DNA of 64,000 bases from positions 248,001 through 312,000 of the forward strand of contig JAUIGE010000002.1 of assembly GCA_030430205.1 (NCBI GenBank). Direction: 5' to 3'. Position 1 is the stretch's first letter, and every line of letters begins with the position of its first letter. The notes beneath the pieces are model-generated. The model made no database searches. It had not been told where the DNA came from and saw only the letters and a program-made list of their open reading frames with translations. Origin of the DNA: Bacteroidia bacterium (GTDB lineage Bacteria > Bacteroidota > Bacteroidia > J057). A program made the translations under genes and the position numbers. Shown here piece after piece: positions 1 to 64,000 of this stretch.

Positions 1-1263
1 TTTGAGGAATTGGAAAATGAATCCAAAATCAATTTGTGTAAGAGCAATATTGCCTCAACACTGATTGAGTTGAAGCGCTTTGAGGAGGCCCGCCCGCTTT
101 TGCTTCAAACGCTTGAAAAATCCCGCCTGCTTCAGGATAGAATTGATACCTACAATACGCTTTCCAATCTGGGGCTTGTAGAGGAGTATGAGGAGCGCTT
201 TGAAGCTGCGGTGGCCTACTATAAGGAGGCATTGCTACTTGCAGATGAGATTCCCCTCCCCGAACAGCAGGAGTTGATGCGTCGGAATCTGGCCCGGGTA
301 TTGGGGAGGGTTGGCAAATATCAGCAGGCATATACCCTCCAGCGGGAAGCCTATCTCATGCGGGACTCCCTCTTTGATGTCGCCAAAGCAGAAGAAATAG
401 CAGCCTTGCAGGCAAAATTTGAAACCGCTGAAAAAGACCTTACGATCAGCAAACTGGAAGAGGAAAAGGCTATAAAAAGCCTGGAAAATGCCCGCCTTTG
501 GAGCGGCTTGGGTATTGCTGCTTTGTTGTTGCTTATACTGGGTTTAAGTTTTCTGCTCTATCGCCAGCGGCAGCGCCGCCGCCTGGAAGCGCAGCTTCAG
601 CTTGCGCAAAAAGAGCAATTTCGCGCCGTCCTCACGGCGGAGGAAAAAGAACGCCGCCGCATCGCCGGCGAGTTGCATGATAGCCTCGGACAGCTGCTAT
701 CCACGACCAAGTTACAGCTTAGCAGCTTAGAGAGCAGTGAGCAGTTGGCAGAAGGCAGTAGTCAGGGATTGCTGCAAACCGCTATTGGTTTGCTTGATGA
801 TTCTGTCACCGAAGTGAGACAGATATCTCACAAACTGGCTCCGCCTGCGCTTATGCGCGGGGGGCTTGTCAGCGCTTTGCGCGACCTGGCACGCCTTGTC
901 CGCAATACCGACAAAATCGCCTTTAAACTTGAGCTGGACCATTTGATAAGTCAGGAGAAACAGCCCGGCACTCAGCTCCCTAAAGAGATGGAAGTCCACC
1001 TTTACCGCATCATCCAGGAACTGGTCAACAACAGCATCAAACATGCTGGATGTAGCGAAATAGGCCTACAACTGCAAAAAAATGCAGCTAAACTCCAAAT
1101 CAAAGTTTGGGATAATGGGGGAGGTTTTCAGCTCGAAGAAGTCCTCGCCCGAGGCGGTGGGCTAGGCTGGCAAAGCATCCTGGGCAGGGTAAGACTGCTG
1201 GATGGAAGCGTGGAGATTCAATCGGATTTGCAAAAAGGAACGGTCGTCAGTTTGACGATTTAG
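1..1263 (+). CDS. TPR sensor histidine kinase, HisKA_3 type (5' end outside window)
   Basis: The reading frame is open from the first base, so the N-terminus lies outside the window. The first ~140 residues look like tetratricopeptide helices (EEARPLLLQTLEKSRLL, AAVAYYKEALLLADE), followed by a short coiled coil and one transmembrane helix near residues 162-184. A HisKA_3 dimerisation/phosphoacceptor motif follows (EKERRRIAGELHDSLGQLL, with the His in ELHD), then an HATPase_c domain with the N box (ELVNNSIKHA) and G box (DNGGGF; GGGLGWQSI). This is the NarX/LiaS-like class that phosphorylates LuxR-type regulators, but no response regulator is in the window. The stop codon lies 2 bp from that of the convergent topoisomerase gene. 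The domain call is firm; the signal sensed is unknown. Confidence 0.9.
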   Translation, partial: FEELENESKINLCKSNIASTLIELKRFEEARPLLLQTLEKSRLLQDRIDTYNTLSNLGLVEEYEERFEAAVAYYKEALLLADEIPLPEQQELMRRNLARVLGRVGKYQQAYTLQREAYLMRDSLFDVAKAEEIAALQAKFETAEKDLTISKLEEEKAIKSLENARLWSGLGIAALLLLILGLSFLLYRQRQRRRLEAQLQLAQKEQFRAVLTAEEKERRRIAGELHDSLGQLLSTTKLQLSSLESSEQLAEGSSQGLLQTAIGLLDDSVTEVRQISHKLAPPALMRGGLVSALRDLARLVRNTDKIAFKLELDHLISQEKQPGTQLPKEMEVHLYRIIQELVNNSIKHAGCSEIGLQLQKNAAKLQIKVWDNGGGFQLEEVLARGGGLGWQSILGRVRLLDGSVEIQSDLQKGTVVSLTI

Positions 1264-1265
1264 CT

Positions 1266-3836
1266 CTACAATTCATCTTCGCCCCACTCTACCGTGTCGC
1301 CTATATTGATCACGTCTGTCTCCGCCTTTTTGGCTTCGACTTCCTTGATCCGGGAGACCGGATAGCGACTCAATTTATTGCCCAAAGCTTTCCAGCCTTT
1401 CACATCAATAAAATCTGCCAGGTTGAGGGTGACCTCTTCCTTTTGCTTGGTCTTGCCCCGGGTCTCTGTAAAGCGGACATAGGTGTCGTCCTGGATGGAA
1501 ATGACGATCGGCTTGGAGCCGGAAGCTTCGCTGATATAGCTGAAGTTCTCACCCAGGCTTGTCGTTTCTATATTGAAACGCTTGACAAAATAGTCTTTTC
1601 TTTCCCCATCATAATGCAGCACTGTCACCACCAGGTCGTCTGTCAGTTTGGCGATATGGGCGATTTTTGCAAAATCATAGCGGTTGGTCAGCTCAAAATC
1701 CGTGAGCTCATAGCTTCCGTTTTTAAACAGGACGAGGATGCGGTCCTCGGTGTCAAATTCTCCCAGATAGTCACCCCTTTCCTGCACATTCAATCTGCCG
1801 ACAGTCTCGTCATACCAGATTTTTCTGCCGCCCAGGGTAGAGCTTCCTACTGATTTTTGCTTGATGCTCTGTATGGGGTATTTGGTCAGGACATTGCCCT
1901 GTGAGCTACGGCCTTTGATGGCCTGCTCCCCAAAATCAAAGTCAAAGACTTTTTTCTTGGCGCGACAACCCTGCGATAGCTTGACCGTGATCACCTCCGC
2001 TTCCGAGTTTTGATGCGCTTCAAAATAAAGCAGGCGGGCACCTTTGTTGCCATTGGTGATGTCGTATTCCCGGTCGCGGGTGATAGCCGTCACGGCAAAG
2101 CGTTTGGCGTAGTTGCGACCGCTCTCCGGGTCCCTGTATACCGCATGGTAGACCTTGCGCTCTTCTCCTTTGCGCCACACATCCACATGGATGATATCCT
2201 TGCCCATGAAGGCTTTTTCCTGCACTTTACTGACGATGTATTTGCCATCTTTGCGAAAAACAATGACGTCATCGAGGTCAGAGCAGTCTTTTATAAACTC
2301 AACACCCTCACCTTTTTTCAGACCGAAGCCCACAAATCCTTCCTGGGTATTGGCGTATAGTTTTTGGTTGGCGATGACCACCTGCTTCACTTTGATGTCA
2401 TCAAAGTCCCTGATCTCTGCCTGGCGCTCTTTGCCTGCACCAAATTTCTGGATAAGTCCTTCAAAATAGGCTACGGCATATTCTACCAGATTTGCCAGCT
2501 TGTACTCGATATCTGCGATCTCTTCCTCCAGCTTACGCATGGCCTCATCGGCCTTGAAGGAGTCAAACTTGGAGATCCGCTTGATCTTGATCTCAGTCAG
2601 GCGGACGATATCTTCCTCGGTAATGGTGCGATAAAACTGCGCCTTATAAGGCTCCAGGCCTTTGTCTATCGTCTCGATGACCGCTTCCCAGGTCTCACAC
2701 TCTTCTATATCGCGGTAGATGCGGTTTTCGATGAATATTTTTTCGAGGGAGGAAAAAAGCAGCCTTTCCCTTAAAGCAGCCAGCCTCACCTCCAACTCCC
2801 GCCTGAGCAGGTGTTTGGTATGCTCGGTCGAAAGGCTGAGCAATTCATCGACTGTCAGGAAGACCGGCTTGTCATCGATGATGACGCAGGCATTGGGAGA
2901 TATGGAGACCTCGCAGTCAGTGAAAGCGTAGAGCGCATCTATGGTCACATCGGGAGAAATCCCGCTCGGTATATCTATCTGAATCTCAACATCGCGGGCG
3001 GTGTTGTCAACGACTTTTTTGATTTTGATTTTGTTCCGATCATTCGCCTTGACGATAGACTCGATCAAATTGGTCGTGGTGCTGCCATAGGGCACATCTT
3101 TGATGAGCAGGGTGGTTTTGTCAACCACCTCTATGGTGGCCCGGCAACGGATCTTTCCGCCACGTTTCCCCCTTTGGTAGTTGCTCACGTCAATCTGACC
3201 ACCGGTGGGGAAGTCGGGGACGAGATTGGTTTTTTTCCCTTCCAGGCTCTTGATGGAGGCCTTGCATAGTTCAATAAAATTGTGCGGCAAAATGCGGGTA
3301 GAAAGTCCCACAGCGATGCCTTCAACGCCTTGTGCCAGGATCATGGGAAACTTCATCGGCAGTGCCAGCGGCTCCCGGTTGCGGCCATCATAAGAGGCCT
3401 GCCAGTTGGTGATGGCCGGATTGTAGGCTACTTCAAGGGCAAATTTAGAAAGCCTTGCTTCTATATAACGCGCTGCCGCCGCGCTGTCACCTGTGCGCAC
3501 ATCTCCCCAGTTTCCCTGGCAGTCGATCAGCAGATCTTTCTGCCCGAGCTTGACGAGGGCATCTCCGATGGAGGCATCTCCATGGGGGTGATACTGCATC
3601 GTCTGGCCGATGATGTTGGCTACCTTGTGGTAGCGGCCATCATGCATCTCACGCATGGCGTGCAGGAGGCGACGCTGTACGGGCTTGAGCCCGTCTTCTA
3701 TCATAGGGACGGCTCGCTCCAGGATAACATAGGAAGCGTAATCCAGGAAGTAGTCCTTGTACATGCCCGCTACGGGCGCTTCATTTTCTGGGAATGCGGA
3801 ATCTTGAATGTTTCCGTTGGGAGATATGGATGCCAT
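1266..3836 (-). CDS. DNA topoisomerase IV/gyrase subunit A (ParC/GyrA family)
   Basis: This 856-residue protein is the DNA-cleaving subunit of a type IIA topoisomerase. The N-terminal breakage-reunion core is plain: residues 30-60 contain LDYASYVILERAVP and DGLKPVQRRLLHAM, and the catalytic tyrosine is Tyr124 in AARYIEARLSK. The middle is coiled coil, and residues ~500-830 look like the C-terminal beta-pinwheel that wraps DNA. The N-terminal extension and the pinwheel fit the Bacteroidota ParC-like clade better than gyrase A, which usually has a clear GyrA box; I see none. The partner ATPase subunit is not adjacent. The gene is convergent with the histidine kinase. No gene symbol is given because gyrA versus parC cannot be settled here. 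Confidence 0.93.
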   Translation of the reverse strand: MASISPNGNIQDSAFPENEAPVAGMYKDYFLDYASYVILERAVPMIEDGLKPVQRRLLHAMREMHDGRYHKVANIIGQTMQYHPHGDASIGDALVKLGQKDLLIDCQGNWGDVRTGDSAAAARYIEARLSKFALEVAYNPAITNWQASYDGRNREPLALPMKFPMILAQGVEGIAVGLSTRILPHNFIELCKASIKSLEGKKTNLVPDFPTGGQIDVSNYQRGKRGGKIRCRATIEVVDKTTLLIKDVPYGSTTTNLIESIVKANDRNKIKIKKVVDNTARDVEIQIDIPSGISPDVTIDALYAFTDCEVSISPNACVIIDDKPVFLTVDELLSLSTEHTKHLLRRELEVRLAALRERLLFSSLEKIFIENRIYRDIEECETWEAVIETIDKGLEPYKAQFYRTITEEDIVRLTEIKIKRISKFDSFKADEAMRKLEEEIADIEYKLANLVEYAVAYFEGLIQKFGAGKERQAEIRDFDDIKVKQVVIANQKLYANTQEGFVGFGLKKGEGVEFIKDCSDLDDVIVFRKDGKYIVSKVQEKAFMGKDIIHVDVWRKGEERKVYHAVYRDPESGRNYAKRFAVTAITRDREYDITNGNKGARLLYFEAHQNSEAEVITVKLSQGCRAKKKVFDFDFGEQAIKGRSSQGNVLTKYPIQSIKQKSVGSSTLGGRKIWYDETVGRLNVQERGDYLGEFDTEDRILVLFKNGSYELTDFELTNRYDFAKIAHIAKLTDDLVVTVLHYDGERKDYFVKRFNIETTSLGENFSYISEASGSKPIVISIQDDTYVRFTETRGKTKQKEEVTLNLADFIDVKGWKALGNKLSRYPVSRIKEVEAKKAETDVINIGDTVEWGEDEL

Positions 3837-4020
3837 GGGCTACGAAATCCTTATTTTTAGCAATGAAAGAAAATGTACTAATATTTTTGGTAAATATAGT
3901 GCATTTTTGTGAAAATGGAAAATCTCTTAAGCATAGAATAACTCAAGATCATACTGAGATCAAACTTAAGCTAATCTTGCCAAAATGATAGAATTATTCA
4001 GCCCTGGTTCCTTATATTCT

Positions 4021-6801
4021 TTACCTGACGAACATTTTCCTGTTAAAAAGAAGGTTTTTTGATTCTATACGAACCCAATACATCCCGGCAGCAAGATCTC
4101 CGGGCAGGGACAGTCTAAGCTGCTGCCGATCTGCTGAAAGCGGGCTTTCAGCCAGCCTGGCAATTTCCCTTCCGCTGAGGTCATAGAGCGAAAACTGATA
4201 GCTGCCTGCCGTCGGCACATCGAGAGCTATATAGACGAAGTCATGGGCAGGATTGGGATAGAGGCGAATATAAGGGTCCTGCGACCATTCCGCTTCCAGG
4301 CCTACTGTGCCGATGGAATGGCTCCAGATCAGGGCGGTACGCCGGGCGATCTGGCTGGCTTGATTGCCTTGTGCCCAGGCGCTGTAGATATTTCCAGACA
4401 GGTCGGTGGCGATTCCGGAAGGCATGGCTTGCAGGGAAGAATCCACCTTTGTGTAGATCACATTCAGGTTGGCATCCAGGAGCATTTCAAATGGTACGGA
4501 GCGATTGGGCATCAGATGATCTCCCAAAATCACCAATTGGTTGTTTACAAGAGCAGCCTGACGGGGGAAGAAAAAAGATCCGGAAGTAGGCACAGAGGCC
4601 TGGATATCGGCAAGGAATCCCCCGGCTGTATCCCGTTTCTGGATATATGCATGGGTTGTGGTAGAAAAGCACAAATAGCTATTCCCCTGGTCATCCATGA
4701 CCATGCTGCGGGGAAACCCGGTCATCGTAGTAGCGTCTTTCTCTTCCCACACCAGGCTCCCATTCTGGTCATAACAGGCAGCCACCCAGGTGCTGCCTCC
4801 TGAAGAACCAAAGACACAGACATTGCCATTGGGCAATATATGCATCCCGGAAAAGGTCACCAGGTTGCTGCTCTGATAGTCAACCTCCACATTCCATTCG
4901 ATATTTCCATTCAGATCAAATTGGATGAGGTGTAAATTGTTTTTGTTATCGGCGCCCTTTTCGACAGCAGCCATGACCAATTTATTCTGATCACTGATTT
5001 GAATTTTGAAAGGCCCGATATAGGGAAAAGTGGTAGAAGGGCTCAGGTAGGTTTTTGTCCATAACCGGTTTCCGGTAGAATCATAGAGAGACAGCAGCAT
5101 GTGCTTGTCGGTTTGGTTGTAAGCTGCCATAAATATATTGTTGGCATTGTCTGCCGCCAGTCCTCCGGCAACAAAAGTGACGGAACTATCCAGATAATGC
5201 GCGAAGACTTCATTTCCGGCGGCATCGTATTTCACCAGTCCTATAGGGGTATTTCCCCCTGTTATGAGATTTTGATACAGCCCGATCACATTTCCACTGT
5301 GATCATGGATCAGGTGAGGGAAAGTAGGGTTGGAGGTTTTATGTCTCTGGGTTTTCTCCCAGAGGAGGTTGCCACTCAGGTCAATCTGGCTAATGGTGAA
5401 GGAGGCACTGTCTCCGTCATCTGCATAAGAGGCCAGCCAGAGGGCATTGCGATCTGTGATCAGGGATGTAGGACGGACATCGCTCAAGGCAATTCCCTGG
5501 CCTTCAGCCACATAGTTTTCATTCAGGTTGCTTTTCTGTAGGGAAAAAAGTTGCGAACGCAGGCTGTTTTGCGCATAGCCTGTTCCCCAAACAGCAGTCC
5601 CGGATATAGCAAATCCGCTGAGATAATCTACTGCTTCCTGCCCATAATTCTTAGCTGCAAGCAAATTTCCGGAAGAGGAGAAAGCGGCAAAGCCCAGGGA
5701 ATCGAAATCCTGAACGGCCAGAAAAATGTTGTTATTTGCATCCAATTCAGCACCTACGATATAGGTATATCCACCAATCGCATAATCAAAATCACGTTGC
5801 TGTTGTCCCGTGCTATCATAGACGATCACCTGAGCGAAGAGGTCAAAATTGTCTTCCTTATACCCAAATGAATAGATTTTTCCATCCGTACCGATATGAA
5901 GAACCGAGCCCCCGTTTTCTCCTCCGGTATTGAAATTTTTCTTCCACTTGAGATCTCCATTCCGATCCAGTTTGAGTGTCACGATGTCGAATTCGAAAAA
6001 TGCGCCTGTTTCTTCTGTTCCGATGGCATAGACATTCCCCCGATTGTCCACCTGTACATCCAGTAAATATTTTTCACTGCCCCCACTCAAAGTGTCAGGA
6101 TATTGCCATTTGAAATTCCCGGCATCATCATACTGAATCGCCAGGAAAGCGTAATCGTCATCTGCAGATCCCACTACAGATACATTTCCGGCCTGATCTA
6201 CCGCCAGGCCTCCCAGCCATACCTGAACACCCGGACTGAAGTCCTTATCCCAAACCAGGCTTCCATTTAGGTTCAATTTCGCCACCCATCCATGTTGAAA
6301 AGTCTGGCTGTCTTCTTCTATCCCGCTCATGTACACATGATTATTAGTCAACAGAAAATCATTCATCCCTGTCGACAACTCATTGGGACCATTATAGGTG
6401 TGATGCCAAAGGAGCTGACCACTGCTGCTGACTTTGGCAAGGTGGGTTTCCGGGTCCTGAGCCGCACTTACTGATTCAGTTCCGGCTACATAGATATTTC
6501 CCTGATTGTCCACTTCAACCCAGCTCAGCGAGCTGCTTGCGGTACTCGCCAGCGTAAGTTCCCAGACCCGGTTCCCCGAGTTGTTATACAGAGCTACATA
6601 CATCCTGACGCCATCTGCCGTCGAGACATTGCCCACCACGACAGCGCCTCCGGACACGGCTTCGACATCTAACAACTCCACCACCTCCGGGCCGGAGGTA
6701 TTGATGAGCTCTTTTTGCCAATTGAGCACAAGCCCCGTCTGCGCAACAAGTGGGAAAACACATAGGATCAGGAGAGAAGTCAGTAAGGTAGATTTCTTCA
6801 T
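4021..6801 (-). CDS. Secreted beta-propeller-like protein with T9SS type A sorting domain
   Basis: The protein has 926 residues. A signal peptide (MKKSTLLTSLLILCVFPLVAQ) is followed by many repeats of the form D..GN.Y..G and ..W......, resembling SBBP/PQQ-like beta-propeller blades (for example VDNQGNIYVAGTE, VDNRGNVYAIGTE). The C-terminus is a T9SS type A domain (YPNPAHDFVYIALDV, then LYDLSGREIARL, GMYWVRI and a basic tail), so the protein should be exported and anchored or released at the cell surface. There is no enzymatic motif. It is a single-gene unit with no partner in the window. The substrate or ligand is unknown. Confidence 0.85.
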   Translation of the reverse strand: MKKSTLLTSLLILCVFPLVAQTGLVLNWQKELINTSGPEVVELLDVEAVSGGAVVVGNVSTADGVRMYVALYNNSGNRVWELTLASTASSSLSWVEVDNQGNIYVAGTESVSAAQDPETHLAKVSSSGQLLWHHTYNGPNELSTGMNDFLLTNNHVYMSGIEEDSQTFQHGWVAKLNLNGSLVWDKDFSPGVQVWLGGLAVDQAGNVSVVGSADDDYAFLAIQYDDAGNFKWQYPDTLSGGSEKYLLDVQVDNRGNVYAIGTEETGAFFEFDIVTLKLDRNGDLKWKKNFNTGGENGGSVLHIGTDGKIYSFGYKEDNFDLFAQVIVYDSTGQQQRDFDYAIGGYTYIVGAELDANNNIFLAVQDFDSLGFAAFSSSGNLLAAKNYGQEAVDYLSGFAISGTAVWGTGYAQNSLRSQLFSLQKSNLNENYVAEGQGIALSDVRPTSLITDRNALWLASYADDGDSASFTISQIDLSGNLLWEKTQRHKTSNPTFPHLIHDHSGNVIGLYQNLITGGNTPIGLVKYDAAGNEVFAHYLDSSVTFVAGGLAADNANNIFMAAYNQTDKHMLLSLYDSTGNRLWTKTYLSPSTTFPYIGPFKIQISDQNKLVMAAVEKGADNKNNLHLIQFDLNGNIEWNVEVDYQSSNLVTFSGMHILPNGNVCVFGSSGGSTWVAACYDQNGSLVWEEKDATTMTGFPRSMVMDDQGNSYLCFSTTTHAYIQKRDTAGGFLADIQASVPTSGSFFFPRQAALVNNQLVILGDHLMPNRSVPFEMLLDANLNVIYTKVDSSLQAMPSGIATDLSGNIYSAWAQGNQASQIARRTALIWSHSIGTVGLEAEWSQDPYIRLYPNPAHDFVYIALDVPTAGSYQFSLYDLSGREIARLAESPLSADRQQLRLSLPGDLAAGMYWVRIESKNLLFNRKMFVR

Positions 6802-6962
6802 GGTTTTAAGATTTTGGCTTTTAAATGATGGTTCTTTCTGTATAGATATGGAAGGAGGAGGGGATGGTTAACAGGATGGGTGGGGGGGTGAGATTATTTG
6901 AATGACGCACGCAACAATATTGCCTTCTTCCAACGTTTACTGAAATCCTTAATTGATCCGTC

Positions 6963-7577
6963 ATGAATAATTTATTCCAGTATAGCACCTTGAATTACCG
7001 TCCTTCCCAAATCCTGGGAGAACAGGTGGTCTGCTGATTTGACTATTTTGAGGAAATACCTCAAAGGTTTTGAGCAAAAGGCTAAAGCCTTGTCAATTGC
7101 GGAAATAGCCCAAATCCATCAGGAAACATGGATTGATCAATTTTTTCTACCCAAAGACTCCAATAGCCTCTCATTCGAAGTCTTCAAACAGGGCTTTTAC
7201 GATAAGCCCGAACCCATCATTCAACATTTCCAAGCCAGTTTTTTTAAAAATTATGAGTTGGATAAACCTTCAAAGAAGGTAGAGGATGCTTATTTGGTTC
7301 AGGAATTTAACAATTCTTTGCAGTCCTTTAGTCCCCAAAAACGGAGTCTGATCAAAGCCCAATTCCCTTTGAAAACAGACTTGATGGAAACCGTTTTTGA
7401 TTTTGGCTGGCAAAATGGAACCACCAATTTGGTGAAGTCGCAAACCTTTTTAATGCTTATGGCAAAGCGTTAAAAATTATTGATGGCCTCGAATCAGATA
7501 CCCAGATTATCGAGAAGAAGAAGCTTGGAGAATACGTGGAAAAAGCCATTGAAACGGCTGTGGAGATGGGCAAATAA
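6963..7577 (+). pseudogene. Decayed DUF3037-family gene
   Basis: An ATG at 6963 opens a frame reading MNNLFQYSTLNYRPSQILGE, which is like the start of DUF3037 proteins, but it stops at 7033-7035. A second frame continues over 7036-7435 with LTILRKYLKGFEQKAKAL and a helical region ending FDFGWQNGTTNLVK. A third frame then gives a plausible C-terminus (EVANLFNAYGKALKIIDGLE) to a stop at 7575-7577. Laid end to end the pieces read as one protein with an internal deletion near 7033 and a frameshift near 7435, so the gene is most likely dead. DUF3037 genes often sit beside a HipA-like kinase gene; none is present. The family name is from memory of its motifs. Confidence 0.6.
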
Positions 7578-7595
7578 GATTCTTTCACAGCCCTC

Positions 7596-7790
7596 TCACC
7601 CACGCCACATCCCCTCCATCACCTCCGCCTGCCCCAAGGCAACCAAAGTCTCCAAAATCCGCTCCACCTGATCCAGTCGCTTCTGGGTATTCCGTCCATC
7701 AAAAACGTCGGCAATGCCTTTCAACGCCATGGGCGGACCATTTTTTTGGGATAGAAGACTCATTGGAATCTGCCCTATCACAGAGGCTGA
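7596..7790 (-). other. Short unassigned reading frame, possible gene remnant
   Basis: On the minus strand about 60 residues read as a plausible helical protein tail (GIADVFDGRNTQKRLDQVERI, then LETLVALGQAEV). There is no convincing start, and the frame lies between the DUF3037 pseudogene and the tRNA promoter. It may be the 3' stump of a lost gene or a chance frame. The rest of the 7578-7891 gap holds only the tRNA promoter. Confidence 0.2.
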
Positions 7791-7821
7791 AAAATAAAAT
7801 TCACATTTTTTTCAAAAAAGG

Positions 7822-7852
7822 TTGCATAAAATCCCTGAACACCCTTTCTTTG
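7822..7852 (+). promoter_or_regulatory. Candidate promoter of tRNA-Asn
   Basis: TTG at 7822-7824 is followed after 20 bp by TTTCTTTG at 7845-7852. This is one mismatch from the Bacteroidota TTG-N19/20-TAnnTTTG promoter. It ends 39 bp upstream of the mature tRNA. Confidence 0.5.
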
Positions 7853-7891
7853 CATCACTCTTTCAGGGAGGTCTGAAAGAAGCTAAAATAT

Positions 7892-7968
7892 TCCTCCTTA
7901 GCTCAGTTGGTTAGAGCGGTTGACTGTTAATCAATAGGTCCTTGGTTCGAGTCCAAGAGGAGGAGCCA
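7892..7968 (+). tRNA. tRNA-Asn (GTT), with encoded CCA
   Basis: A complete cloverleaf can be drawn. The acceptor stem TCCTCCT/AGGAGGA is at 7892-7898 and 7958-7964, the D arm GCTC...GAGC at 7901-7917, and the anticodon stem GTTGA/TCAAT encloses loop CTGTTAA with anticodon GTT at 7926-7928. The T arm CTTGG/CCAAG has loop TTCGAGT. The discriminator is G at 7965, then CCA. The 3' half (7921-7966) is repeated at 17167-17212, so the gene is the target of an integrated element. The intact copy is on the left, so integration restored the tRNA. Confidence 0.97.
7921..7966 (+). repeat. attL: 46-bp direct repeat in the tRNA-Asn 3' half
   Basis: These 46 bases, from TGACTGTTAATC in the anticodon arm to GGAGGAGC, are identical to 17167-17212. 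The repeat bounds a 9.2-kb segment that carries a tyrosine integrase, as expected for site-specific integration into a tRNA gene. Confidence 0.93.
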
Positions 7969-7977
7969 CTGATAATG

Positions 7978-8013
7978 AAGCACTTACAAGCAAAAGCTCG
8001 TAGGTGCTTTTTT
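7978..8013 (+). terminator. Hairpin terminator after tRNA-Asn, inside the element
   Basis: AAGCACTTACAAGC pairs with GCTCGTAGGTGCTT, allowing G-U pairs, across an AAAA loop, followed by a T run. It ends tRNA transcription and shields the element's left end. Confidence 0.7.
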
Positions 8014-8064
8014 CGTATTTGCATACAATTTGACATACAAAACGCCCTTTAATTGCCTAAAATC

Positions 8065-9126
8065 ATGGATTTAGTAAAAAAAGATTACCCTAATAATCCT
8101 TTTCATAAGGAGCTGCATCAAAAGCTTAGTGAACTTGGTGCTGATTATGATGTCAGCTATAAGTTTGCAGAACTATTGGCAAGGGTCAACCATTTTTTAG
8201 CAAAACATGATCTGAGGGCAAAAGTTGCCTATGTGAGAGACATCCCTGATAAAATTGAATCGGATTTAAATGATATCGAACGAGTCCCTATCAAAAAACA
8301 TCTTTGTGATTCAATCATTCAAATTTTAGAAAGGGAAAGCAACACGTTTGGCCTTACTGGAAAAACAATAATAAAAAAATTGCAGAAGCTTTCCAGGCAG
8401 TATACAATACCATCTGCTTTAATCGGAGCTACTCCTAATCTTCAACAATTGTATTTAGAGTTAAGGGCGCAAAAGATTCCTCCCATTCAATCCGAAGACT
8501 TTGTTAATAAATTAAGATTCTTCAATGGGGAAATGGGTTGTTTTACTGCCTATCGTTATGCAGATGCCAATGGTTGTCGGGAAGAAGTAGAGAAATTAGC
8601 TAAGAGTTTTTTAGGTGATCTTAAACTTCTCTTTTATGAAAAAGTGAAAGAAGGAAATCTTTTGATATTGGATAACCCTAGTCATTGGGATAAAGAAGAA
8701 GCTTATCTGAAGATCAATGAGGAAATTGATACGCTGATTGCAGGCAAATTTGATGAACCAGAAGATGAGAAGAAGTCCTATACAACTTTAAGAAAACAAG
8801 TCCTTATTCATAATTATCTTCATTTGTTCGAAAAGTTCCCAAATAAACGGGAAGAGGCAACTGCTAGTGCATACTATATTTTCCTACAAAGTCTTTTTGA
8901 TAGAAATGCTGATAACATTAAAAAGAGTTATGCAGACTATTTTGAATGGACCCAAAAACCCAAATTGATTGAGGAATACAAAAAACCTCGAAAGGCCCAA
9001 GCGAGGAAACTCTTTATTCAAGACCTAGAAGAAGTAAAAGCCCTTTTTCAATCAATTGGATATAATGAGTGTGTAGAGCAAATTGAGGCTGATATTGAAG
9101 AAAATTTTAAATTTTTCAAAGATTAG
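8065..9126 (+). CDS. Hypothetical protein of the integrated element
   Basis: I do not recognise this 353-residue protein. It is largely helical and charged, with no signal peptide and no membrane segment. A TTG lies four codons upstream in frame, but the ATG at 8065 (MDLVKKDYPNNPFHKELH) is the better start. The middle contains LRFFNGEMGCFTAYRYADANG and the end is strongly acidic. The base composition is AT-rich compared with the chromosome, in keeping with recent transfer. It is the first gene inside attL and runs in the same direction as the HTH and replication genes, so it may belong to the element's replication or control module; that is a guess from position only. Confidence 0.7.
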   Translation: MDLVKKDYPNNPFHKELHQKLSELGADYDVSYKFAELLARVNHFLAKHDLRAKVAYVRDIPDKIESDLNDIERVPIKKHLCDSIIQILERESNTFGLTGKTIIKKLQKLSRQYTIPSALIGATPNLQQLYLELRAQKIPPIQSEDFVNKLRFFNGEMGCFTAYRYADANGCREEVEKLAKSFLGDLKLLFYEKVKEGNLLILDNPSHWDKEEAYLKINEEIDTLIAGKFDEPEDEKKSYTTLRKQVLIHNYLHLFEKFPNKREEATASAYYIFLQSLFDRNADNIKKSYADYFEWTQKPKLIEEYKKPRKAQARKLFIQDLEEVKALFQSIGYNECVEQIEADIEENFKFFKD

Positions 9127-9170
9127 GGTACACCCCAACCCCCACCCCAAAGCAAACCACCCCTATCATT

Positions 9171-9192
9171 GCTGGAAATAAATATTACCAGC
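9171..9192 (+). promoter_or_regulatory. Stem-loop with a TAATATTAC-like loop, candidate replication origin
   Basis: GCTGG (9171-9175) and CCAGC (9188-9192) form a perfect 5-bp stem around an AT-only 12-base loop, and the 3' side reads AATATTACC. This recalls the nick-site hairpin of some rolling-circle replicons. It ends one base before the start codon of the HTH gene, so a translational control hairpin or an operator is an equally fair reading. Confidence 0.35.
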
Positions 9193-9193
9193 G

Positions 9194-9544
9194 ATGAAAA
9201 ATCATTTCGTATTTACAGAAGTAGAAACCATTGAAAGGATCGTTTCCGAGAAAGTGACAGAAGCCGTAAAAAACGCTTTGCTCTCTTTGCCATCCTTTGA
9301 AGAAGGCTTTTCCAAAATATTCTCTTTTGACCAAGCCTGTGATTTCTTAGGGATCAGCAAATCCCATGGCTACAAACTGACAAGCCAAAATAAAATCCCC
9401 CACAGCAAGCGAGGCAAGCGCCTGTATTTTGATCGTGAAGTCCTGGAAGCCTGGATGCTGGAAAAGCGTGTCAAGACGCGGGATGAGATCGCGCAAGAGC
9501 TGAGTTTGTCCATGCCGAAAAAGAGAAGGGGACAATTATATTAA
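9194..9544 (+). CDS. Excisionase-like helix-turn-helix DNA-binding protein
   Basis: The protein has 116 residues. Residues ~45-95 form a MerR/excisionase-type winged helix (HTH_17): FDQACDFLGISKSHGYKLTS, then NKIPHSKRGKRLYFDREVLEAWM. Small proteins of this type bind bent DNA and act as recombination directionality factors or as regulators of replication genes. It lies 34 bp upstream of the replication initiator and is probably co-transcribed with it. The N-terminal ~40 residues are an extra amphipathic stretch (ETIERIVSEKVTEAVKNALL), typical of the Bacteroidota versions. Whether it controls excision or replication cannot be told from sequence. Confidence 0.82.
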   Translation: MKNHFVFTEVETIERIVSEKVTEAVKNALLSLPSFEEGFSKIFSFDQACDFLGISKSHGYKLTSQNKIPHSKRGKRLYFDREVLEAWMLEKRVKTRDEIAQELSLSMPKKRRGQLY

Positions 9545-9578
9545 GTTCCTTCTGTGGACACTTTCTGTCCCCAAGGTA

Positions 9579-10514
9579 ATGGTAGATTCCATTAATATAT
9601 GGTATCCCTTTTGGGATTCGAGCGATGGTTCGCTTGAGAAGCTGTCTTCTTCATTGAAGGATTGGAGCAAAATTGAAAAGGGGAATGATTTCGTGTCATA
9701 TCGTGGAAGATTAGATAATCTCCAGGTAAGTATAAGCGGGCGCGGGATTCGAGTTGTGGGAAGTGTTCCTAAATTCCTGTTTGGAAACAACTTATTCGAA
9801 ATCCAACAAGGTGATGTGAAATTATTTGCCGAAAAATTGAATGATGCTTTGGGAATAGATATGAGAAAAGGGAAACTGACTCGCCTTGATTTTGGGAATA
9901 ATCTTATTTGCAAATATCCCCCTTCGATGTATCTGGAGCATTTTGCAGATGCCCGGTATTTTACCAAAAAAAAGTATACGAGTGGAATTTCCTACCTAAA
10001 CAAGAATCGCCATTTTGCTTTGTATGATAAAATAGTTGAGGCAAAAAAAGGGGGGCAATTTATTCCTGCTCCATTCGAGCATAAAAATGTATTAAGATCA
10101 GAAGCCAGGTTAATGAATTCTGCATCCATCCTTAAATACATGAAAAAGGAATTGTATTTGGAGAACCTTGCTGACGATACTGTTTGGGAATACATGCCCA
10201 AAGTCTACCAATCCTTTTATTTTCATATCAATAGAAAAAAAGAAATGGGATACGATCTGTCACAAATTACCCAACCCAAAGATTATTATGATCTGCTTAT
10301 GATTCAGGCAATCCAATCTAAAGGAGGGTTGGAAGCTGCGTTGAAAGAAATAGATAACCTGAAAAAGCAGAACTCTTTTTCTGATAAAAGGTGCTATGCT
10401 CGGGCAAAAAAGAAGATTCGCACCTTATATGAAATCGGGACAGATTTGAGTGATAAATCTATTTTGGAAGAACTGGATGCCAAAGTAAAAGCAGCTTTCC
10501 AAAAAAGTGGATGA
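9579..10514 (+). CDS. Phage/plasmid replication initiator, gene II/X family
   Basis: This 311-residue protein has the hallmarks I associate with the gene II/X family of rolling-circle initiators. These are GSVPKFLFGNNLFE (~60-75), LTRLDFGNNLICKYP (~100-115), FALYDKI (~147) and a following block of hydrophobic and aromatic residues (VYQSFYFHIN). These proteins nick one DNA strand through a tyrosine and drive rolling-circle replication of filamentous phages and small plasmids. The start is the ATG at 9579. It is convergent with the restriction-modification gene, with 4 bp between them. Its presence in an integrated element suggests a phase of autonomous replication. The assignment is by motif memory; the nicking tyrosine was not pinned down. 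Confidence 0.7.
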   Translation: MVDSINIWYPFWDSSDGSLEKLSSSLKDWSKIEKGNDFVSYRGRLDNLQVSISGRGIRVVGSVPKFLFGNNLFEIQQGDVKLFAEKLNDALGIDMRKGKLTRLDFGNNLICKYPPSMYLEHFADARYFTKKKYTSGISYLNKNRHFALYDKIVEAKKGGQFIPAPFEHKNVLRSEARLMNSASILKYMKKELYLENLADDTVWEYMPKVYQSFYFHINRKKEMGYDLSQITQPKDYYDLLMIQAIQSKGGLEAALKEIDNLKKQNSFSDKRCYARAKKKIRTLYEIGTDLSDKSILEELDAKVKAAFQKSG

Positions 10515-10518
10515 TCTA

Positions 10519-13500
10519 CTATTCCCCCATAAAATCCACCTCATCTATCTCCTTCATAATCCTATCCGTCTCCGTCAACGCCTTGATAATGCGCATATAA
10601 TGCTTCACATCATCATAGGATAATTCCCTGCCTTGGCGGTCTTTCAACCACTTCTGAGCGGGTTGAAAGCCTCCGACATAGAATTCCCAAGCGATAAGTG
10701 GAACGCCTTCAAAATATACCTCATCATTAATATAAACCCGCTCTTGAGAAATATCAAAGGACTTCTTCCCGATCCTTTCTACCCCCATATTATCTCCACC
10801 ATCAAACCGAATATGATGTTGGTCGAGTTTGGGAGATTCCATCAGGTGAAGTTGTCGTAGTTCTTCACCAAGTTTTCCTAATTGCCAAAAAGTTTCTTGA
10901 TCGGCGGGATATGGAATTTTAGGAAAATCTATTTTTAGTTCACTTTTAAATTCTTGACGATATTTAGGACTATGTAAAATCGCATATATATAATCTAATA
11001 AATTTAAAGGACTAAAGGAATCGAATTTAGGGCCTTCAACTATTTCCTGGTCAACAATAAGCTTTAGCCCTAAAATATTTTCAATTTTTTTTATGTGGAT
11101 ATTGTTGAAGTTTGGTCGGCACAAAGGCTCCAATTGGTTACTAAGGCTCAATTGGCCATCTTTTTCCTTGTAAACATAAAGCGGAAAACAATATGTTCGT
11201 TCTTTTGTCTGAAGAGAAATAGAATTCCCTTCCCCCACCAATCTTGATATAAAAACGTGTTGGTAATCAAATGTACTTTGTTGTCGGCATGATAAAAGAT
11301 TGTAATTTGGATTATTAAGATGGTGGATAAGAGTTGGTCTGGAATAAGCGATAAAACCTTTGGATTTATTAGGCAATAAGGTAAATCTATTATCAAAGGG
11401 ACGATACATAATCCGCCCAATTGCATGATTGTTCTTCTTTATATCTTCAATTGCTGTTTTTAATACCCAATCACGAGAATCTGATTTAATCTGGTATTTT
11501 TGTCTTAAAGTTTCTTCTGAAAGCTGAGTGAAATCTGATAATACATTCTTCAAAGATTCTTGAGTAAAATGAATCGCAACGTTGTCATTCTGTGAAGAAG
11601 AACCTACAGAAGATACAGGGAATAGGTCATGGATTGAAAGCCACGAATTATATAATTCACTTTTCTTTTTAAATGGTATAAAAAAATAATTGGGAGAAAT
11701 AGGGTTTAGGTAAGTCCAATTTATTTCGCTAATATTTTCTTTTTCTAAAAAATGGTACTTTTCTTCTCTCTTACCAACAAAATCTCTGTGATAGACTTCG
11801 GCATGTGTTTTTGAGATTGAAGTCTTTACCATTAATGATATACAAACTCCTTGTTGAATATCGAATACATTCTTATCTGGTGTACCATCTTTAGTAATTT
11901 CCCTTTTCTTAGAGCTTCCATGCAAATCAAAAATGTAAATTTTTTCGAATGATTCTAAAAGGTGCTTCCTCATTTGTCGATGAATGATTCCATCAATAAA
12001 TGAGTTATTTGAAATATAGGCGAAAACTCCCTTGCCTCTCTTCTCAATAAAATTTTCGGCAAAACGAATAAACTTAATATAATCATCGGATAGTGGGTTT
12101 ATGTTTCGTTCATTTAAATCTTTTTTATAATCCTTCATTAAGTGTTCAATCCAGGCCGATTTATTTGAGCTGCTTATACTATATGGAGGATTTCCAATAA
12201 CACACATAATCGGCATATCCTTTTTTATCCGATTCGCCTCATCACTCTCTCGGCTTAACCAGGATGAAAAAAGCGTACCCGTATCTGGATGCGCTTCTTC
12301 CAGGCTATTGGTCAGGTACACACTCAGTCGTTTTTTAGGCTCAGCTCCCGTCTCTCTCAATGCCAAATCCAGCTTCAAATGTGCCATGGCATAAGATGCC
12401 ATTAACAATTCAAAACCATGAATCCTTGGAAGCAAATCATCATTTACATACTTATTCCATAGAGCTGGCATGTGGCCCATTTTGCTATGGATTTCCTGTA
12501 TCACACGCGCTAAAAAAGTGCCTGTGCCTGTGGCCGGGTCGAGAACTTGTACTTTGTGGATTTCTCTTTCGATCTCCTTAAAACCGCTTTTGGTTCGCTT
12601 GTCAGGGGTTTGAGTTTGTACTGTGATCGTGGTTTTGCTGGTATCTGCCAGGCCATCAGCTAGGCCAAATTCCGTTTTCAATACCTCATCCACCGCCCGA
12701 ACGATAAAATCAACCACAGGCTCAGGCGTGTACCATACCCCACGGGCTTTCCTGAGTTTGCTATCATATTCCGCCAAAAAATCTTCATAGAAGTGAACAA
12801 TCGGGTCATTGCGTTTGCTCGCTTTTCCATAGCCCGCTAATATTTCTCTGACATTGCAAGCCCTGAATACCTCTACCAAATCATCTACAATCCAGACCAA
12901 TCTATCATCCAAATCCAGCGCTCCTATTTGGCCGAATAGCTGACGCAAAAAAGGATTGGTTTTAGGTAGCAATTCTGCCGCTTCCATCCTGCTAAAGTCC
13001 TCTAAGGTGTAATCATTCAGCCTTGCAGCAAATAAGCCATAGGTAATAGTCTGAGCATAGACATCTGCAAAGCTTTCTTCTGTCATATCGTGAATCAGTA
13101 TCCTTCTGAAAGATTCTAATTGATTTCTCAAATCTCCCCCTTGGTCATCTTCATCATGCAAAGCATTAAATATGACATCTTTTATCATACGGGCTTTCGC
13201 TGCCATCATAGAAGCTAGTTTACTGGAAGATTTGATGGTTTGCCCATAGGTGAGGGTAAAATTTAATAGACGATCCTGAAGGCGCTTAAAATCGCTCCTG
13301 TGAGCTTCTATATTGCTGCCATCGGCCGTGCCTATGGATATGGTATCTACTAGCTCATCTTCACGATAAAAGCGAAATTCGAGGTAATCCGTCAGGATGA
13401 AATTATTTCCCAATCCCCCACCAAAATATTTCTTCACCTGGGCTTTGGTATCCTTTCTATCCAGGATATTGGGGATGATGTCTTTTGCTTCGATGTAGCC

Positions 13501-13692
13501 AATGGGGATTTCCTTTTTGGTGAGAATGTAATCAGGCGCTCCCACCTTCACCCGCTTGGGTTCATTGGTGACGGTGGTATCTGTGGCGATACTTTCTATC
13601 AGTTGTTGGAGGTATGTGCGATAGGTGTGTTCTGTGGCTATACCTTGGCGATACTTCGCGGCTACTTCTTCAAAATACTGTTCTATTGTCAT
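10519..13692 (-). CDS. Type ISP/IIG-like restriction-modification enzyme (single polypeptide)
   Basis: A single chain of 1057 residues from the ATG at 13692 (MTIEQYFEEVAAKYRQG). A TTG 21 codons upstream is a less likely start. The N-terminus has a PD-(D/E)xK nuclease motif: PD at 53-54, then GYIEAKD with E68 and K70. A helical linker follows. The N6-adenine methyltransferase core has WYTPEPVVDFIV (~320), motif I LDPATGTGTF (~384-393) and motif IV GNPPYS (~500-505). The last ~400 residues should be the target recognition region. There is no helicase domain between nuclease and methylase, unlike LlaGI/LlaBIII, so this is the short form. It should cut unmodified DNA and methylate the host. It is the main cargo of the tRNA-Asn element. 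Confidence 0.87.
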   Translation of the reverse strand: MTIEQYFEEVAAKYRQGIATEHTYRTYLQQLIESIATDTTVTNEPKRVKVGAPDYILTKKEIPIGYIEAKDIIPNILDRKDTKAQVKKYFGGGLGNNFILTDYLEFRFYREDELVDTISIGTADGSNIEAHRSDFKRLQDRLLNFTLTYGQTIKSSSKLASMMAAKARMIKDVIFNALHDEDDQGGDLRNQLESFRRILIHDMTEESFADVYAQTITYGLFAARLNDYTLEDFSRMEAAELLPKTNPFLRQLFGQIGALDLDDRLVWIVDDLVEVFRACNVREILAGYGKASKRNDPIVHFYEDFLAEYDSKLRKARGVWYTPEPVVDFIVRAVDEVLKTEFGLADGLADTSKTTITVQTQTPDKRTKSGFKEIEREIHKVQVLDPATGTGTFLARVIQEIHSKMGHMPALWNKYVNDDLLPRIHGFELLMASYAMAHLKLDLALRETGAEPKKRLSVYLTNSLEEAHPDTGTLFSSWLSRESDEANRIKKDMPIMCVIGNPPYSISSSNKSAWIEHLMKDYKKDLNERNINPLSDDYIKFIRFAENFIEKRGKGVFAYISNNSFIDGIIHRQMRKHLLESFEKIYIFDLHGSSKKREITKDGTPDKNVFDIQQGVCISLMVKTSISKTHAEVYHRDFVGKREEKYHFLEKENISEINWTYLNPISPNYFFIPFKKKSELYNSWLSIHDLFPVSSVGSSSQNDNVAIHFTQESLKNVLSDFTQLSEETLRQKYQIKSDSRDWVLKTAIEDIKKNNHAIGRIMYRPFDNRFTLLPNKSKGFIAYSRPTLIHHLNNPNYNLLSCRQQSTFDYQHVFISRLVGEGNSISLQTKERTYCFPLYVYKEKDGQLSLSNQLEPLCRPNFNNIHIKKIENILGLKLIVDQEIVEGPKFDSFSPLNLLDYIYAILHSPKYRQEFKSELKIDFPKIPYPADQETFWQLGKLGEELRQLHLMESPKLDQHHIRFDGGDNMGVERIGKKSFDISQERVYINDEVYFEGVPLIAWEFYVGGFQPAQKWLKDRQGRELSYDDVKHYMRIIKALTETDRIMKEIDEVDFMGE

Positions 13693-13807
13693 GTCGTAAG
13701 GTAGGTTACTTGGAAAAAAAGGCTTCTCCTGATTTTCAAAATATGTGAGAATCAAATAAGGTAAAAACCACCAAAAAACCTTATCTTCTCTAAAGATTTA
13801 GGTTATC

Positions 13808-14419
13808 ATGGGCCGAATAGGTACATCCCCAATATTAGTAGAAGATTGCAGAATCATCCCCCTCAAACGCTTGAGAGAGCTGGGTTTTCTGGAACCCAAC
13901 CGATTTATCAAATCGAATATTCACTTCTCCTATAATGGAGAAAGAACCGCCAGCATTGATTTAGAATCTTCCACCTATCCGGGTGATTCTTATATCAGAT
14001 TAATCTACATTTTTACTGAAAGTAAAAAGGAAGTGGATTACAAAATCCCATTGGTCCGGGTTGCGTCAAATTTGGGGATAGGCTTTCGCTATTACTTTGT
14101 TTGCCCCTACACCCATAAGCAATGCGTAAAACTCTATATGCCTCCTCATGAGCATTACTTTTTGCATCGGGAAGCCTTTCCCTACCTTGTCTATGATAAG
14201 CAGACACAAAGCAAGTATTGGCGCTCCTGGGATAATAATCTCATTGCACTATTTTTCAAATGGGATGATTTGCAAAGAGAAATTGAAGAGAGGCCCAAAT
14301 ACACAAAATTATTTTACCGTGGAAAACCTACGCCTTTTTTGCAAAAGCTCATCAAAATGGAAAATCGTTTGGTAGGTGTCACGAAAGGTGATCTGCAAAG
14401 GGCATTGAATGAATTTTGA
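13808..14419 (+). CDS. Hypothetical protein, first of a tandem paralogous pair
   Basis: The protein has 203 residues. It is clearly related to the next gene: both share LKRLRE.G.LEPNR, the KxPLVRV.SNLG.GFRYYF.CP block, HREA.P.L.YDKQ and YRG.PTP near the end. The central block matches the layout of zinc-ribbon proteins found near integrases in other phyla (RPWF.CP..GRR...LY, then F.CR.C..L.Y.SQ), but of the second CxxC only FLHREAFP is left. The first pair survives as CPYTHKQC. It is divergent from the restriction-modification gene across a ~115-bp gap. Function unknown; a nucleic-acid-binding role would be a guess. Confidence 0.75.
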   Translation: MGRIGTSPILVEDCRIIPLKRLRELGFLEPNRFIKSNIHFSYNGERTASIDLESSTYPGDSYIRLIYIFTESKKEVDYKIPLVRVASNLGIGFRYYFVCPYTHKQCVKLYMPPHEHYFLHREAFPYLVYDKQTQSKYWRSWDNNLIALFFKWDDLQREIEERPKYTKLFYRGKPTPFLQKLIKMENRLVGVTKGDLQRALNEF

Positions 14420-14430
14420 AATTGAGAGCC

Positions 14431-15042
14431 ATGAGAATGACAGGAAGAAACTATCCCCTATTGGTAGAAAGTTGTAAAACCTTATCTCTCAAAAGACTGA
14501 GAGAATGGGGATACCTGGAACCCAACCGGATTAAATCAGGGGGAATCATTTTCACTTCACGCGGCAAGGAATCAGGAAGCATGCAAATCCTGTCTTCCAC
14601 TTTTGAAGGTAAAGAGTACATTCGGTTGATGTATTACTTTGCGAATACAGGAGAAGAGTTTGATTACAAAGTCCCCTTGGTTCGGGTCCCTTCTAATCTT
14701 GGGAAAGGCTTTCGCTATTATTTCCTTTGTCCTGTGACCTCCAGGCGCTGCATGAAACTCTATCGCCCTCCCATGAAAGATTTATTCCTGCATCGGGAAG
14801 CTTATCCCAGCTTGATCTACGATAAGCAAGTGGCGTCTAAGAAGATGAGGGTTTGGGAGAAGCTGGTAATTGGATTGGTGAAGAAGGAAGATGAGCTTTT
14901 TAAGGAGATTTTGAATAGGCCTAAATATGCGAAGCATTATTATAGGGGGATTCCTACGCCTAAGATGAGGCGGTATTTGAAGGTGAGGGATGAGTTGAGG
15001 CGGTATTCGCGGGAGGATTTTGAGCGGGTGGTATATGGGTGA
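14431..15042 (+). CDS. Hypothetical protein, second of a tandem paralogous pair
   Basis: This 203-residue protein is the paralogue of the gene before it and starts 11 bp after that gene's stop, from the ATG at 14431. A TTG at 14416 would overlap the preceding stop. The order of motifs is the same: LKRLREWGYLEPNRI, a beta-rich middle (SMQILSSTFEGKEYIRLMYYF), VPSNLGKGFRYYFLCP, RRCMKLYRPP, FLHREAYPSLIYDKQ and YYRGIPTPKMRRYL. The C-terminus is very basic. The pair is surely one transcription unit born by duplication. The zinc-ribbon cysteines are partly lost, as in the sister protein. Function unknown. Confidence 0.75.
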   Translation: MRMTGRNYPLLVESCKTLSLKRLREWGYLEPNRIKSGGIIFTSRGKESGSMQILSSTFEGKEYIRLMYYFANTGEEFDYKVPLVRVPSNLGKGFRYYFLCPVTSRRCMKLYRPPMKDLFLHREAYPSLIYDKQVASKKMRVWEKLVIGLVKKEDELFKEILNRPKYAKHYYRGIPTPKMRRYLKVRDELRRYSREDFERVVYG

Positions 15043-15103
15043 GTTTCTGAAAACTCAGCTATAAAAACATACAAATATCTCTTAAAGGCACTAAATTAGA
15101 GTA

Positions 15104-15685
15104 ATGAGAAAGATAATTATATACACAATCATAATACTCATATATGGTATTGGCTATTCCCAACCTATATCATTAAGTGATATTGAGAGCGGAATAAAAG
15201 ACAATGATGCCTTAATTGAAAAACTACTTGGAAAAGAATGGATATTCATAGGGAAAAAAATAGAAACCCATTGGGCAGATGCATTTCCTAAAGAGTATAA
15301 CTATTTAAAAGATTCGAAGTCTCCAAATCATATTATGACTCAAACAGGTTTTGTCAGTGATAGGAGCTTTGCAATGGTGATTACACTAATTGAAAACTCG
15401 CCAAACCTATTGCCATATATTGGGATAGACTTGGAAATAGATGAAGACTTAAAAATAATATATGAGTACATTGAGAGGCATATAAAAATTAATTATGAGA
15501 AGACTAATTTTTATTATAAAGAAAAATTATGGCTAACGGATAAGGGGGGATATATAACTGAATACAAGCGTAAATTCAATAGTATGGAAGGAGGATTTGA
15601 GGGGATAAGTGTACATACATATAAAGTATTTAACTCTACCACGGGAAAAATGAAGTACTACCTAATCTTTCAACCTTATAAATAA
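15104..15685 (+). CDS. Small secreted hypothetical protein (element cargo)
   Basis: The protein has 193 residues and begins with a signal peptide or signal anchor (MRKIIIYTIIILIYGIGYSQ) whose end resembles a Bacteroidota signal peptidase site. The rest alternates polar and aromatic residues (WIFIGKKIETHWADAFPKE; FNSTTGKMKYYLIFQPYK) and has no motif I know. The gene is the most AT-rich in the element, which points to a foreign origin. It lies between the paralogous pair and the integrase. It may act outside the cytoplasm, perhaps as a cargo or superinfection function, but nothing in the sequence decides this. Confidence 0.65.
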   Translation: MRKIIIYTIIILIYGIGYSQPISLSDIESGIKDNDALIEKLLGKEWIFIGKKIETHWADAFPKEYNYLKDSKSPNHIMTQTGFVSDRSFAMVITLIENSPNLLPYIGIDLEIDEDLKIIYEYIERHIKINYEKTNFYYKEKLWLTDKGGYITEYKRKFNSMEGGFEGISVHTYKVFNSTTGKMKYYLIFQPYK

Positions 15686-15758
15686 AAAAGTCCATCCGAA
15701 AGGCGCTGGTTATTTCATCAATCGGCTTATTAGGCCGAAATCATTCCCAAACATAATC

Positions 15759-17003
15759 TTAAACTTCCTTGTCAGACTTCGGAATCAACAAATTAGCATA
15801 CTCCCGCTTCATCTTATCTTCAAAGCTATCCAAATAGTTCTCAGTCGTCTTCAAATCACTATGCCCCAAGCTCTCACTAATAAAGGCGATAGAAGCCCCT
15901 GAGCGCTTCAATACAGTCGAAAAAGAGTGACGGGCTGAATAGGTGGTTACATTCTTTTCTATGCCTACATCGGCCGCTATGCGCTTCATATACTTATTGA
16001 CGGTCTTGGTTGCTTGCCTGATTAATGAGAGTTCGCGCTGTGGACTGATTCCTTTTTCCAGGATCGGGAAAATATAGGTATCTGGTTTGGCGGGTTTGTT
16101 TCCCCATTGTTTGATAATGGCTTTGGCTTGTGGGGTCAAAAAAGCAGTAATCGCCTTTTGATTTTGGCGGTTTGTCCTTTCCGTTTTCGCCCGAATGAAA
16201 GAAAGCATATCCCCTTCCACATTCTTGTATTTCAGCAAGGCTATATCTTTGAGGTTGATGCCGTTGCAAAAGTAGCTAAACATCCACAGATCACGTGACC
16301 GCTCTTCTGTACTTCCCTTGGGAGCAGGATAGGAAAATATCTTTTCGATCTCTTCCATGGTCAAAGCCTTTTTGACGTTCCTTCCTGCTGGGATTTGATA
16401 TTTATGTTTTCCAAAAGGGTATTGAGCTTGAGGAACTACGCTCTCTCTGATAGCCTGATTGTAGATCGCTCTTAAATTGCGGAGGTAGATACCAACGGTG
16501 GTGAGGGTTTTATCCTGATTAAGCATCCATTTTTCATATCCTTCTAAAAACTCAACTGTGATCTCATCGAAGGGTAACTTCTTTCTGGAAACAAAAGCCT
16601 TGAAGGAAGTCAGGCTTGCCGAATAGCTGTATGCTGTTCCCGCTCTGCCATCTGCATCCAGCTTATCAATGTAGGCTTGAAAAGCGGCAAAGACATCTCT
16701 TATATCATGCTTCTTTGAATTGTACTGCTTTTCAAAAGCCTGAAAGCTAAAGGGGGAAAGATTGCGGATGACTTCCCAGGCCTTTTCTTCAATGCTGGTA
16801 AGTTGAAGCCTCAATTGCTTGTAATCATTCCTTGGGCGATCTCCCATTACTTTGTCATAGTCTTCTGCTGTCAGGGAAAGACCTGTCCCATAGTATTTTT
16901 GCTTTCGATGAAAAGTTAGCCTGAGTTTCAGGGGGAAGGTGCCATCTTTCTTAGCTCTTCTTGTATCCAGGATGATAGCGGTGCTTACAGTATTGTTTAT
17001 CAT
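15759..17003 (-). CDS. Tyrosine-type integrase of the tRNA-Asn element
   Basis: The protein has 414 residues from the ATG at 17003 (MINNTVSTAIILDTRRAKKDG); a longer frame upstream is unlikely to be used. It has an arm-binding N-terminus (GTFPLKLRLTFHRKQKYYG), a SAM-like core-binding domain (~100-200) and a catalytic domain with SARHSFSTVLKRSG, LGHSDLKTTENYLDSF and the nucleophile Tyr in ENYL. Where Arg I usually stands, the sequence reads FCNGINLKDIALLK without an obvious Arg in place. This version is common in Bacteroidota elements as far as I recall. The gene reads away from attR, ~160 bp from it. It should integrate and excise the element at tRNA-Asn. Confidence 0.93.
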   Translation of the reverse strand: MINNTVSTAIILDTRRAKKDGTFPLKLRLTFHRKQKYYGTGLSLTAEDYDKVMGDRPRNDYKQLRLQLTSIEEKAWEVIRNLSPFSFQAFEKQYNSKKHDIRDVFAAFQAYIDKLDADGRAGTAYSYSASLTSFKAFVSRKKLPFDEITVEFLEGYEKWMLNQDKTLTTVGIYLRNLRAIYNQAIRESVVPQAQYPFGKHKYQIPAGRNVKKALTMEEIEKIFSYPAPKGSTEERSRDLWMFSYFCNGINLKDIALLKYKNVEGDMLSFIRAKTERTNRQNQKAITAFLTPQAKAIIKQWGNKPAKPDTYIFPILEKGISPQRELSLIRQATKTVNKYMKRIAADVGIEKNVTTYSARHSFSTVLKRSGASIAFISESLGHSDLKTTENYLDSFEDKMKREYANLLIPKSDKEV

Positions 17004-17166
17004 GTATGCAAATAAATAATTTGCATACAATTTGCAATACAAAAATCACATAAATGAACTATTGAAAAGAAATGAAAAGAAGACGTTTTATTTGTAAGTA
17101 TCTGATTATTAGGTATTTTTAACAAATATGCAAGATGGATAACAAGCTCAGAGAATAGCCTGATTG

Positions 17167-17212
17167 TGACTGTTAATCAATAGGTCCTTGGTTCGAGTCC
17201 AAGAGGAGGAGC
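17167..17212 (+). repeat. attR: 46-bp direct repeat of the tRNA-Asn 3' half
   Basis: The sequence is identical to 7921-7966. It lacks the tRNA 5' half, so it is not a working tRNA. It is followed at once by what was probably the original tRNA terminator. Confidence 0.93.
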
Positions 17213-17215
17213 AAG

Positions 17216-17243
17216 AGCCATCCATTTATGGGTGGCTTTTTTG
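17216..17243 (+). terminator. Hairpin terminator, original tRNA-Asn terminator displaced by integration
   Basis: AGCCATCC pairs with GGGTGGCT (one G-U) across a short loop and is followed by TTTTTTG. Its place directly after attR suggests it once ended the tRNA-Asn transcript before the element inserted. Confidence 0.7.
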
Positions 17244-17260
17244 TTTTTAATACATCCCTA

Positions 17261-17432
17261 AGCCCCGAAGGGGCGAGAGACATCAACACAGGGCAACGCC
17301 CTGTGACAAACAGCTTCCACATAGTAGCCCTGGAAGGGCGACATACCTGATACTTCGCCCTTCCAGGGCTCTTGCAGCTTATAGCGTTATCATAGGGCTT
17401 TGCCCTATGTTGCTGTATATCGCCCCTGCGGG
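17261..17432. repeat. Cluster of REP-like GC palindromes
   Basis: Four palindromes lie in a row: AGCCCCGAAGGGGCG (17261-17275), CACAGGG...CCCTGTG (17287-17305), a longer one with arms AGCCCTGGAAGGGCG and CGCCCTTCCAGGGCT (17326-17370), and CATAGGGCTTTGCCCTATG (17391-17409). A fifth, built on GCCCCTGCGGGGC, is split by the IS insertion. There is no coding content here. Confidence 0.75.
17424..17432. repeat. 9-bp target site duplication, left copy
   Basis: CCCTGCGGG directly abuts the left inverted repeat of the IS and is identical to 19048-19056. Nine bp is the duplication length of Tn5/IS50. Confidence 0.9.
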
Positions 17433-17451
17433 CTACGGTCTATACACAAGT
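17433..17451 (+). repeat. Left terminal inverted repeat of the IS (19 bp)
   Basis: The sequence is CTACGGTCTATACACAAGT, and it pairs with 19029-19047 over the outer 16 bp. Confidence 0.88.
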
Positions 17452-17468
17452 TACTACGGAAAACCAGA

Positions 17469-18917
17469 CTATGTTTCTTTTTTTCTCTTCAGGATTTTGG
17501 TTGTCCATAAAATGGTTTCGAATCGTTCAAGGCCTCTTTTGAATGTAATAGGCCCTGGAGGTCTTTGTGAGGCATATCCCTTCCATCCCCCCAGTCTTGC
17601 TATGATCCAAGCAGCCCATCTGAGATCCTGTGGTTCATATGGGTTTTGCTGTTTTTGAGTTTTTCCTTCTAGCTCAGGGAGTATTTCTTTGAGACAAAGT
17701 TGTTCCTCAGCATCAAAGATGATTTCGATAGGTAGAGGCTGCGTAGCCTTTTTTGCCTGATCAAGTTGGAGTACTTTGGCCGCAGCAGTCATAGCGATAA
17801 TGGATTGTTTGACGATTGCTTTAGGACTTTGAAACTGGGTTGCCTCAATGTCCAGTCCTTGTTTCTTAAGTAGCCTGAAAAGCTGTTCAATATGCCATCT
17901 TTTCAAATATAAGCTTACAATATACCATGCTTCCTCTATGGTCTGGATAGGTCTACTTGTAAGTAGACGCCAGTGGAGTGGCTCCTCGCCGAGTGGCACA
18001 TATAGAGAGTCTTCTAACACTTCAATAGCATAGAGAGGCCTACTTATGGGTTGGCTATCTTTACCCATGTTAGCGGGAAAATTCGGCTGAAAAGGGAAAT
18101 AGCGCAACTGAAGGCTGGTTTTTCGAGCTGTTCTCCGCTTCCGTTTCCCACTTGATTTGCTGTAATGATCAAGTTGACGTAACTGAACTTGTTTGCAGGA
18201 TTGCCATGAGGTTGACTCAAAAAGAGAGTTTAAACGCCCCTGTTGGCCCGTATCAATTCTTCTGCCTTTTCGATTAACCCGCGAACGAATCAGGATTTCG
18301 GCCCGCTCCATTTCAAGAATATGTGCCATCACGGCATAGCTGTCGCCCCCTCGATCCATCACATAGGTCACGCGTTGCGCCTCGGTGAGCTGCTTGTGGC
18401 TATTGGAAGCTGCGAGTGCCCAAGCATAAGAAGCAAGCTGTTCAAAAGGCAAGGCACGCCGTTTGATACGTTGCTTGAGCGTAATTTCCCTTGTCGATTC
18501 TGTAGGGGGAACACAGTGGTGAACGATATCTGAGAGCCCATAAACCAAGTCACTATGCTCATCAATTGCTAAACCAGCAAACAGCGAAAAACCGGCCGAT
18601 TTATTGTTGGCAGAAACCCCTATCCACGTATCTGGGCCATGGGTTTCAACCCGATAACGGGCGTCACTAGGAGCTATCGTGATCGAGGTCTCGTCGATCA
18701 GCACAAGAACATCTCGACCTTGAGAGAAGCTTGATCTGAGTCGGCTACACACCGATATTAACTCCCCTACTTCGACTGCTGGATTGTTGATAAAACGATA
18801 GGCTTGCATACTTTCGGAAGAACTGTTGCAAAACCGATGAACCGTACTACTAAGCCGCTTGCTCATCTTCTCTAATATCGAGGCAAAGGCGCGTTGACGA
18901 CGGGAATCACCAAAATC
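17469..18917 (-). CDS. IS4-family (Tn5-like) DDE transposase
   Basis: The first ATG is at 18866 and gives 465 residues. The conserved family N-terminus (DFGDSRRQRAF) lies upstream in the same frame at ~18917-18885, and the frame stays open to 18989 without an ATG. The start shown is therefore a minimum for the conserved domain. Either a non-ATG start is used or a frameshift has hit the 5' end. DDE motifs are LVLIDETSI (first D), VTYVMDRGGDSY (second D) and the YREK signature YLKRWHIEQLFRLLKKQG with the catalytic Glu. YRFINNP and WIIARLGGW also match the Tn5 transposase layout. It is bounded by the IS ends, with only ~17 bp after the stop. Confidence 0.88.
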   Translation of the reverse strand, partial: DFGDSRRQRAFASILEKMSKRLSSTVHRFCNSSSESMQAYRFINNPAVEVGELISVCSRLRSSFSQGRDVLVLIDETSITIAPSDARYRVETHGPDTWIGVSANNKSAGFSLFAGLAIDEHSDLVYGLSDIVHHCVPPTESTREITLKQRIKRRALPFEQLASYAWALAASNSHKQLTEAQRVTYVMDRGGDSYAVMAHILEMERAEILIRSRVNRKGRRIDTGQQGRLNSLFESTSWQSCKQVQLRQLDHYSKSSGKRKRRTARKTSLQLRYFPFQPNFPANMGKDSQPISRPLYAIEVLEDSLYVPLGEEPLHWRLLTSRPIQTIEEAWYIVSLYLKRWHIEQLFRLLKKQGLDIEATQFQSPKAIVKQSIIAMTAAAKVLQLDQAKKATQPLPIEIIFDAEEQLCLKEILPELEGKTQKQQNPYEPQDLRWAAWIIARLGGWKGYASQRPPGPITFKRGLERFETILWTTKILKRKKET

Positions 18918-19028
18918 ATGACGATATTGTTGACCATAACCTAGCAGACAAAAATTACCCCGTCGGCTCGTAGGAAAAAAATTTGAAGATTACTCATAAC
19001 CTCAAAAGTAGTACAAATTTATGTAATA

Positions 19029-19047
19029 AGATGTGTATAGACCGTAG
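19029..19047 (-). repeat. Right terminal inverted repeat of the IS (19 bp)
   Basis: Read inward it is CTACGGTCTATACACATCT, and its inner end matches the Tn5 mosaic-end core TATACACATCT. Confidence 0.88.
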
Positions 19048-19056
19048 CCCTGCGGG
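19048..19056. repeat. 9-bp target site duplication, right copy
   Basis: CCCTGCGGG matches 17424-17432. Removing the IS and one copy restores a GCCCCTGCGGGGC palindrome. Confidence 0.9.
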
Positions 19057-19080
19057 GCTTCTTTGCCGTCTAAAATATGT

Positions 19081-19256
19081 AGGAATGCGAATCAAGAGTT
19101 GAATACATGGAGCGGATTACGCGCAAAACCAGCCGCAAGGCCCGAAATCCACTCCAGCGATTTGTTTTCAAGCTACTTTAGTAGCTTTTATTCTGCTTTT
19201 CAAAGAAAAGCTGGCGTGGATGGAGCCTGCTCCTCAACCCTTGATTCGCATTAGGA
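19081..19256. repeat. Candidate MITE-like element with 19-bp inverted ends
   Basis: AATGCGAATCAAGAGTTGA near the left and its complement TCAACCCTTGATTCGCATT near the right match at 18 of 19 positions and lie about 150 bp apart. Between them are small hairpins (AGCTACTTTAGTAGCT; CTTTTCAAAGAAAAG) and no gene. The rest of the gap up to the protease gene shows nothing else. Confidence 0.4.
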
Positions 19257-19361
19257 ATACTTTTTCCGCCCTCAGCAGATGACTTTTTCCCTCTCTCCTC
19301 CATCTATACATAAAATTTACCTCTTATCTTAGCGTTTGCTTTTCAATAAAATATCTCCAAC

Positions 19362-20630
19362 ATGCTAAAGCACACTATTCTCTTCTTTTGCTGCTGCCTG
19401 GGCTTTCTGGCAGCGCCTCTGATGGGGCAATCCCAGTTTAATGAACTAAACTACAATGGTGTATACCAGTCCGAGCGGATGGGCATCGTCAATGACAGCC
19501 ACTTTTACCTCAAATTTTATGCGGATGGCACTGTGCTCCGCACCTATGGAGACCTGACCAAAGAGTCGGTCCAGCAGATAAAAACACGCCTCAACAAGGC
19601 TAGTGCCATCACCATGAGCAATTCTGTTAAGTCAACGACTTATCGCAAGTTTGGGAATAAGCTCAGCTTCAATTTTGGAAGTAATGGCTACACGGAATCC
19701 TATGAGATGATGATTATCTCCTATGGCCTTACCGGAAAGTACAGCAGTGCCCTTATCAAACGCGATGAGCGATATACGTTCTTGCCTGATTTGATGCCTC
19801 CCAGCCAGCTTTTCTCTACGAATAATGCGGGTTCAAATACAAGTTCAAATTCAAACGCCAATTCAGGCACTTCTACAGATCGTCTTTCCGGGCTTCTGAG
19901 CACTTCCAGCACCCAGCCCAAAATCTACGCCGTCCTCGTCGGCGTGGCGGATTACAAGCATATCAATGCCTTGCGCTATACCGACGATGATGCTTTTCGC
20001 CTCTATGCTTTTCTCAAAAGCCCCGAGGGAGGCGCTCTGCCTGACAACCAGATCGAGGTGCTGATCGATGAAGCTGCCACCAAAAACAAAATCCTGGAGG
20101 CCATGCGCCGCCAGTTTCTCAAGGCAGGCCCCAATGATGTCATCCTTTTTTACTTCTCCGGCCATGGCGCGCCGGGTTCTTTTGTGCCGGTGGATTTTGA
20201 TGGCTACAGCAACCTGCTGGATCATCAGAGCATTCGGAATATTTTTGACCAAAGCAGGGCCAAACACAAAGTCGTCATCGCTGATGCCTGCCACAGCGGC
20301 AGCCTCAACAAAGGCGTGAAATCAGGCTTCGGAGGCCTGGATAGCTATTATACAAGCCTTAATAATACCACCGGAGGCCTGGCCCTCTTCATGTCTTCCA
20401 AGGCAGAAGAGACTTCCCTCGAAGTGGGCGGCCTGCGCCAAAGTGTCTTCACTTATTATCTGCTGGAAGGCCTCAAGGGAAAAGCCGACAGAAATTTCAA
20501 TAAGGTGATAACCATACAGGAGTTATATACCTATGTGAAAAACAATGTGAGCAGCTACACTGCCAACAGCCAAAGCCCCGTCATCAATGGTAGTTATGAT
20601 CCTAATATGCCACTTGGCATAGTTCGTTGA
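19362..20630 (+). CDS. Secreted caspase-like protease (peptidase C14 family)
   Basis: The protein has 422 residues and a signal peptide (MLKHTILFFCCCLGFLAAPL). An N-terminal beta-rich domain (to ~150) is followed by a Ser/Asn-rich linker (~155-180) and a caspase p20-like domain. The latter starts at IYAVLVGVADY, with the catalytic His268 in FYFSGHGA and Cys310 in IADACHSGS. It is a metacaspase-like cysteine protease or a relative, predicted outside the cytoplasm. There is no T9SS domain. It stands alone; the next gene begins after a tandem repeat array. The role is unknown, and many bacterial C14 proteins act in signalling or cell death. Both catalytic residues are present, so activity is likely. 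Confidence 0.88.
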   Translation: MLKHTILFFCCCLGFLAAPLMGQSQFNELNYNGVYQSERMGIVNDSHFYLKFYADGTVLRTYGDLTKESVQQIKTRLNKASAITMSNSVKSTTYRKFGNKLSFNFGSNGYTESYEMMIISYGLTGKYSSALIKRDERYTFLPDLMPPSQLFSTNNAGSNTSSNSNANSGTSTDRLSGLLSTSSTQPKIYAVLVGVADYKHINALRYTDDDAFRLYAFLKSPEGGALPDNQIEVLIDEAATKNKILEAMRRQFLKAGPNDVILFYFSGHGAPGSFVPVDFDGYSNLLDHQSIRNIFDQSRAKHKVVIADACHSGSLNKGVKSGFGGLDSYYTSLNNTTGGLALFMSSKAEETSLEVGGLRQSVFTYYLLEGLKGKADRNFNKVITIQELYTYVKNNVSSYTANSQSPVINGSYDPNMPLGIVR

Positions 20631-20641
20631 GAATTTTCTCC

Positions 20642-20649
20642 TATCTTTG
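20642..20649 (+). promoter_or_regulatory. Candidate -7 element TATCTTTG for the PfkB gene
   Basis: TATCTTTG is a perfect match to TAnnTTTG, but no well-spaced -33 TTG is seen. Transcription from here would put the CCCGAAA repeat array in the 5' leader. Confidence 0.45.
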
Positions 20650-20660
20650 GCACCGGATTT

Positions 20661-20739
20661 GAAACCCGAAACTCAAAACCCGAAACCCGAAACTCAAAAC
20701 CCGAAACTCAAAACCCGAAACTCGAAACCCGAAACTCAA
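20661..20739. repeat. Tandem repeat array of CCCGAAACTCAAAA words
   Basis: The words CCCGAAA and CTCAAAA alternate over ~79 bp in front of the PfkB gene. The same CCCGAAA/CCCAAAA words recur at 48842-48881 and, inverted, at 54413-54460. Confidence 0.8.
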
Positions 20740-20752
20740 AAAACATTCTTAT

Positions 20753-21673
20753 ATGAGCTTAGTAGCAGTAGGATCTATGGCTTTTGATGCCATAGAAACA
20801 CCTTTTGGAAAGACAGACAAAATTCTCGGCGGTGCCGCCACATATATTTCACTTGCAGCTTCTTATTTCGTCAAGCCCGTCAAGGCAATCTCGGTCGTTG
20901 GATATGACTTTGGTGATGCCAATATCGGCATGTTGAAGGCGCATGGCGTCGATATGGAAGGCGTACAGGTCAAAAAAGATGAAAAGTCTTTTTTCTGGTC
21001 CGGGCGCTATCATACGGATATGAATAGCCGTGATACCCTGGTCACAGAGTTGAATGTGCTGGCCACATTTGATCCCCAGGTGCCTGATTCTTATCAGGAT
21101 TGTGAGTACCTGCTGCTCGGCAATCTCTCTCCTGACGTACAACGTCAGGTCATTGAGCGCATGGAAAACCGCCCCCGGCTCATCGCCCTGGACACCATGA
21201 ATTTCTGGATGGACATCGCCCTCGATAGCTTGTATGCTACGCTCAAGTTGATTGATGTCCTCATCATCAATGATGAAGAAGCACGCCAGCTTTCAGGAGA
21301 ATATTCTCTGCTCAAAGCCGCCAAGGTCATCATGGCCATGGGCCCTCAATATCTTGTCATCAAAAAAGGAGAGCATGGCGCATTGCTCTTTAACGGGGGA
21401 GAAGTATTCTCCGCACCCGGCCTGCCCCTCGAAGAAGTCTTCGATCCCACAGGTGCCGGCGATACCTTTGCCGGTGGTTTTATCGGCCACCTCGCGAAGT
21501 CAGGCGATATTTCCTTTACCAATATGAAGCGTGCCGTCATTTATGGCAGTGCCATGGCAAGCTATTGTGTGGAAAAATTCGGCCCTGAAAAACTGCAAAG
21601 CCTTAAGTATGAGGATATTGACAGCCGCGTAGAAGAGTTTGTCAGACTCGCTCATTTTGAACTTGAATTTTAA
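20753..21673 (+). CDS. PfkB-family carbohydrate kinase
   Basis: A 306-residue ribokinase-fold protein. The N-terminal GG motif (KILGGAATYISLAA) and the C-terminal signature DPTGAGDTFAGGF (231-243, with catalytic base Asp237 in GAGD) are intact. Such kinases phosphorylate sugars, nucleosides or similar small molecules with ATP in the cytoplasm. The middle part (SFFWSGRYHTDMNSRDTLV) could contact substrate but does not name it. Adenosine kinase-like and ribokinase-like substrates are both possible. It is a single-gene unit behind a repeat-rich leader. The family is firm; the substrate is not known. Confidence 0.93.
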   Translation: MSLVAVGSMAFDAIETPFGKTDKILGGAATYISLAASYFVKPVKAISVVGYDFGDANIGMLKAHGVDMEGVQVKKDEKSFFWSGRYHTDMNSRDTLVTELNVLATFDPQVPDSYQDCEYLLLGNLSPDVQRQVIERMENRPRLIALDTMNFWMDIALDSLYATLKLIDVLIINDEEARQLSGEYSLLKAAKVIMAMGPQYLVIKKGEHGALLFNGGEVFSAPGLPLEEVFDPTGAGDTFAGGFIGHLAKSGDISFTNMKRAVIYGSAMASYCVEKFGPEKLQSLKYEDIDSRVEEFVRLAHFELEF

Positions 21674-21714
21674 CGAAGACTTTTCGTTAAGCTAAAGAAG
21701 AGCTAGTGCCGGAG

Positions 21715-21825
21715 GTAGTAGGCAGTTGCTGGTAGGCAGTTTGCAGTTATTTGAAGCTCGTTGATAATCAACACTTTATACTTACTGCATGCTGCAAACT
21801 ACATACTGCCAGCTGCACTGGTTTT
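21715..21825. repeat. Inverted GCAGT/ACTGC word repeats
   Basis: The left side (GGCAGTTGCTGGTAGGCAGT) and right side (ACTGCATGCTGCAAAC, ACTGCCAGCTGCAC) are imperfect complements, so the region can fold into a long hairpin between two same-strand genes. It resembles the arrays at 22801-22950 and 49841-49890. Confidence 0.55.
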
Positions 21826-21870
21826 TTTGCCGGATTTTGCTAAATTGATTAACACACAAACCTCTTCTTT

Positions 21871-22797
21871 ATGATAAACTTGCTCTACTCGTACAGGCGT
21901 AGTTGCCTGATTTTACTCAGTTGTTTTCTTCTCACCCCTCAGCTTCATTCTCAGATTTACCGCTCATTCTCCTCTGCCGGGACAGATATCTATTTCCGTA
22001 CTTTTGGAGAAGGGGAAACCATTGTTTTGCTATCAGGTGGCCCGGGGATCAGCTCCGAGCAAATCATTGATATAGCGGAAAAACTGGGCGAAAACCACCA
22101 GGCTGTCTTGCTGGACCAAAGAGGAACCGGCAAGTCTGAGCTGGATGCCGTCAACGCCAGCACGCTCAATCTGTCCCTCATCGTAGAGGACCTGGAAGCG
22201 CTGCGAAAGACCCTAAAAGCAAAAAAACTGACCATCGTAGGCCATTCCTGGGGAGCTATGTATGCGATGCTTTATGCGAAAGCCTATCCCCAGCGCATCA
22301 AAAAAATGGTGCTGGTCAGCACAGGGGGCGTCAACATGGGTTTTTATGACCGCTACCGCGAAAATTTGCTCGCCAAATACTCCGCTCAGGAGTTGACACG
22401 ACTCAAATACCTCAACCAATTGCGGCGGGCAGGCAGAGCCGATGCTGAGCTCGACCGCGAGTTCAGAACCCTGGAGTACAAGGCCCGGATCTACGACGAG
22501 TCCCAGTTGGAGGCCTACAGCCGGATTTTGTACAAAGGAAAATTTCACGATGAAGTACTGCAACAGCTTTTGGTACAAATACAGGAGCATTATGATGTAA
22601 AAGATGCTTTCACAGATTTTGACCAGGAAGTGCTCATCATCCAGGGCAAAGAATCGCCCATAGGCGAAGAAACCGCCCTCGAAGTGCTCGCCAATTTCCC
22701 CAATGCCCGCATCAAGTGGATACAGGAATGCGGACATTTTCCCTGGATCGAACAGCCACAGGCTTTTTATGAAGCGCTGAGGGGGTTTTTGGAGTGA
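21871..22797 (+). CDS. Exported alpha/beta hydrolase, proline iminopeptidase-like
   Basis: The protein has 308 residues and a signal peptide ([20 protein letters not shown]). The alpha/beta hydrolase core has the oxyanion motif [19 protein letters not shown], the nucleophile elbow [10 protein letters not shown] and the catalytic His in [15 protein letters not shown]-like and DQRG motifs are typical of prolyl aminopeptidases (family S33). The acid after strand 6 reads [10 protein letters not shown], where a GxxD Asp is expected, so Glu may serve or the residue may lie nearby. It probably cleaves small peptides or esters in the periplasm. It is followed by a 14-bp tandem repeat array. Confidence 0.87.
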
Positions 22798-22800
22798 GAG

Positions 22801-22950
22801 GCAGTGGGCAGTATGCAGTGGGCAGTATGCAGTGGGCAGTATGCAGTGGGCAGTATGCAGTGGGCAGTATGCAGTGGGCAGTATGCAGTGGGCAGTATGC
22901 AGTATATGAGCGCCTGAAGACTGCCAACTGAAAACTGCTAACTAAAATTC
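22801..22950. repeat. 14-bp tandem repeat GCAGTGGGCAGTAT and inverted ACTGC tail
   Basis: About 7.4 copies of the 14-bp unit (22801-22904) are followed by ACTGCCAACTGAAAACTGC words in the opposite sense, so the array can pair with its tail. It begins three bases after the hydrolase stop. Confidence 0.85.
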
Positions 22951-23009
22951 CCTGATAAGTTTTCGGTTGAATGCAGTTGGGATCAGCGTTATTTTTGAAG
23001 AAAAAAATC

Positions 23010-24068
23010 ATGACTACATTTCAGCGCCTGACCGACGACCGCATGTATGAAGCTTTGCTTGAAAAAGACCAGCAGTTTGAAGGGATATTTTTTGTTGGGG
23101 TAAAAACCACGGGTATTTTTTGCCGGCCGAGTTGTAGGGCGCGCAAGCCTAAGCGTGCGAACGTAGAGTTCTTCCCCGATACGCAGGCGGCCATCCTGCA
23201 CGGCTACCGCCCGTGCAAAGTCTGTCATCCGCTGAATGACAAGGACGAGACGCCCGATTACATCCGGCAATTGCTGGATGAGCTGCAGCAGCATCCCGAC
23301 CTCCGCATCAAAGATGCGGAACTGCGGCAGCGCGGCCTCGACCCGAACCGGGTCCGTCGCTGGTTCCACAGGAACCACAACATGACCTTTCAGGCCTACC
23401 AGCGCTGCCTGCGCATCAACCACGCCTTCGGCAACATCCGCCGGGGCGAGAACATCCCGCAGGCTGCCTTTGGCAGCGGCTATGACTCGCTCAGCGGATT
23501 CAACGAATCCTTTCGCAAGACGCTCGGCATCGTGCCGAGCAAAGCCCAGGATCGGCAGATCCTCCACATCACCCGTCTCACGACGCCGCTCGGCCCCATG
23601 CTGGCGGGCGCCACAGAGGCAGGCATCTGCCTGCTGGAGTTTGCCGACCGGCGCATGCTGGAGACCCAGCTCAAGCGCCTGCAAAAGCGCCTGAAAGCAA
23701 AATTGCTGCCCGGAGAGCATGCCTTCTTCGAGCCGCTGGCGGATCAGCTGCAAGCCTATTTCGAAGGAAAACTGACGCAATTTGAGCTGCCGCTCGACCT
23801 GGTCGGCACCGATTTCCAGACCACTGTCTGGCAGGAACTCATGACCATCCCCATGGGCGAGACACGCTCCTACCAGTCTCAGGCGCAGCATATCGGCAAG
23901 CCGAAGGCTGTGCGGGCCGTGGCCGGCGCCAATGGCGACAACAGCATCGCGATCATCGTGCCCTGCCATCGGGTGATCGGCTCAAATGGTCATTTGACGG
24001 GTTATGGAGGCGGGATCTGGCGGAAGGCCTGGCTGCTGGAGCATGAGGCGAAGGTGGTGGCTAGGTGA
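23010..24068 (+). CDS. ada: Ada-type methylated-DNA repair protein and AraC regulator
   Basis: The protein has 352 residues from the ATG at 23010. Domain one is the Ada zinc/methyl-acceptor domain, with four cysteines (C38 and C42 in FCRPSC; C69 and C72 in PCKVC) for methylphosphotriester repair. An AraC-type HTH follows (~85-185; [20 protein letters not shown]). The C-terminal O6-alkylguanine methyltransferase has the acceptor Cys319 in [11 protein letters not shown]. All three parts of E. coli Ada are present in order, so it should repair alkylated DNA and, when methylated, activate its own regulon. Codon use is GC-rich compared with its neighbours. Confidence 0.95.
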
Positions 24069-24098
24069 AGATGCGGCTGAGGCGCAAAGAGTAAGAAT

Positions 24099-24221
24099 GG
24101 ACGCAGATTTACGCTGATTGTTATGATAAAATTATGTTTGGACCCTAAAGAGGCTTAAAGTTTATGATCGGGCCATTTCTTAAAACATAAAAAATCATAA
24201 AGATCTGTGTAAATCTGCGTC
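24099..24221. repeat. Interspersed hairpin element, copy 1
   Basis: The left arm GGACGCAGATTTACGCTGAT and the right arm (ending GTGTAAATCTGCGTC) are complementary, with TTATGAT/ATCATAA inside them. The same design is found at 40661-40767. It fills most of the gap between the convergent ada and STAND genes. Confidence 0.65.
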
Positions 24222-24288
24222 AACTCTTCCTCTTCAAATGGGAGCAAATATTTTTGCACATTTACCGATATGGACCTGGCCTCGCTGT

Positions 24289-26781
24289 TTATTGCGCATC
24301 TATATCCGCCAAAGCCTCCCTCACAGCCTCCAAATTCTGCTGAAACATCGCATACTGCGGCGCCACCTCCACCAACTCCTCCCATAGCTTTTCCGCTTGC
24401 TGAAAATAGCTACGGGCCTGGCCTGGCTCTTCTTTATTATCCCGATACAATTCAGCAAACTTACAATACGAGATCGCCAGGCTGTTTTTAAAGCTCACAT
24501 TCGAGGGATAAGCCGAACAGAGTTCTTTTTCCAGGCGATTATATTCTTCAAAAAAGTTCAATGCCTCATCCAAATTCCCCAGGGAGCTATGGGTCTCTCC
24601 CAGTTTCGAGTAGGAGATCGCCAGGCTGTTTTTAAAGCTCACATTCGAGGGATAAGCCGAATAGAGTTCTTTTTCCAGGCGATTATATTCTTCAAAAAAT
24701 TTCAATGCCTCAGCCAAATTCCCCAGGGAGCTATGGGTCTCGCCCAGTTTCGAGTAGGAGATCGCCAGGCCGTTTTTAAAGCTCACATTCGAGGGATAAG
24801 CCGAATAGAGCTCTTTTTCCAGGCGATTATATTCTTCAAAAAATTTCAATGCCTCATCCAAATTCCCCAGGGAGCTATGGGTCTCGCCCAGTTTCTCGTA
24901 GGAGATCGCCAGGCTGTTTTTAAAGCTCACATTCGAGGGATAAGCCGAATAGAGTTCTTTTTCCAGGCGATTATATTCTTCAAAAAATTTCAATGCCTTA
25001 TCTAAATTCCCCAGGGAGCTATGGGTCTCTCCCAGTTTCGAGTAAGAGATCGCCAGGCCGTTTTTAAAGCTCACATTCGAGGGATAAGCCGAATAGAGTT
25101 CTTTTTTCAGCCGATTATATTCTTCAAAAAGTTTCAATGCCTCATCCAAATTCCCCAGGGAGCTATGGGTCTCTCCCAGTTTCGAGTACGAGATCGCCAG
25201 GTTGTTTTTAAAGCTCACATTCGAGGGATAAGCCGAATAGAGTTCTTTTTCCAGGCGATTATATTCTTCATAAGATGTTAAAGCCTTATCTAAATTACCA
25301 AGAGAAGCATTCGTAATGCCTAAATTTTGGTACGAGATCGCCAGGCCGTTTTTGTAATCAGGATTATCTGGCTCTTTTTCACAAAGGGCTTTGTCTATTT
25401 TGGAACTTGCTATGAAATAAAATAATGTCTTTTCCAGGTTTCCTGTTGTGCTAAAAAAGCGGCCGATTCTTTCTGTTAAAACAGATAAGCTGCTATGGGC
25501 TTCTGCTAAACAGGAAACCACCCCCTCCCCCAAACGCGCCCAAAGCGCGCCTTCTTCATAAGATTCCACATTAGGCAAATGCCCTTCCGCTCCTTCATAG
25601 TCCAGCTTTTCCACCAAAGCATGCACCAATCCCTCGCAGTCCTCCCACAGCAGCGGATTTTTCTTCCGCACGATCTCCTGTATCACGGGGCTGCATTTGA
25701 AGGAGGTTTCCTTTTTGTTGTAGTCGAGCCAGCCTTTTTGGGAAAGGGAAAGCAGCTTTTCCTCCCGCTCATCGGATCTGCCCAGCAGCTTTTCCAGATC
25801 GGTGAAGAGGATGTTTTCGGGCGGTAAAACGGCAAAAAGGGACAGCACGGCCACTTCCTCCCGCGCAAGCTCACTCAACTCGTACATGGCGGCAATGATG
25901 TCTTCGACCTGGGCCGATTCCATCTGGTGCCAGTCGGTGCTGACTTTTGCAGATTGCGAAAGCTGAAGCAGTCCCTTGCTTTGCAAGTCATGCAGCAAGT
26001 CTTTCAGGCTGTACTTGCCCGAAGGTTTTTCGTTGACTGTTGCCAGATTTTTGGCGAATAGCTCGATGACGAGGGTGTTGCCGTTGACGGCCTGGTGCAT
26101 GTGCCCGAAAAGGGCTTTGTCTCCCTCTTCCGTTTCTTCAAAATATTCTGTAAACAGTTCCCAGGCTTTTTCTACTGCCAAGCCTTCGACGCGAAGCACC
26201 TCAGCTTTTTCGAGCTTTGAGACGCGGCTCGTGATCAGCAGATGCAGGTTGCTGAGCCGCCGCAATTCCCTGTAATGCGCTTTCAGGTCTTTTTCATCAT
26301 TGGCGTTGTCGATCACCAGCAGGCAGGGACTTTCCAGCATGGAAAGCTGGCGGATGAGTTCTTGCAGGCGCGCTTCTGCGCCCATGGCCGGCGGGAAGTC
26401 CAGCCCCAGCGGGCGCGCCAGCAGCAGCAAGGCCTGGGTGATGCTTTGCTCACTCAGCACCCAGGCGCTGTGCTGATATGCGCCCCGGTACTTGTGGTAG
26501 TAGTGCGAGGCCAGGGTCGTCTTGCCGACGCCGCCGCGACCGTTGACGAGCAGCAGGAGCTTGTCGTTTTGCGCTGCCTCTTTTGCAAAAAAAGCATCAT
26601 AAATAGCCGCCAGCTCCTTCTCCCGTCCGATAAAAACTTCGGACAAAAAGGGCGGAGGCGTTAGCCCGCGCGCTATTTTTCGATCGCCATAGATGATCTG
26701 GGTCTCGATGTAGTTGCCCTGGCCGATATTGATTTGGCGCTTGATTTTGTCGCGGCCGATATGATCTTGGGGTTGTTCCAT
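24289..26781 (-). CDS. NB-ARC STAND receptor with TPR repeats (NLR-like)
   Basis: The protein has 830 residues. The N-terminus carries the motif IGRDKIKRQINIGQGNYIE (8-26), almost identical to a segment of the neighbouring CHAT protein. Next comes FIGREKELAAI, then an NB-ARC ATPase with Walker A GRGGVGKTT (81-89), Walker B LLVID (154-158) and sensor LLITSR (181-186). A winged-helix-like and helical region leads to six tandem 48-residue TPR units (about 24466-25330), some differing by only one or two residues. STAND proteins oligomerise when the repeats detect a trigger. There is no effector domain of its own, so it likely works through the CHAT protease encoded 20 bp upstream. The trigger is unknown. 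Confidence 0.88.
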   Translation of the reverse strand: MEQPQDHIGRDKIKRQINIGQGNYIETQIIYGDRKIARGLTPPPFLSEVFIGREKELAAIYDAFFAKEAAQNDKLLLLVNGRGGVGKTTLASHYYHKYRGAYQHSAWVLSEQSITQALLLLARPLGLDFPPAMGAEARLQELIRQLSMLESPCLLVIDNANDEKDLKAHYRELRRLSNLHLLITSRVSKLEKAEVLRVEGLAVEKAWELFTEYFEETEEGDKALFGHMHQAVNGNTLVIELFAKNLATVNEKPSGKYSLKDLLHDLQSKGLLQLSQSAKVSTDWHQMESAQVEDIIAAMYELSELAREEVAVLSLFAVLPPENILFTDLEKLLGRSDEREEKLLSLSQKGWLDYNKKETSFKCSPVIQEIVRKKNPLLWEDCEGLVHALVEKLDYEGAEGHLPNVESYEEGALWARLGEGVVSCLAEAHSSLSVLTERIGRFFSTTGNLEKTLFYFIASSKIDKALCEKEPDNPDYKNGLAISYQNLGITNASLGNLDKALTSYEEYNRLEKELYSAYPSNVSFKNNLAISYSKLGETHSSLGNLDEALKLFEEYNRLKKELYSAYPSNVSFKNGLAISYSKLGETHSSLGNLDKALKFFEEYNRLEKELYSAYPSNVSFKNSLAISYEKLGETHSSLGNLDEALKFFEEYNRLEKELYSAYPSNVSFKNGLAISYSKLGETHSSLGNLAEALKFFEEYNRLEKELYSAYPSNVSFKNSLAISYSKLGETHSSLGNLDEALNFFEEYNRLEKELCSAYPSNVSFKNSLAISYCKFAELYRDNKEEPGQARSYFQQAEKLWEELVEVAPQYAMFQQNLEAVREALADIDAQ
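24466..25330 (-). repeat. Six tandem 144-bp repeats inside the STAND gene
   Basis: Each unit encodes a 48-residue TPR-like motif (SLGNLDEALKFFEEYNRLEK, then ELYSAYPSNVSFKN and LAISYSKLGETHS). The units are nearly identical in DNA, which implies recent duplication or gene conversion and possible copy-number change between strains. Confidence 0.9.
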
Positions 26782-26801
26782 GCTTGCTTATGCTTGGGGG
26801 C

Positions 26802-27779
26802 TTACCAGGCCAATTTTTTGCCATCCTTCCACACTTCGATGGTGACGTTTGCCTGGGGATTTTCGGCCCACACGATAGTCTCTGCGTCATTGTAGGCTTC
26901 TTCGAAGCCTATGCCTTCTCCTAGTCCCAGGTAAAATCCTTTTGCAAAGCTTAAGGCTGCCGCATCAGATACGGGCATCCTGTGCCCAATCACATACATG
27001 CCGAAGGTCGAGATCAGTTCGGCCTGGTGAGCGGAATAGCAGTTGTTGAGCAGGACCAACTGTGTATGATGCTGTAGAGGCTTAAAAAGCCGCTTGATGG
27101 CAGTATCTTCCAGCATGATAGCTTGATTTTGGTCGTTACTCAGCAGGATGCCTTCCTGCTCGCCATGCCCTGCAAAATGCAGGATATGTGGCTTTGCCTT
27201 GAGCGCCCGGATCAGGTCTGTGATCCTGACAGCAAATTTAGGTGGCAGAAAAAGAAAATTTTCCCGCTGCGATCCCGATCGCATTTCATTCTCAATGATA
27301 TTATGCTCTTTGTCAATTTGAATCCGGCCTGTATTTGTGGGGTTCGCGGCGGCGAAGAGAATAGTTCTCACTTCATCAGGGGAGGGCTGATCGGGGGAAG
27401 ACAAACTCCCCTGATTGGCGGAGTGAATCGTCTGATTTTCGATATAATTGCCCTGGCCGATGTTGATCTGGCGCTCGATTTTGTCGCGGCCGATAGGGTC
27501 TCTGCCCGTCTTGCGGGCACCCCGGCTCGCCTCGCCGGAAGGGCGCAGCAGCGCCAGCATGGAGGCGCGGATGTTGTTTTGGGCGACGCTTTCGTCGGCG
27601 CTGCTCAGCAGGCCCAGCCGCGATTTGCGGCTGTTTTCGTCGTATTGGGCTGCCAGCAGCAGCACTTCATCTTCTTCGGGGCTGCCCTGGTGCAGCCTGG
27701 CCAGTTCTTCGAATGCAGCGGAGAGTTTGTTTTTCGCGATAAGCTCGCGGATGCGGGTGATATGTGCTTCGGTATTCAT
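26802..27779 (-). CDS. CHAT-domain caspase-like protease with N-terminal adaptor-like domain
   Basis: The protein has 325 residues. Residues 1-80 form a small helical domain (ITRIRELIAKNKLSAAFEEL) of the effector-associated type (EAD11-like, by memory). Residues 96-116 hold the motif IGRDKIERQINIGQGNYIE, shared with the STAND protein next door. Residues ~135-325 are a CHAT domain with VRTILFAAANPTNT, the catalytic His205 in HFAGHGEQEG and Cys247 in LLNNCYSA. CHAT proteases cleave a partner or bulk proteins after activation. It is the first gene of a two-gene operon, 20 bp ahead of the receptor gene. It has no signal peptide, so it is cytoplasmic. Both catalytic residues are present. The combination suggests a conflict or cell-death system. 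Confidence 0.87.
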   Translation of the reverse strand: MNTEAHITRIRELIAKNKLSAAFEELARLHQGSPEEDEVLLLAAQYDENSRKSRLGLLSSADESVAQNNIRASMLALLRPSGEASRGARKTGRDPIGRDKIERQINIGQGNYIENQTIHSANQGSLSSPDQPSPDEVRTILFAAANPTNTGRIQIDKEHNIIENEMRSGSQRENFLFLPPKFAVRITDLIRALKAKPHILHFAGHGEQEGILLSNDQNQAIMLEDTAIKRLFKPLQHHTQLVLLNNCYSAHQAELISTFGMYVIGHRMPVSDAAALSFAKGFYLGLGEGIGFEEAYNDAETIVWAENPQANVTIEVWKDGKKLAW

Positions 27780-27848
27780 GAAAATAAAGATAGAGAGAAT
27801 ATTTTATTTCTATCTATCTCCGACTATGCCAGGCCTGTTACCCAAAGC

Positions 27849-29459
27849 CTACTTTTTGACCCACTTCCAGCTCTTGAGTACTTGTCGGGAGTCATCAATC
27901 TGTATGATGTATAAGCTTTTGCTGAGATGTTGGACAGGCAAAGGAATCTGATACATGCCTGCTTCTGGCATCGTGTGCTGCCCGCGCACAATGATTTTGC
28001 CTTGCATATCCAAAATGCGCCACCTCAGCTTCATTTCGCTTATTAGGGCGGCTTGTATGCCTGCTTCTTCGGTAGGTGTTTCATACAATTCAAATGTATT
28101 TGCGTTTATTTCTGCTGTTGGATTTGCATAGAATGCATCTTCTATGCCTCCAAGAGGCGCACAAGGCTCATATATGGAGATATTTATGCTGCCTCGTGTG
28201 ATCGCAAGGGAATCAACAGGATTGTTGGCATCCTCGGTAATCAGGCTCAGGTTGTTCACATTCCAGCTGAGCGTAGCCTGGCTCACTTCCCCACTTCCGC
28301 TATTGCACAAGAATTCATTTTCACTTAAAACTGCCAGGCCAGGCATCTGAACACCCAGATGGTCCATGGTACCGCTAAGCAGGAAGGTCGTGGGCGTGAG
28401 TCGATCTATAAAGTTGAATTGATCAGAACCCGCAGAACCATAGGTCTGCTGCCACAGGATCGTACCGACAGAATCGGTGCGCATCATGAGGCCATCCGCG
28501 CCTCCATTTCCGACCTGAGAAGTTGCTCCCACAGCGATGAGTTGATTGCCATCTACATAGAAGTCACTGATACCCGTCGAGCTGGACGAGTTGCCGTATC
28601 GCTTGCACCAAAGTACATTGAGGCTGCTGTCTAGTTGTCCCAGGTATCCCCAACCGTACGCCCAACCACTGGACCTGGCCGATCCTCCGAAATAAAAGCC
28701 CTTATTGGGGCCGGGCTTCATTTTTCCCAGGGTTTCGCGTTCACTCGCGCCTAAGCGATTGAAATGCCGATGGCTGAGGACATTGCCAGAAGAATCAATC
28801 CGCATGATGGCTGCATCCCATTGGGTAGTTCTCCATACCCATCCATAAAGGAGAAACTGGTTGCTATGCTCTTCCAAAGCAGAATGGAAAAAGATTTCAT
28901 CGCTGGCATGTCCATAATATTTTTTCCATTGGGTATTGCCATCGGCATCCAGGAGGACCAGCAGGTTATGATAACTCATTCCAAGTTTTGCAGTGGTTTC
29001 ATAGCCAGAGATCATGATATCGCCCTGGGCGGTCTCCAGGGGCTTGGCATAGTATTGAGCGGTTTGTGAACCGCTTCCTCCTATTTTGCGCGCCCAGCGC
29101 AACTGGCCGGTAGAGTCCAGGCGTATGACCATTTTGTCATCCGTACCTGCCCAACCTTCTATGAGAAATCCATGATCGCTGAGCTCCTGTATACTGGCCG
29201 CTTTCAGGTTCATCGCAGCGCTGTACCGATATTGCCAAAGGACAGTACCCGCGCTGTTTTTCTTCTGTACAAAGGTGTCGTAGGTACTTCCTGAAAGCTG
29301 TATACCTCCGCAGATCACGATCCCCTGATCATGGGTTGTTGTGGCGATTTGCCCCTCCAATTGGTTGGATGCTGTCAGATGCTGGATGCTGTTTTGGGCG
29401 AATAGGCCTGTTATGCTCAGCAAAGCAGCGATAAAGGCTATGTGTATGGTTGGAGTCAT
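27849..29459 (-). CDS. Secreted repeat protein with degenerate T9SS-like C-terminus
   Basis: The protein has 536 residues from the ATG at 29459 (MTPTIHIAFIAALLSITGLFAQ, a signal peptide); a TTG three codons upstream is less likely. The body holds repeats with W....G and DS.G.W.....G spacing (DSTGQLRWARKIGGSG; DADGNTQWKKYYGHAS), as in other propeller-like Bacteroidota surface proteins and the larger protein at 4021-6801. The C-terminus (WRILDMQGKIIVRGQH...GMYQIPLPVQ...LYIIQI) follows the type A sorting pattern, although the NP motif region is poor. It should be exported. No enzymatic motif is visible. Confidence 0.8.
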   Translation of the reverse strand: MTPTIHIAFIAALLSITGLFAQNSIQHLTASNQLEGQIATTTHDQGIVICGGIQLSGSTYDTFVQKKNSAGTVLWQYRYSAAMNLKAASIQELSDHGFLIEGWAGTDDKMVIRLDSTGQLRWARKIGGSGSQTAQYYAKPLETAQGDIMISGYETTAKLGMSYHNLLVLLDADGNTQWKKYYGHASDEIFFHSALEEHSNQFLLYGWVWRTTQWDAAIMRIDSSGNVLSHRHFNRLGASERETLGKMKPGPNKGFYFGGSARSSGWAYGWGYLGQLDSSLNVLWCKRYGNSSSSTGISDFYVDGNQLIAVGATSQVGNGGADGLMMRTDSVGTILWQQTYGSAGSDQFNFIDRLTPTTFLLSGTMDHLGVQMPGLAVLSENEFLCNSGSGEVSQATLSWNVNNLSLITEDANNPVDSLAITRGSINISIYEPCAPLGGIEDAFYANPTAEINANTFELYETPTEEAGIQAALISEMKLRWRILDMQGKIIVRGQHTMPEAGMYQIPLPVQHLSKSLYIIQIDDSRQVLKSWKWVKK

Positions 29460-29632
29460 AATAATCAATTAATAGCCCTAATCTACTTGTATAAGTCGCT
29501 CTCCGCCAGAGCGAATGAGCAGTTGGGGGAAATGAAGTGATCATTAGGGTAAATGGGCAAGCAGGTATTTTTATTCTAAAGCCTGATACTTCACTGATTT
29601 ACCTTTAACATCAAAGTTTGATAATACCCTTA

Positions 29633-29735
29633 ATAGTTTGAGTTTCAGTTCGAGTTTGAGTACGAGAGCTATTTTGATACAGGCAAGCCCCTCGGACTAA
29701 AACTCGTACTCCAACTCGTACTCAAACTCGTACTA
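29633..29735. repeat. Inverted GAGTTTGAGTACGAG / CTCGTACTCAAACTC word array
   Basis: The left half is built of GAGTTT/GAGTAC words and the right half of their complements (ACTCGTACTCCAACTC), so the gap between the dinB end and the secreted-protein start can form one long stem-loop. The rest of the 29460-29721 gap is featureless. Confidence 0.65.
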
Positions 29736-30882
29736 TCCCACTCCCCCGCCCAATCACCCCCTCGCCAAAGCGATCTTTCAAGGCGTCCACCGCCTGATAC
29801 AGCGCCACCTGCTGTGGCGTATCCTCCAATAGCGAGAGCTGATAGCTCCCATGCACCAATCCGCTCAGGCGGATGCCCAGCAGGCGGATGCGGATACGCC
29901 GCTCATACAGCTTGTCAAAAAGCAGCAATGCTTTTTCAATCAGCAGCCCATCCTGGGCGCTGAGCGGGATGCGCAACTGGCGCGTATGCGTATCGAAATT
30001 CGCGTAGCGAATCTTGACCGTGATGCAGTTGCAGAGGCGCTGCGAGCTGCGCAGGCGGTAGGCGAGCTTGCTCGCCATGCGTGTCAGGCAGGCCTTGAGG
30101 CGCACGATGTCCATGATATCGGTCTCGAAGGTCTGTTCAGTGGACAGACTTTGGGTATCGTGGCTGGGCACGATGGGCGAGTGATCGATGCCGCGGGCAC
30201 GCTGCCAGAGCAGGTGGCCGTGTTTCCCATAGATATGTTCGAGGATTTCTTTGGGAATTTGTTGCAGGATGGCAACACGGCGCACGCCCATCATGGCGAG
30301 CTCATGGCTCGTTTTGGGGCCGATGTAGGGGAGTTTGCGCACAGGCATGGGCGAAAGGAAATCGAGGATGATGGGCGAGGCCACCTGTAGCTGGCCGTTG
30401 GGTTTGGCTTCTCCTGTGGCCACTTTGGCCACGAGCTTGTTGACAGACATGCCCAGCGAAAGCGGCAGGCCGGTTTCCCTGCGGATGAGCTCACGCAGCT
30501 CGCCCGCCCACTTCCACGAACCGTGAAACCGGTCCATGCCGGTCATGTCGAGGTAGAATTCATCTATGGAAGCTTTTTCATACAAAGGCGCTTTTTCCGC
30601 TATCACTTCCGTGACCAAATCCGAGTACTGCATGTAAGCTTCGAAGTCTCCTGAGATGCAAATGGCCTCCGGGCAGAGCCTTTTGGCCAGCTTCATCGGC
30701 ATGGCCGATCGGATGCCGAAGCGGCGCGCTTCATAGCTGCAAGCCGCCACAACGGCTCTATCACTCTTTCCACCCACCAAAATCGGCTTTCCTTCCAGCC
30801 GACTATCCCGCAACCTTTCCACCGAAACAAAAAAAGTATCCAAATCTAAATGCGCTACTTGCTCTGGAATTTCATGTAACAT
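29722..30882 (-). CDS. dinB: DNA polymerase IV, Y family
   Basis: This 386-residue translesion polymerase has all Y-family marks: HLDLDTFFVSVE at residue 11 (metal ligand), VVAACSYEARRFGIRSAMP, the catalytic SIDEFYLDMTG (~104-114), the thumb helix-hairpin-helix KLPYIGPKTSHEL and a C-terminal little finger. It copies past damaged template with low fidelity. The C-terminus shows no clear beta-clamp motif, though PLSLLEDTPQQ is near. It is divergent from a DnaE2-like polymerase gene across a 302-bp control region, an arrangement like Bacteroidota mutasome loci. Regulation by DNA damage is likely but inferred. Confidence 0.94.
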   Translation of the reverse strand: MLHEIPEQVAHLDLDTFFVSVERLRDSRLEGKPILVGGKSDRAVVAACSYEARRFGIRSAMPMKLAKRLCPEAICISGDFEAYMQYSDLVTEVIAEKAPLYEKASIDEFYLDMTGMDRFHGSWKWAGELRELIRRETGLPLSLGMSVNKLVAKVATGEAKPNGQLQVASPIILDFLSPMPVRKLPYIGPKTSHELAMMGVRRVAILQQIPKEILEHIYGKHGHLLWQRARGIDHSPIVPSHDTQSLSTEQTFETDIMDIVRLKACLTRMASKLAYRLRSSQRLCNCITVKIRYANFDTHTRQLRIPLSAQDGLLIEKALLLFDKLYERRIRIRLLGIRLSGLVHGSYQLSLLEDTPQQVALYQAVDALKDRFGEGVIGRGSGIVRV

Positions 30883-30895
30883 TTATGCTAACTTT

Positions 30896-30943
30896 ATTAG
30901 TAATTATAAATCAAATTTAGATAAATTGCGAATAATTACTAAT
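30896..30943. promoter_or_regulatory. 12-bp inverted repeat, candidate operator for dinB and the dnaE2-like gene
   Basis: ATTAGTAATTAT (30896-30907) and its exact complement ATAATTACTAAT (30932-30943) are 24 bp apart and begin 14 bp upstream of the dinB start, in very AT-rich DNA. It could bind a dimeric repressor of the damage response. No binding protein is in the window. Confidence 0.45.
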
Positions 30944-31032
30944 TAAATTATCTTTTAGCTAAATACTTTAACCCAAAAAGCATTCAGACAATTTTACTTT
31001 TTCGACAATATTCAGAGGAAATGGGGGCTATA

Positions 31033-31147
31033 AACACCCCTCCGTCCGAGACGCCCCCTCAAGGGGGCTGACGATGCTAACAAGGCGCAAGGCGCCTCAA
31101 AAAGAGCGCTAGCCCCCTTGAGGGGGCGACTTAGCGCAAGGGGGTGT
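31033..31147. repeat. Long GC palindrome element between dinB and dnaE2-like gene
   Basis: The arms CGCCCCCTCAAGGGGGCT (31052-31069) and AGCCCCCTTGAGGGGGCG (31111-31128) are exact complements, and each arm is itself a palindrome. Outer arms AACACCCC and GGGGTGTT enclose the element, and a smaller GGCGCAAGGCGCC lies in the centre. It looks like a dispersed intergenic palindrome. Confidence 0.75.
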
Positions 31148-31184
31148 TAAAACCATACCAAAAACAAAAAACCTAATAAAAACA

Positions 31185-34142
31185 ATGTACTTAAACTGCC
31201 ACAGCCATTTCAGCCTAAAATACGGGACCTTATCCATAGAAGCATTGGTGGAGCACGCAAGTCAGCTGAATATCAGGGCTTTGGCACTAACCGACATTCA
31301 CAACACCTCCGCCTGTTATGCTTTTGTCAAAGCCTGTAGAGAGAAAGACATACATCCGATTATCGGCATGGAATTTCGGCGGGGGGATGAGCTGCTCTAT
31401 GTGGCGATCGCCAAAAACCTGGAAGGTTTTCACGAAATCAACAGCTTTCACGCCAGCTACCAGCACGATGGCGTGGCCTTCCCGGAGTTGCCGCCACACT
31501 GGTCGCATGTCTATGTGATCTATCCCTGGAGCAAGCGGGATCATCTCGCGCTGACCGATCACGAATACCTCGGTATTCGCCCCACAGAAGTCAATCAGCT
31601 GCTGCGCTCGCGCTACCGCCACCGACAGGAAAAACTGGTCGTCCTGCAGCCTGTCACCTACAAAGACCGGCGCGGCTACAACGCGCACCGCCTGCTGCGG
31701 GCCATCGACCACAATACCTTATTGAGCAAGCTCAAAGCCAGCCAGCAAGCTGGCAAGGATGAATTTTTGATTCCGCCGGACGACCTCCGCCATATTTTCT
31801 CCGCCTATCCGCAGATCCTGCAAAACACCGAAAAGCTGCTTTCGAACTGCCATTTTGACTTTTCCTTTGACCAAAGGCTCACCAAGCAAAACTATACCCA
31901 TCACAAATATGATGACATGGTGCTGCTGGAAAAACTGGCGAAAGAAGGCCTCAACAGGCGCTACGGCGCGCATAACAAAGTCGCGCGTCAGCGCATGGAG
32001 CGAGAGCTGCAGATCATAGATCAACTTGATTTTAACGCCTATTTTCTCGTTACATGGGACTTTGTCCAGTACAGCCGCTCGCGCGACTTTTACCATGTAG
32101 GCAGAGGCAGCGGGGCGAATAGCCTGGTGGCCTATTGTCTGGGGATCACGGATGTGGATCCCATTGCGTTGGATTTGTACTTCGAACGCTTTTTGAATCC
32201 CAAACGCACTTCGCCGCCGGACTTTGACATCGACTACTCATGGAAGGACAGAGACGAAGTCATCGACTATATCTTCAAGCGCTATGGACAGCGCCATACG
32301 GCCTTGCTGGCGACTTATCAGCACTTCAAGGCACGCTCTGTGGTGCGGGAGATCGGCAAAGTCTTTGGCATTGCGAAATCGGAAATCGACAAGCTGCTGA
32401 GCCAGCCCGAGATCAGGTCAGATCAACTGGACAGCGTGACACGCACGGCCATTCGCTATGCGCATTACCTCAAAGGCATGCCCAGCCACCTGAGCATACA
32501 TGCCGGCGGCATCCTGATCTCGGAAAATCCGATCCACCATTATACCGCCACAGACATGCCGCCCAAGGGCTTTCCGATCACCCATTTTGATATGTATGAG
32601 GCGGAAGCTATCGGCTTGCATAAGTTTGATGTACTCAGCCAGCGCGGCCTGGGCCATATCAAAGAGTCCGCGGATTTGATTTTGCAAAATCACCGGATCA
32701 GCGTGGATATGCGCGATATTCCCCAATTCAAGCAGGATGAAAAAGTGCGTCGCCTGCTGGCAACAGGCCGCACAGTCGGTTGTTTTTATATAGAGTCGCC
32801 TGCCATGCGGCAGCTCTTGCAGAAGCTGGGCTGCGCCGATTATGAGACGCTGGTCGCAGCCAGCTCGGTGATACGTCCGGGTGTGGCGCGCTCGGGCATG
32901 ATGCGCGCCTATATCGAGCGCCACAATGGCAAGCATTTTCAATACCTGCATCCGAAATTGAAAGAGATTTTGGGCGAAACCTATGGGGTGATGGTTTACC
33001 AGGAAGATGTGATCAAGGTGGCGCACCTCTTCGCGGGCGTAGACCTGGCGGAAGCCGATATGCTGCGCCGCGCCATGAGCGGCAAGTTTCGCACCAACAA
33101 AGAATTTCAACAGGTGGCCGAAAGCTTTTTCGATGGCTGCCGGGCCAAAGGCTATCCCGAATCCTCCATACAGGAGCTATGGCGGCAGATGGAGAGCTTT
33201 GCGGGATACTCTTTTTGCAAGGCACACTCCGCCAGTTATGCGGTGGAAAGCTACCAGAGCCTGTACCTGAAAGCACATTATCCGCTCGATTTCATCGTAG
33301 CGGTGATCAACAATTTTGGCGGCTTTTATGATGCCGAGCTGTATTTTCATGAAGCCCGCACCTGGGGTGCGGAGGTGCATCCGCCCTGTGTGAATCAGGG
33401 TGCGCATCTGACGTCGCTGCGGGGCGAGCATATTTTTGTCGGATTTGTACACATCAAATCTTTGGCGAAAAAGCTGGGGGAGGAAATCACGGCTGAGCGT
33501 GAGGCACATGGCACATTTCGTGATTTGGTTGATTTTATGAAGCGCGTGCCGGTTCATATAGAGCAGCTGGTGCTGCTGATACGGGCGGGAGCCTTTGGCT
33601 TCACGGGTCACAGCAAGGCTTCCTTGCTGTGGGAGGCGCGCATGCGCGCGCCGAAGTACCAGGCACACAAGCAGCGTGAAACGCTGTTTGATACCCAGCC
33701 GAAGGCATTTGAACTGCCCGATCTGCCTCCATCAGAGCTGGAGGATGCCTATGATGAGATGGAGCTATTGGGCTTTCCGCTTTGCTCGCCCTTCAAACTC
33801 CTGAAGACCAAAGCCGCAAACGGCATCTATGTGCGGGACTTCCCCCAATATCTGGGGCAGGAGGTGGAGGTTCTGGGCTATCTCGTCACCATCAAAACCA
33901 CCCGAACGATCAAAAACGAACTGATGCAGTTCGCCAATTTTGTGGATGCGACGGGCTACTTCCTGGATGTGACGATCTTTCCGCCTGAGGTGGCGCGTTA
34001 TCCGCTGCGTGGGCGGGCGGTCTATTGGATGCGGGGCAAGGTCGTGGAGGAGTTTGGGGTGTATAGCCTGGAGATGAAGCAGTTGAAGAAACTGGCTTAT
34101 GAGGCGGATCCGAGGTTGGAGGATGAGCGGATTGGAGGATGA
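31185..34142 (+). CDS. DNA polymerase III alpha subunit, DnaE2-like (error-prone)
   Basis: The protein has 985 residues, shorter than a replicative DnaE (~1160). An N-terminal PHP domain (CHSHFSLKYGTLSIEALVEH; ALALTDIHNTSACYAF) precedes the C-family palm with GRGSGANSLVAYCLGITDVD and PDFDIDYSWKDRDEV (catalytic Asps). Fingers follow (GVMVYQEDVIKVAH; AGYSFCKAHSASYA), then an OB fold near the C-terminus. The PHP metal ligands are partly altered, as in DnaE2 types. The short length and the divergent dinB neighbour suggest a translesion role with DinB, the ImuA/ImuB/DnaE2-like mutasome. A basal replicative role cannot be ruled out by sequence alone. Confidence 0.9.
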   Translation: MYLNCHSHFSLKYGTLSIEALVEHASQLNIRALALTDIHNTSACYAFVKACREKDIHPIIGMEFRRGDELLYVAIAKNLEGFHEINSFHASYQHDGVAFPELPPHWSHVYVIYPWSKRDHLALTDHEYLGIRPTEVNQLLRSRYRHRQEKLVVLQPVTYKDRRGYNAHRLLRAIDHNTLLSKLKASQQAGKDEFLIPPDDLRHIFSAYPQILQNTEKLLSNCHFDFSFDQRLTKQNYTHHKYDDMVLLEKLAKEGLNRRYGAHNKVARQRMERELQIIDQLDFNAYFLVTWDFVQYSRSRDFYHVGRGSGANSLVAYCLGITDVDPIALDLYFERFLNPKRTSPPDFDIDYSWKDRDEVIDYIFKRYGQRHTALLATYQHFKARSVVREIGKVFGIAKSEIDKLLSQPEIRSDQLDSVTRTAIRYAHYLKGMPSHLSIHAGGILISENPIHHYTATDMPPKGFPITHFDMYEAEAIGLHKFDVLSQRGLGHIKESADLILQNHRISVDMRDIPQFKQDEKVRRLLATGRTVGCFYIESPAMRQLLQKLGCADYETLVAASSVIRPGVARSGMMRAYIERHNGKHFQYLHPKLKEILGETYGVMVYQEDVIKVAHLFAGVDLAEADMLRRAMSGKFRTNKEFQQVAESFFDGCRAKGYPESSIQELWRQMESFAGYSFCKAHSASYAVESYQSLYLKAHYPLDFIVAVINNFGGFYDAELYFHEARTWGAEVHPPCVNQGAHLTSLRGEHIFVGFVHIKSLAKKLGEEITAEREAHGTFRDLVDFMKRVPVHIEQLVLLIRAGAFGFTGHSKASLLWEARMRAPKYQAHKQRETLFDTQPKAFELPDLPPSELEDAYDEMELLGFPLCSPFKLLKTKAANGIYVRDFPQYLGQEVEVLGYLVTIKTTRTIKNELMQFANFVDATGYFLDVTIFPPEVARYPLRGRAVYWMRGKVVEEFGVYSLEMKQLKKLAYEADPRLEDERIGG

Positions 34143-34219
34143 GAGGATTAGCAGATGTGCAGATTAACAGATGGGGGCTTCTTTTGATAAAATCAGGTAT
34201 CAGGAAAATTTCGTATCAA

Positions 34220-34459
34220 TCAAATATTCCTGTTCCATTCGTCTCTCAAGCTATTCAGTGATGATTCCAGGTCAGATAAGGACAAATTAAGGCCTAATTT
34301 TCCTCTGAATTCGGCTGGGTTAAAGGGCTTTGTTCCCTCAGGTTTTTCGGGCTTTTCAAAGCTTCCTGGCAAAGCTTTCAAAATGCGCTTCCAGTAAGTG
34401 ACAGGCAGAATAACGGCCTCTACTTCTCCCCATTCACTATATACATATTTTAATTGCAT
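34220..34459 (-). CDS. Small antitoxin-like protein without a toxin partner
   Basis: The protein has 79 residues. Its N-terminus (VYSEWGEVEAVILPVTYWKRIL) resembles Phd/YefM-type antitoxins, which begin with a short beta strand then AVILP...Y. The C-terminal SLNSLRDEWNRNI is of the kind seen at the end of many small antitoxins. There is no toxin gene within reach: 77 bp separate it from the dnaE2-like stop, and a VOC gene lies upstream. It may be an orphan or a free-standing regulator. The assignment is tentative. Confidence 0.5.
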   Translation of the reverse strand: MQLKYVYSEWGEVEAVILPVTYWKRILKALPGSFEKPEKPEGTKPFNPAEFRGKLGLNLSLSDLESSLNSLRDEWNRNI

Positions 34460-34516
34460 CTTTTTCAGCTTGAATTATCTGTTTATCAAATATAGTAAAA
34501 ACTGTCTACAAAGTGC

Positions 34517-34957
34517 TTACTGTACGGTTGATTGGGATTTCGGGTCAAAATCCACCATCCATTCAATGCCGAATTTGTCTCTGAACATCCCGAAATAGGT
34601 GCCCCAGGGACTGTCGCCGATAGGCACTTCAATATTACCCCCTGCTGAAAGGCCGCTAAATAGCTTGTCGGCTTCTTCACGACTTTCGGCACTAATTGCG
34701 ATTTTGGATCGGTTTTCATTTTCATTGACTGGACCCATACCTTCCGGAACATCGTTGCCAATCAATATATTTTGCCCTATAGGTAAAGCAATGTGCATGA
34801 TCTTGTGAGCCTCACTTTCCGCTACCGGAAATTCAGGACTCGCCAGGTCTTTCAAACGCACAAGCCTTGTGAACTCTCCGCCAAATGCTGATTTGTAAAA
34901 ATGGAATGCTTCTTCGGCATTTCCGTTGAAGTTAATGGAAGGATCAATGCGTGCCAT
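34517..34957 (-). CDS. VOC-family protein (PhnB-like)
   Basis: The protein has 146 residues. It shows the vicinal oxygen chelate layout of PhnB-like proteins: INFNGNAEEAFHFYKSAFGG at the start, MHIALPIGQNILIGNDVPEG in the middle, and DSPWGTYFGMFRDKFGIEWMVDF at the end. Such proteins are small metal-fold enzymes or binding proteins and most have no proven role. A second, two-domain VOC protein lies 237 bp upstream, beyond a large palindrome, so the two are probably separate units. The start MARIDPS is well supported. Confidence 0.88.
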   Translation of the reverse strand: MARIDPSINFNGNAEEAFHFYKSAFGGEFTRLVRLKDLASPEFPVAESEAHKIMHIALPIGQNILIGNDVPEGMGPVNENENRSKIAISAESREEADKLFSGLSAGGNIEVPIGDSPWGTYFGMFRDKFGIEWMVDFDPKSQSTVQ

Positions 34958-35041
34958 AATTTTTATTTTTTATGTATGAATACGGGTCCTTTTCATTTAG
35001 GAATAGCGATAAAATAAATCATCAGTTTGTTTCAAGTAGTT

Positions 35042-35149
35042 TGTCATTTCGACGAGGCTTTGCGAGGAGAAATCTCCTGAATTCATGTATTAAAAGCCTG
35101 ATTATCAATAGCTCAGGAGATTTCTCCTCGAAGACTCGTCGAAATGACA
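35042..35149. repeat. Long palindromic intergenic element (about 108 bp)
   Basis: TGTCATTTCGACGAGGCTTT and GAGGAGAAATCTCC on the left are mirrored by GGAGATTTCTCCTC and GACTCGTCGAAATGACA on the right, with a ~30-bp loop. This type of palindrome is widespread between genes in Bacteroidota. The remaining gap sequence holds nothing else. Confidence 0.8.
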
Positions 35150-35194
35150 CCTCCTGGCGAAAATGAAACTGATAGTTTATTTCGTCACCGTTCC

Positions 35195-36037
35195 TTAAGC
35201 GTTTATCAGCTTTTCGATATCAAATTTTTTCATTTGCATAAATGCCTGAACCACGCGATCCCTTTTCTCGGGCTGGCTCATTAGTTTTTCTAAAATGGAG
35301 GGGACAATCTGCCATGAAACACCGAATTTGTCTTTGCACCAACCACAATCGCTTTCTGCGCCCCCGTCTTTTGTAAAGGTGTTCCAGTAATAATCTATTT
35401 GCTCCTGCGTATCGCAGGAGATGACAAATGATATCGCCTCATTGAATGAAAAATGGTGTGCTCCTGCACCATCCATGGCCATGTAAACATTTCCCTCCAG
35501 GACAAATTGAGCATGTTTTACTATGTGCTTTTGAGGCATCTCTTTTTCATCATAAAATGAAATGTTGTCAATTTTGGCGTTTGAAAATACAGTTGTATAA
35601 AACTGAACTGCTTCGTTTGCTTTGCCAAAGCTGTTATCTGTAAACAGAAAACATGGGACAATTTTTTGATTCACATCGCTATATTTTCCTTGAAATATCT
35701 GCCACGAAATGCCGAATTTGTCCTGCAAAAAGCCATAGTATTCACTCCAATCATATTTACCTTTGGGCATCATTATTTGGGCATCCTGGCTGAGTTTATC
35801 CCAAATATCATCTAGCTCGTCTGTAGTTTCGCAGGTCACAAAAAAAGAAACAGATGGATTAGGCGTAAACATGGGGCCGCCATCCAAACCCATGAATTTT
35901 TGACCGCATAATTCCCATACCGTAACCATGGGGTTATGGGATAGCATGCCTGAATTTGGGAATATGCCGCAATAAAACGCTGCGGCTGCTTTGGCTTGTC
36001 CATCAAACCATAAACAGGGATACATTTGATTATTCAT
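35195..36037 (-). CDS. Two-domain VOC-family protein
   Basis: The protein has 280 residues made of two PhnB-like vicinal oxygen chelate domains in tandem. Residues 1-~125 run from MYPCLWFDGQAKAAAAFY to YGFLQDKFGISWQIF. Residues ~130-280 run from IVPCFLFTDNSFGKANEAVQFY to GWCKDKFGVSWQIVPSIL. Each domain ends with the same KFG.SWQI strand. The gene starts 8 bp after the stop of the SRPBCC gene, so the two form an operon. VOC and SRPBCC genes often travel together in Bacteroidota, possibly in handling small hydrophobic compounds; that link is inference. Confidence 0.88.
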   Translation of the reverse strand: MNNQMYPCLWFDGQAKAAAAFYCGIFPNSGMLSHNPMVTVWELCGQKFMGLDGGPMFTPNPSVSFFVTCETTDELDDIWDKLSQDAQIMMPKGKYDWSEYYGFLQDKFGISWQIFQGKYSDVNQKIVPCFLFTDNSFGKANEAVQFYTTVFSNAKIDNISFYDEKEMPQKHIVKHAQFVLEGNVYMAMDGAGAHHFSFNEAISFVISCDTQEQIDYYWNTFTKDGGAESDCGWCKDKFGVSWQIVPSILEKLMSQPEKRDRVVQAFMQMKKFDIEKLINA

Positions 36038-36045
36038 ATTACTGT

Positions 36046-36459
36046 CTACTTGCTTTCCGTGTAATTTTTGAAGCTATTCAAAATCGCTTGCCAGCCCGCC
36101 TCTTGCATGTCAATGGGATTTTCCTCTTCAGGGTCGAAAGTCACCACTACCTCTGTTTGCTCCCCCAAATCATGGAATTGAACTGTAGCTGTTCTTCCTC
36201 CAAATTCATAGCTAAAGCTTTTGCCTTCCTCGATATTTGAATAAATCGCTTCAAAGTCAAAACCAAAGCTCCCATCTCTGGCCTCCATTCTTGCCTTATA
36301 AGTACCCCCCAGGCGCATATCGTTTTCAGCAGCCGGGCAATGCCAACTGGGGTCTGCAAAATTCCAATGGATGATGTGCTTTGGGTTATTGTAATAATCC
36401 CAAACTTTTTGCGGATCCGCGTTAATGATTGCCTGGACCGTAATTTTTGAGTTGCTCAT
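36046..36459 (-). CDS. SRPBCC-domain protein (AHSA1-like)
   Basis: The protein has 137 residues from the ATG at 36459 (MSNSKITVQAIINADPQKVW). It has the START-like fold pattern of the AHSA1/SRPBCC group: beta strand, ADPQKVWDYYNNPKHIIHW, GGTYKARMEARDGSFGFDFE, VVVTFDPEEENP and the long C-terminal helix MQEAGWQAILNSFKNYTES. It probably binds a hydrophobic ligand. It heads the operon with the two-domain VOC gene and is divergent from a GlxA-type regulator that may control it. A CATCTTTG box at 36492-36499 on the minus strand could be its -7 element. Confidence 0.88.
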   Translation of the reverse strand: MSNSKITVQAIINADPQKVWDYYNNPKHIIHWNFADPSWHCPAAENDMRLGGTYKARMEARDGSFGFDFEAIYSNIEEGKSFSYEFGGRTATVQFHDLGEQTEVVVTFDPEEENPIDMQEAGWQAILNSFKNYTESK

Positions 36460-36595
36460 TTTCTGATTGTTTAACTCATTCGTTGATTTTACAAAGATGC
36501 AGCAACTTTTCCTCATTTTCCATGTGTAAAAGTGACAGCAAAAGGGTGTTTTGCGACAAAATAGGCTTTACTTTTAGGGAACTAAAAATGCCGCT

Positions 36596-37573
36596 ATGAA
36601 TGTAAGTATTCTTGTTCCTGAAAACGCAGTTATGCAAGCCATTGCTGACCCACAGTATTTATTTTCCGCAGTAAATCAATTTATGGCAGTAGCGGGTAAA
36701 AAGCCATTGTTCCATGTGCAATTGGTGGGTTTGAAAAAACAAGTGGAAATTAATGATGGCTTGTTTTCGATCAACACTTCGCAGCTGCTAAAAGAGGTAA
36801 AGAAAACGGATTTAGTAATTATTCCGGCTTTGTTTGGCGATATGAAAACAGCCATTGCTGCCAACAAAAAAGCACTGCCCTGGATCCATGAGCAATACCA
36901 AAATGGCGCAGAAGTGGCTTCATTATGCGTTGGAGCTTTTCTGCTAGCGTCTACGGGTTTACTCCATGGCAAAAAGTGCTCAACGCATTGGGGATTTCAA
37001 AATGAGTTTAGAGAAATGTTTCCCGATGTGGAAGTAGTGGAAGGCAGTATTATCACTGAAGAGGATCGGATTTATTCAAGCGGTGGGGCCAATTCGTATT
37101 GGAATTTACTGTTACATCTGGTAGAAAAATATACCGATAGAGAAACAGCCATACTTGCATCCAAGTATTTTGCCATTGATATAGATCGGGAAAGCCAAAC
37201 CGCTTTTGCCATGTTCCAGGGGCAAAAAAACCATACAGACGAGGCTGTCAGAAAAGCACAGGATTTTATTGAAGAGAATTTTCAGGAAAAAATAAGCATT
37301 GATGATTTGACAGAATGGGTTTCGGTCGGCAGACGAAGTTTTGAAAGACGATTTAAGTTGGCGACCCATAACACGGTTTTGGAATACATTCAAAGAATCA
37401 AAGTGGAAGCAGCCAAAAGAAGTTTTGAGAACAGCAGAAAAAACATGAACGAAGTCATGTATGATGTGGGGTATGCCGATAGAAAGGCATTCCGGACTGT
37501 TTTTAAAAAAATCACGGGGCTTACCCCCATTGAGTATCGCAATAAGTATAATAAAATGGCGGTCTGCTTATAG
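36596..37573 (+). CDS. GlxA-family regulator (DJ-1/PfpI plus AraC HTH)
   Basis: The protein has 325 residues. Residues 1-~190 are a DJ-1/PfpI-like amidotransferase fold with the elbow Cys in ASLCVGAFLLASTGLL and the following CSTHWGF. Residues ~215-320 are an AraC-type double HTH (SIDDLTEWVSVGRRSFERRF; DVGYADRKAFRTVFKKITG). Proteins of this build sense small molecules and activate neighbouring genes. It is divergent from the SRPBCC-VOC operon with 136 bp between, so that operon is the obvious candidate target. The ligand is unknown. Confidence 0.92.
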   Translation: MNVSILVPENAVMQAIADPQYLFSAVNQFMAVAGKKPLFHVQLVGLKKQVEINDGLFSINTSQLLKEVKKTDLVIIPALFGDMKTAIAANKKALPWIHEQYQNGAEVASLCVGAFLLASTGLLHGKKCSTHWGFQNEFREMFPDVEVVEGSIITEEDRIYSSGGANSYWNLLLHLVEKYTDRETAILASKYFAIDIDRESQTAFAMFQGQKNHTDEAVRKAQDFIEENFQEKISIDDLTEWVSVGRRSFERRFKLATHNTVLEYIQRIKVEAAKRSFENSRKNMNEVMYDVGYADRKAFRTVFKKITGLTPIEYRNKYNKMAVCL

Positions 37574-37583
37574 CTCAAATCCT

Positions 37584-37591
37584 TACCTTTG
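37584..37591 (+). promoter_or_regulatory. Candidate -7 element TACCTTTG for the lipoprotein gene
   Basis: This is a perfect TAnnTTTG match 56 bp upstream of the start codon. The -33 region is not convincing. Confidence 0.45.
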
Positions 37592-37647
37592 TGCACTTTG
37601 CTGAAATAATGGAATAGAGACATTCAATCTCGCTGATTACATACATC

Positions 37648-38646
37648 ATGAAACGCTTTCCCTTTATTTTTTCCCTTATCCTCCTCCTCGCCCTCTCAGC
37701 CTGCCAGCCCCATGCCGGCAATAACGACGGTCCGATCATTGATCCGGAGATCAAGGCGCAGATCGACTCGCTCAACGAGCAGATCATGCTCGGTGCTTAC
37801 CAAAACAACCCTGTTTTGATAGAAAATGTCATGTCGCCGAAGCTGCTCGAAAGCAGCGGAAAGAGCGTGGATGTGCTTGTCGGGCAAATCAGCTCGCTTT
37901 CAACATCTCCCACTTTTCAGTTATTTGATGAATACTACCTGGACGGACAGGAAGGCCAGCCTTTCTCTCAGACATATTCGGGAGGAATTGAAGACGATGC
38001 TTATTCCATCAAATTTGAAGCACTCACCGATAAGGTATATATATCGATCCTCCGGCCTGATGAGCCATTTCCCGATCACCTGATTATCCTTATTTATGGT
38101 TTGTATGAGCAGGGATGGAAGCTCAATATCATCCAGTATGGTCAGTATGCTTTTCTCGGAAAGACAGCGATTGACTTATGGAAAGAAGCTCAGGAGAAGG
38201 AGGAAAAGGGCCATTTTGTGGATGCTGCCAACCTTATGTCTTTGTCGGTGCAATGCCTCAGACCGGCCAAGCAGTTTTGGGAATACCGCGAAGAGCGCGC
38301 CCTCACCCAATACTATGAACGCCTGACAAAGGCGGTAAATGCTGCCTATAAGTTTCCTATTCAGGTGGAAATTGTGGAAAGTAAGCCGGTTATTTTTGGG
38401 ATTTATCCGCAAATCACGGAGGAAGGAATCTTCCCCATGATCGAATATACCTCCGCCCATCCGCAGGCGGATACGATCGCCCTCCGCCAGGAGAATGACC
38501 TGCTCCATGCCCGGATCGGCAGGATATTTCCAGGCATAAACGAAGAAAAAACACACCTGCTCTATCGTGCTTACGACAGCATCCCCGATGGCAAACGCCA
38601 GCCCATTACCTACGGATTCATCCAACCAACATACCCCAATCCATGA
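37648..38646 (+). CDS. Hypothetical lipoprotein
   Basis: The protein has 332 residues. A lipoprotein signal (MKRFPFIFSLILLLALSAC, lipobox LSAC) predicts anchoring to a membrane. The mature part has a first region with EVSS-like turnover (PVLIENVMSPKLLESSGK, FQLFDEYYLDG) and a second with alternating strands (FPIQVEIVESKPVIFGIYP). I recognise no family. Its stop overlaps the start of the next, broken gene (ATGA), so the pair were translationally coupled. It is therefore likely that the intact ancestor of that gene worked with this one. Confidence 0.8.
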   Translation: MKRFPFIFSLILLLALSACQPHAGNNDGPIIDPEIKAQIDSLNEQIMLGAYQNNPVLIENVMSPKLLESSGKSVDVLVGQISSLSTSPTFQLFDEYYLDGQEGQPFSQTYSGGIEDDAYSIKFEALTDKVYISILRPDEPFPDHLIILIYGLYEQGWKLNIIQYGQYAFLGKTAIDLWKEAQEKEEKGHFVDAANLMSLSVQCLRPAKQFWEYREERALTQYYERLTKAVNAAYKFPIQVEIVESKPVIFGIYPQITEEGIFPMIEYTSAHPQADTIALRQENDLLHARIGRIFPGINEEKTHLLYRAYDSIPDGKRQPITYGFIQPTYPNP

Positions 38647-38932
38647 CAAAGGACCTCAACAAAATCCGCCAAATCCTCGCGGACATCCTCAAATCACATT
38701 TTCCGCCGCTCCGCATCGAAAATGATTCAGAGGAAAACTTTGTCGTTCATGGCAATATTACTTCCCTGCCTACACCCATCCCGACGACTTTGCGCGTTCG
38801 GAAGCACTTGAGAAGATGCTGAAAGGCAAAAGTTGCTTTCACATCAAGTACCTCGATGAGGCACTTGAGCAGGAGATCAGCGACATGGTCGCCAGTGGGG
38901 TGAAGGCCTTTCAGGCCGATGGGCTGGTGTAA
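38643..38932 (+). pseudogene. Frameshifted small gene, coupled to the lipoprotein gene
   Basis: From ATG 38643 the frame reads MTKDLNKIRQILADILKSHF and stops at 38820-38822. A different frame carries sensible protein from about 38755 (WQYYFPAYTHPDDFARSEAL, then LEKMLKGKSCFHIKYLDEAL) to a stop at 38930-38932. One indel near 38750 would join the two into a protein of about 95 residues. Either the gene is dead or the sequence has an error. No family recognised. Confidence 0.6.
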
Positions 38933-38992
38933 GCTTGTTTTTCTTCTTCCCCCAACTTCACTAACTTGTCATGCATCAAAATTCCTTTTGAA

Positions 38993-40657
38993 ATGAAACG
39001 CATTTTACGAATACTTCTCTTCCTGATACTGCTGGTTGCTGTGGCGATCGGCGCTTTTTGGGCCTATACTGAGTATGTAGAGCCTGAGGAAAAAAGGGAT
39101 GTTTATAGCTTTGTACCGGCGGATTTTATCTTTGTGGTGGAGTCGGATAGGCCTATAGAAGACTGGCAGGACCTGTCCAAAAGCAAGGTCTGGCGCTACC
39201 TCAAGACGCAGCAGGATGTGGCAGAGCTCACGAGCTCCGCTGACTACCTCGACTCCCTGCTCACCAACAATGAGCTGATCGTCAAACTTGTCAAACTCGG
39301 CGATCTGGTGATATCGGCGCACATGACCAAAGATGATGACTACGACATGCTTTTTTATGTCGATATGAAGGGCTATGGTAGACTGGCGCGGGTGCAGTCC
39401 GGGCTGGAATCTATATTTGAGACGACGGGTTACAAGGTGACGAGGAGCGATTATATCGGTCAGACGATCTACGATCTGAAAGATGAAGAGACAGGCGATG
39501 TGCTTTCCCTTTGCCGTTTCGGCAATGTGATGATCGGCTCCTACACCAAGGACCTGGTGAAAAAAGCCATTCGCCAGACCGGCGAGCGCAGCATCAAGGA
39601 CAATCCCAAATTTTATGATGTGCGCGAAAGTCTTGGCCGCAGTGACATCTACTCTATCTTCCTGAATTACAACCTGTTGAAAAAATATGTCGGCATTTAT
39701 CTGGACGATTCGCCGGAGATGCTCGATGGGATAGAGGAAATTCTTTCCTTCTCTTCCTTTGACTTTCAGGTCAAAGACGATCATACCTACCTCAAGGGCT
39801 ACACCCGTCAGATCGACTCGATTCCTTCCTTTTTTAACATCTTCAAAGATGTGGGGCAGGGCAGGCTGCTGGCCTCAGAGATTTTGCCTGCCAATACTGC
39901 CTTCTATGGCAGCATGGGCTTCGATGATTTTGACGATTTTTTCAAACGCTTTACCTATTATTACAAGGATCAAAGCCCGGAGGAGTATGCGGATTTTGTG
40001 AAAAATAAAGAGCGCATTGAAAAATATTTTGACATCAGCCTGGAAGAAGAATTCTTCAGCTGGATGACAGATGAGGTCATCACGGCTTTGGTACCGATAG
40101 ATGAAGCGGGAAAAGAATACGCCTATTATGGCCTGATGCACTTCGATGATTATAAGCTGGCGCAGGAAAAAATGGATTATTTCGCAGAAAGAGTCCGCAA
40201 AAAATCGCCCGCCAAATTTCTCGAAATCAAGCACCAGGGCGTGCCTATTCGCTACCTGGAGATCAAAGGCTTTTTCAAAATCTTCCTGCAAAAGATGTTC
40301 AATTCCATTGAAAAGCCGCACTATACCTTCGTCGGCGACTATGTCGCCTTTAGCAATGACACGACCTCTCTCAAACTCTTGATTGACCAGTATCTCAATC
40401 AAAATACGCTGGAATACAGCAAGGAATACACGAAGTTCATGGATAACTTTGAGCCGCGCTCCAACCTCTTCATTTATGCCAATAACCAGCATCTGCTCAA
40501 CTTTCTGCGGGAGAGCATGGACTACGAAAGCCGCGTTGAGCTAAATAGAAATATGAATTACCTGCTGGCATTTCCGCAGTTGGGCCTGCAGATGAGGCCG
40601 AGCAAGGGGATGTACCAGACGTATTTGTACACGCAATTTGAGCCGGAACAACAGTAA
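38993..40657 (+). CDS. Membrane-anchored hypothetical protein (DUF3352-like)
   Basis: The protein has 554 residues from the ATG at 38993 (MKRILRILLFLILLVAVAIG); nine codons upstream are open but have no better start. It has one N-terminal membrane helix, then a long extracytoplasmic part. FVPADFIFVVESDRPIEDW at the start and repeated blocks such as NTAFYGSMGFDDFDDFF and YVAFSNDTTSLKLLIDQYL recall DUF3352 proteins. There is no catalytic motif. It stands alone between the broken gene and pepT. The family name is a moderate-confidence call; the function is unknown. Confidence 0.75.
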   Translation: MKRILRILLFLILLVAVAIGAFWAYTEYVEPEEKRDVYSFVPADFIFVVESDRPIEDWQDLSKSKVWRYLKTQQDVAELTSSADYLDSLLTNNELIVKLVKLGDLVISAHMTKDDDYDMLFYVDMKGYGRLARVQSGLESIFETTGYKVTRSDYIGQTIYDLKDEETGDVLSLCRFGNVMIGSYTKDLVKKAIRQTGERSIKDNPKFYDVRESLGRSDIYSIFLNYNLLKKYVGIYLDDSPEMLDGIEEILSFSSFDFQVKDDHTYLKGYTRQIDSIPSFFNIFKDVGQGRLLASEILPANTAFYGSMGFDDFDDFFKRFTYYYKDQSPEEYADFVKNKERIEKYFDISLEEEFFSWMTDEVITALVPIDEAGKEYAYYGLMHFDDYKLAQEKMDYFAERVRKKSPAKFLEIKHQGVPIRYLEIKGFFKIFLQKMFNSIEKPHYTFVGDYVAFSNDTTSLKLLIDQYLNQNTLEYSKEYTKFMDNFEPRSNLFIYANNQHLLNFLRESMDYESRVELNRNMNYLLAFPQLGLQMRPSKGMYQTYLYTQFEPEQQ

Positions 40658-40660
40658 GAG

Positions 40661-40767
40661 GGACGCAGATCAACGCAGATTATTATGATCAGGCCTATGT
40701 TAAAAGCAGGAAATCGAGCTTTTTCTTTAAACATAACGAACCATAAAAAGCAGTGTAAATCAGCGTC
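40661..40767. repeat. Interspersed hairpin element, copy 2
   Basis: GGACGCAGATCAACGCAGAT on the left is complementary to GTGTAAATCAGCGTC on the right, with TTATGATC and CATAA-type inner words as in copy 1 at 24099-24221. It fills most of the leader of pepT. Confidence 0.65.
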
Positions 40768-40797
40768 AAATTCCTACAAGGCGAACAACAAAAGAAC

Positions 40798-42039
40798 ATG
40801 ATCAATTTCACCGTAACTGAGCGCTTTTTGCGCTATGTCAAGATAGACACCCAGTCCGACGCAAGCTCGAAGAGCATTCCTTCGACAGAGAAACAAAAAG
40901 ACCTGAGTCGCTTGCTGGTGGATGAATTGCACGCCATGGGCATCAAAGATGCCCAGATGGATGAGTGGGGCTATGTCTACGCCACCATCCCGGCCAATAC
41001 AGACAAAAAAGATGTCCCTGTCATCTGCTTTTGCTCGCATGTGGATACTTCGCCTGACTCCAGTGGGACAAACGTCAAGCCCATTGTGCATACAAATTAC
41101 CAGGGGCAGGACATCGTCCTGCCGGACGATCCCACACAAATCCTCCGCATGGCGGAGCATCCTGATCTGCAACACCAGATCGGTCATGATGTCATCACGG
41201 CCAGTGGCCTGACCTTGCTGGGCGCTGATGACAAGGCGGGCCTTGCTGAGATCATGGATGCCGCGCATCACCTGATGAGCCATCCCGAGCTCAAGCACGG
41301 CGCGGTGCGCATCCTTTTTACCCCCGACGAAGAGATCGGCCGCGGAGCAGATAAGGTGGATATCAGGAAGCTGGGAGCCGCTTTTGGCTATACGATGGAC
41401 GGCGAGACCGTCGGCTCACTGGAGGACGAAACCTTTTCGGCGGACGCAGTCAAATTGACGATAGATGGCGTAAGCGCACATCCCGGCTTTGCCAAAGGCA
41501 AGCTCGAAAGCGCGATGAAAATCGCGGCGGATATCGTCTCTCGCCTGCCCAAGGACAGGCTTTCTCCCGAGACGACCGAAGGTCGTGAAGGCTTTATCCA
41601 TCCTGTCACGATGCAGGGCATCGTGGAGCAGACGGTAGTCGAATTCATCATTCGGGATTTCACCGTTGAGGGCTTGCATGCAAAAGAAGTTTTTCTCCAA
41701 AAAATCGTAAATGAGGTCCTTGAAACCTATCCCGGCTCAAAAGCCACTTTTGAAGTGATCGAGCAATACCGCAACATGAAGTATGTGCTCAACGACTATC
41801 CGCAGGTAGCGGATTATGCGGAGGAAGCCATCAGGCGGACGGGTATTCCCGTCAGAAAAGGTTCGATCCGAGGCGGTACAGACGGTTCCCGCCTGTCATT
41901 CATGGGGCTTCCCTGCCCCAATATCTTTGCCGGTGGCCACGCCTTTCACTCCCGGCAGGAGTGGGTATCGAGGCAGGATATGGAGAAGGCCGTAGAGACG
42001 ATAGTGAATCTGTGCCAGATTTGGGAGGAGAGGAATTGA
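40798..42039 (+). CDS. pepT: Peptidase T (tripeptide aminopeptidase)
   Basis: The protein has 413 residues, the usual length for M20B peptidase T. Zinc ligands are visible: His81 and Asp83 in CSHVDTSPD, GADDKAGLAEIM (bridging Asp), TPDEEIGRGADKVD (catalytic Glu and ligand) and the final His in FAGGHAFHSRQEWV. The lid domain between ~210 and 320 has the family HPGFAKGKL and HPVTMQG motifs. It removes the N-terminal residue from tripeptides in the cytoplasm. It is a single gene behind the interspersed hairpin element. The assignment is firm. Confidence 0.96.
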   Translation: MINFTVTERFLRYVKIDTQSDASSKSIPSTEKQKDLSRLLVDELHAMGIKDAQMDEWGYVYATIPANTDKKDVPVICFCSHVDTSPDSSGTNVKPIVHTNYQGQDIVLPDDPTQILRMAEHPDLQHQIGHDVITASGLTLLGADDKAGLAEIMDAAHHLMSHPELKHGAVRILFTPDEEIGRGADKVDIRKLGAAFGYTMDGETVGSLEDETFSADAVKLTIDGVSAHPGFAKGKLESAMKIAADIVSRLPKDRLSPETTEGREGFIHPVTMQGIVEQTVVEFIIRDFTVEGLHAKEVFLQKIVNEVLETYPGSKATFEVIEQYRNMKYVLNDYPQVADYAEEAIRRTGIPVRKGSIRGGTDGSRLSFMGLPCPNIFAGGHAFHSRQEWVSRQDMEKAVETIVNLCQIWEERN

Positions 42040-42155
42040 TGAGCAAATCTTCCCAGTGACGCTTTCCCCTTTTTCTAGTCTAAAAGGAAAAGTTTTATTT
42101 ACTTAATAGCTCCAATCACAGTTTATTACATAATCATAAATAACCCTTATACATC

Positions 42156-42488
42156 ATGTTTGAACTCTATCAAAGCGAAAACAACGAAAAATTCTATTTC
42201 CGCCTGAAAGCCAAGAACGGACAAGTAATCCTGACCAGCCAGGGCTATGCCGGTAAAAGCGGTGCAAAAAATGGCATCGAGTCTGTTCGTAAGAATGGTG
42301 CTGATTCCGATAATTTTGAGCGGAAAGAATCCTCTAATGGCAAACATTACTTCAACCTGTTAGCTGCTAACAAGCAGGTAATTGGCACAAGCCAGATGTA
42401 TGCCTCGAAAGACAGCATGGAGAACGGTATCAAGTCTGTTGGCAACAATGCGCCTGATGCAGAAGTGAAAGACCTGAGCGCTGCTTAA
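42156..42488 (+). CDS. YegP-family (DUF1508) protein
   Basis: The protein has 110 residues made of two ~50-residue DUF1508 repeats: FELYQSENNEKFYFRLKAKN, then GQVILTSQGYAGKSGAKNGI; and FERKESSNGKHYFNLLAANK, then QVIGTSQMYASKDSMENGIK. These small proteins are common in bacteria, are often stress-related, and have no proven biochemical role. The gene is followed at once by a strong terminator. It is short but unmistakable. Confidence 0.93.
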   Translation: MFELYQSENNEKFYFRLKAKNGQVILTSQGYAGKSGAKNGIESVRKNGADSDNFERKESSNGKHYFNLLAANKQVIGTSQMYASKDSMENGIKSVGNNAPDAEVKDLSAA

Positions 42489-42507
42489 GAAATTTTTCAG
42501 AAAAGGA

Positions 42508-42536
42508 AAGCCAGGCATTGCCTGGCTTTTTTTATT
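42508..42536 (+). terminator. Strong terminator between convergent genes
   Basis: AAGCCAGGCA pairs with TGCCTGGCTT and is followed by TTTTTT. A-rich sequence before the stem could let it work in both directions, for the YegP-family gene and for the surface protein ending at 42536. Confidence 0.85.
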
Positions 42537-45500
42537 TATCGGATCAGGGTGATCGTTCCATTCAGCGTACGCTTGGCGGCCCGTTTATTTTCCCTGCTTT
42601 GATAAGTCAAAATATAGACATAGACACCCTCAGGAACTGCGCCGCCTGTCATAGAGACGCCATCCCAACAAGCGGAAGGATCTTCCGTCTGCCATATCAA
42701 CTGCCCCCAGCGGTTGTAAACCTTGAAATCATAAGCGAGTAGCTCGCACTCATAGCCAATACAAAAGCCATCATTATGCTGGTCATTGTTGGGCGTAAAT
42801 GCCGAGGGCACAAAGAGCGAACAGGTACAGTCGGTATCTGTGACAAGAACGGTGTCTGTGACAGGGCCACAGCTGTTTTCAACCGTCACCCAGAAGATAC
42901 CTTCATGATCCGTCACATACTGTGCTTCGTTGCTGCCATCCTGCCAGCGGTAGCTGGCAACACCCTCGATGCGCGCATCGAGCCGGATGTGTTCGTTCTG
43001 GCAGCGGAGGGTATCTCCGCCAAGATAGGGTAGGAGCGGCTCCTCAAAAGTAGCCTCCATCAGATCGGATACCCTGCCACAGCGGTTGGCGATTTCAACC
43101 AGGTATAAGCCATCTTCTGTAACCCACCGCAGTGAGTCCGTGCTGCCGTCTTCCCAGCGGTAGTCGACTGGCGCAGTGGCGCTGGCAAAGACCGTGGCAT
43201 CCAGGAGGATGCTGTCCCCCACACAGAGCAGCTGATCTGCTCCCAGGTTGATCGGAGGTGGAGCCTGATCGAGGATCAATGTCATTTCAGCCCGACCTGT
43301 ACCACAGCTATTGCTTACCTCCACCCAATAATCTCCCGCCCTATCTGCCAGATGTGTGGCCAGGGGGGAGCCATTTTGCCACAGGTATTTTGCCCGGGCA
43401 TGGAAAACATTGAAGTTGAGGGATTGGCCCAGGCAGAGGGCCGTATCCGGCCCCAGATCAGGCGTCGGCAGCCTTTCCAGCCATAGCTGGAAGCTGTCCC
43501 GGGCAATGCCACAGGCATTCTCTCCCTGCGCCCAGTAGAGGCCCTGATTCATCGCAGAAAAACTGCTGTTGGTACTGCCATCCGACCACCGATAGCGGGT
43601 GATATTGGGGGCATAAACGTCGAGAAGCAGTACTTCTCCGGTGCAAGCTACCGTATCTTTGGGGAGCAAGAGTTGAGGGCTTTTCTCTTCAGAGAGATGG
43701 ATTTCGTCGCGATCCGTACCGCAGCGGTTGCTTACTTCCAGCCAGTAGAAGCCGCTGTCTTGTATGGCTCTTCGTGGCAAATTAAAGCCATCGTTCCATA
43801 GAAAGGTCCAGTTTTGACCTGTATAATCAAAAACAATATCCTCTCCGTCACAGAGCAGGACATCCGGGCCCAGATTGATAGCAGGGGCAGGAAGCCGCGT
43901 GATGACCACCGTATCGCGGCCTGTGCCACAATGGTTGCTGGCTTCGCCTATATAGGTTGCCGGACTGCCAACTGTCCACTGCGCACTGCTCGGCCCTCCC
44001 TGCCATTTGTATGAGGTGGCATTGATCGTCGTTATGTCCAATGTGACCAGCTCACCCTGACAAAGCAGGCTGTCAGGCCCTGCCTGGGGTTGAGGGATGG
44101 AATCGTAGAGAACGATGATGGTATCCGAATTGGTGCCGCAGACATTTGTTTCATAACAAATGATCTCCCCCCCAGGTGGATTTACAATTATGGAAGTGGA
44201 GAGAGAGCCATCGCTCCAGACGACGAGGCTGGTCAGTGGGACATTTGCAGTCAGAACATAAGTTTGCCCGGCGCAAAGAATGGTATCAGGAGGCAAAGTC
44301 CCATTGGGAAATCCTACGGCTGTAACCCGTATGTTATCTGTTTCTGCGCCGCAGACATTTTGAACGGTAGCCGTATATAATCCAGATGTATTTACCGAAA
44401 TCACCGAATCTGTAGATCCGCTATTCCAGCTATGCATCATCCCGGGCTGGTAAATATTGAGCGAAATAGGCTGCGTTTCACAAATAACCGTATCCGCGCC
44501 AAGTGAAAAAGGCAGAGGCGAATCCAAAAAATGAACCGCTATGGTATCTGCTGCCGTGCCGCAATAGTTGGAAAGCTGCACATGCAAAGTATCATCCTGC
44601 GTCACAAGATAAGTAGGCAGTATGCTGCCATCCTGCCAGAGGTATTGGGTGCCGGGCGTCGTCTGGCTCATAAATGTGGCATCCAGCAGCAGGCTGGGAA
44701 AGTCACACACAAGCGTATCGGGTCCAAGGTCTACCGTCGGGAAGCTTTCATATTGTATATCAATGGTGTCGCTGGTGACACCGCAGGTATTGCTGAGTTG
44801 TGCCCAGTATTTTCCGGGAGCCATCACGGTAAAGCTGGGCGCATTGCTGCCGTTTTGCCAGAGGAAGTTGACGCCATTGCGCGTCAGGTCCAGGGGCATA
44901 TTGCTGCTGCCGCAAAGGATAGAATCCGTCGGCCCCAGGTCAAAAACCAGCGCTGCTGAGTCATGGACGACGATCGTAATAGAATCCACGCGGGTGTTCA
45001 TGCAGGGATCCGTTACCGAAACATAGTAGGTCGTCGTTGTATCAGGAAAAGCTCTGGGGTTGGCAATGCTGGTGCTGCTCAGGCCCGCCGCAGGCGACCA
45101 GGAGTAGGTGAAACCTGTTCCCACATTGAGTGGGAGGGTATCGCCTTTACATATCGCAGTATCCTGCAAAGCCTGCGAAAAGGAAATATAGTTCAGGCAA
45201 AAGCGATGCTCATTGGTCAGCGCGCCGGTAGCGGCAGTAAATCCCCAGAAGACATAAGGGCTGCCACTGAAAATCGTTTGAACGATATTGCCGGTATAGG
45301 TGAGCCGCAAGGAGCAATCCATATAGACCCGCATGGTGAAAGTCGCTGTGTCCCAGGTGATTCGAAAATCATGAAAATTGCAGTCTTCCAGGTTGCCATT
45401 GCCTGCGAGAGCTGCAACTGGCCCTGCCAGATTGTTGGCAGAGGTATGGTCATTGACACCATTTGACATGATGGCGATGTGGTCGTAGACAGGGTCTCCC

Positions 45501-45850
45501 CAGTTGCCGTTTTGGTAGGTGTCCATCTCTATCGCCAGCGAAGGCGTTATGCCCTGGTAGCCCAGCCCTCCGCCCGAAGAACCCACACTTGTGCTGATCG
45601 GTTGCAGGACGAAAGCCATGCCATCTGCGCCGCCATTGCTACAGCCCAGATTTACTTCGAAGTAGAGATCAAAGGGTTTGCTGATGTCAACGCTGCTCAG
45701 GTACCAGACTGAACCGGACTGGTTTGTCAGGTTGCTTGTCAGGCGAAAACAGTTGTTGGCCTGACTGATGGCTGTGCCATTGGTGCGAAATTGAGCATTC
45801 ACGCTCCAACTACAGAGAATAAGGGAAAGTAGAAGTAAATAGTTTTTCAT
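42536..45850 (-). CDS. Giant surface protein: L-type lectin, PKD-like repeats, CHU-type C-terminal domain
   Basis: The protein has 1104 residues from the ATG at 45850 (MKNYLLLLSLILCSWSVNAQ, a signal peptide). An L-type lectin-like domain (~25-240) contains GGADGMAFVLQP and PSLAIEMDTYQNGNWGDP. About ten ~80-residue Ig/PKD-like repeats follow, each with LGPD..LC.G...LD, YLWQDGS and Y.V.VSN.CG, where paired cysteines recur. The C-terminus is the gliding-motility-associated (CHU_C, T9SS type B) domain, VPSAFTPNNDQHNDGF and YNRWGQLIWQ. It should be exported by T9SS and bind sugars at the surface. The DNA is repetitive in the same register. Confidence 0.93.
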   Translation of the reverse strand: MKNYLLLLSLILCSWSVNAQFRTNGTAISQANNCFRLTSNLTNQSGSVWYLSSVDISKPFDLYFEVNLGCSNGGADGMAFVLQPISTSVGSSGGGLGYQGITPSLAIEMDTYQNGNWGDPVYDHIAIMSNGVNDHTSANNLAGPVAALAGNGNLEDCNFHDFRITWDTATFTMRVYMDCSLRLTYTGNIVQTIFSGSPYVFWGFTAATGALTNEHRFCLNYISFSQALQDTAICKGDTLPLNVGTGFTYSWSPAAGLSSTSIANPRAFPDTTTTYYVSVTDPCMNTRVDSITIVVHDSAALVFDLGPTDSILCGSSNMPLDLTRNGVNFLWQNGSNAPSFTVMAPGKYWAQLSNTCGVTSDTIDIQYESFPTVDLGPDTLVCDFPSLLLDATFMSQTTPGTQYLWQDGSILPTYLVTQDDTLHVQLSNYCGTAADTIAVHFLDSPLPFSLGADTVICETQPISLNIYQPGMMHSWNSGSTDSVISVNTSGLYTATVQNVCGAETDNIRVTAVGFPNGTLPPDTILCAGQTYVLTANVPLTSLVVWSDGSLSTSIIVNPPGGEIICYETNVCGTNSDTIIVLYDSIPQPQAGPDSLLCQGELVTLDITTINATSYKWQGGPSSAQWTVGSPATYIGEASNHCGTGRDTVVITRLPAPAINLGPDVLLCDGEDIVFDYTGQNWTFLWNDGFNLPRRAIQDSGFYWLEVSNRCGTDRDEIHLSEEKSPQLLLPKDTVACTGEVLLLDVYAPNITRYRWSDGSTNSSFSAMNQGLYWAQGENACGIARDSFQLWLERLPTPDLGPDTALCLGQSLNFNVFHARAKYLWQNGSPLATHLADRAGDYWVEVSNSCGTGRAEMTLILDQAPPPINLGADQLLCVGDSILLDATVFASATAPVDYRWEDGSTDSLRWVTEDGLYLVEIANRCGRVSDLMEATFEEPLLPYLGGDTLRCQNEHIRLDARIEGVASYRWQDGSNEAQYVTDHEGIFWVTVENSCGPVTDTVLVTDTDCTCSLFVPSAFTPNNDQHNDGFCIGYECELLAYDFKVYNRWGQLIWQTEDPSACWDGVSMTGGAVPEGVYVYILTYQSRENKRAAKRTLNGTITLIR

Positions 45851-45952
45851 AAGCTTTGCTGCTTTGGGATAAAGTACGGCATTTTTTGAAATATTTTGAA
45901 GATTTTGAAGGAGACAGCCAGATTTTGGATAATTTTGGAGGAAAAGAACCCC

Positions 45953-47251
45953 ATGGTCCAAGGGCTATTTCGTGAAGTAGACAACTCGCCCCTCATTTTT
46001 TGGCGAATCTGGTTCGGCCTCATCCTCTTCTTCGAGGCGGTGGGTGCGCTTGCGCTGGGCTGGGTCAGCGACACCTTTGTAGAAACGCCTTTCACCTTCA
46101 CTTTTATCGGCTTCGAATGCTTGCGCATCTTCCATGGCCCAGCCATGTATGGCTGGTATGGCTTAATGGCCGCCGCGGCCCTGGGCATCATATTGGGGTG
46201 GCGCTATCGCTTCAGCATGATCCTTTACAGCCTGCTGTGGACAGGCAGCTACCTCATGCAAAAATCGCATTACAACAACCACTACTACCTGCTCATGATG
46301 CTGTGCTGGATGATGTGTTTTTTGCCCGCCAACGCCTATTTTTCGCTGGACGTCAGGCGCAATCCCGCCCTCAAAAAGCTCAGCTGCCCCAGCTGGTGCC
46401 TCAATCTTATCGTCGCCCAATTGGCCATTGTTTATTTCTACGCTGCCGTTGCCAAACTCTATCCCGACTGGATGGCGGGCCGCCCATTGGAAATCTGGTT
46501 TGCCGCCAAGGCAAATTATCCGCTGATCGGGCCCTGGCTGGTCAGGGAGGGCGTAGCGCCATTTTTTGCCTGGGCAGGCATCATCTTCGATTTTTTAGTG
46601 ATCCCCGCTCTCATCTGGAAGCGGACACGTTGGGCGGCTGTAATCGCCTCGGCCTTTTTTCACCTCTTCAATTCCATCGTCTTCCAGATCGGCGGATTTC
46701 CCTACCTGATGCTGGGCGCATTGGTGTTCTTTTTTCCGCCTGAAGCAACGAGAAAACGATTTTTTCGCAAGAAAGAACAAGTCCTCAGTCAGACTTCCCA
46801 ACCCCATAAATGGGTCATCTGGGGCCTGGGGCTGTATTTTTTCATACAATTATTGTTGCCGCTGCGGCATCATCTTTTTGAAGGCCATCCCAACTGGACC
46901 GAAGAAGGCCATCGGCTGGCCTGGCGCATGATGTTGCGCAGCAAAAGCGGCAGCTTGTCTTTTCGGATCGTAGATCCGGTGACGGGAGATAGCTGGCAGG
47001 CCCAGCCTACCGAATTTACAAGCCGAAAGCAGGCTCAGCGCGTAGCCATTCGCCCGGATATGCTTTGGCAATTGGTGCAGGAAATGAAAAAGCATTACGA
47101 AAAAGAAGGTTTTCCCCAGGTAGAAATTTATGCACAAAACCGCGTTTCGCTCAATGGACACGGCTTCAGCTACCTCATTGATCCTGAGGTAGACCTGGCC
47201 AAAGAAGAATGGCAGCCCCTCCGCCATCATCCATGGATACTTGTATATTAA
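45953..47251 (+). CDS. HTTM-domain membrane protein (vitamin K carboxylase-like)
   Basis: The protein has 432 residues from the ATG at 45953 (MVQGLFREVDNSPLIFWRI); an upstream TTG frame is less likely. There are six or more membrane helices. MQKSHYNNHYYLLMMLCWMM and VAQLAIVYFYAAVAKLYPDW are diagnostic for the HTTM (horizontally transferred transmembrane) domain shared with vitamin K-dependent gamma-carboxylase. A soluble C-terminal region (~320-432) follows. The eukaryotic relatives carboxylate Glu using vitamin K; the bacterial substrate is unknown. It is divergent from the giant surface protein gene. Confidence 0.92.
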   Translation: MVQGLFREVDNSPLIFWRIWFGLILFFEAVGALALGWVSDTFVETPFTFTFIGFECLRIFHGPAMYGWYGLMAAAALGIILGWRYRFSMILYSLLWTGSYLMQKSHYNNHYYLLMMLCWMMCFLPANAYFSLDVRRNPALKKLSCPSWCLNLIVAQLAIVYFYAAVAKLYPDWMAGRPLEIWFAAKANYPLIGPWLVREGVAPFFAWAGIIFDFLVIPALIWKRTRWAAVIASAFFHLFNSIVFQIGGFPYLMLGALVFFFPPEATRKRFFRKKEQVLSQTSQPHKWVIWGLGLYFFIQLLLPLRHHLFEGHPNWTEEGHRLAWRMMLRSKSGSLSFRIVDPVTGDSWQAQPTEFTSRKQAQRVAIRPDMLWQLVQEMKKHYEKEGFPQVEIYAQNRVSLNGHGFSYLIDPEVDLAKEEWQPLRHHPWILVY

Positions 47252-47304
47252 TCTGTGTTAAGGTTGGCTTTTTATAAATAAAATACATTTTTCTCACTAA
47301 AAAG

Positions 47305-47335
47305 TTGTTTTATATATTTTTTACCTTCATCTTTG
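47305..47335 (+). promoter_or_regulatory. Candidate promoter of the toxin-antitoxin operon
   Basis: TTG at 47305-47307 is 20 bp before CATCTTTG (47328-47335), one mismatch from TAnnTTTG. The toxin start is 27 bp further on. Confidence 0.5.
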
Positions 47336-47361
47336 TAGGGTAAGAAAAAGGAAAAAACAAT

Positions 47362-47712
47362 ATGGAAATTGTATTCAAAGAATTAGAAACCATGCCTGCT
47401 TCTTTACAAGACATCAATCTTTTTCTTACCGTATTTAAACAGCAATCCAGGAAGCATGGCCTGATCTATTACAACTGGCAGGACAACCTGCAAGCTTTAT
47501 TTGATCTGGAGATCACAGCCAGGAGAAGAGAAAAAGTCATTCTCAACCTGAAGGATTCTGATTACCTGATTGGGCCTCATCCGGATGAACTAAAAGGAGG
47601 TGTCACATATTGGGTATTTGAAACAGAGATAAAAGGCAAGGTTGTTCATATTGAACTATCTCTGGCAGATCATACAGGCTCAGCATGTTGTTATGCTTTT
47701 AAGCCAAAGTAA
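47362..47712 (+). CDS. MqsR-like toxin
   Basis: The protein has 116 residues. The layout LQDINLFLTVFKQQSRKHGL, FDLEITARRREKVILNLKDS and DYLIGPHPDE is typical of a group of MqsR/RelE-fold ribonuclease toxins I recall from Firmicutes and Bacteroidota (LF.LGIT.R.R...I..L...DY..GP..D). The end (YWVFETEIKGKVVHIELSLA) is the last beta pair of that fold. The next gene encodes an HTH-Panacea protein that fits as its antitoxin, which supports the call. MqsR toxins cut mRNA. I infer activity from fold only; the catalytic residues were not assigned. Confidence 0.65.
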   Translation: MEIVFKELETMPASLQDINLFLTVFKQQSRKHGLIYYNWQDNLQALFDLEITARRREKVILNLKDSDYLIGPHPDELKGGVTYWVFETEIKGKVVHIELSLADHTGSACCYAFKPK

Positions 47713-47862
47713 TATATTGAGTATGCTCGTTCTGTGTAAATCATGTAAGCATGCCTGCATTTTTTATCATAACAAGCTGCCTTATCTGCGTCCATCCTTA
47801 ATTTCAAAAATCTGGAATGAAAGAGCGTCTTAAAATGGAATTTTACTAATCAATTGCCTGCA

Positions 47863-48843
47863 ATGAAAGAAGAAAAAATCGTGCTGAAGAAGGCTTTGGG
47901 GAAAGATAGCTTTCGCAAGGAAGAATATGAATTTTGGCGCCACTATTATGTGAATACCGAAACGGGTGAGGAGTTCACTTCTCAGGAACTTGATGAGCTG
48001 AATCTCTCTCAGGTATACAACCAATATCGGGCAAAACACCACATCCCTTTCCCGGAAGAAATCAAGCAGATTCGCCTCCAATACGGTCTTTCTGCTTCCA
48101 AAATGTCTGAAGTCCTGGACTTTGGCATCAACAGCTACCGCAACTACGAAGCTGGGGAGATTCCCAGCCTGGCCAACGCCAAACTGATACGCCTCACCAA
48201 AAATGCCCAACAATTCAAAAGCTTTGTAGCAGAGAAAGAGGAAATATTCTCTCCCAATACTTACCGCAAGGTCATGGAGCGCATAGAGTTGCTGATGAAA
48301 CCCAGTGAGCTCGCGCCTATCGTCGAGTACCTCTGGAACCATGATATGGAAGCGAATGCCTTTACAGGCTATGTCAAACCTCAATTTGAAAAAGTCGCCA
48401 ACTACGTGCTTTTCTTCGCAGAAAAACTACAACCCCTCAAAACGAAGCTGAATAAGCTGCTTTTCTACAGCGATTTTCTCAACTACAAACAAACAGGTTT
48501 TGCCATTTCTGGCTGTAATTACCGCGCCATCACTTTAGGACCTGTGCCTTCGCACTTTAGCGAGCTATTTGGTCTGCTGGAAGACCAGGGCTTCATCCAG
48601 ATTGAGCACGAAGTGCTCGAACGCGGCGTAGGGGAGCGATTTGTCCCTGCCAAAAAATTTGACAAAGACTGGTTCAGCGAGCAGGAGCTCGCAAGCATGC
48701 AAAAAGTCGTCAATGCCTTCAAAGAATTGAGCACCACTGACATCGTCAACCTCAGCCACGAAGAAGATGCATGGCTCGCCAACCATAAAAAACGAGAACT
48801 CATCGATTACCAGAAATTTGGATTTGAGATAAAAGGGGTTTAA
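47863..48843 (+). CDS. HTH-Panacea (DUF4065/SocA-like) antitoxin
   Basis: The protein has 326 residues from the ATG at 47863; an in-frame TTG lies three codons before. Residues ~55-115 hold an MqsA-type HTH (EEIKQIRLQYGLSASKMSEV; DFGINSYRNYEAGEIPSLAN). Residues ~165-320 are a DUF4065/Panacea domain (VANYVLFFAEKLQPLKTKLN; KLLFYSDFLNYKQTGFAISG; GPVPSHFSELFGLL). Panacea proteins neutralise unrelated toxins, and the MqsA-like HTH gives operon autorepression. The gap to the toxin gene is 150 bp, longer than usual for a toxin-antitoxin pair, but no other gene intervenes. Confidence 0.85.
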   Translation: MKEEKIVLKKALGKDSFRKEEYEFWRHYYVNTETGEEFTSQELDELNLSQVYNQYRAKHHIPFPEEIKQIRLQYGLSASKMSEVLDFGINSYRNYEAGEIPSLANAKLIRLTKNAQQFKSFVAEKEEIFSPNTYRKVMERIELLMKPSELAPIVEYLWNHDMEANAFTGYVKPQFEKVANYVLFFAEKLQPLKTKLNKLLFYSDFLNYKQTGFAISGCNYRAITLGPVPSHFSELFGLLEDQGFIQIEHEVLERGVGERFVPAKKFDKDWFSEQELASMQKVVNAFKELSTTDIVNLSHEEDAWLANHKKRELIDYQKFGFEIKGV

Positions 48844-48881
48844 AACCCAAAACCCAAAACCCAAAACCCGAAACCCGAAAC
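48842..48881. repeat. AAAACCC / CCCGAAA tandem word array
   Basis: CCCAAAA and CCCGAAA units repeat directly after the antitoxin stop codon. The words match those at 20661-20739 and, inverted, at 54413-54460. Confidence 0.75.
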
Positions 48882-48914
48882 AAAAAAAAATTTGCTTTGC
48901 TTGCGTTTGGAAGT

Positions 48915-48947
48915 CCTCGCCCATTTTTTGGCGGGGTCTTTTTATTT
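48915..48947 (+). terminator. Hairpin terminator after the antitoxin gene
   Basis: CCTCGCC pairs with GGCGGGG (one G-U pair) around ATTTTTT-type loop sequence and is followed by TCTTTTTATTTT. It would end the toxin-antitoxin operon. Confidence 0.65.
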
Positions 48948-48950
48948 TAG

Positions 48951-49023
48951 GGCGATCCTTTAGAGCGATCCTTTAGAGCGATCCTGTATGGCGATCCTGT
49001 AGGACGATCCTGTATGGCGATCT
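48951..49023. repeat. 13-bp tandem repeat, unit GCGATCCTNTANN
   Basis: About six copies of a 13-bp unit (AGCGATCCTTTAG, GGCGATCCTGTAT, GACGATCCTGTAT) run up to the stop codon of the T9SS gene at 49024. The unit holds a GATC site in every copy. Confidence 0.85.
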
Positions 49024-49725
49024 TTATTTTATAACAATAAGTCTGCGGGTGGCAAGGCTTTGCCCCTCGACCAGCAAGGAAACCATATATATCCCTGCGG
49101 GATAATCCACGACAGAGAACTGAGCCCTACCCTGCAATTCTGCAAGGGGAAAATGGGCTATACGCTTGCCGATGAGATTGAATAGGATAAGCTGGGCACT
49201 ATGTGTGCCCATAGGCAGGCTGTAATCCAGACGCGCAATGCTGCGCGCAGGGTTGGGGTAGGGCTGCGAAAGCAGCTGAGGAGTTGCGCTTGCAGCCTCT
49301 ATCGGCGTAGCCGATGTGCCGAAGTGAAATGTATGCTCGACGTAGTCGGAGGGATTCGAGCGATTGTAAAATCGCATCCTGACCTGTACAGGACTGCCTT
49401 CGCCTTCAGGGAAGAAGGTCAGCGTAAAAGCATCTGTAGATTTATCTGGCCGGATTTGAATCGCGCCTATGCTGCGGTTGACAGTTGCCCCATAGCAGAC
49501 TTCCCAGCAAAAATAATCATACTGTGAACCGCTAACCTGGTTGTCGACACGCTCTGCAACTACCGCGATGGCGGAGTCGCTGCGGTTATAAACCGTGAGT
49601 CCTGTCTCTACAAAAGGCGTTTGTGGATCAAACTGAATATAGGAAGGCGCTTCGCGGATTTCCAGGCTCTGGGCCCCAAGCCCCAGAGATGCGATCAAAA
49701 AAAGAAAAGTAAATATATTTTTCAT
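49024..49725 (-). CDS. Secreted protein with paired cysteines and T9SS type A domain
   Basis: The protein has 233 residues. A signal peptide (MKNIFTFLFLIASLGLGAQ) is followed by a ~125-residue beta-rich domain with a close pair of cysteines (YFCWEVCYG) and then a T9SS type A C-terminus (PYPNPARSIARLDYSL; LFNLIGKRIAHF; GIYMVSLLVEG). It is a paralogue of the protein encoded at 50483-51205, which has FCWGTTCF at the same place. Between them lies a thioredoxin-like gene, so the cysteine pair may be a disulfide formed or used there. Function unknown. Confidence 0.85.
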   Translation of the reverse strand: MKNIFTFLFLIASLGLGAQSLEIREAPSYIQFDPQTPFVETGLTVYNRSDSAIAVVAERVDNQVSGSQYDYFCWEVCYGATVNRSIGAIQIRPDKSTDAFTLTFFPEGEGSPVQVRMRFYNRSNPSDYVEHTFHFGTSATPIEAASATPQLLSQPYPNPARSIARLDYSLPMGTHSAQLILFNLIGKRIAHFPLAELQGRAQFSVVDYPAGIYMVSLLVEGQSLATRRLIVIK

Positions 49726-49840
49726 ACAGATAAGATGTTTTACTCAGTGCTGACCATTTATATCTCCCCGCAAACATCAGCCCAAAAAGCAAAAAACCCA
49801 TGATCTACCGACCACAGGTTTTTTGATATATCAAATTAAG

Positions 49841-49890
49841 ACAACTGCCAACTGCCAACTGCCAACTGTTGACTGCCAACTGCCAACTGC
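49841..49890. repeat. ACTGCCA tandem word array
   Basis: AACTGCC and ACTGTTG units repeat over ~50 bp, abutting the stop of the thioredoxin-like gene. The words resemble the tail of the array at 22905-22950. Confidence 0.75.
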
Positions 49891-49891
49891 A

Positions 49892-50404
49892 TCAATTGCC
49901 TTCTATCAACTCAAGAATATGATCATAAAGCTCTTCCTCGTCACCTGGAGCATAAGAGCTGTGAGAATACACTACATTGCCATTGCCATCCAGCAGAAAG
50001 GTATGTGGGACATTGACCACATTCATGGCACGCTTGAAGTCGCTGTTTTTATCCAGATAAACTTCATACTCCCAGCTTCTGCCATTAACAAAAGGCTTTA
50101 CACGGGCCGCATTACGGGCATCATCTATTGAGATCGCAACTAACTTGACGCCGGTTTCTTCCTGCCAGTCTTCATAAACCTCCTGAATGGTATTCAATTC
50201 CTTCACACAGGGAGTACACCAGGTAGCCCAAAAACTAATGATGATAGGCTTGCCATCATTTTGAATATCACCGGTATTAAAAGGGCTTTGATCAATATCA
50301 AAGATGTTAATAGCAGGGAGGCTATTTACCTGACCGGCATCATCCTGTGCAGTAAGAAAACTTACAGAGCAGATGACAAAGAGAGTAAGAATCAATTTTC
50401 TCAT
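49892..50404 (-). CDS. TlpA-like thioredoxin-fold protein
   Basis: The protein has 170 residues. A signal peptide (MRKLILTLFVICSVSFLTAQ) precedes a thioredoxin fold of the TlpA/ResA type. The active site is WCTPC (Cys63 and Cys66 in FWATWCTPCVKEL), followed by VAISIDDARN and a cis-proline loop VVNVPHTFLLDGNG. It should reduce disulfides or shuttle electrons in the periplasm. It lies between two cysteine-paired T9SS genes on the same strand and close to an Omp28 lipoprotein gene, so the cluster has a redox theme. Its partners are inferred from position only. Confidence 0.92.
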   Translation of the reverse strand: MRKLILTLFVICSVSFLTAQDDAGQVNSLPAINIFDIDQSPFNTGDIQNDGKPIIISFWATWCTPCVKELNTIQEVYEDWQEETGVKLVAISIDDARNAARVKPFVNGRSWEYEVYLDKNSDFKRAMNVVNVPHTFLLDGNGNVVYSHSSYAPGDEEELYDHILELIEGN

Positions 50405-50482
50405 ATAAGGTTAAGATTAATGTTGCGCTACTTCAACGCAGAAGGTGCTTATTTATTGATGAATAAATCAAAAAGAAGTCAC

Positions 50483-51205
50483 TTACTTCACGCGAAGCTT
50501 GCTGGTAGCGATGATGCGCTCCTCCGCCATCAAATTGACAAAATAAACACCTGAAGCAAGAGTTGAAGTATGCAGCTGAGCGCGATCTTCAAAAGAAGAT
50601 ACCGCTTGCTGGCTGATCACACGACCTTGCATATCTGTAATGCGCAGGCTTGCTGAAGGCACATTCTGAGGCAAAGTGTACTGAATCCATGCCATCTCGG
50701 TAGCGGGATTGGGGTAAGGATTGGAAAGGTCAAATCCACGGGCAAGGTCTTCTTCAGATATAGAAGCCGTAGGGTCTTCTACAAAAACAACGGTGTAGTC
50801 AAAAAAGTCATTCACATCACTTTCGTTGTAAAAACGCATAGTGGTTTTGGTCATTCCGGTATTATTAGCCGGAACAAGGGTCAATTTGAAGCTGCTGTCA
50901 ATGCCATTGTTTTTGAGGTTTACGGTGACATTAAAAACAGCAGAACTGCTGACATCATGGTTGAAACAGGTAGTTCCCCAGCAAAAGTTGGTTTTATGTC
51001 CGGTGGCCAAGATGTTACCGCGACGCTCGGCGAGCAGAGTTACAGCGCTGCCTGAAACGTTTTTCAGGTTCGCTTTTACATCAATAAATGAAGCTGCTGG
51101 ATCGTACTTAACCGTATCCGGTGCATAGACCATTTCATAGTTTTGTGCCTGAAGGCCAAATGAAAGTGCAAATAATGCGACGAGGGTAATGACGAAATGT
51201 TTCAT
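50483..51205 (-). CDS. Secreted protein with paired cysteines and T9SS type A domain
   Basis: The protein has 240 residues from the ATG at 51205 (MKHFVITLVALFALSFGLQA, a signal peptide); an upstream frame is not needed. The beta-rich domain has the cysteine pair FCWGTTCF, and the C-terminus is a T9SS type A domain (PYPNPATEMAWIQYTL; ITDMQGRVISQQAVSS; GVYFVNLMAEER). It is a paralogue of 49024-49725. A perfect -7 box TATCTTTG (minus strand, 51242-51249) lies 37 bp upstream. It is divergent from the DUF6029-like gene, whose leader overlaps this promoter. Confidence 0.87.
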   Translation of the reverse strand: MKHFVITLVALFALSFGLQAQNYEMVYAPDTVKYDPAASFIDVKANLKNVSGSAVTLLAERRGNILATGHKTNFCWGTTCFNHDVSSSAVFNVTVNLKNNGIDSSFKLTLVPANNTGMTKTTMRFYNESDVNDFFDYTVVFVEDPTASISEEDLARGFDLSNPYPNPATEMAWIQYTLPQNVPSASLRITDMQGRVISQQAVSSFEDRAQLHTSTLASGVYFVNLMAEERIIATSKLRVK

Positions 51206-51241
51206 AAGGTATTTTAATTTATAGTATGGTTTGTTTTTGCA

Positions 51242-51249
51242 CAAAGATA
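51242..51249 (-). promoter_or_regulatory. Candidate -7 element TATCTTTG
   Basis: This is a perfect TAnnTTTG match on the minus strand, 37 bp before the start of the T9SS gene at 51205. A TTG 12 bp upstream is too close to be a normal -33. Confidence 0.5.
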
Positions 51250-51371
51250 CGACTTTTGCTACAAAAGCGTGGCCTTGCTATATTTTTATTAATTTGCGGC
51301 GATCAAGTCTGGCAACGCCCCAGCTGACATTGAGTTTTTATTCTTTCTCATATAAAGGCTTCAGAACTAAC

Positions 51372-53033
51372 ATGACATTACCCTTTTCTTTTTTCAAACA
51401 GCTCCTCTTTTCCCTTCTTCTGCTCTCTTTTTGTGGGATTTTTGCCCAAAATAATGCTGCCCAGAATAATGCTGGTAGTATCAACGGAAGTTTTCAATCT
51501 GATACACAGTGGTATTTTCCCGACAGCGTCATCAACGCAGAGACAGTAGATGAGGAATTGGCATCCAATACCTTTCTGCAACTCACCTATCAGCGTGGCA
51601 ATTTCAGCGCGGGAGTCCGCTATGAAGCCTATCTGAATCCCCTTCTGGGATTTCGGGGAGAGTATGAAGGCCAGGGAATTCCCTATCGTTTTGCCAGCTA
51701 TACTTCAGATAAGCTGGACCTGACCGTAGGGAATTTTTATGACCAGTTTGGCACAGGGATGATTTTTCGTGCCTACCAGGAATGGACTTTGGGGATTGAC
51801 AACTCCATAGATGGGGTTCGGGTGGCATTTCGCCCGATCAAGGGTGTCTACCTGAAGGGTTTGGTAGGGAAGCAGCGGAGATTTTGGAACAAAAGTGCAG
51901 GTCTGATGCGCGGCGCAGATGGCGAGTGGTTTCTGCATGAAAGCTTTCCTAAGTTAGCAGAAAAGCATTGGCTTCTGTCTGTTGGCGGAAGCGTCATGAA
52001 TCGCTATTTGCAGGATGACAATATCACCCTCGTCCTGCCGGAAAATGTCAGCGCTTTTGCGGGACGTTTCTCCGCTTCCAAAAGCGGATTTAACCTCAAT
52101 GGCGAATACGCCTATAAGATCAATGATCCCTTCAGTAAAAATAATTTCACCTACAATTCCGGCAACGGTATATACCTCAACGCCAACTACACCCAAAAAG
52201 GACTGGGCGTTTCTGTCAGTGCCAAACGCATTGACAATATGGACTTTCGCTCTGAGCGAAATCCACTGATCGAAGAACTCACATTGAGTTTTTTGCCGCC
52301 CACTACGCTTCAGCATACCTGGCGTCTACCGACACTTTATCCCTATGCTACACAGCCCAATGGCGAATTTGGCTATCAGTTTGATGTCTTTTATACCATC
52401 CCTAAAAAGACGCCTTTGGGCGGAAAGTACGGCACTCAGATTTCCTTGAACCACAGCCGCATCATGGGCCTCAACAAAACATATACAGATTCTATTTTTC
52501 TGTACAATGTGGAATTTTTACCCAATGCCAATTCCAAGCTTTATTTCAGGGATTTTAATCTCAAAATCTCCCGGAAGATGAACAAAAACCTGAAAAGCAC
52601 TTTCCAATACATCAACCTTTATTATGACAAGGGTGTGATTGAGTTGGGAGATGACAATTCTGCTATTCCGCCCGTACACGCGAACATTTTTGTGCTGGAG
52701 AACACCTATAAAATCAAGCGCAAGCAAAACATCCGCAACGAATTGCAGTTGATGCTAACAAATGAAGACCTCGGAAGCTGGGCTATGGCTTTGCTGGAGT
52801 ATTCGGTTTCACCGCATTGGTATTTTACCGTTTTTGACGAGTGGAATTTTGGCAATCCCAACGAAAATCGCCGTGCGCATTATTACAATACGAATGTAGC
52901 TTACGTTAGTGGTACAAACCGAATCGGTTTTTCCTATGGTCGGCAGCGCGCCGGTCTGCTGTGTGTAGGCGGCATTTGTCGCGTAGTACCAGCCGCCAAC
53001 GGCTTCACTTTGACTCTGACCAGCACCTTTTGA
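51372..53033 (+). CDS. DUF6029-like outer-membrane protein
   Basis: The protein has 553 residues from the ATG at 51372 (MTLPFSFFKQLLFSLLLLSF, a signal peptide); the frame is open 47 codons further up but without a better start. The mature protein is a run of amphipathic beta strands (FLQLTYQRGNFSAGVRYEAY; LDLTVGNFYDQFGTG; GYQFDVFYTIPKKTPLGGKY) ending in an aromatic residue (FTLTLTSTF), as outer-membrane barrels do. An Asn/Ala-rich stretch follows the signal peptide. It is followed after 45 bp by an Omp28 lipoprotein gene on the same strand. I recall these two genes as frequent neighbours. Function unknown. Confidence 0.8.
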   Translation: MTLPFSFFKQLLFSLLLLSFCGIFAQNNAAQNNAGSINGSFQSDTQWYFPDSVINAETVDEELASNTFLQLTYQRGNFSAGVRYEAYLNPLLGFRGEYEGQGIPYRFASYTSDKLDLTVGNFYDQFGTGMIFRAYQEWTLGIDNSIDGVRVAFRPIKGVYLKGLVGKQRRFWNKSAGLMRGADGEWFLHESFPKLAEKHWLLSVGGSVMNRYLQDDNITLVLPENVSAFAGRFSASKSGFNLNGEYAYKINDPFSKNNFTYNSGNGIYLNANYTQKGLGVSVSAKRIDNMDFRSERNPLIEELTLSFLPPTTLQHTWRLPTLYPYATQPNGEFGYQFDVFYTIPKKTPLGGKYGTQISLNHSRIMGLNKTYTDSIFLYNVEFLPNANSKLYFRDFNLKISRKMNKNLKSTFQYINLYYDKGVIELGDDNSAIPPVHANIFVLENTYKIKRKQNIRNELQLMLTNEDLGSWAMALLEYSVSPHWYFTVFDEWNFGNPNENRRAHYYNTNVAYVSGTNRIGFSYGRQRAGLLCVGGICRVVPAANGFTLTLTSTF

Positions 53034-53078
53034 TGTGCTTATGGAGGATTTTTTTATTTTGATTAAAATACTTGAATC

Positions 53079-53972
53079 ATGAAAAATTCATTTTTTCTTC
53101 TTGTTGTTTTGATGCTGGCATTTGCCAGTTGTGACATCATTGAGCGTCCCTTTGTGCAACTTCCTCCGGGAGCCTGTGTGGCTTCTCAGGATTGTCTGGA
53201 TCAAATTCCGGAAGATCCTTTTGCCGGTCTGACCATCACCCGCAAGGTGATGCTGGAAGAATTCACCGGCCACCAGTGTGGCAATTGCCCCACGGCTTCT
53301 GAAATCGCAGTAAAACTGCGGGATGTCACCTTCAAGGATGAAATGATCCTTGTCACCATCCATGCAGGTGGACTGGCAAGCTGGGACTCCAGCGCCTCCA
53401 AATACAATGTAAATTATACCACAGAGTCCGGGGATGAAATTTTTGATTTCTTCTTCCCGGCGGATGCCGTTCCTTTTGGCCTTGTCAACCGTACGCAGCT
53501 GAATGCGAACTTTTACCTGTATGGTCAAAGCCAGTGGGAATCCAAAGTCGGTGAATTGCTGGAGGAAGCTCCTGAAGCAGGTATTCGCATCACGCCTTGC
53601 TATGACGAGGCCAGCAGAGAGTTGATCACCGTTGTCGATATAAAATTCCTGGTTGAAGCGAATGAAAAAGAGCACATCAGCCTGTTTTTGATAGAAGACA
53701 AAGTGAAAGGCTGGCAGAAAGATTACCGCCTTCCTAGCTCGCAGGAGAGCATCAAAGACTATGAGCATCACGATATGTTCCGTGCAGCACTCAATGGCAC
53801 CTGGGGGCAGCCGATTAGCTCGGCTGTGATCGAAGCGGGCAAGACCTTCCGCAAAACCAATTGCTACACCATTCCAGATTATATGGATGCCTCGCACTGC
53901 AAAATTGTGGCTTTCATCCATAATTTCGAGACGCGCGAAGTGAGGCAAGTGGAGGTCGCAGCGGTTCAATAG
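53079..53972 (+). CDS. Omp28-related lipoprotein with CxxC
   Basis: The protein has 297 residues. It begins with a lipoprotein signal (MKNSFFLLVVLMLAFASC). The mature part opens with RKVMLEEFTGHQCGNCPTAS, the Omp28 signature, in which CGNC stands where thioredoxins have their active site, so the fold is probably thioredoxin-like. The second half (VVDIKFLVEANEKEHISLFL; IEDKVKGWQKDYRLP) is a beta-sandwich. It is surface- or periplasm-facing. It probably forms an operon with the upstream barrel gene. The redox activity is inferred from the CxxC. Confidence 0.9.
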   Translation: MKNSFFLLVVLMLAFASCDIIERPFVQLPPGACVASQDCLDQIPEDPFAGLTITRKVMLEEFTGHQCGNCPTASEIAVKLRDVTFKDEMILVTIHAGGLASWDSSASKYNVNYTTESGDEIFDFFFPADAVPFGLVNRTQLNANFYLYGQSQWESKVGELLEEAPEAGIRITPCYDEASRELITVVDIKFLVEANEKEHISLFLIEDKVKGWQKDYRLPSSQESIKDYEHHDMFRAALNGTWGQPISSAVIEAGKTFRKTNCYTIPDYMDASHCKIVAFIHNFETREVRQVEVAAVQ

Positions 53973-53998
53973 CCGTTTTCTTGCCTAAAAGCTATCAT

Positions 53999-54029
53999 GA
54001 AAAAGCCCCCGCGGATTTCCGCGGAGGCT
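53999..54029 (-). terminator. Terminator of the phasin-like operon
   Basis: On the minus strand AGCCTCCGCGG pairs with CCGCGGGGGCT around a short AAAT loop and is followed by a T run. It lies 46 bp after the last phasin-like gene and also separates it from the Omp28 gene. Confidence 0.75.
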
Positions 54030-54074
54030 ACATAACATGTTCAAGTAAAAACCTAAAAGTTTTCCGGGCTTACT

Positions 54075-54410
54075 CTATTTCGTTTTCCTGGCTGCGGCCA
54101 CTTCTTTGTCGATTATTTCGTCAAAATCTTCAACGGATTCCTTCACTTTGCCAGACAATTCATCCACTTTTTCTTCTACGTCTTTTACCCACTTGTCTTT
54201 GCTGGTAGCAACTTTGTTCAGGAATTCGTCGCGGCGTGATTCAAACTCGCCCGTCAATTTTTCAACGATGCGACGTCCTTCTTCACGGTAGTTTTCGGTC
54301 TTGTTTTCCAATCCTTCATTGAATTCTTCAACATAAGTTTGGACTTTTTCGGCTGCAAGCGCTACAAATCCTACGCCTGCGTAAACAGATTCTTTGATTA
54401 ATTCTTTCAT
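54075..54410 (-). CDS. Phasin-like protein (PhaF/PhaI type), second gene
   Basis: The protein has 111 residues. The start MKELIKESVYAGVGFVALAA carries a hydrophobic segment, followed by a long charged coiled coil (EGRRIVEKLTGEFESRRDEF; VEEKVDELSGKVKESVEDF). This is the pattern of small granule-associated PhaF/PhaI-like proteins, and the upstream gene encodes a relative with the same N-terminus. In PHA-producing bacteria such proteins coat polyester granules; no PHA synthase is in the window, so another role is possible. A tandem word array lies between the two genes. Confidence 0.75.
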   Translation of the reverse strand: MKELIKESVYAGVGFVALAAEKVQTYVEEFNEGLENKTENYREEGRRIVEKLTGEFESRRDEFLNKVATSKDKWVKDVEEKVDELSGKVKESVEDFDEIIDKEVAAARKTK

Positions 54411-54412
54411 GG

Positions 54413-54460
54413 TTTTGTGTTTCGGGTTTCGTGTTTTGGGTTTCGGGTTTTGTGTTTTCG
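54413..54460. repeat. TTTCGGG / GTTTTGG tandem word array (inverse of the CCCGAAA arrays)
   Basis: GTGTTTCGGGTTTCGTGTTT-type words fill the gap between the two phasin-like genes. On the minus strand they read CCCGAAAC and CCCAAAAC, like the arrays at 20661 and 48842. Confidence 0.75.
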
Positions 54461-54467
54461 GCTCTGA

Positions 54468-54848
54468 TTAGCTTTCTTTTTTCACGGTCCGCTTAGCGGG
54501 TGTTTTTTTGGCTGTGGCAGTTGTGCTGCTTGTTTTGGCTGCTGTTGCAGTGCTTTTTTCCAGTTTGGCTTCCAGGACAGCCACGCGCTCCTGGAGTGCT
54601 TCGACTTCGTCACGTGTAGGCAGGTTGAGGCCTTCGATGACTTTTTGGGTAAAAGCTTTGAAGCGGTCTTCGAATTCTTCGCGTTTGGCTTCCGTTTTTT
54701 CCAAAAGGCCACCAAATACTTTCCTGCCTTCTTCTTTGGACAATTTGCCATCATCCACCATTTCCTCAACGGCACTCTGCAGTCTCTCTGCTGTTAAAGC
54801 TACCAGGCCAACACCTGTGTATAGAAATTTCTTAAATAAGTCTTCCAT
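54468..54848 (-). CDS. Phasin-like protein with Lys/Ala-rich tail, first gene
   Basis: The protein has 126 residues. MEDLFKKFLYTGVGLVALTA is closely similar to the start of the next gene. Then come a helical middle (EEGRKVFGGLLEKTEAKREE), a coiled coil (RDEVEALQERVAVLEAKLEK) and a low-complexity tail rich in Ala, Thr and Lys (TAAKTSSTTATAKKTPAKRT), like PhaF proteins whose tails bind DNA. It is preceded by a near-perfect Bacteroidota promoter. The two genes form an operon with a terminator after the second. Confidence 0.8.
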   Translation of the reverse strand: MEDLFKKFLYTGVGLVALTAERLQSAVEEMVDDGKLSKEEGRKVFGGLLEKTEAKREEFEDRFKAFTQKVIEGLNLPTRDEVEALQERVAVLEAKLEKSTATAAKTSSTTATAKKTPAKRTVKKES

Positions 54849-54916
54849 GATAATTTTTAGTTAATGGATAAAATGTATGATAAGTATGCATGCATACCAT
54901 TTGTTCTTATTGGCTG

Positions 54917-54946
54917 CAAATCTACTAGTGTATACGTTAAAAACAA
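54917..54946 (-). promoter_or_regulatory. Promoter of the phasin-like operon
   Basis: Read on the minus strand, TTG (54946-54944) is followed by exactly 19 bp and then TAGATTTG (54924-54917). This matches the Bacteroidota TTG-N19-TAnnTTTG consensus in full, ~69 bp upstream of the start. Confidence 0.75.
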
Positions 54947-55111
54947 GGAAAGTTTTGCAATATTTTCAAAAATAATAGCAATTGATTGAAAATATTTAAA
55001 ATGATAGTTTGGAAATAAGCCTGGAAGAAGGATTTCTCAAAAGGAAAATTTGTTTTAATTTGAGCAACCTACTCCACAGACGTATAAACGGATAAAAGTC
55101 ACAGAATTTTC

Positions 55112-55942
55112 ATGTCAAAACAAAAACCCGAAAAGATGAATCAAATGCGATCTCGAATCCACGAGATCATTTTTGAGGCGGATACGCCTTTGGGGAGGAT
55201 GTTTGATATAGGGCTGCTTATTCTGATTTTGATAAGTGTGGTTGAATTGATGCTGGCGAGCGTAAAAGAAGTGCATGCTGCATTTGGTTTTGAACTGATC
55301 ATTCTGGATTGGATTATTACGACTTTGTTTGCAATAGAGTACATACTTCGGATTTACGCCGTTCGAAAGCCCTGGAAATATATCTTCAGTTTTTATGGCC
55401 TGGTAGACCTACTGGCTATTTTACCTACATTCATCAGCCCCTTTATTACGGGAGCAAATGTATTGGGAAATGTGCGGATTTTGCGTTTATTCCGCGTTTT
55501 CAGGGTGCTGAAGCTTGCACCTTACCTCATAGAGTCTACCATCCTCGTCACAGCGATGAGGAAAAGTATGCGGAAGATTTCGGTTTTCCTGGGGATGGTA
55601 TTGATTATCGTAGTGATGGTAGGCTCGCTTATGTACTTCATCGAGGGGCAAAGCAATGAAAAGTTTAGCAGTATCCCGCGCTCGATGTATTGGGCGATAG
55701 TCACCGTTACGACTGTTGGGTATGGTGACATAACACCAGAATCACCTATTGGCCAGTTTTTCTCGGCTTTGCTGATGATTTTGGGATATGGGGTTCTGGC
55801 CGTACCTACAGGTATCGTTTCTGTTGAAATGAAAAATGCCCAGGATGGTTTTTCTATCAATACAGTTTCCTGTGAAAGTTGTGGCCGGGAGGGGCACTCA
55901 GATGATGCAAATTATTGTAAATTTTGTGGAGGGGCCCTGTAA
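55112..55942 (+). CDS. Voltage-gated-type potassium channel with C-terminal zinc ribbon
   Basis: The protein has 276 residues. Six membrane helices, with a voltage-sensor-like S4 carrying regular arginines (GNVRILRLFRVFRVLKLAPY), are followed by the pore with selectivity filter TVTTVGYGDITP and S6. The C-terminus ends in a zinc ribbon (CESCGREGHSDDANYCKFCG, four cysteines in two CxxC pairs). The zinc ribbon is not part of the usual ion-transport family and faces the cytoplasm. It is probably a homotetramer in the inner membrane. No partner gene is adjacent. An in-frame ATG also lies at 55136. Confidence 0.93.
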   Translation: MSKQKPEKMNQMRSRIHEIIFEADTPLGRMFDIGLLILILISVVELMLASVKEVHAAFGFELIILDWIITTLFAIEYILRIYAVRKPWKYIFSFYGLVDLLAILPTFISPFITGANVLGNVRILRLFRVFRVLKLAPYLIESTILVTAMRKSMRKISVFLGMVLIIVVMVGSLMYFIEGQSNEKFSSIPRSMYWAIVTVTTVGYGDITPESPIGQFFSALLMILGYGVLAVPTGIVSVEMKNAQDGFSINTVSCESCGREGHSDDANYCKFCGGAL

Positions 55943-56517
55943 TAAGGTGTAACATTTAGTCGAAAATTGTCTACTCTTTAGGCAAGTTTTTTTTACTTCC
56001 TACGGGTTTTTACTTGCTTAAAATAAGCCAAAACCCTCTATTTTGCCCTAAATAAGATGAAAAATACATTTTTTTTCTATCTTCCATCAATGTGGAATAA
56101 TTGTTGCTATGAAGTAATATGTACATGATGTAGGTTAGGTATGTTGGGTGACAAAAAAATACTTCAACAACATCTTGTCAGTTCTTTTACAGCAGATGCG
56201 AAAATATTTGATGCAATCTTAGGTCAATGCTAACCCCTAGCGCATTCCTCAGCAAATGTGTCTTATGCTTCATACTTAATTCCCCCTAGCAATTAAGTCC
56301 TGACTTCTGGCTTCTGTTATGCTGTAAAAGATGATTTAAGAAATATTCACCCAATTACTGGGAAACCGGCCATAAGTGGCCGGTTTTTTTTATTTCTCAG
56401 GCCTCCCTCAAGCGTTATTTTACGTGTAAACTACAGCCAGTAAAATACTGGCTTTGAGGGATTAAAATTATAGCTAATTTTCCGGGCTTCGACTTACATT
56501 TTATCCAAATATCATTT
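55943..56517. other. 575-bp non-coding region with a terminator, possible small RNA
   Basis: There is no reading frame of substance on either strand. The region is AT-rich in its first half and ends in a clear terminator (56364-56391). The DNA between ~56100 and 56390 may encode a small RNA, as the terminator is ~420 bp beyond the channel gene. No promoter with the consensus spacing was found. Confidence 0.35.
56364..56391 (+). terminator. Strong terminator AACCGGCCA...TGGCCGGTT
   Basis: AACCGGCCA and TGGCCGGTT form a 9-bp stem with a 4-base loop, followed by eight or more T. It lies far from any stop codon. Confidence 0.88.
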
Positions 56518-57867
56518 ATGAAAACGTCATTTTTTTTCTGCTTGCTTCTTGGCCTTGTTTCTGTAATGCCCGCTCAAACAGCCGTTTATGATTTTTTTAG
56601 TACCAATGGCCTTGCGGGCCCTACTTCTACCCCTCCCTGTAACCAGATTACAGCTTCTGATCCCGGCTCAGTCGGCGCTGCATGGATCAATTATGCCCAA
56701 ACCAATAACCCTGCCTATGTCATCAACTTAGGCGTCGGTAATTTGGTAGGTTTTGATCAAACCTTTCAGATGACTTTTGGATCCAATAACTGGGGCGGAG
56801 CCGATGGTATGGCTTTCGTGATCGCGGATACCGCGAGTAGCAGACTGGCTTCAGCTGGACAGGGTATTGGCTATGCTGAGGGCAATACTTGCGGCCCTAG
56901 CCTTGGCAATTGCTTCATAGATAACTCCATCGCTTTCGAAATCGATACCCACCCCAATGCCGGCACGGGAGACCCCAGCGATGACCATATTGCCCTGCAA
57001 CTCAACGGAACCGAAATCCATACAAACCCCAGCACTTCTCTCGCTTTGGTTACCCTGCCTGATATAGAAGATGGGTTGATTCACAATATTCGCCTGTTGA
57101 TCACCTCCGTAGGAGCGGGAGCCAGCTATACATTTCAGTTTTTTTTCGATGATCTTACCAATGCGAAGATCACGCATTCTTTTACGGCTGCCGATCTTGC
57201 GGCAATCTTTCCTGATCCGTCAACTGTCATCTGGGGCGTAACAGGTGCTAATGGCGGCCTTACCTCTACCCAAAAATTTGGACAAGCCAATGTCTGTAGT
57301 ACTTCTGCCTTTCCTGTAGAGTGGACCTTTTTTGAAGGAGAACCGCAGAAAGATGGCAGCGTGCAGTTGATATGGGGTACTTCTCGTGAAGAAAACAACA
57401 ATGGTTTTGAAATAGAGCGCCAACGGGCTGATGGCTGGGATATATTGGGAAGGGTAGATGGGCAGGGCAATAGCCAGGATGCTTATGGATATGTTTTTAC
57501 AGACATCATTCCCAAGGCTGGTTTCAATGTATATCGGATCAGGCAGATTGATTTTGATGGTCAATCAACCTATTCCAGCTTGCTTGAAATTTACATAGAG
57601 CCTTCGAATAGCCTCGTGCGGATTTTCCCAAACCCAGCGGGAGATTACTTCTCGCTTCAACTGCCTTCCGATCAGATGGAAGGGAATATGACCCTGGCTT
57701 ATTTTGACCTGAAAGGTCAGCAAGTCTATCGCCAGGCCGTATCGGTAAGCCTGGGAGAGGGATACCTCAAGGCAAAAACGCCCGATCTCGGTGCCGGGAT
57801 TTATATGGTAGAATTGCAGAAGTATCAGCAGCGGGTGATGCCACCGGCTCGGCTGGTATTGCGGTAG
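56518..57867 (+). CDS. Secreted L-type lectin-like protein with T9SS type A domain
   Basis: The protein has 449 residues and a signal peptide (MKTSFFFCLLLGLVSVMPAQ). A legume/L-type lectin-like domain covers ~25-270 (WGGADGMAFVIADTASSRLA; NSIAFEIDTHPNAGTGDPSD; VIWGVTGANGGLTS). A short FN3-like part (PVEWTFFEGEPQKDGSVQLI, NNNGFEIERQ) follows, and the C-terminus is a T9SS type A domain (RIFPNPAGDYFSLQLP; YFDLKGQQVYRQ; GIYMVELQKY). It should be exported to the surface and bind carbohydrate. The lectin domain is related to that of the giant protein at 42536-45850. Confidence 0.9.
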   Translation: MKTSFFFCLLLGLVSVMPAQTAVYDFFSTNGLAGPTSTPPCNQITASDPGSVGAAWINYAQTNNPAYVINLGVGNLVGFDQTFQMTFGSNNWGGADGMAFVIADTASSRLASAGQGIGYAEGNTCGPSLGNCFIDNSIAFEIDTHPNAGTGDPSDDHIALQLNGTEIHTNPSTSLALVTLPDIEDGLIHNIRLLITSVGAGASYTFQFFFDDLTNAKITHSFTAADLAAIFPDPSTVIWGVTGANGGLTSTQKFGQANVCSTSAFPVEWTFFEGEPQKDGSVQLIWGTSREENNNGFEIERQRADGWDILGRVDGQGNSQDAYGYVFTDIIPKAGFNVYRIRQIDFDGQSTYSSLLEIYIEPSNSLVRIFPNPAGDYFSLQLPSDQMEGNMTLAYFDLKGQQVYRQAVSVSLGEGYLKAKTPDLGAGIYMVELQKYQQRVMPPARLVLR

Positions 57868-57901
57868 GGATAGATAATGTAAGCTAATCGGCTCAAAGCG
57901 C

Positions 57902-59047
57902 TTACTCCACAAAAAACTCCCGCTCAAATAGCTCCTCCCCATTCTCCACCCGAAAGAGGTATGTCCCGGTGGCATAAGCTGTCATGTCAATGGTAAATTG
58001 CTGATCGCCCTTTTTGACTTTCTCTAAAGTCAGGCCTTTGAGAAATTTTTTCTCGGCGTCGAGTACGCTGAATTTCAGGTCCTGCTTTTTGCTGTTTTTG
58101 TACAAAACGACAAATTTGTTCTTCTCTTCCTGGGGGAAGATCTTCGAGATGCTGAAGCTTTGAATCATCTTCGCTTCTATGCACACATGCTGGGTATAGG
58201 CTCGCTGGCCTTGCGAGTTGATTTGAAGCACACGGTAGCAATATTCCTTTCCATCCTCAAAACGGGTAAAATCATCATGGAAACGATAAGTGGCAACGCC
58301 ATTGCCCACCGTATTTTGGGCCTCAATGGTCCGCACGACCCTGCCATGTACCCGATGCTCGGGTAGCCAGGAAAGCATGCGCTCTACCAAAAAGAATTTG
58401 ACATCCTCCTGTGCATCTACATCCCACTCAAGGTAAACTTCATTGTTTTGAAACTGAATGTTCATTCTCGGCGGCTCAAAGTAAGGAGGCGGATTGTCGT
58501 AATCCGTTTGCAGCAATCGCAGATCGTCTGGGTGGAGGTTTTTTTCATGCCCGATCAACTCCAGGTCATAGGTGCAGACATTGCCATCGTAACCATCTAC
58601 ATAGATGAAGTAGTTTTGCTCCGGTTTGGGATCTTTTAAATAAAATTTCAAGGGCTCCATCTTGTAGGGATTGGCGCAGGCGCGGTAGATAAATGCCTCG
58701 CTGCTGCAATCCTCGGCTTCTATGATCAGGGCTTGCATACCGGCGGGAGTGGCGCATTGGCGGGGATGGATAATCACCTCGTAGTAGGTATAGCCCGAAT
58801 CCGCCGTGAAACGGTACCATTGGTCATTTTCAAAGGTTTTGATGCAGGTGACGGGCTCGCCTTCAGGCGTTTGATCGGCTGAGGTCGTAGCCCTGGCGTT
58901 ATTGAGCGCTGTCAGGTAATCACCTGGAAAGACCTCTTTGGCTTGTTCGCAGAAGTCATACAGGGCGATCAGGGGATTGCTTTCCTGGGCGTGGATGGTT
59001 GTCGGAAAAAATACAAGAAGCAGGAAAGGGAGGGGAAAAAGTTTCAT
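57902..59047 (-). CDS. Secreted protein with FN3-like and T9SS-like C-terminal part
   Basis: The protein has 381 residues from the ATG at 59047 (MKLFPLPFLLLVFFPTTIHA, a signal peptide). A 120-residue N-terminal part contains paired cysteines (PRQCATPAGMQALIIEAEDC) and looks beta-rich. An FN3-like domain follows (NNEVYLEWDVDAQEDVKFFL; FEDGKEYCYRVLQINSQGQ), and the C-terminal ~80 residues have the type A pattern (KFSVLDAEKKFLKGLTLEKV; GTYLFRVENGEELFEREFFV) without the NP motif. Its leader overlaps the sucC terminator. Function unknown. Confidence 0.82.
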   Translation of the reverse strand: MKLFPLPFLLLVFFPTTIHAQESNPLIALYDFCEQAKEVFPGDYLTALNNARATTSADQTPEGEPVTCIKTFENDQWYRFTADSGYTYYEVIIHPRQCATPAGMQALIIEAEDCSSEAFIYRACANPYKMEPLKFYLKDPKPEQNYFIYVDGYDGNVCTYDLELIGHEKNLHPDDLRLLQTDYDNPPPYFEPPRMNIQFQNNEVYLEWDVDAQEDVKFFLVERMLSWLPEHRVHGRVVRTIEAQNTVGNGVATYRFHDDFTRFEDGKEYCYRVLQINSQGQRAYTQHVCIEAKMIQSFSISKIFPQEEKNKFVVLYKNSKKQDLKFSVLDAEKKFLKGLTLEKVKKGDQQFTIDMTAYATGTYLFRVENGEELFEREFFVE

Positions 59048-59049
59048 GA

Positions 59050-59105
59050 AAAAAAGCACGATGCATGGTTTTATAAGGATAAAACGCAGCATCGTGCTTT
59101 GTATT
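59050..59105 (-). terminator. Terminator of sucC, lying in the leader of the next gene
   Basis: On the minus strand AAAGCACGATGC pairs with GCATCGTGCTTT, with a second inner stem GTTTTATCC/GGATAAAAC-type, and is followed by TTTTTTTC. It ends just 3 bp before the ATG of the downstream gene. Confidence 0.85.
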
Positions 59106-59127
59106 TTCAAAAGAGAAGAAACTCTTC

Positions 59128-60342
59128 TTAGCTGAGCGCTTCTTTTACGCGGGCAGCAGCTTGTGCCAGCGTAGTAGCTGAAGTCACCTTCAGGCCAGAC
59201 TCGTCGATGATCTTGGCGCCGAGCTCGGCATTGGTGCCCTGAAGACGAACGATGATCGGCACAGGAATCTCACCGATATTTTTGTAAGCTTCCACTACGC
59301 CATTCGCTACGCGATCACAACGGACGATACCGCCGAAGATGTTCACAAGAATCGCCTTCACGTTAGGATCTTTGAGGATGATGCGGAAACCTTTTTCCAC
59401 AGTCACAGCATTAGCTCCACCGCCTACGTCGAGGAAGTTGGCGGGATCACCGCCGGAAAGCTTGATCATATCCATGGTAGCCATGGCAAGACCTGCACCA
59501 TTTACCATACAACCGACATTGCCGTCGAGTTTGATGTAGTTGAGGTCAAACTCTGAAGCCTCTACTTCGAGGGCATCTTCCTCTGCTTTGTCGCGCAGAC
59601 CTTCGAAGTCTTTGTGGCGATAGAGGGCGTTGCCGTCGATGCTGAGTTTGCAGTCTACAGCGATGATTTTGTCATCAGCTGTTTTGAACATAGGATTGAT
59701 CTCCAGCATATCGGCATCGGTGCCCTGGTATGCTTTATAGAGATTGGTGATGAATTTCACCCCATTTTTGAAGGCGGTGCCTGAAAGGCCGAGGCCGTAA
59801 GCGATTTTGCGGGCCTGAAAGGCCTGAAAGCCGACAGATGGGTCAATCCATTCTTTGACGATTTTTTCGGGCGAATGCTCCGCAACCTCCTCGATATTCA
59901 TACCGCCTTCGCTGGAAGCGATGATGACATCTCTGCCGGTCTCGCGATCCAGTGTGATGCTGAGGTAATATTCTTTGCGCTCGCTTTCACCAGGATAGTA
60001 CATATCCTCGCCGATGAATATTTTATTCACTTTGCTACCACCGGTAGCTTCGTTTTGAATCGTCACCAGGGTACCGCCCAGGATACCTTCGGCAGCTTCT
60101 TTTACACCGGCGATGCCTTTGGCTACGATAACGCCTTTAGCTCCGGTCTCTGTGACAGTGCCTTTGCCACGCCCTCCGGCATGGATTTGCGCCTTAACGA
60201 CAAAAAATTTGCCTTCAGGGTCGTCATATAGTGTTTTAGCAGCAGCAACAGCATCCTCTACTTTTTCGGCGACAACGCCGTTTTGTATCGGAACTCCATA
60301 GCCTTTGATAATTTCTTTTGCCTGATATTCGTGAAGCTTCAT
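59128..60342 (-). CDS. sucC: Succinyl-CoA synthetase, ADP/GDP-forming, beta subunit
   Basis: The protein has 404 residues and the full length of the enzyme. It has an ATP-grasp domain with MKLHEYQAKEIIKGYGVPI, VVKAQIHAGGRGKGT, DADMLEINPMF and DGNVGCMVNGAGLAMATMDM, and the C-terminal CoA-ligase domain with VNIFGGIVRCD and VRLQGTNAELG. With the alpha subunit (not in this window) it turns succinyl-CoA into succinate and forms ATP or GTP in the citric acid cycle. The promoter lies just upstream (60365-60396) and the terminator 23 bp downstream, so it is a single-gene unit. Confidence 0.97.
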   Translation of the reverse strand: MKLHEYQAKEIIKGYGVPIQNGVVAEKVEDAVAAAKTLYDDPEGKFFVVKAQIHAGGRGKGTVTETGAKGVIVAKGIAGVKEAAEGILGGTLVTIQNEATGGSKVNKIFIGEDMYYPGESERKEYYLSITLDRETGRDVIIASSEGGMNIEEVAEHSPEKIVKEWIDPSVGFQAFQARKIAYGLGLSGTAFKNGVKFITNLYKAYQGTDADMLEINPMFKTADDKIIAVDCKLSIDGNALYRHKDFEGLRDKAEEDALEVEASEFDLNYIKLDGNVGCMVNGAGLAMATMDMIKLSGGDPANFLDVGGGANAVTVEKGFRIILKDPNVKAILVNIFGGIVRCDRVANGVVEAYKNIGEIPVPIIVRLQGTNAELGAKIIDESGLKVTSATTLAQAAARVKEALS

Positions 60343-60364
60343 GTATTATTTTTTTTAAGATGGG

Positions 60365-60396
60365 CAAAGGTAAAATCAGCAAGGCGATTTTGCAAA
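60365..60396 (-). promoter_or_regulatory. Promoter of sucC
   Basis: On the minus strand TTTG (60396-60393) is followed by 20 bp and TACCTTTG (60372-60365), a perfect TAnnTTTG -7 element. It lies 23 bp upstream of the sucC start. Confidence 0.7.
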
Positions 60397-60468
60397 GAGA
60401 TGCCTCTTTCTTTTCCTATCCTAAAATTGTAATTTCAATTCTTACTCCGCATTAACCTTTAAATAAAT

Positions 60469-61575
60469 ATGAAAAAAACACTAACTCTACCCCTTTTTAT
60501 TTGCCTGCTACTCTCATCTGTATGGATGTCTGCACAAAGCCTGGTCAGTACCATGCCTGAAAACAAAAAGGTAATTCTTGAAGAATTTACCGGTACATCT
60601 TGTCCCCCATGTGCCACAGGACATCAGACCATAGAGACTTTGTTGACCACTTTTCCGGGTCAATTGTTTGTCCTTGGATACCAACCTTTTAACTCATCCC
60701 TGACTACGCCAAGAAGTGCGAGTGATCCTGACATGAGGAGAAATTTCCCCAATGCCTTTTACGATCTTAATTTTACAAAGGGCCCCGGGCGCTTTATGCC
60801 CAGTGCTTTTATGAATAGAAAGTTATGGAACGGAGATCGCCTGGTAGGAAGAGGAGACTGGCAAAATAATGCCTCAGCTATTCTGGCAGAGGCTTCGCCT
60901 GTGAATGTGGGCTTGTTGGCTACCTATGATAGCCTGACCCAGCTCCTCACGGTAAAAGTTGAAGTATATTATACCGATTCGATGGCTGGGACGAACACTA
61001 TCTATGTACATCTATTGGAAGATGGAATCATCGCAGGACAAAGCGGGAGTACCGACCCCAATTATGTGCATAAGCATGTTTTCAGAGAAAGTCTGACAAC
61101 GGATCAATGGGGAGATCTCATTCCTTTAGGTCCATGGCCTGGCCAGTTTCACCAGATGACACTGACCTTTGACAACAGTGCAGGGGCCTATAACATGAAA
61201 AATTGCAGTGTGATGGCTTTTGTTCGGGACCCATCCACAGAAGAAGTTTACAGTGGTGCGGGTGTTCATGTGGGAGAGCCTGTAAACAATACCGGCATAG
61301 TCGGGGATCTGGATAGCCAGATCGCCATGCAGGTTTTTCCAAACCCTGCCCAGCAGTATGCTCATCTGGAATTTACCCTTCAAAGGGCTGAAGAGGTGCA
61401 GTTGACATTGTTGGATGTGAATGGGAAAACAATAGAAAGGGGCAATTTGGGCACCTTTTCGGCAGGAACACATCTGCATAAGATAGACCTTCAGGCACTT
61501 CCTGCTGGCATGTATATGGTCAGATTACAAGCAGATCAAAAGGTCAGCATGAAACGTCTTTTTGTCATTAGATAA
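60469..61575 (+). CDS. Omp28-domain secreted protein with T9SS type A domain
   Basis: The protein has 368 residues. After a signal peptide (MKKTLTLPLFICLLLSSVWM) comes the Omp28 signature KKVILEEFTGTSCPPCATGH, with CPPC in the thioredoxin active-site position, then FPGQLFVLGYQPFNSS and a beta-sandwich (LLTVKVEVYYTDSMAG). The C-terminus is a T9SS type A domain (QVFPNPAQQYAHLEFTL; LLDVNGKTIERGNL; GMYMVRLQADQ). It is a relative of the lipoprotein at 53079-53972 but anchored by T9SS rather than by lipid. The CxxC suggests a redox function at the surface. Confidence 0.92.
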   Translation: MKKTLTLPLFICLLLSSVWMSAQSLVSTMPENKKVILEEFTGTSCPPCATGHQTIETLLTTFPGQLFVLGYQPFNSSLTTPRSASDPDMRRNFPNAFYDLNFTKGPGRFMPSAFMNRKLWNGDRLVGRGDWQNNASAILAEASPVNVGLLATYDSLTQLLTVKVEVYYTDSMAGTNTIYVHLLEDGIIAGQSGSTDPNYVHKHVFRESLTTDQWGDLIPLGPWPGQFHQMTLTFDNSAGAYNMKNCSVMAFVRDPSTEEVYSGAGVHVGEPVNNTGIVGDLDSQIAMQVFPNPAQQYAHLEFTLQRAEEVQLTLLDVNGKTIERGNLGTFSAGTHLHKIDLQALPAGMYMVRLQADQKVSMKRLFVIR

Positions 61576-61589
61576 TCACGAAAAAATAA

Positions 61590-62528
61590 TTATCTGCCAT
61601 TGTAGACGGAAATACTTCCAAAGTCAATGGTGCAAATAAGGGTGGTGGCGTTTTGGCCATCACTTTTTTTGTATGCCTGGTTGACATAGGTGTTTTTGCC
61701 CTCACGAACAAATGCCTCAGCTCCTTCACTAGGTAAGGTGGCTGAAGAAAAGAGTCCACTTTTGAGTATGATTCTGGTAGGATGATCGGGATGTACAATC
61801 AGGAAAAAATCGCCCATTCCCTGTTGGACATAGATCGTCATGCCTGCATATTCCTCACTGCCCAAAACCATTTTGGTGTCGCCCATATCATTGACAATAG
61901 AGATCACATTGGCGCGGGCGAGTTCGATATTTTTCAGGACAATCTTGGCTTTGGCGGCGTGAATGTCCATTTTATCCATTTGGATACGGTTGGCCTGGGT
62001 ATAGTTGATATGCAGATCAGCAAAAGCTGAGTGAATCTCAACATGATTCAGGCTCAGGTCTGAAAAATCCAGCCGCGAGCGGCCTACCCCCAGGTCAAGG
62101 TAAAGATCTGTAGAAACAGATGGGTCCGGGCTATAGGTAGATCGCAATGCAGTTGCATTGCCTGAACTATTCAAAAATACCTGCTGACTGAAGTCAGCAG
62201 AAGTTCTGTTAGCGCTTTGCGCTACCTGCTCAGCAGACTCGCTTTGTTTTACATTCAGCGCTACGGTGCGCATCCAGTTTCCATGCGCATCAGGGCCTTC
62301 ATCCACTTTGGGGATGAGTTGATCGTCATCACTGTAGAGTTTGAAAAAGCTCTTCCCACATACTGGGGAAGACTTGATAAATACTTCTCCTGCGGGTATC
62401 CGCAGATTGAGATGCATGTGCTGGACTTTGCTGTCCGTGGGAAAGGTTTGTACCTGTAAATCCGTTTTTTGGCTGAAAAGCCATACCGGAGCAAACAGGG
62501 ATACCCAAATTATTAACTTCGTTTTCAT
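61590..62528 (-). CDS. Exported hypothetical protein
   Basis: The protein has 312 residues from the ATG at 62528 (MKTKLIIWVSLFAPVWLFSQ, a signal peptide). The second half is a right-handed beta-rich repeat (DLYLDLGVGRSRLDFSDLSL; NHVEIHSAFADLHINYTQAN; KIVLKNIELARANVISIVND), reminiscent of the toast-rack/LiaF-like folds. There is no T9SS domain. A promoter-like TTG-N21-TATCTTTG lies ~105 bp upstream. It is convergent with the Omp28-T9SS gene, 14 bp apart. Function unknown. Confidence 0.8.
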   Translation of the reverse strand: MKTKLIIWVSLFAPVWLFSQKTDLQVQTFPTDSKVQHMHLNLRIPAGEVFIKSSPVCGKSFFKLYSDDDQLIPKVDEGPDAHGNWMRTVALNVKQSESAEQVAQSANRTSADFSQQVFLNSSGNATALRSTYSPDPSVSTDLYLDLGVGRSRLDFSDLSLNHVEIHSAFADLHINYTQANRIQMDKMDIHAAKAKIVLKNIELARANVISIVNDMGDTKMVLGSEEYAGMTIYVQQGMGDFFLIVHPDHPTRIILKSGLFSSATLPSEGAEAFVREGKNTYVNQAYKKSDGQNATTLICTIDFGSISVYNGR

Positions 62529-62632
62529 AGCAATCGCCTTTACGTCCATCATATGGATAATGTTTAACTATGGAGGTTGTATGAAATCGTTTTCTGACTA
62601 AAAAAAAGCTGATTTTCCAGGCTTTCTTTATA

Positions 62633-62664
62633 CAAAGATAAAATTGTTGGACAACTTTTTACAA
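62633..62664 (-). promoter_or_regulatory. Promoter of the exported hypothetical protein
   Basis: On the minus strand TTG (62664-62662) is followed by 21 bp and TATCTTTG (62640-62633), a perfect -7 element. Confidence 0.6.
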
Positions 62665-62775
62665 AATTTATCGAATGCAGCTCGGAATGCTGGCGTTTTC
62701 AGGGGGCTTTTCTCCCTTTTTATCGCCTAAACCCATAGTTTTATCCGTTAATAGAATTCCTTAAAAGAACCGATT

Positions 62776-63354
62776 TTGTCCGATTTTTTGTACGAAATAG
62801 AACCTTTTTATGGCTGGTTGGATGCCTATAGCCATGAGAACGATCCCCGATCTCCCTTCCATGGAGTGGAGCACAATCTTTTCTACTTTGACCGTTCTGT
62901 TAATGAGATGCCCGCGCATCCCCTGTGGGATACGATCGGATCGGAAAGTCTGCTGATTAAAATTCTGTATGCCAGCTATGATAAAGGCTACGCTATCATT
63001 GAGCTTTTTGGAGAGTGGAATGATCTCTATGACAATGACTACAAGCTACTGGCAGAAAACTGCCTGACCTATCTGCTCGATCACGGAATAAATCGTTTTA
63101 TTCTGATCTGTGAAAATGTATTTCACGCTTACTTTGAGACAGACGATTATTATGATGCCTTGCAGGAAGAGCTGGAAGAGGGCTGGATCAGCCTGGTCAG
63201 GCCTCGGGAAAATGTACTGGAGGAGCTGGAAAGCTACAATTTGAGCCATTATTTTTACCTCAGCCCCGTGCTGGATGACCTCAACTGGCGAAAGCTCAAA
63301 CCTTTTCAGCTATTTGAACTTATTGAGTCGAGGATTACGAAGTTGTTGAGGTGA
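62776..63354 (+). CDS. Conserved hypothetical protein
   Basis: The protein has 192 residues. The start is most likely TTG at 62776, since the frame is closed by a stop ~24 bp upstream and no ATG precedes FLYEIEPFYGW. It is an acidic soluble protein with no signal peptide. Features such as DPRSPFHGVEHNLFYFD, HPLWDTIGSESLLIKILYAS and YAIIELFGEWNDLYDNDY recall an unnamed family common in Bacteroidota. It is followed by a GAGAGCA tandem word array. I know no function. Confidence 0.8.
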   Translation: MSDFLYEIEPFYGWLDAYSHENDPRSPFHGVEHNLFYFDRSVNEMPAHPLWDTIGSESLLIKILYASYDKGYAIIELFGEWNDLYDNDYKLLAENCLTYLLDHGINRFILICENVFHAYFETDDYYDALQEELEEGWISLVRPRENVLEELESYNLSHYFYLSPVLDDLNWRKLKPFQLFELIESRITKLLR

Positions 63355-63500
63355 GAGCAGAGAGCAGAGAGCAGAGAGCAGAGAGGCGAGAGCAGAGAGC
63401 AGAGAGGCGAGAGCAGAGAGCAGAGAGGTGAGAGCAGAGAGCAGAGAGGCGAGAACCGAGACTGCAAACTGAAGACTGCAAACTGAAGACTGAAGACTGT
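63354..63500. repeat. GAGAGCA tandem array with ACTGAAG tail
   Basis: AGAGCAGAGAGCAGAGAGGC-type words repeat over ~100 bp directly after the stop codon, followed by ACTGCAAACTGAAGACTGC words. It is another intergenic word array of the type seen elsewhere in the window. Confidence 0.85.
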
Positions 63501-63501
63501 G

Positions 63502-63882
63502 CTACTCTTCAATCTTCTCTACATCTACGATGAAGTACTTGGTATCGCCTCGCCAGGAGAAAGTGAAGAGTTTTTCTTCGTATTGCAACTTGACTCTGTG
63601 GCCTTTATTCATTGCCTCTTCGATTTCCTTCCGCACTTCATCATCTCCGGGGTAGACGGAAAAATTCCAATAAGTAGAGTTCATGTCTCCGCCATCTCCG
63701 CCGCCGATACCTCCCAAAAAGAGCTGGCCTTCCCAGGTTTTGACCACATAGCCTTTTTTGCTGAATTTCATCACCTTGCCTACCCGATCTCCGGTACTGT
63801 AATTGTAGTAAAAAGTGATAACAAAAGTGCCCATTATAGCCAGCATAAGAGCTGCAACGAATATGATTAGAATTTTGCGCAT
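63502..63882 (-). CDS. Small membrane-anchored hypothetical protein
   Basis: The protein has 126 residues from the ATG at 63882 (MRKILIIFVAALMLAIMGTF). One N-terminal membrane helix is followed by FYYNYSTGDRVGKVMKFSKK, GYVVKTWEGQLFLGG and a beta-rich end (HRVKLQYEEKLFTFSWRGDT). I recall this family as a Bacteroidota membrane protein often mislabelled 6-phosphogluconate dehydrogenase; it has no Rossmann fold. It is convergent with the conserved hypothetical gene, with the word array between. Function unknown. Confidence 0.82.
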   Translation of the reverse strand: MRKILIIFVAALMLAIMGTFVITFYYNYSTGDRVGKVMKFSKKGYVVKTWEGQLFLGGIGGGDGGDMNSTYWNFSVYPGDDEVRKEIEEAMNKGHRVKLQYEEKLFTFSWRGDTKYFIVDVEKIEE

Positions 63883-63963
63883 GACATCATTTTTTGAGCC
63901 CCCAATATACAACCTTTGCGCTTTCTAAACTATGATGTAAATTGAAGGACAAATTATTTCTAC

Positions 63964-64000
63964 ATGAAAAGTACAGCCTCATTCAATCCTCGTCAGGATA
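63964..64000 (+). CDS. Possible start of a gene running off the window
   Basis: An ATG at 63964 opens a frame (MKSTASFNPRQD) that continues to the last base. It is too short to assign. Confidence 0.25.
   Translation, partial: MKSTASFNPRQD

What the first reader, a model, noticed from the sequence alone, without database searches (positions are those of the whole stretch)
7921..17212. 9.2-kb tRNA-Asn element with a gene II/X initiator and a restriction enzyme
46-bp direct repeats, an integrase beside attR and a restored tRNA show a complete site-specific insertion. The replication gene is of the filamentous phage/plasmid type, yet there are no virion or transfer genes. This looks like an integrating rolling-circle replicon or satellite that carries a single-gene restriction system as its payload.
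Basis: partly seen in the sequence, partly recalled or inferred. Interest (0 to 1): 0.6.

Follow-up and report, generated by a model that had tools for sequence, protein, structure and literature searches.

The report
Integrated mini-replicon carrying a restriction enzyme
A 9.2-kb DNA parasite sits in a bacterial tRNA gene with its own enzyme for cutting itself in and out, a phage-style enzyme for copying itself, and an anti-phage restriction enzyme as cargo; some relatives carry a phage-packaging gene, so it may travel by hitching a ride in other viruses.

Summary
The 46-bp repeats are exact, tRNA-Asn is intact at the left, and a tyrosine integrase lies at the right end; 25-bp arm-type sites lie inside both ends. 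Element G+C is 38.6%, flanks 48-49%. The Rep is a distant relative of gene II / Rep_trans nickases: the window protein has no credible Pfam hit, but 7 of 12 homologues match Phage_CRI, the catalytic residues of four of five published motifs are present, and rolling-circle initiators are the best fold matches in the PDB (Z 11-12). The payload is a helicase-less single-chain type ISP/IIG restriction-methylation enzyme. No virion or conjugation gene was found.

I found 38 loci with this Rep. The usual order is integrase, variable gene, HTH, Rep, small gene. In 18 loci without E/F genes, a gene behind Rep was tested: 4 are clear terminase small subunits, 2 weak. That favours a helper-phage satellite over a mobilizable element, but the window's element has no recognisable terminase gene; it has an E/F gene pair, a family also seen in a prophage-like region. 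A same-genus genome holds apparent remnants with the same arm site at its tRNA-Asn. Excision, replication and packaging are inferred. New variant of a known kind.

The parts
7892..7968 (+). tRNA-Asn (GTT), intact; its 3' end is supplied by the element and encodes CCA
   Evidence: ARAGORN; comparison of attL, attR and two related genomes
7921..7966 (+). attL copy of the 46-bp direct repeat (anticodon region to 3' end of the tRNA)
7978..8013 (+). terminator-like hairpin and T run at the element's left end
   Evidence: read by eye in the sequence
8018..8042 (+). left integrase arm-type site TTTGCATACAATTTGACATACAAAA
   Evidence: 2 matches in window, mean 0.00 in shuffles
8065..9126 (+). gene A, 353 aa, unknown; only weak family matches (phrog_5127 8.6e-6, PF02739 0.0073) and no relative in the loci held
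9194..9544 (+). gene B, 116 aa, helix-turn-helix / excisionase-family protein (HTH_17, TIGR01764)
   Evidence: HTH_17 4.3e-12; TIGR01764 3.9e-9
9579..10514 (+). gene C, 311 aa, Phage_CRI/Rep_trans-type replication nickase; D3, R102xD104, Y149xK151xxE154, R173xE175
10519..13692 (-). gene D, 1057 aa from the ATG (longest ORF runs to 13755), single-chain type ISP/IIG restriction enzyme-methyltransferase
   Evidence: PADLOC REase_MTase_IIG 2.4e-303; Type_ISP_C 3.4e-76; LlaBIII, LlaGI, 7lo5; motifs and start
13808..14419 (+). gene E, 203 aa, protein of unknown function with a CPxTxxxCxKLY core, family seen in related elements and a prophage-like region
   Evidence: 50% identical to F; homologues
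14431..15042 (+). gene F, 203 aa, paralogue of E
15104..15685 (+). gene G, 193 aa, unknown, possible signal peptide, no relative in the loci held
   Evidence: signal peptide by eye
15759..17003 (-). gene H, 414 aa from the ATG (longest ORF to 17042), tyrosine integrase (Arm_5, SAM_5, Phage_integrase)
   Evidence: start
17020..17044 (+). right arm-type site TTTGCATACAATTTGCAATACAAAA
17167..17212 (+). attR copy of the 46-bp repeat
17217..17242 (+). terminator-like hairpin and T run, probably the tRNA's original terminator, now beyond attR
   Evidence: by eye; a hairpin and T run also follow tRNA-Asn in L043 and L045

Best explanation
It is a complete integrative mobile element that inserted by its tyrosine integrase into the 3' half of tRNA-Asn. 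Shown in sequence: exact att repeats, arm-type sites, restored tRNA, integrase, HTH/excisionase-type protein, a protein with the fold and catalytic residues of Phage_CRI/Rep_trans nickases, and a single-chain restriction-methylation enzyme. Inferred: the HTH protein and integrase excise it as a circle; the nickase starts rolling-circle replication and makes multimers; a helper phage packages the DNA, as in small phage satellites (PICI, PICMI); and the restriction enzyme protects the host, and so the element, from other phages. It belongs to a lineage spread through the Bacteroidota group whose usual order is integrase, variable gene, HTH, nickase, then a small gene that is a terminase small subunit or an E/F gene in part of the loci, then cargo.
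For: Att structure. Nickase: Phage_CRI in 7 of 12 homologues, best 1.8e-17; R102, D104, Y149, K151, E154, R173, E175 invariant in A4, D3 missing only in a truncated row, matching motifs in PMC5714925; AlphaFold model pLDDT 83.9; rolling-circle initiators rank 1-3 of the 50 rows shown, 4cwe Z 12.2, 4cwc 11.8, 4cij 11.0, next row 7.7. Family: in 38 Rep loci an integrase-profile ORF lies within 7 kb in 35 and a HTH upstream in 30 (one of the 35, L091, is only a partial integrase-like ORF). Terminase small subunit behind Rep: L027 3.2e-13, L029 4.5e-16, L081 5e-16, L031 6.3e-19, weak L079 6.6e-4, L080 0.03. E/F homologue right behind dnaB in a Bacteroides prophage-like region with a tape-measure gene. 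The same type of restriction enzyme is cargo in L085 (49.8% identical, inside 25-bp repeats 10.75 kb apart). Where end repeats were seen, relatives are 4.0-10.8 kb long.
Against: No terminase, capsid-remodelling or other known phage-hijacking gene in the window's element. A terminase small subunit was clear in only 4 of 18 loci tested without E/F. No relative of its Rep or F among 50,697 phage records, nor of its Rep among 72,556 plasmid records; none in IMG/VR by pattern searches that reach close relatives only; a packaged element might be expected there. Rep_trans-type nickases also serve as conjugative relaxases (PMC5704250). Its gene order is unusual: 30 of the 34 other loci with an integrase have it upstream on the same strand; here it is at the far end on the other strand. 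The window protein itself scores below every Pfam cut-off, and the Foldseek TM-scores to the initiators are modest (0.44-0.50).
Confidence: 0.55

Rival explanations
1. Integrative and mobilizable element (IME): the Rep is a non-canonical relaxase that nicks an oriT, and the excised circle is moved by a conjugative element's pore, with rolling-circle replication only for maintenance.
For: In streptococci 118 of 144 IMEs carry putative relaxases related to rolling-circle initiators, and the MobT proteins of Tn916 and ICEBs1 do both jobs (passages of PMC5704250). That review's table also lists type II restriction-modification among IME genes.
Against: MOBT relaxases join a HTH domain to the Rep_trans domain (PMC11389934 passage); here no HTH family matches Rep and the catalytic D is residue 3, so nothing precedes the catalytic domain; but the helical C-terminal part was not tested for a HTH. 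No coupling or mobilization gene found. Some relatives carry a terminase small subunit gene in the next position. No oriT search was made.
Confidence: 0.2
2. Autonomous integrating rolling-circle plasmid: it lives as a circle at times and spreads by transformation or vesicles, with no dedicated helper.
For: A 6,969-bp circular Hymenobacter plasmid, pHsw3, carries a homologue of this Rep (profile E 1.5e-23), of E/F (4.7e-37), a Dam-type methylase and an HNH nuclease. A 5,017-bp contig (L089) with integrase, HTH and Rep has a 9-nt end overlap and arm-like repeats about 180 bp apart across the ends, as a circle would (by eye).
Against: pHsw3's Rep homologue lacks the lysine of YxKxxE (YDQ) and the plasmid also encodes what looks like a Rep_3-type initiator (read by eye), so it does not show that this Rep drives replication. 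L089 may be a contig end effect.
Confidence: 0.15
3. Stranded or decaying element: integrase and Rep are intact but it no longer moves and is kept for the restriction enzyme.
For: No terminase gene, atypical order; the same-genus genome's tRNA-Asn has what look like remnants (two arm-site cores 1.57 kb apart and a HTH gene; no rep found in that genome and no integrase by profile in the 20 kb held).
Against: 46-bp repeats without a single difference, both arm sites intact, all eight genes open.
Confidence: 0.1

Closest known systems
PICMI satellites of Vibrionaceae (PMC10803314; abstract and passages read)
   Same: Few genes: three core proteins for excision and replication, with alpA and prim named; defence systems including restriction-modification beside prim; small size; no terS found; packaged as concatemers.
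   Different: PICMIs sit beside fis in Vibrionaceae and use prim; this element uses a Phage_CRI/Rep_trans-type nickase and sits in tRNA-Asn of a Bacteroidota-group genome. No helper is shown here.
PICIs (phage-inducible chromosomal islands; PMC6092414 seen only in the search listing with the start of its abstract)
   Same: Integrase, regulator and replication module (recalled); terminase small subunit in some relatives of this element.
   Different: Replication protein type differs (recalled); no terminase gene in the window's element; no induction shown.
Filamentous phages and their gene II/X initiators, Phage_CRI (PF05144)
   Same: Nickase family, shown through homologues.
   Different: No morphogenesis ATPase, coat or other virion gene found.
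IMEs with rolling-circle-type relaxases (PMC5704250; passages read)
   Same: Tyrosine integrase plus Rep_trans-related nickase; restriction genes known as cargo.
   Different: The passages describe them for streptococci/Firmicutes; no MOBT-like N-terminal domain here.
Type ISP enzymes LlaBIII and LlaGI; type IIG enzymes (7lo5)
   Same: Single polypeptide with N-terminal nuclease motif, N6 methylase and Type_ISP_C specificity domain.
   Different: 1,057 aa with no helicase domain matched; LlaBIII is 1,578 aa and LlaGI 1,406 aa in the PDB chains, 7lo5 1,029 aa.

Membership tests
Phage_CRI / Rep_trans nickases | Profile match to PF05144 or PF02486 | tested here: inconclusive
   Window protein none; 7 of 12 homologues match PF05144, best 1.8e-17, and 1 of 12 PF02486 at 0.0096; PF05144 search of own genome 0 hits
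Phage_CRI / Rep_trans nickases | Motifs D, RxD, YxKxxE, RxE (motifs from PMC5714925) | tested here: met
   D3, R102xD104, Y149xK151xxE154, R173xE175; the fifth, motif II, not clearly placed
Phage_CRI / Rep_trans nickases | Crescent TBP-like fold of the pT181-family and Geobacillus initiators | tested here: met
   Ranks 1-3 Z 12.2, 11.8, 11.0; TBPs follow at 7.7 and below
Phage_CRI / Rep_trans nickases | Nicking and covalent attachment to DNA | not testable with these tools
   needs protein
Phage satellite (PICI/PICMI type) | Integrase, regulator and own replication gene without virion genes | tested here: met
   with Rep
Phage satellite (PICI/PICMI type) | Packaging-redirecting gene such as terS (PICI) | tested here: not met
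   None in the window's element; 4 clear of 18 relatives without E/F. PICMIs also lack it
Phage satellite (PICI/PICMI type) | Induction and packaging by a helper phage | not testable with these tools
   no helper known
Inovirus | Zot-like morphogenesis ATPase (pI) and coat genes | tested here: not met
   No match among 8 genes
IME with MOBT relaxase | HTH domain fused to Rep_trans domain | tested here: inconclusive
   No HTH Pfam match and no N-terminal extension (D3), but the C-terminal helical part was not tested; that MOBT's HTH is N-terminal is recalled
IME | oriT and transfer by a conjugative helper | not tested
   no oriT search was made
Single-chain type ISP/IIG restriction-methylation enzyme | Nuclease motif, N6 methylase motifs and specificity domain in one chain | tested here: met
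   GAPDY at 72, EAK at 89-91, DPATG 406, NPPY 522 of the 1078-aa ORF; Type_ISP_C 3.4e-76; PADLOC 2.4e-303
Type ISP proper | Helicase/translocase domain | tested here: not met
   No helicase family in the Pfam scan; LlaBIII aligned only from its residue 828 on

The most novel reading that the evidence does not exclude
A phylum-wide, undescribed family of phage satellites in the Bacteroidota group that copies itself with a filamentous-phage-type nickase, with genomes down to about 4-5 kb. One branch uses terminase small subunits to enter helper capsids; the window's branch has replaced them with the E/F protein, an unrecognised packaging or replication adaptor also used by prophages. Its integrases have moved between tRNA genes, the 3' end of mnmE, and in one genome a CRISPR repeat.
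Probability: 0.3. Interest if true: 0.75.

Novelty: new variant of a known kind. Interest (0 to 1): 0.5.

Why it matters
Phage satellites are best known from Proteobacteria and Firmicutes (recalled). If these elements are satellites, the Bacteroidota group has its own family built round a different replication enzyme, it can carry restriction systems as cargo, and it gives a small, testable model (integrase, HTH, nickase, one phage-type gene) for the least a satellite needs. The E/F gene, found directly behind Rep in four relatives where others have a terminase small subunit, becomes a concrete candidate for a new packaging or replication adaptor.

Tried and rejected
Gene A as an integrase or 5'-3' exonuclease: weak matches only, no relative in the loci held, not believed. 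Inovirus: rejected, no virion gene. E/F by fold: the AlphaFold model is poor (pLDDT 53.6, 4 sequences) and was not searched. Small genes behind Rep in L097, L099, L101: weak matches (0.013-0.041) to phage families of unknown function; a homologue in a Bacteroides phage is called DUF5681 and in the two phages looked at lies within about 2 kb of the integrase, with no large terminase annotated in the stretch shown, so I do not count them as terminase. L102 (8.3e-7) and L100 (0.013) match only phrog_15125, unknown. tblastn of the L102 and L079 genes against phages: no match. L105 and the loci with no clear gene behind Rep were not tested for terminase.

C5 contig end as the missing integrase end of the own-genome tRNA-Phe element: it has an integrase and a 33-bp arm-like match (94%), but no copy of the tRNA end was found there, so the link is left open. 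Folds absent prove nothing. No control was computed for how often an integrase lies within 7 kb of a random gene. Literature: 9 searches of the open library gave no paper that, by title and listing, describes such Bacteroidota elements; PMC12324425 (abstract, outline and passages) is about other elements, and PMC6813254 (passages) starts from the pI gene. PMC6563490 (passages) is about CRISPR arrays carried by elements, not elements inside arrays. Subscription papers are not held.

Rows dropped: A1 (12 rows) left out L029, L031 (Rep split in two frames) and L038; the copies L095, L096, L098 and L103 (contigs of the same lengths as those of L028, L026, L079, L080) were not counted again. F was given from 14428, three bases before its ATG.
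Full report
What is there. The 46-bp repeats at 7921-7966 and 17167-17212 are identical. The only tRNA found in the window, tRNA-Asn, is whole at the left repeat. A tyrosine integrase with Arm, SAM and catalytic domains ends the element at the right. A second, 25-bp pattern lies just inside both ends (2 found, mean 0.00 in 100 shuffles); these look like integrase arm sites. The element is 38.6% G+C, the flanks 48.5% and 49.4%. The junctions show which side is original: the right flank continues GCAAG behind the tRNA, and L043 (same genus) and L045 (same family) continue GCAAA, each followed by a hairpin and T run, while the left junction reads GCCA. So the element seems to have brought its own tRNA 3' end, CCA included, and its own hairpin (hairpins by eye).

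The replication protein. Homologues were found by whole-genome search: 14 of 395 genomes sampled from the phylum, 2 of 22 of the order, 17 of 395 of the class with a profile; the samples overlap and each counts the window's own genome. Of 12 aligned, 7 match Phage_CRI, best 1.8e-17. The residues described for Rep_trans and Phage_CRI proteins (PMC5714925 and PMC4797284, passages read) are present for four of the five motifs: D3, R102xD104, Y149xK151xxE154, R173xE175; motif II I could not place clearly. The AlphaFold model (pLDDT 83.9) matches the rolling-circle initiators 4cwe, 4cwc and 4cij first (Z 12.2, 11.8, 11.0) and then TATA-binding proteins at 7.7 and less, a likeness that PMC4797284 itself reports for that fold. 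Foldseek ranks the two staphylococcal chains first (E 2.9e-7 and 6.0e-7), with modest TM-scores of 0.44-0.50. It is very probably a nickase; activity is not shown.

The cargo. Gene D is a single-chain restriction-methylation enzyme: PADLOC REase_MTase_IIG at 2.4e-303, Type_ISP_C at 3.4e-76, sequence relatives of LlaBIII, LlaGI and 7lo5 in the PDB, and matches in 237 plasmid records at E 1e-20 or better, 42 of them over at least 80% of the query, the best at 48.7% identity and called type ISP. No helicase part was matched. Two other loci of this family hold a relative: L085 at 49.8% identity, inside its repeats, and L086 at 53.8% over the 420 residues held, 8.6 kb from Rep and with no element ends found.

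The lineage. In 38 loci with this Rep (36 in genomes, 2 on records of the plasmid collection), an integrase-profile ORF lies within 7 kb in 35, a HTH gene upstream in 30, E/F within 5 kb downstream in 8, and D in 3. The three without integrase are L025, L084 and L104; L025 and L104 are near contig ends. The commonest order is integrase, variable gene, HTH, often a 140-190-aa gene, Rep, then a small gene. The window differs: its integrase is at the far end and on the other strand, whereas 30 of the 34 other loci with an integrase have it upstream on the same strand. The second copy in the window's own genome (27% identical) sits beside tRNA-Phe and has the same run of HTH, Rep and F with other cargo. 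Eight loci have a gene with a GTPase motif and the C-terminus FCIGK, which I take for mnmE from memory, directly before the integrase. Named hosts include Gracilimonas, Balneola, Saprospiraceae, Kapaibacterium and an assembly called Chitinophaga pinensis. End repeats seen around some elements give lengths of 4.0 to 10.8 kb (inspected).

Why a satellite. In 18 loci without E/F a gene behind Rep (two genes in L094) was scanned against PHROGs. It is a terminase small subunit in L027, L029, L031 and L081 (E 3e-13 to 6e-19), weakly in L079 (6.6e-4) and L080 (0.03), and in the other 12 (L030, L034, L037, L082, L087, L094, L097, L099, L100, L101, L102, L104) not recognised as terminase. A terminase gene in a small element suggests mobilization by phages (PMC11389934 passage). 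In the window's element E and F lie downstream of Rep beyond gene D; E/F homologues lie directly behind Rep in L025, L028, L041 and L085, behind dnaB in a Bacteroides prophage-like region with a tape-measure gene, in a Parabacteroides element with another replication module, and on plasmid pHsw3. I found no locus with both E/F and a recognised terminase small subunit, but apart from the window only a few genes per locus were scanned.

Remnants next door. The one same-genus genome in the search has no Rep, but the 12-nt arm-site core occurs twice behind its tRNA-Asn, 42 bp and 1.6 kb downstream, followed by a HTH gene of the same family (profile E 2.7e-19). So this site has probably been used before by elements with the same integrase specificity.

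What stays open. No excised circle was looked for in reads. Tblastn found no relative of the Rep or of F in the phage records and the IMG/VR pattern searches found none; those pattern searches reach close relatives only. The mobilizable-element rival is real because the same protein fold serves as relaxase in Firmicutes. I put the satellite reading at 0.55.

Novelty. Each part is known; the combination (Phage_CRI-type nickase, tyrosine integrase, terminase small subunit or E/F, defence cargo, in the Bacteroidota group) did not appear in my searches of the open library, which is not proof that it is unpublished. I file it as a new variant of a known kind.

Noticed in passing
The two halves of the split repeat share the 7-bp core TTGAAAG, so precise excision would restore it: the CRISPR repeat appears to be the attachment site. 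None of the 17 spacers checked matches the element. No integrase as close (E 1e-60) in the 86 other genomes of that family.
   Followed up: partly
   Followed up: partly
L091:1-6969 (NZ_CP007146.1, Hymenobacter swuensis plasmid pHsw3): Small circular plasmid with a Rep homologue lacking the catalytic lysine, an E/F gene, a Dam-type methylase plus HNH nuclease, and ORFs on both sides of the record's start that by eye look like an integrase arm domain and a Rep_3-like initiator.
   Followed up: partly
window:6891-7439: Left of the tRNA, stretches 71% and 85% identical in DNA to a region holding a 279-aa gene near an integrase on contig C5 of the same genome: possibly relics of an older mobile element.
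   Followed up: partly
window:17244-17434: Repeat sequence right of attR with more than ten related places in the genome (71-90% identity), next to an IS4-family transposase at 17469-18866.
   Followed up: no
L026, L028, L033, L080, L082, L100, L101, L102: Eight relatives sit directly behind a gene ending in FCIGK, by memory mnmE, so its 3' end looks like a frequent insertion site of this family.
   Followed up: partly
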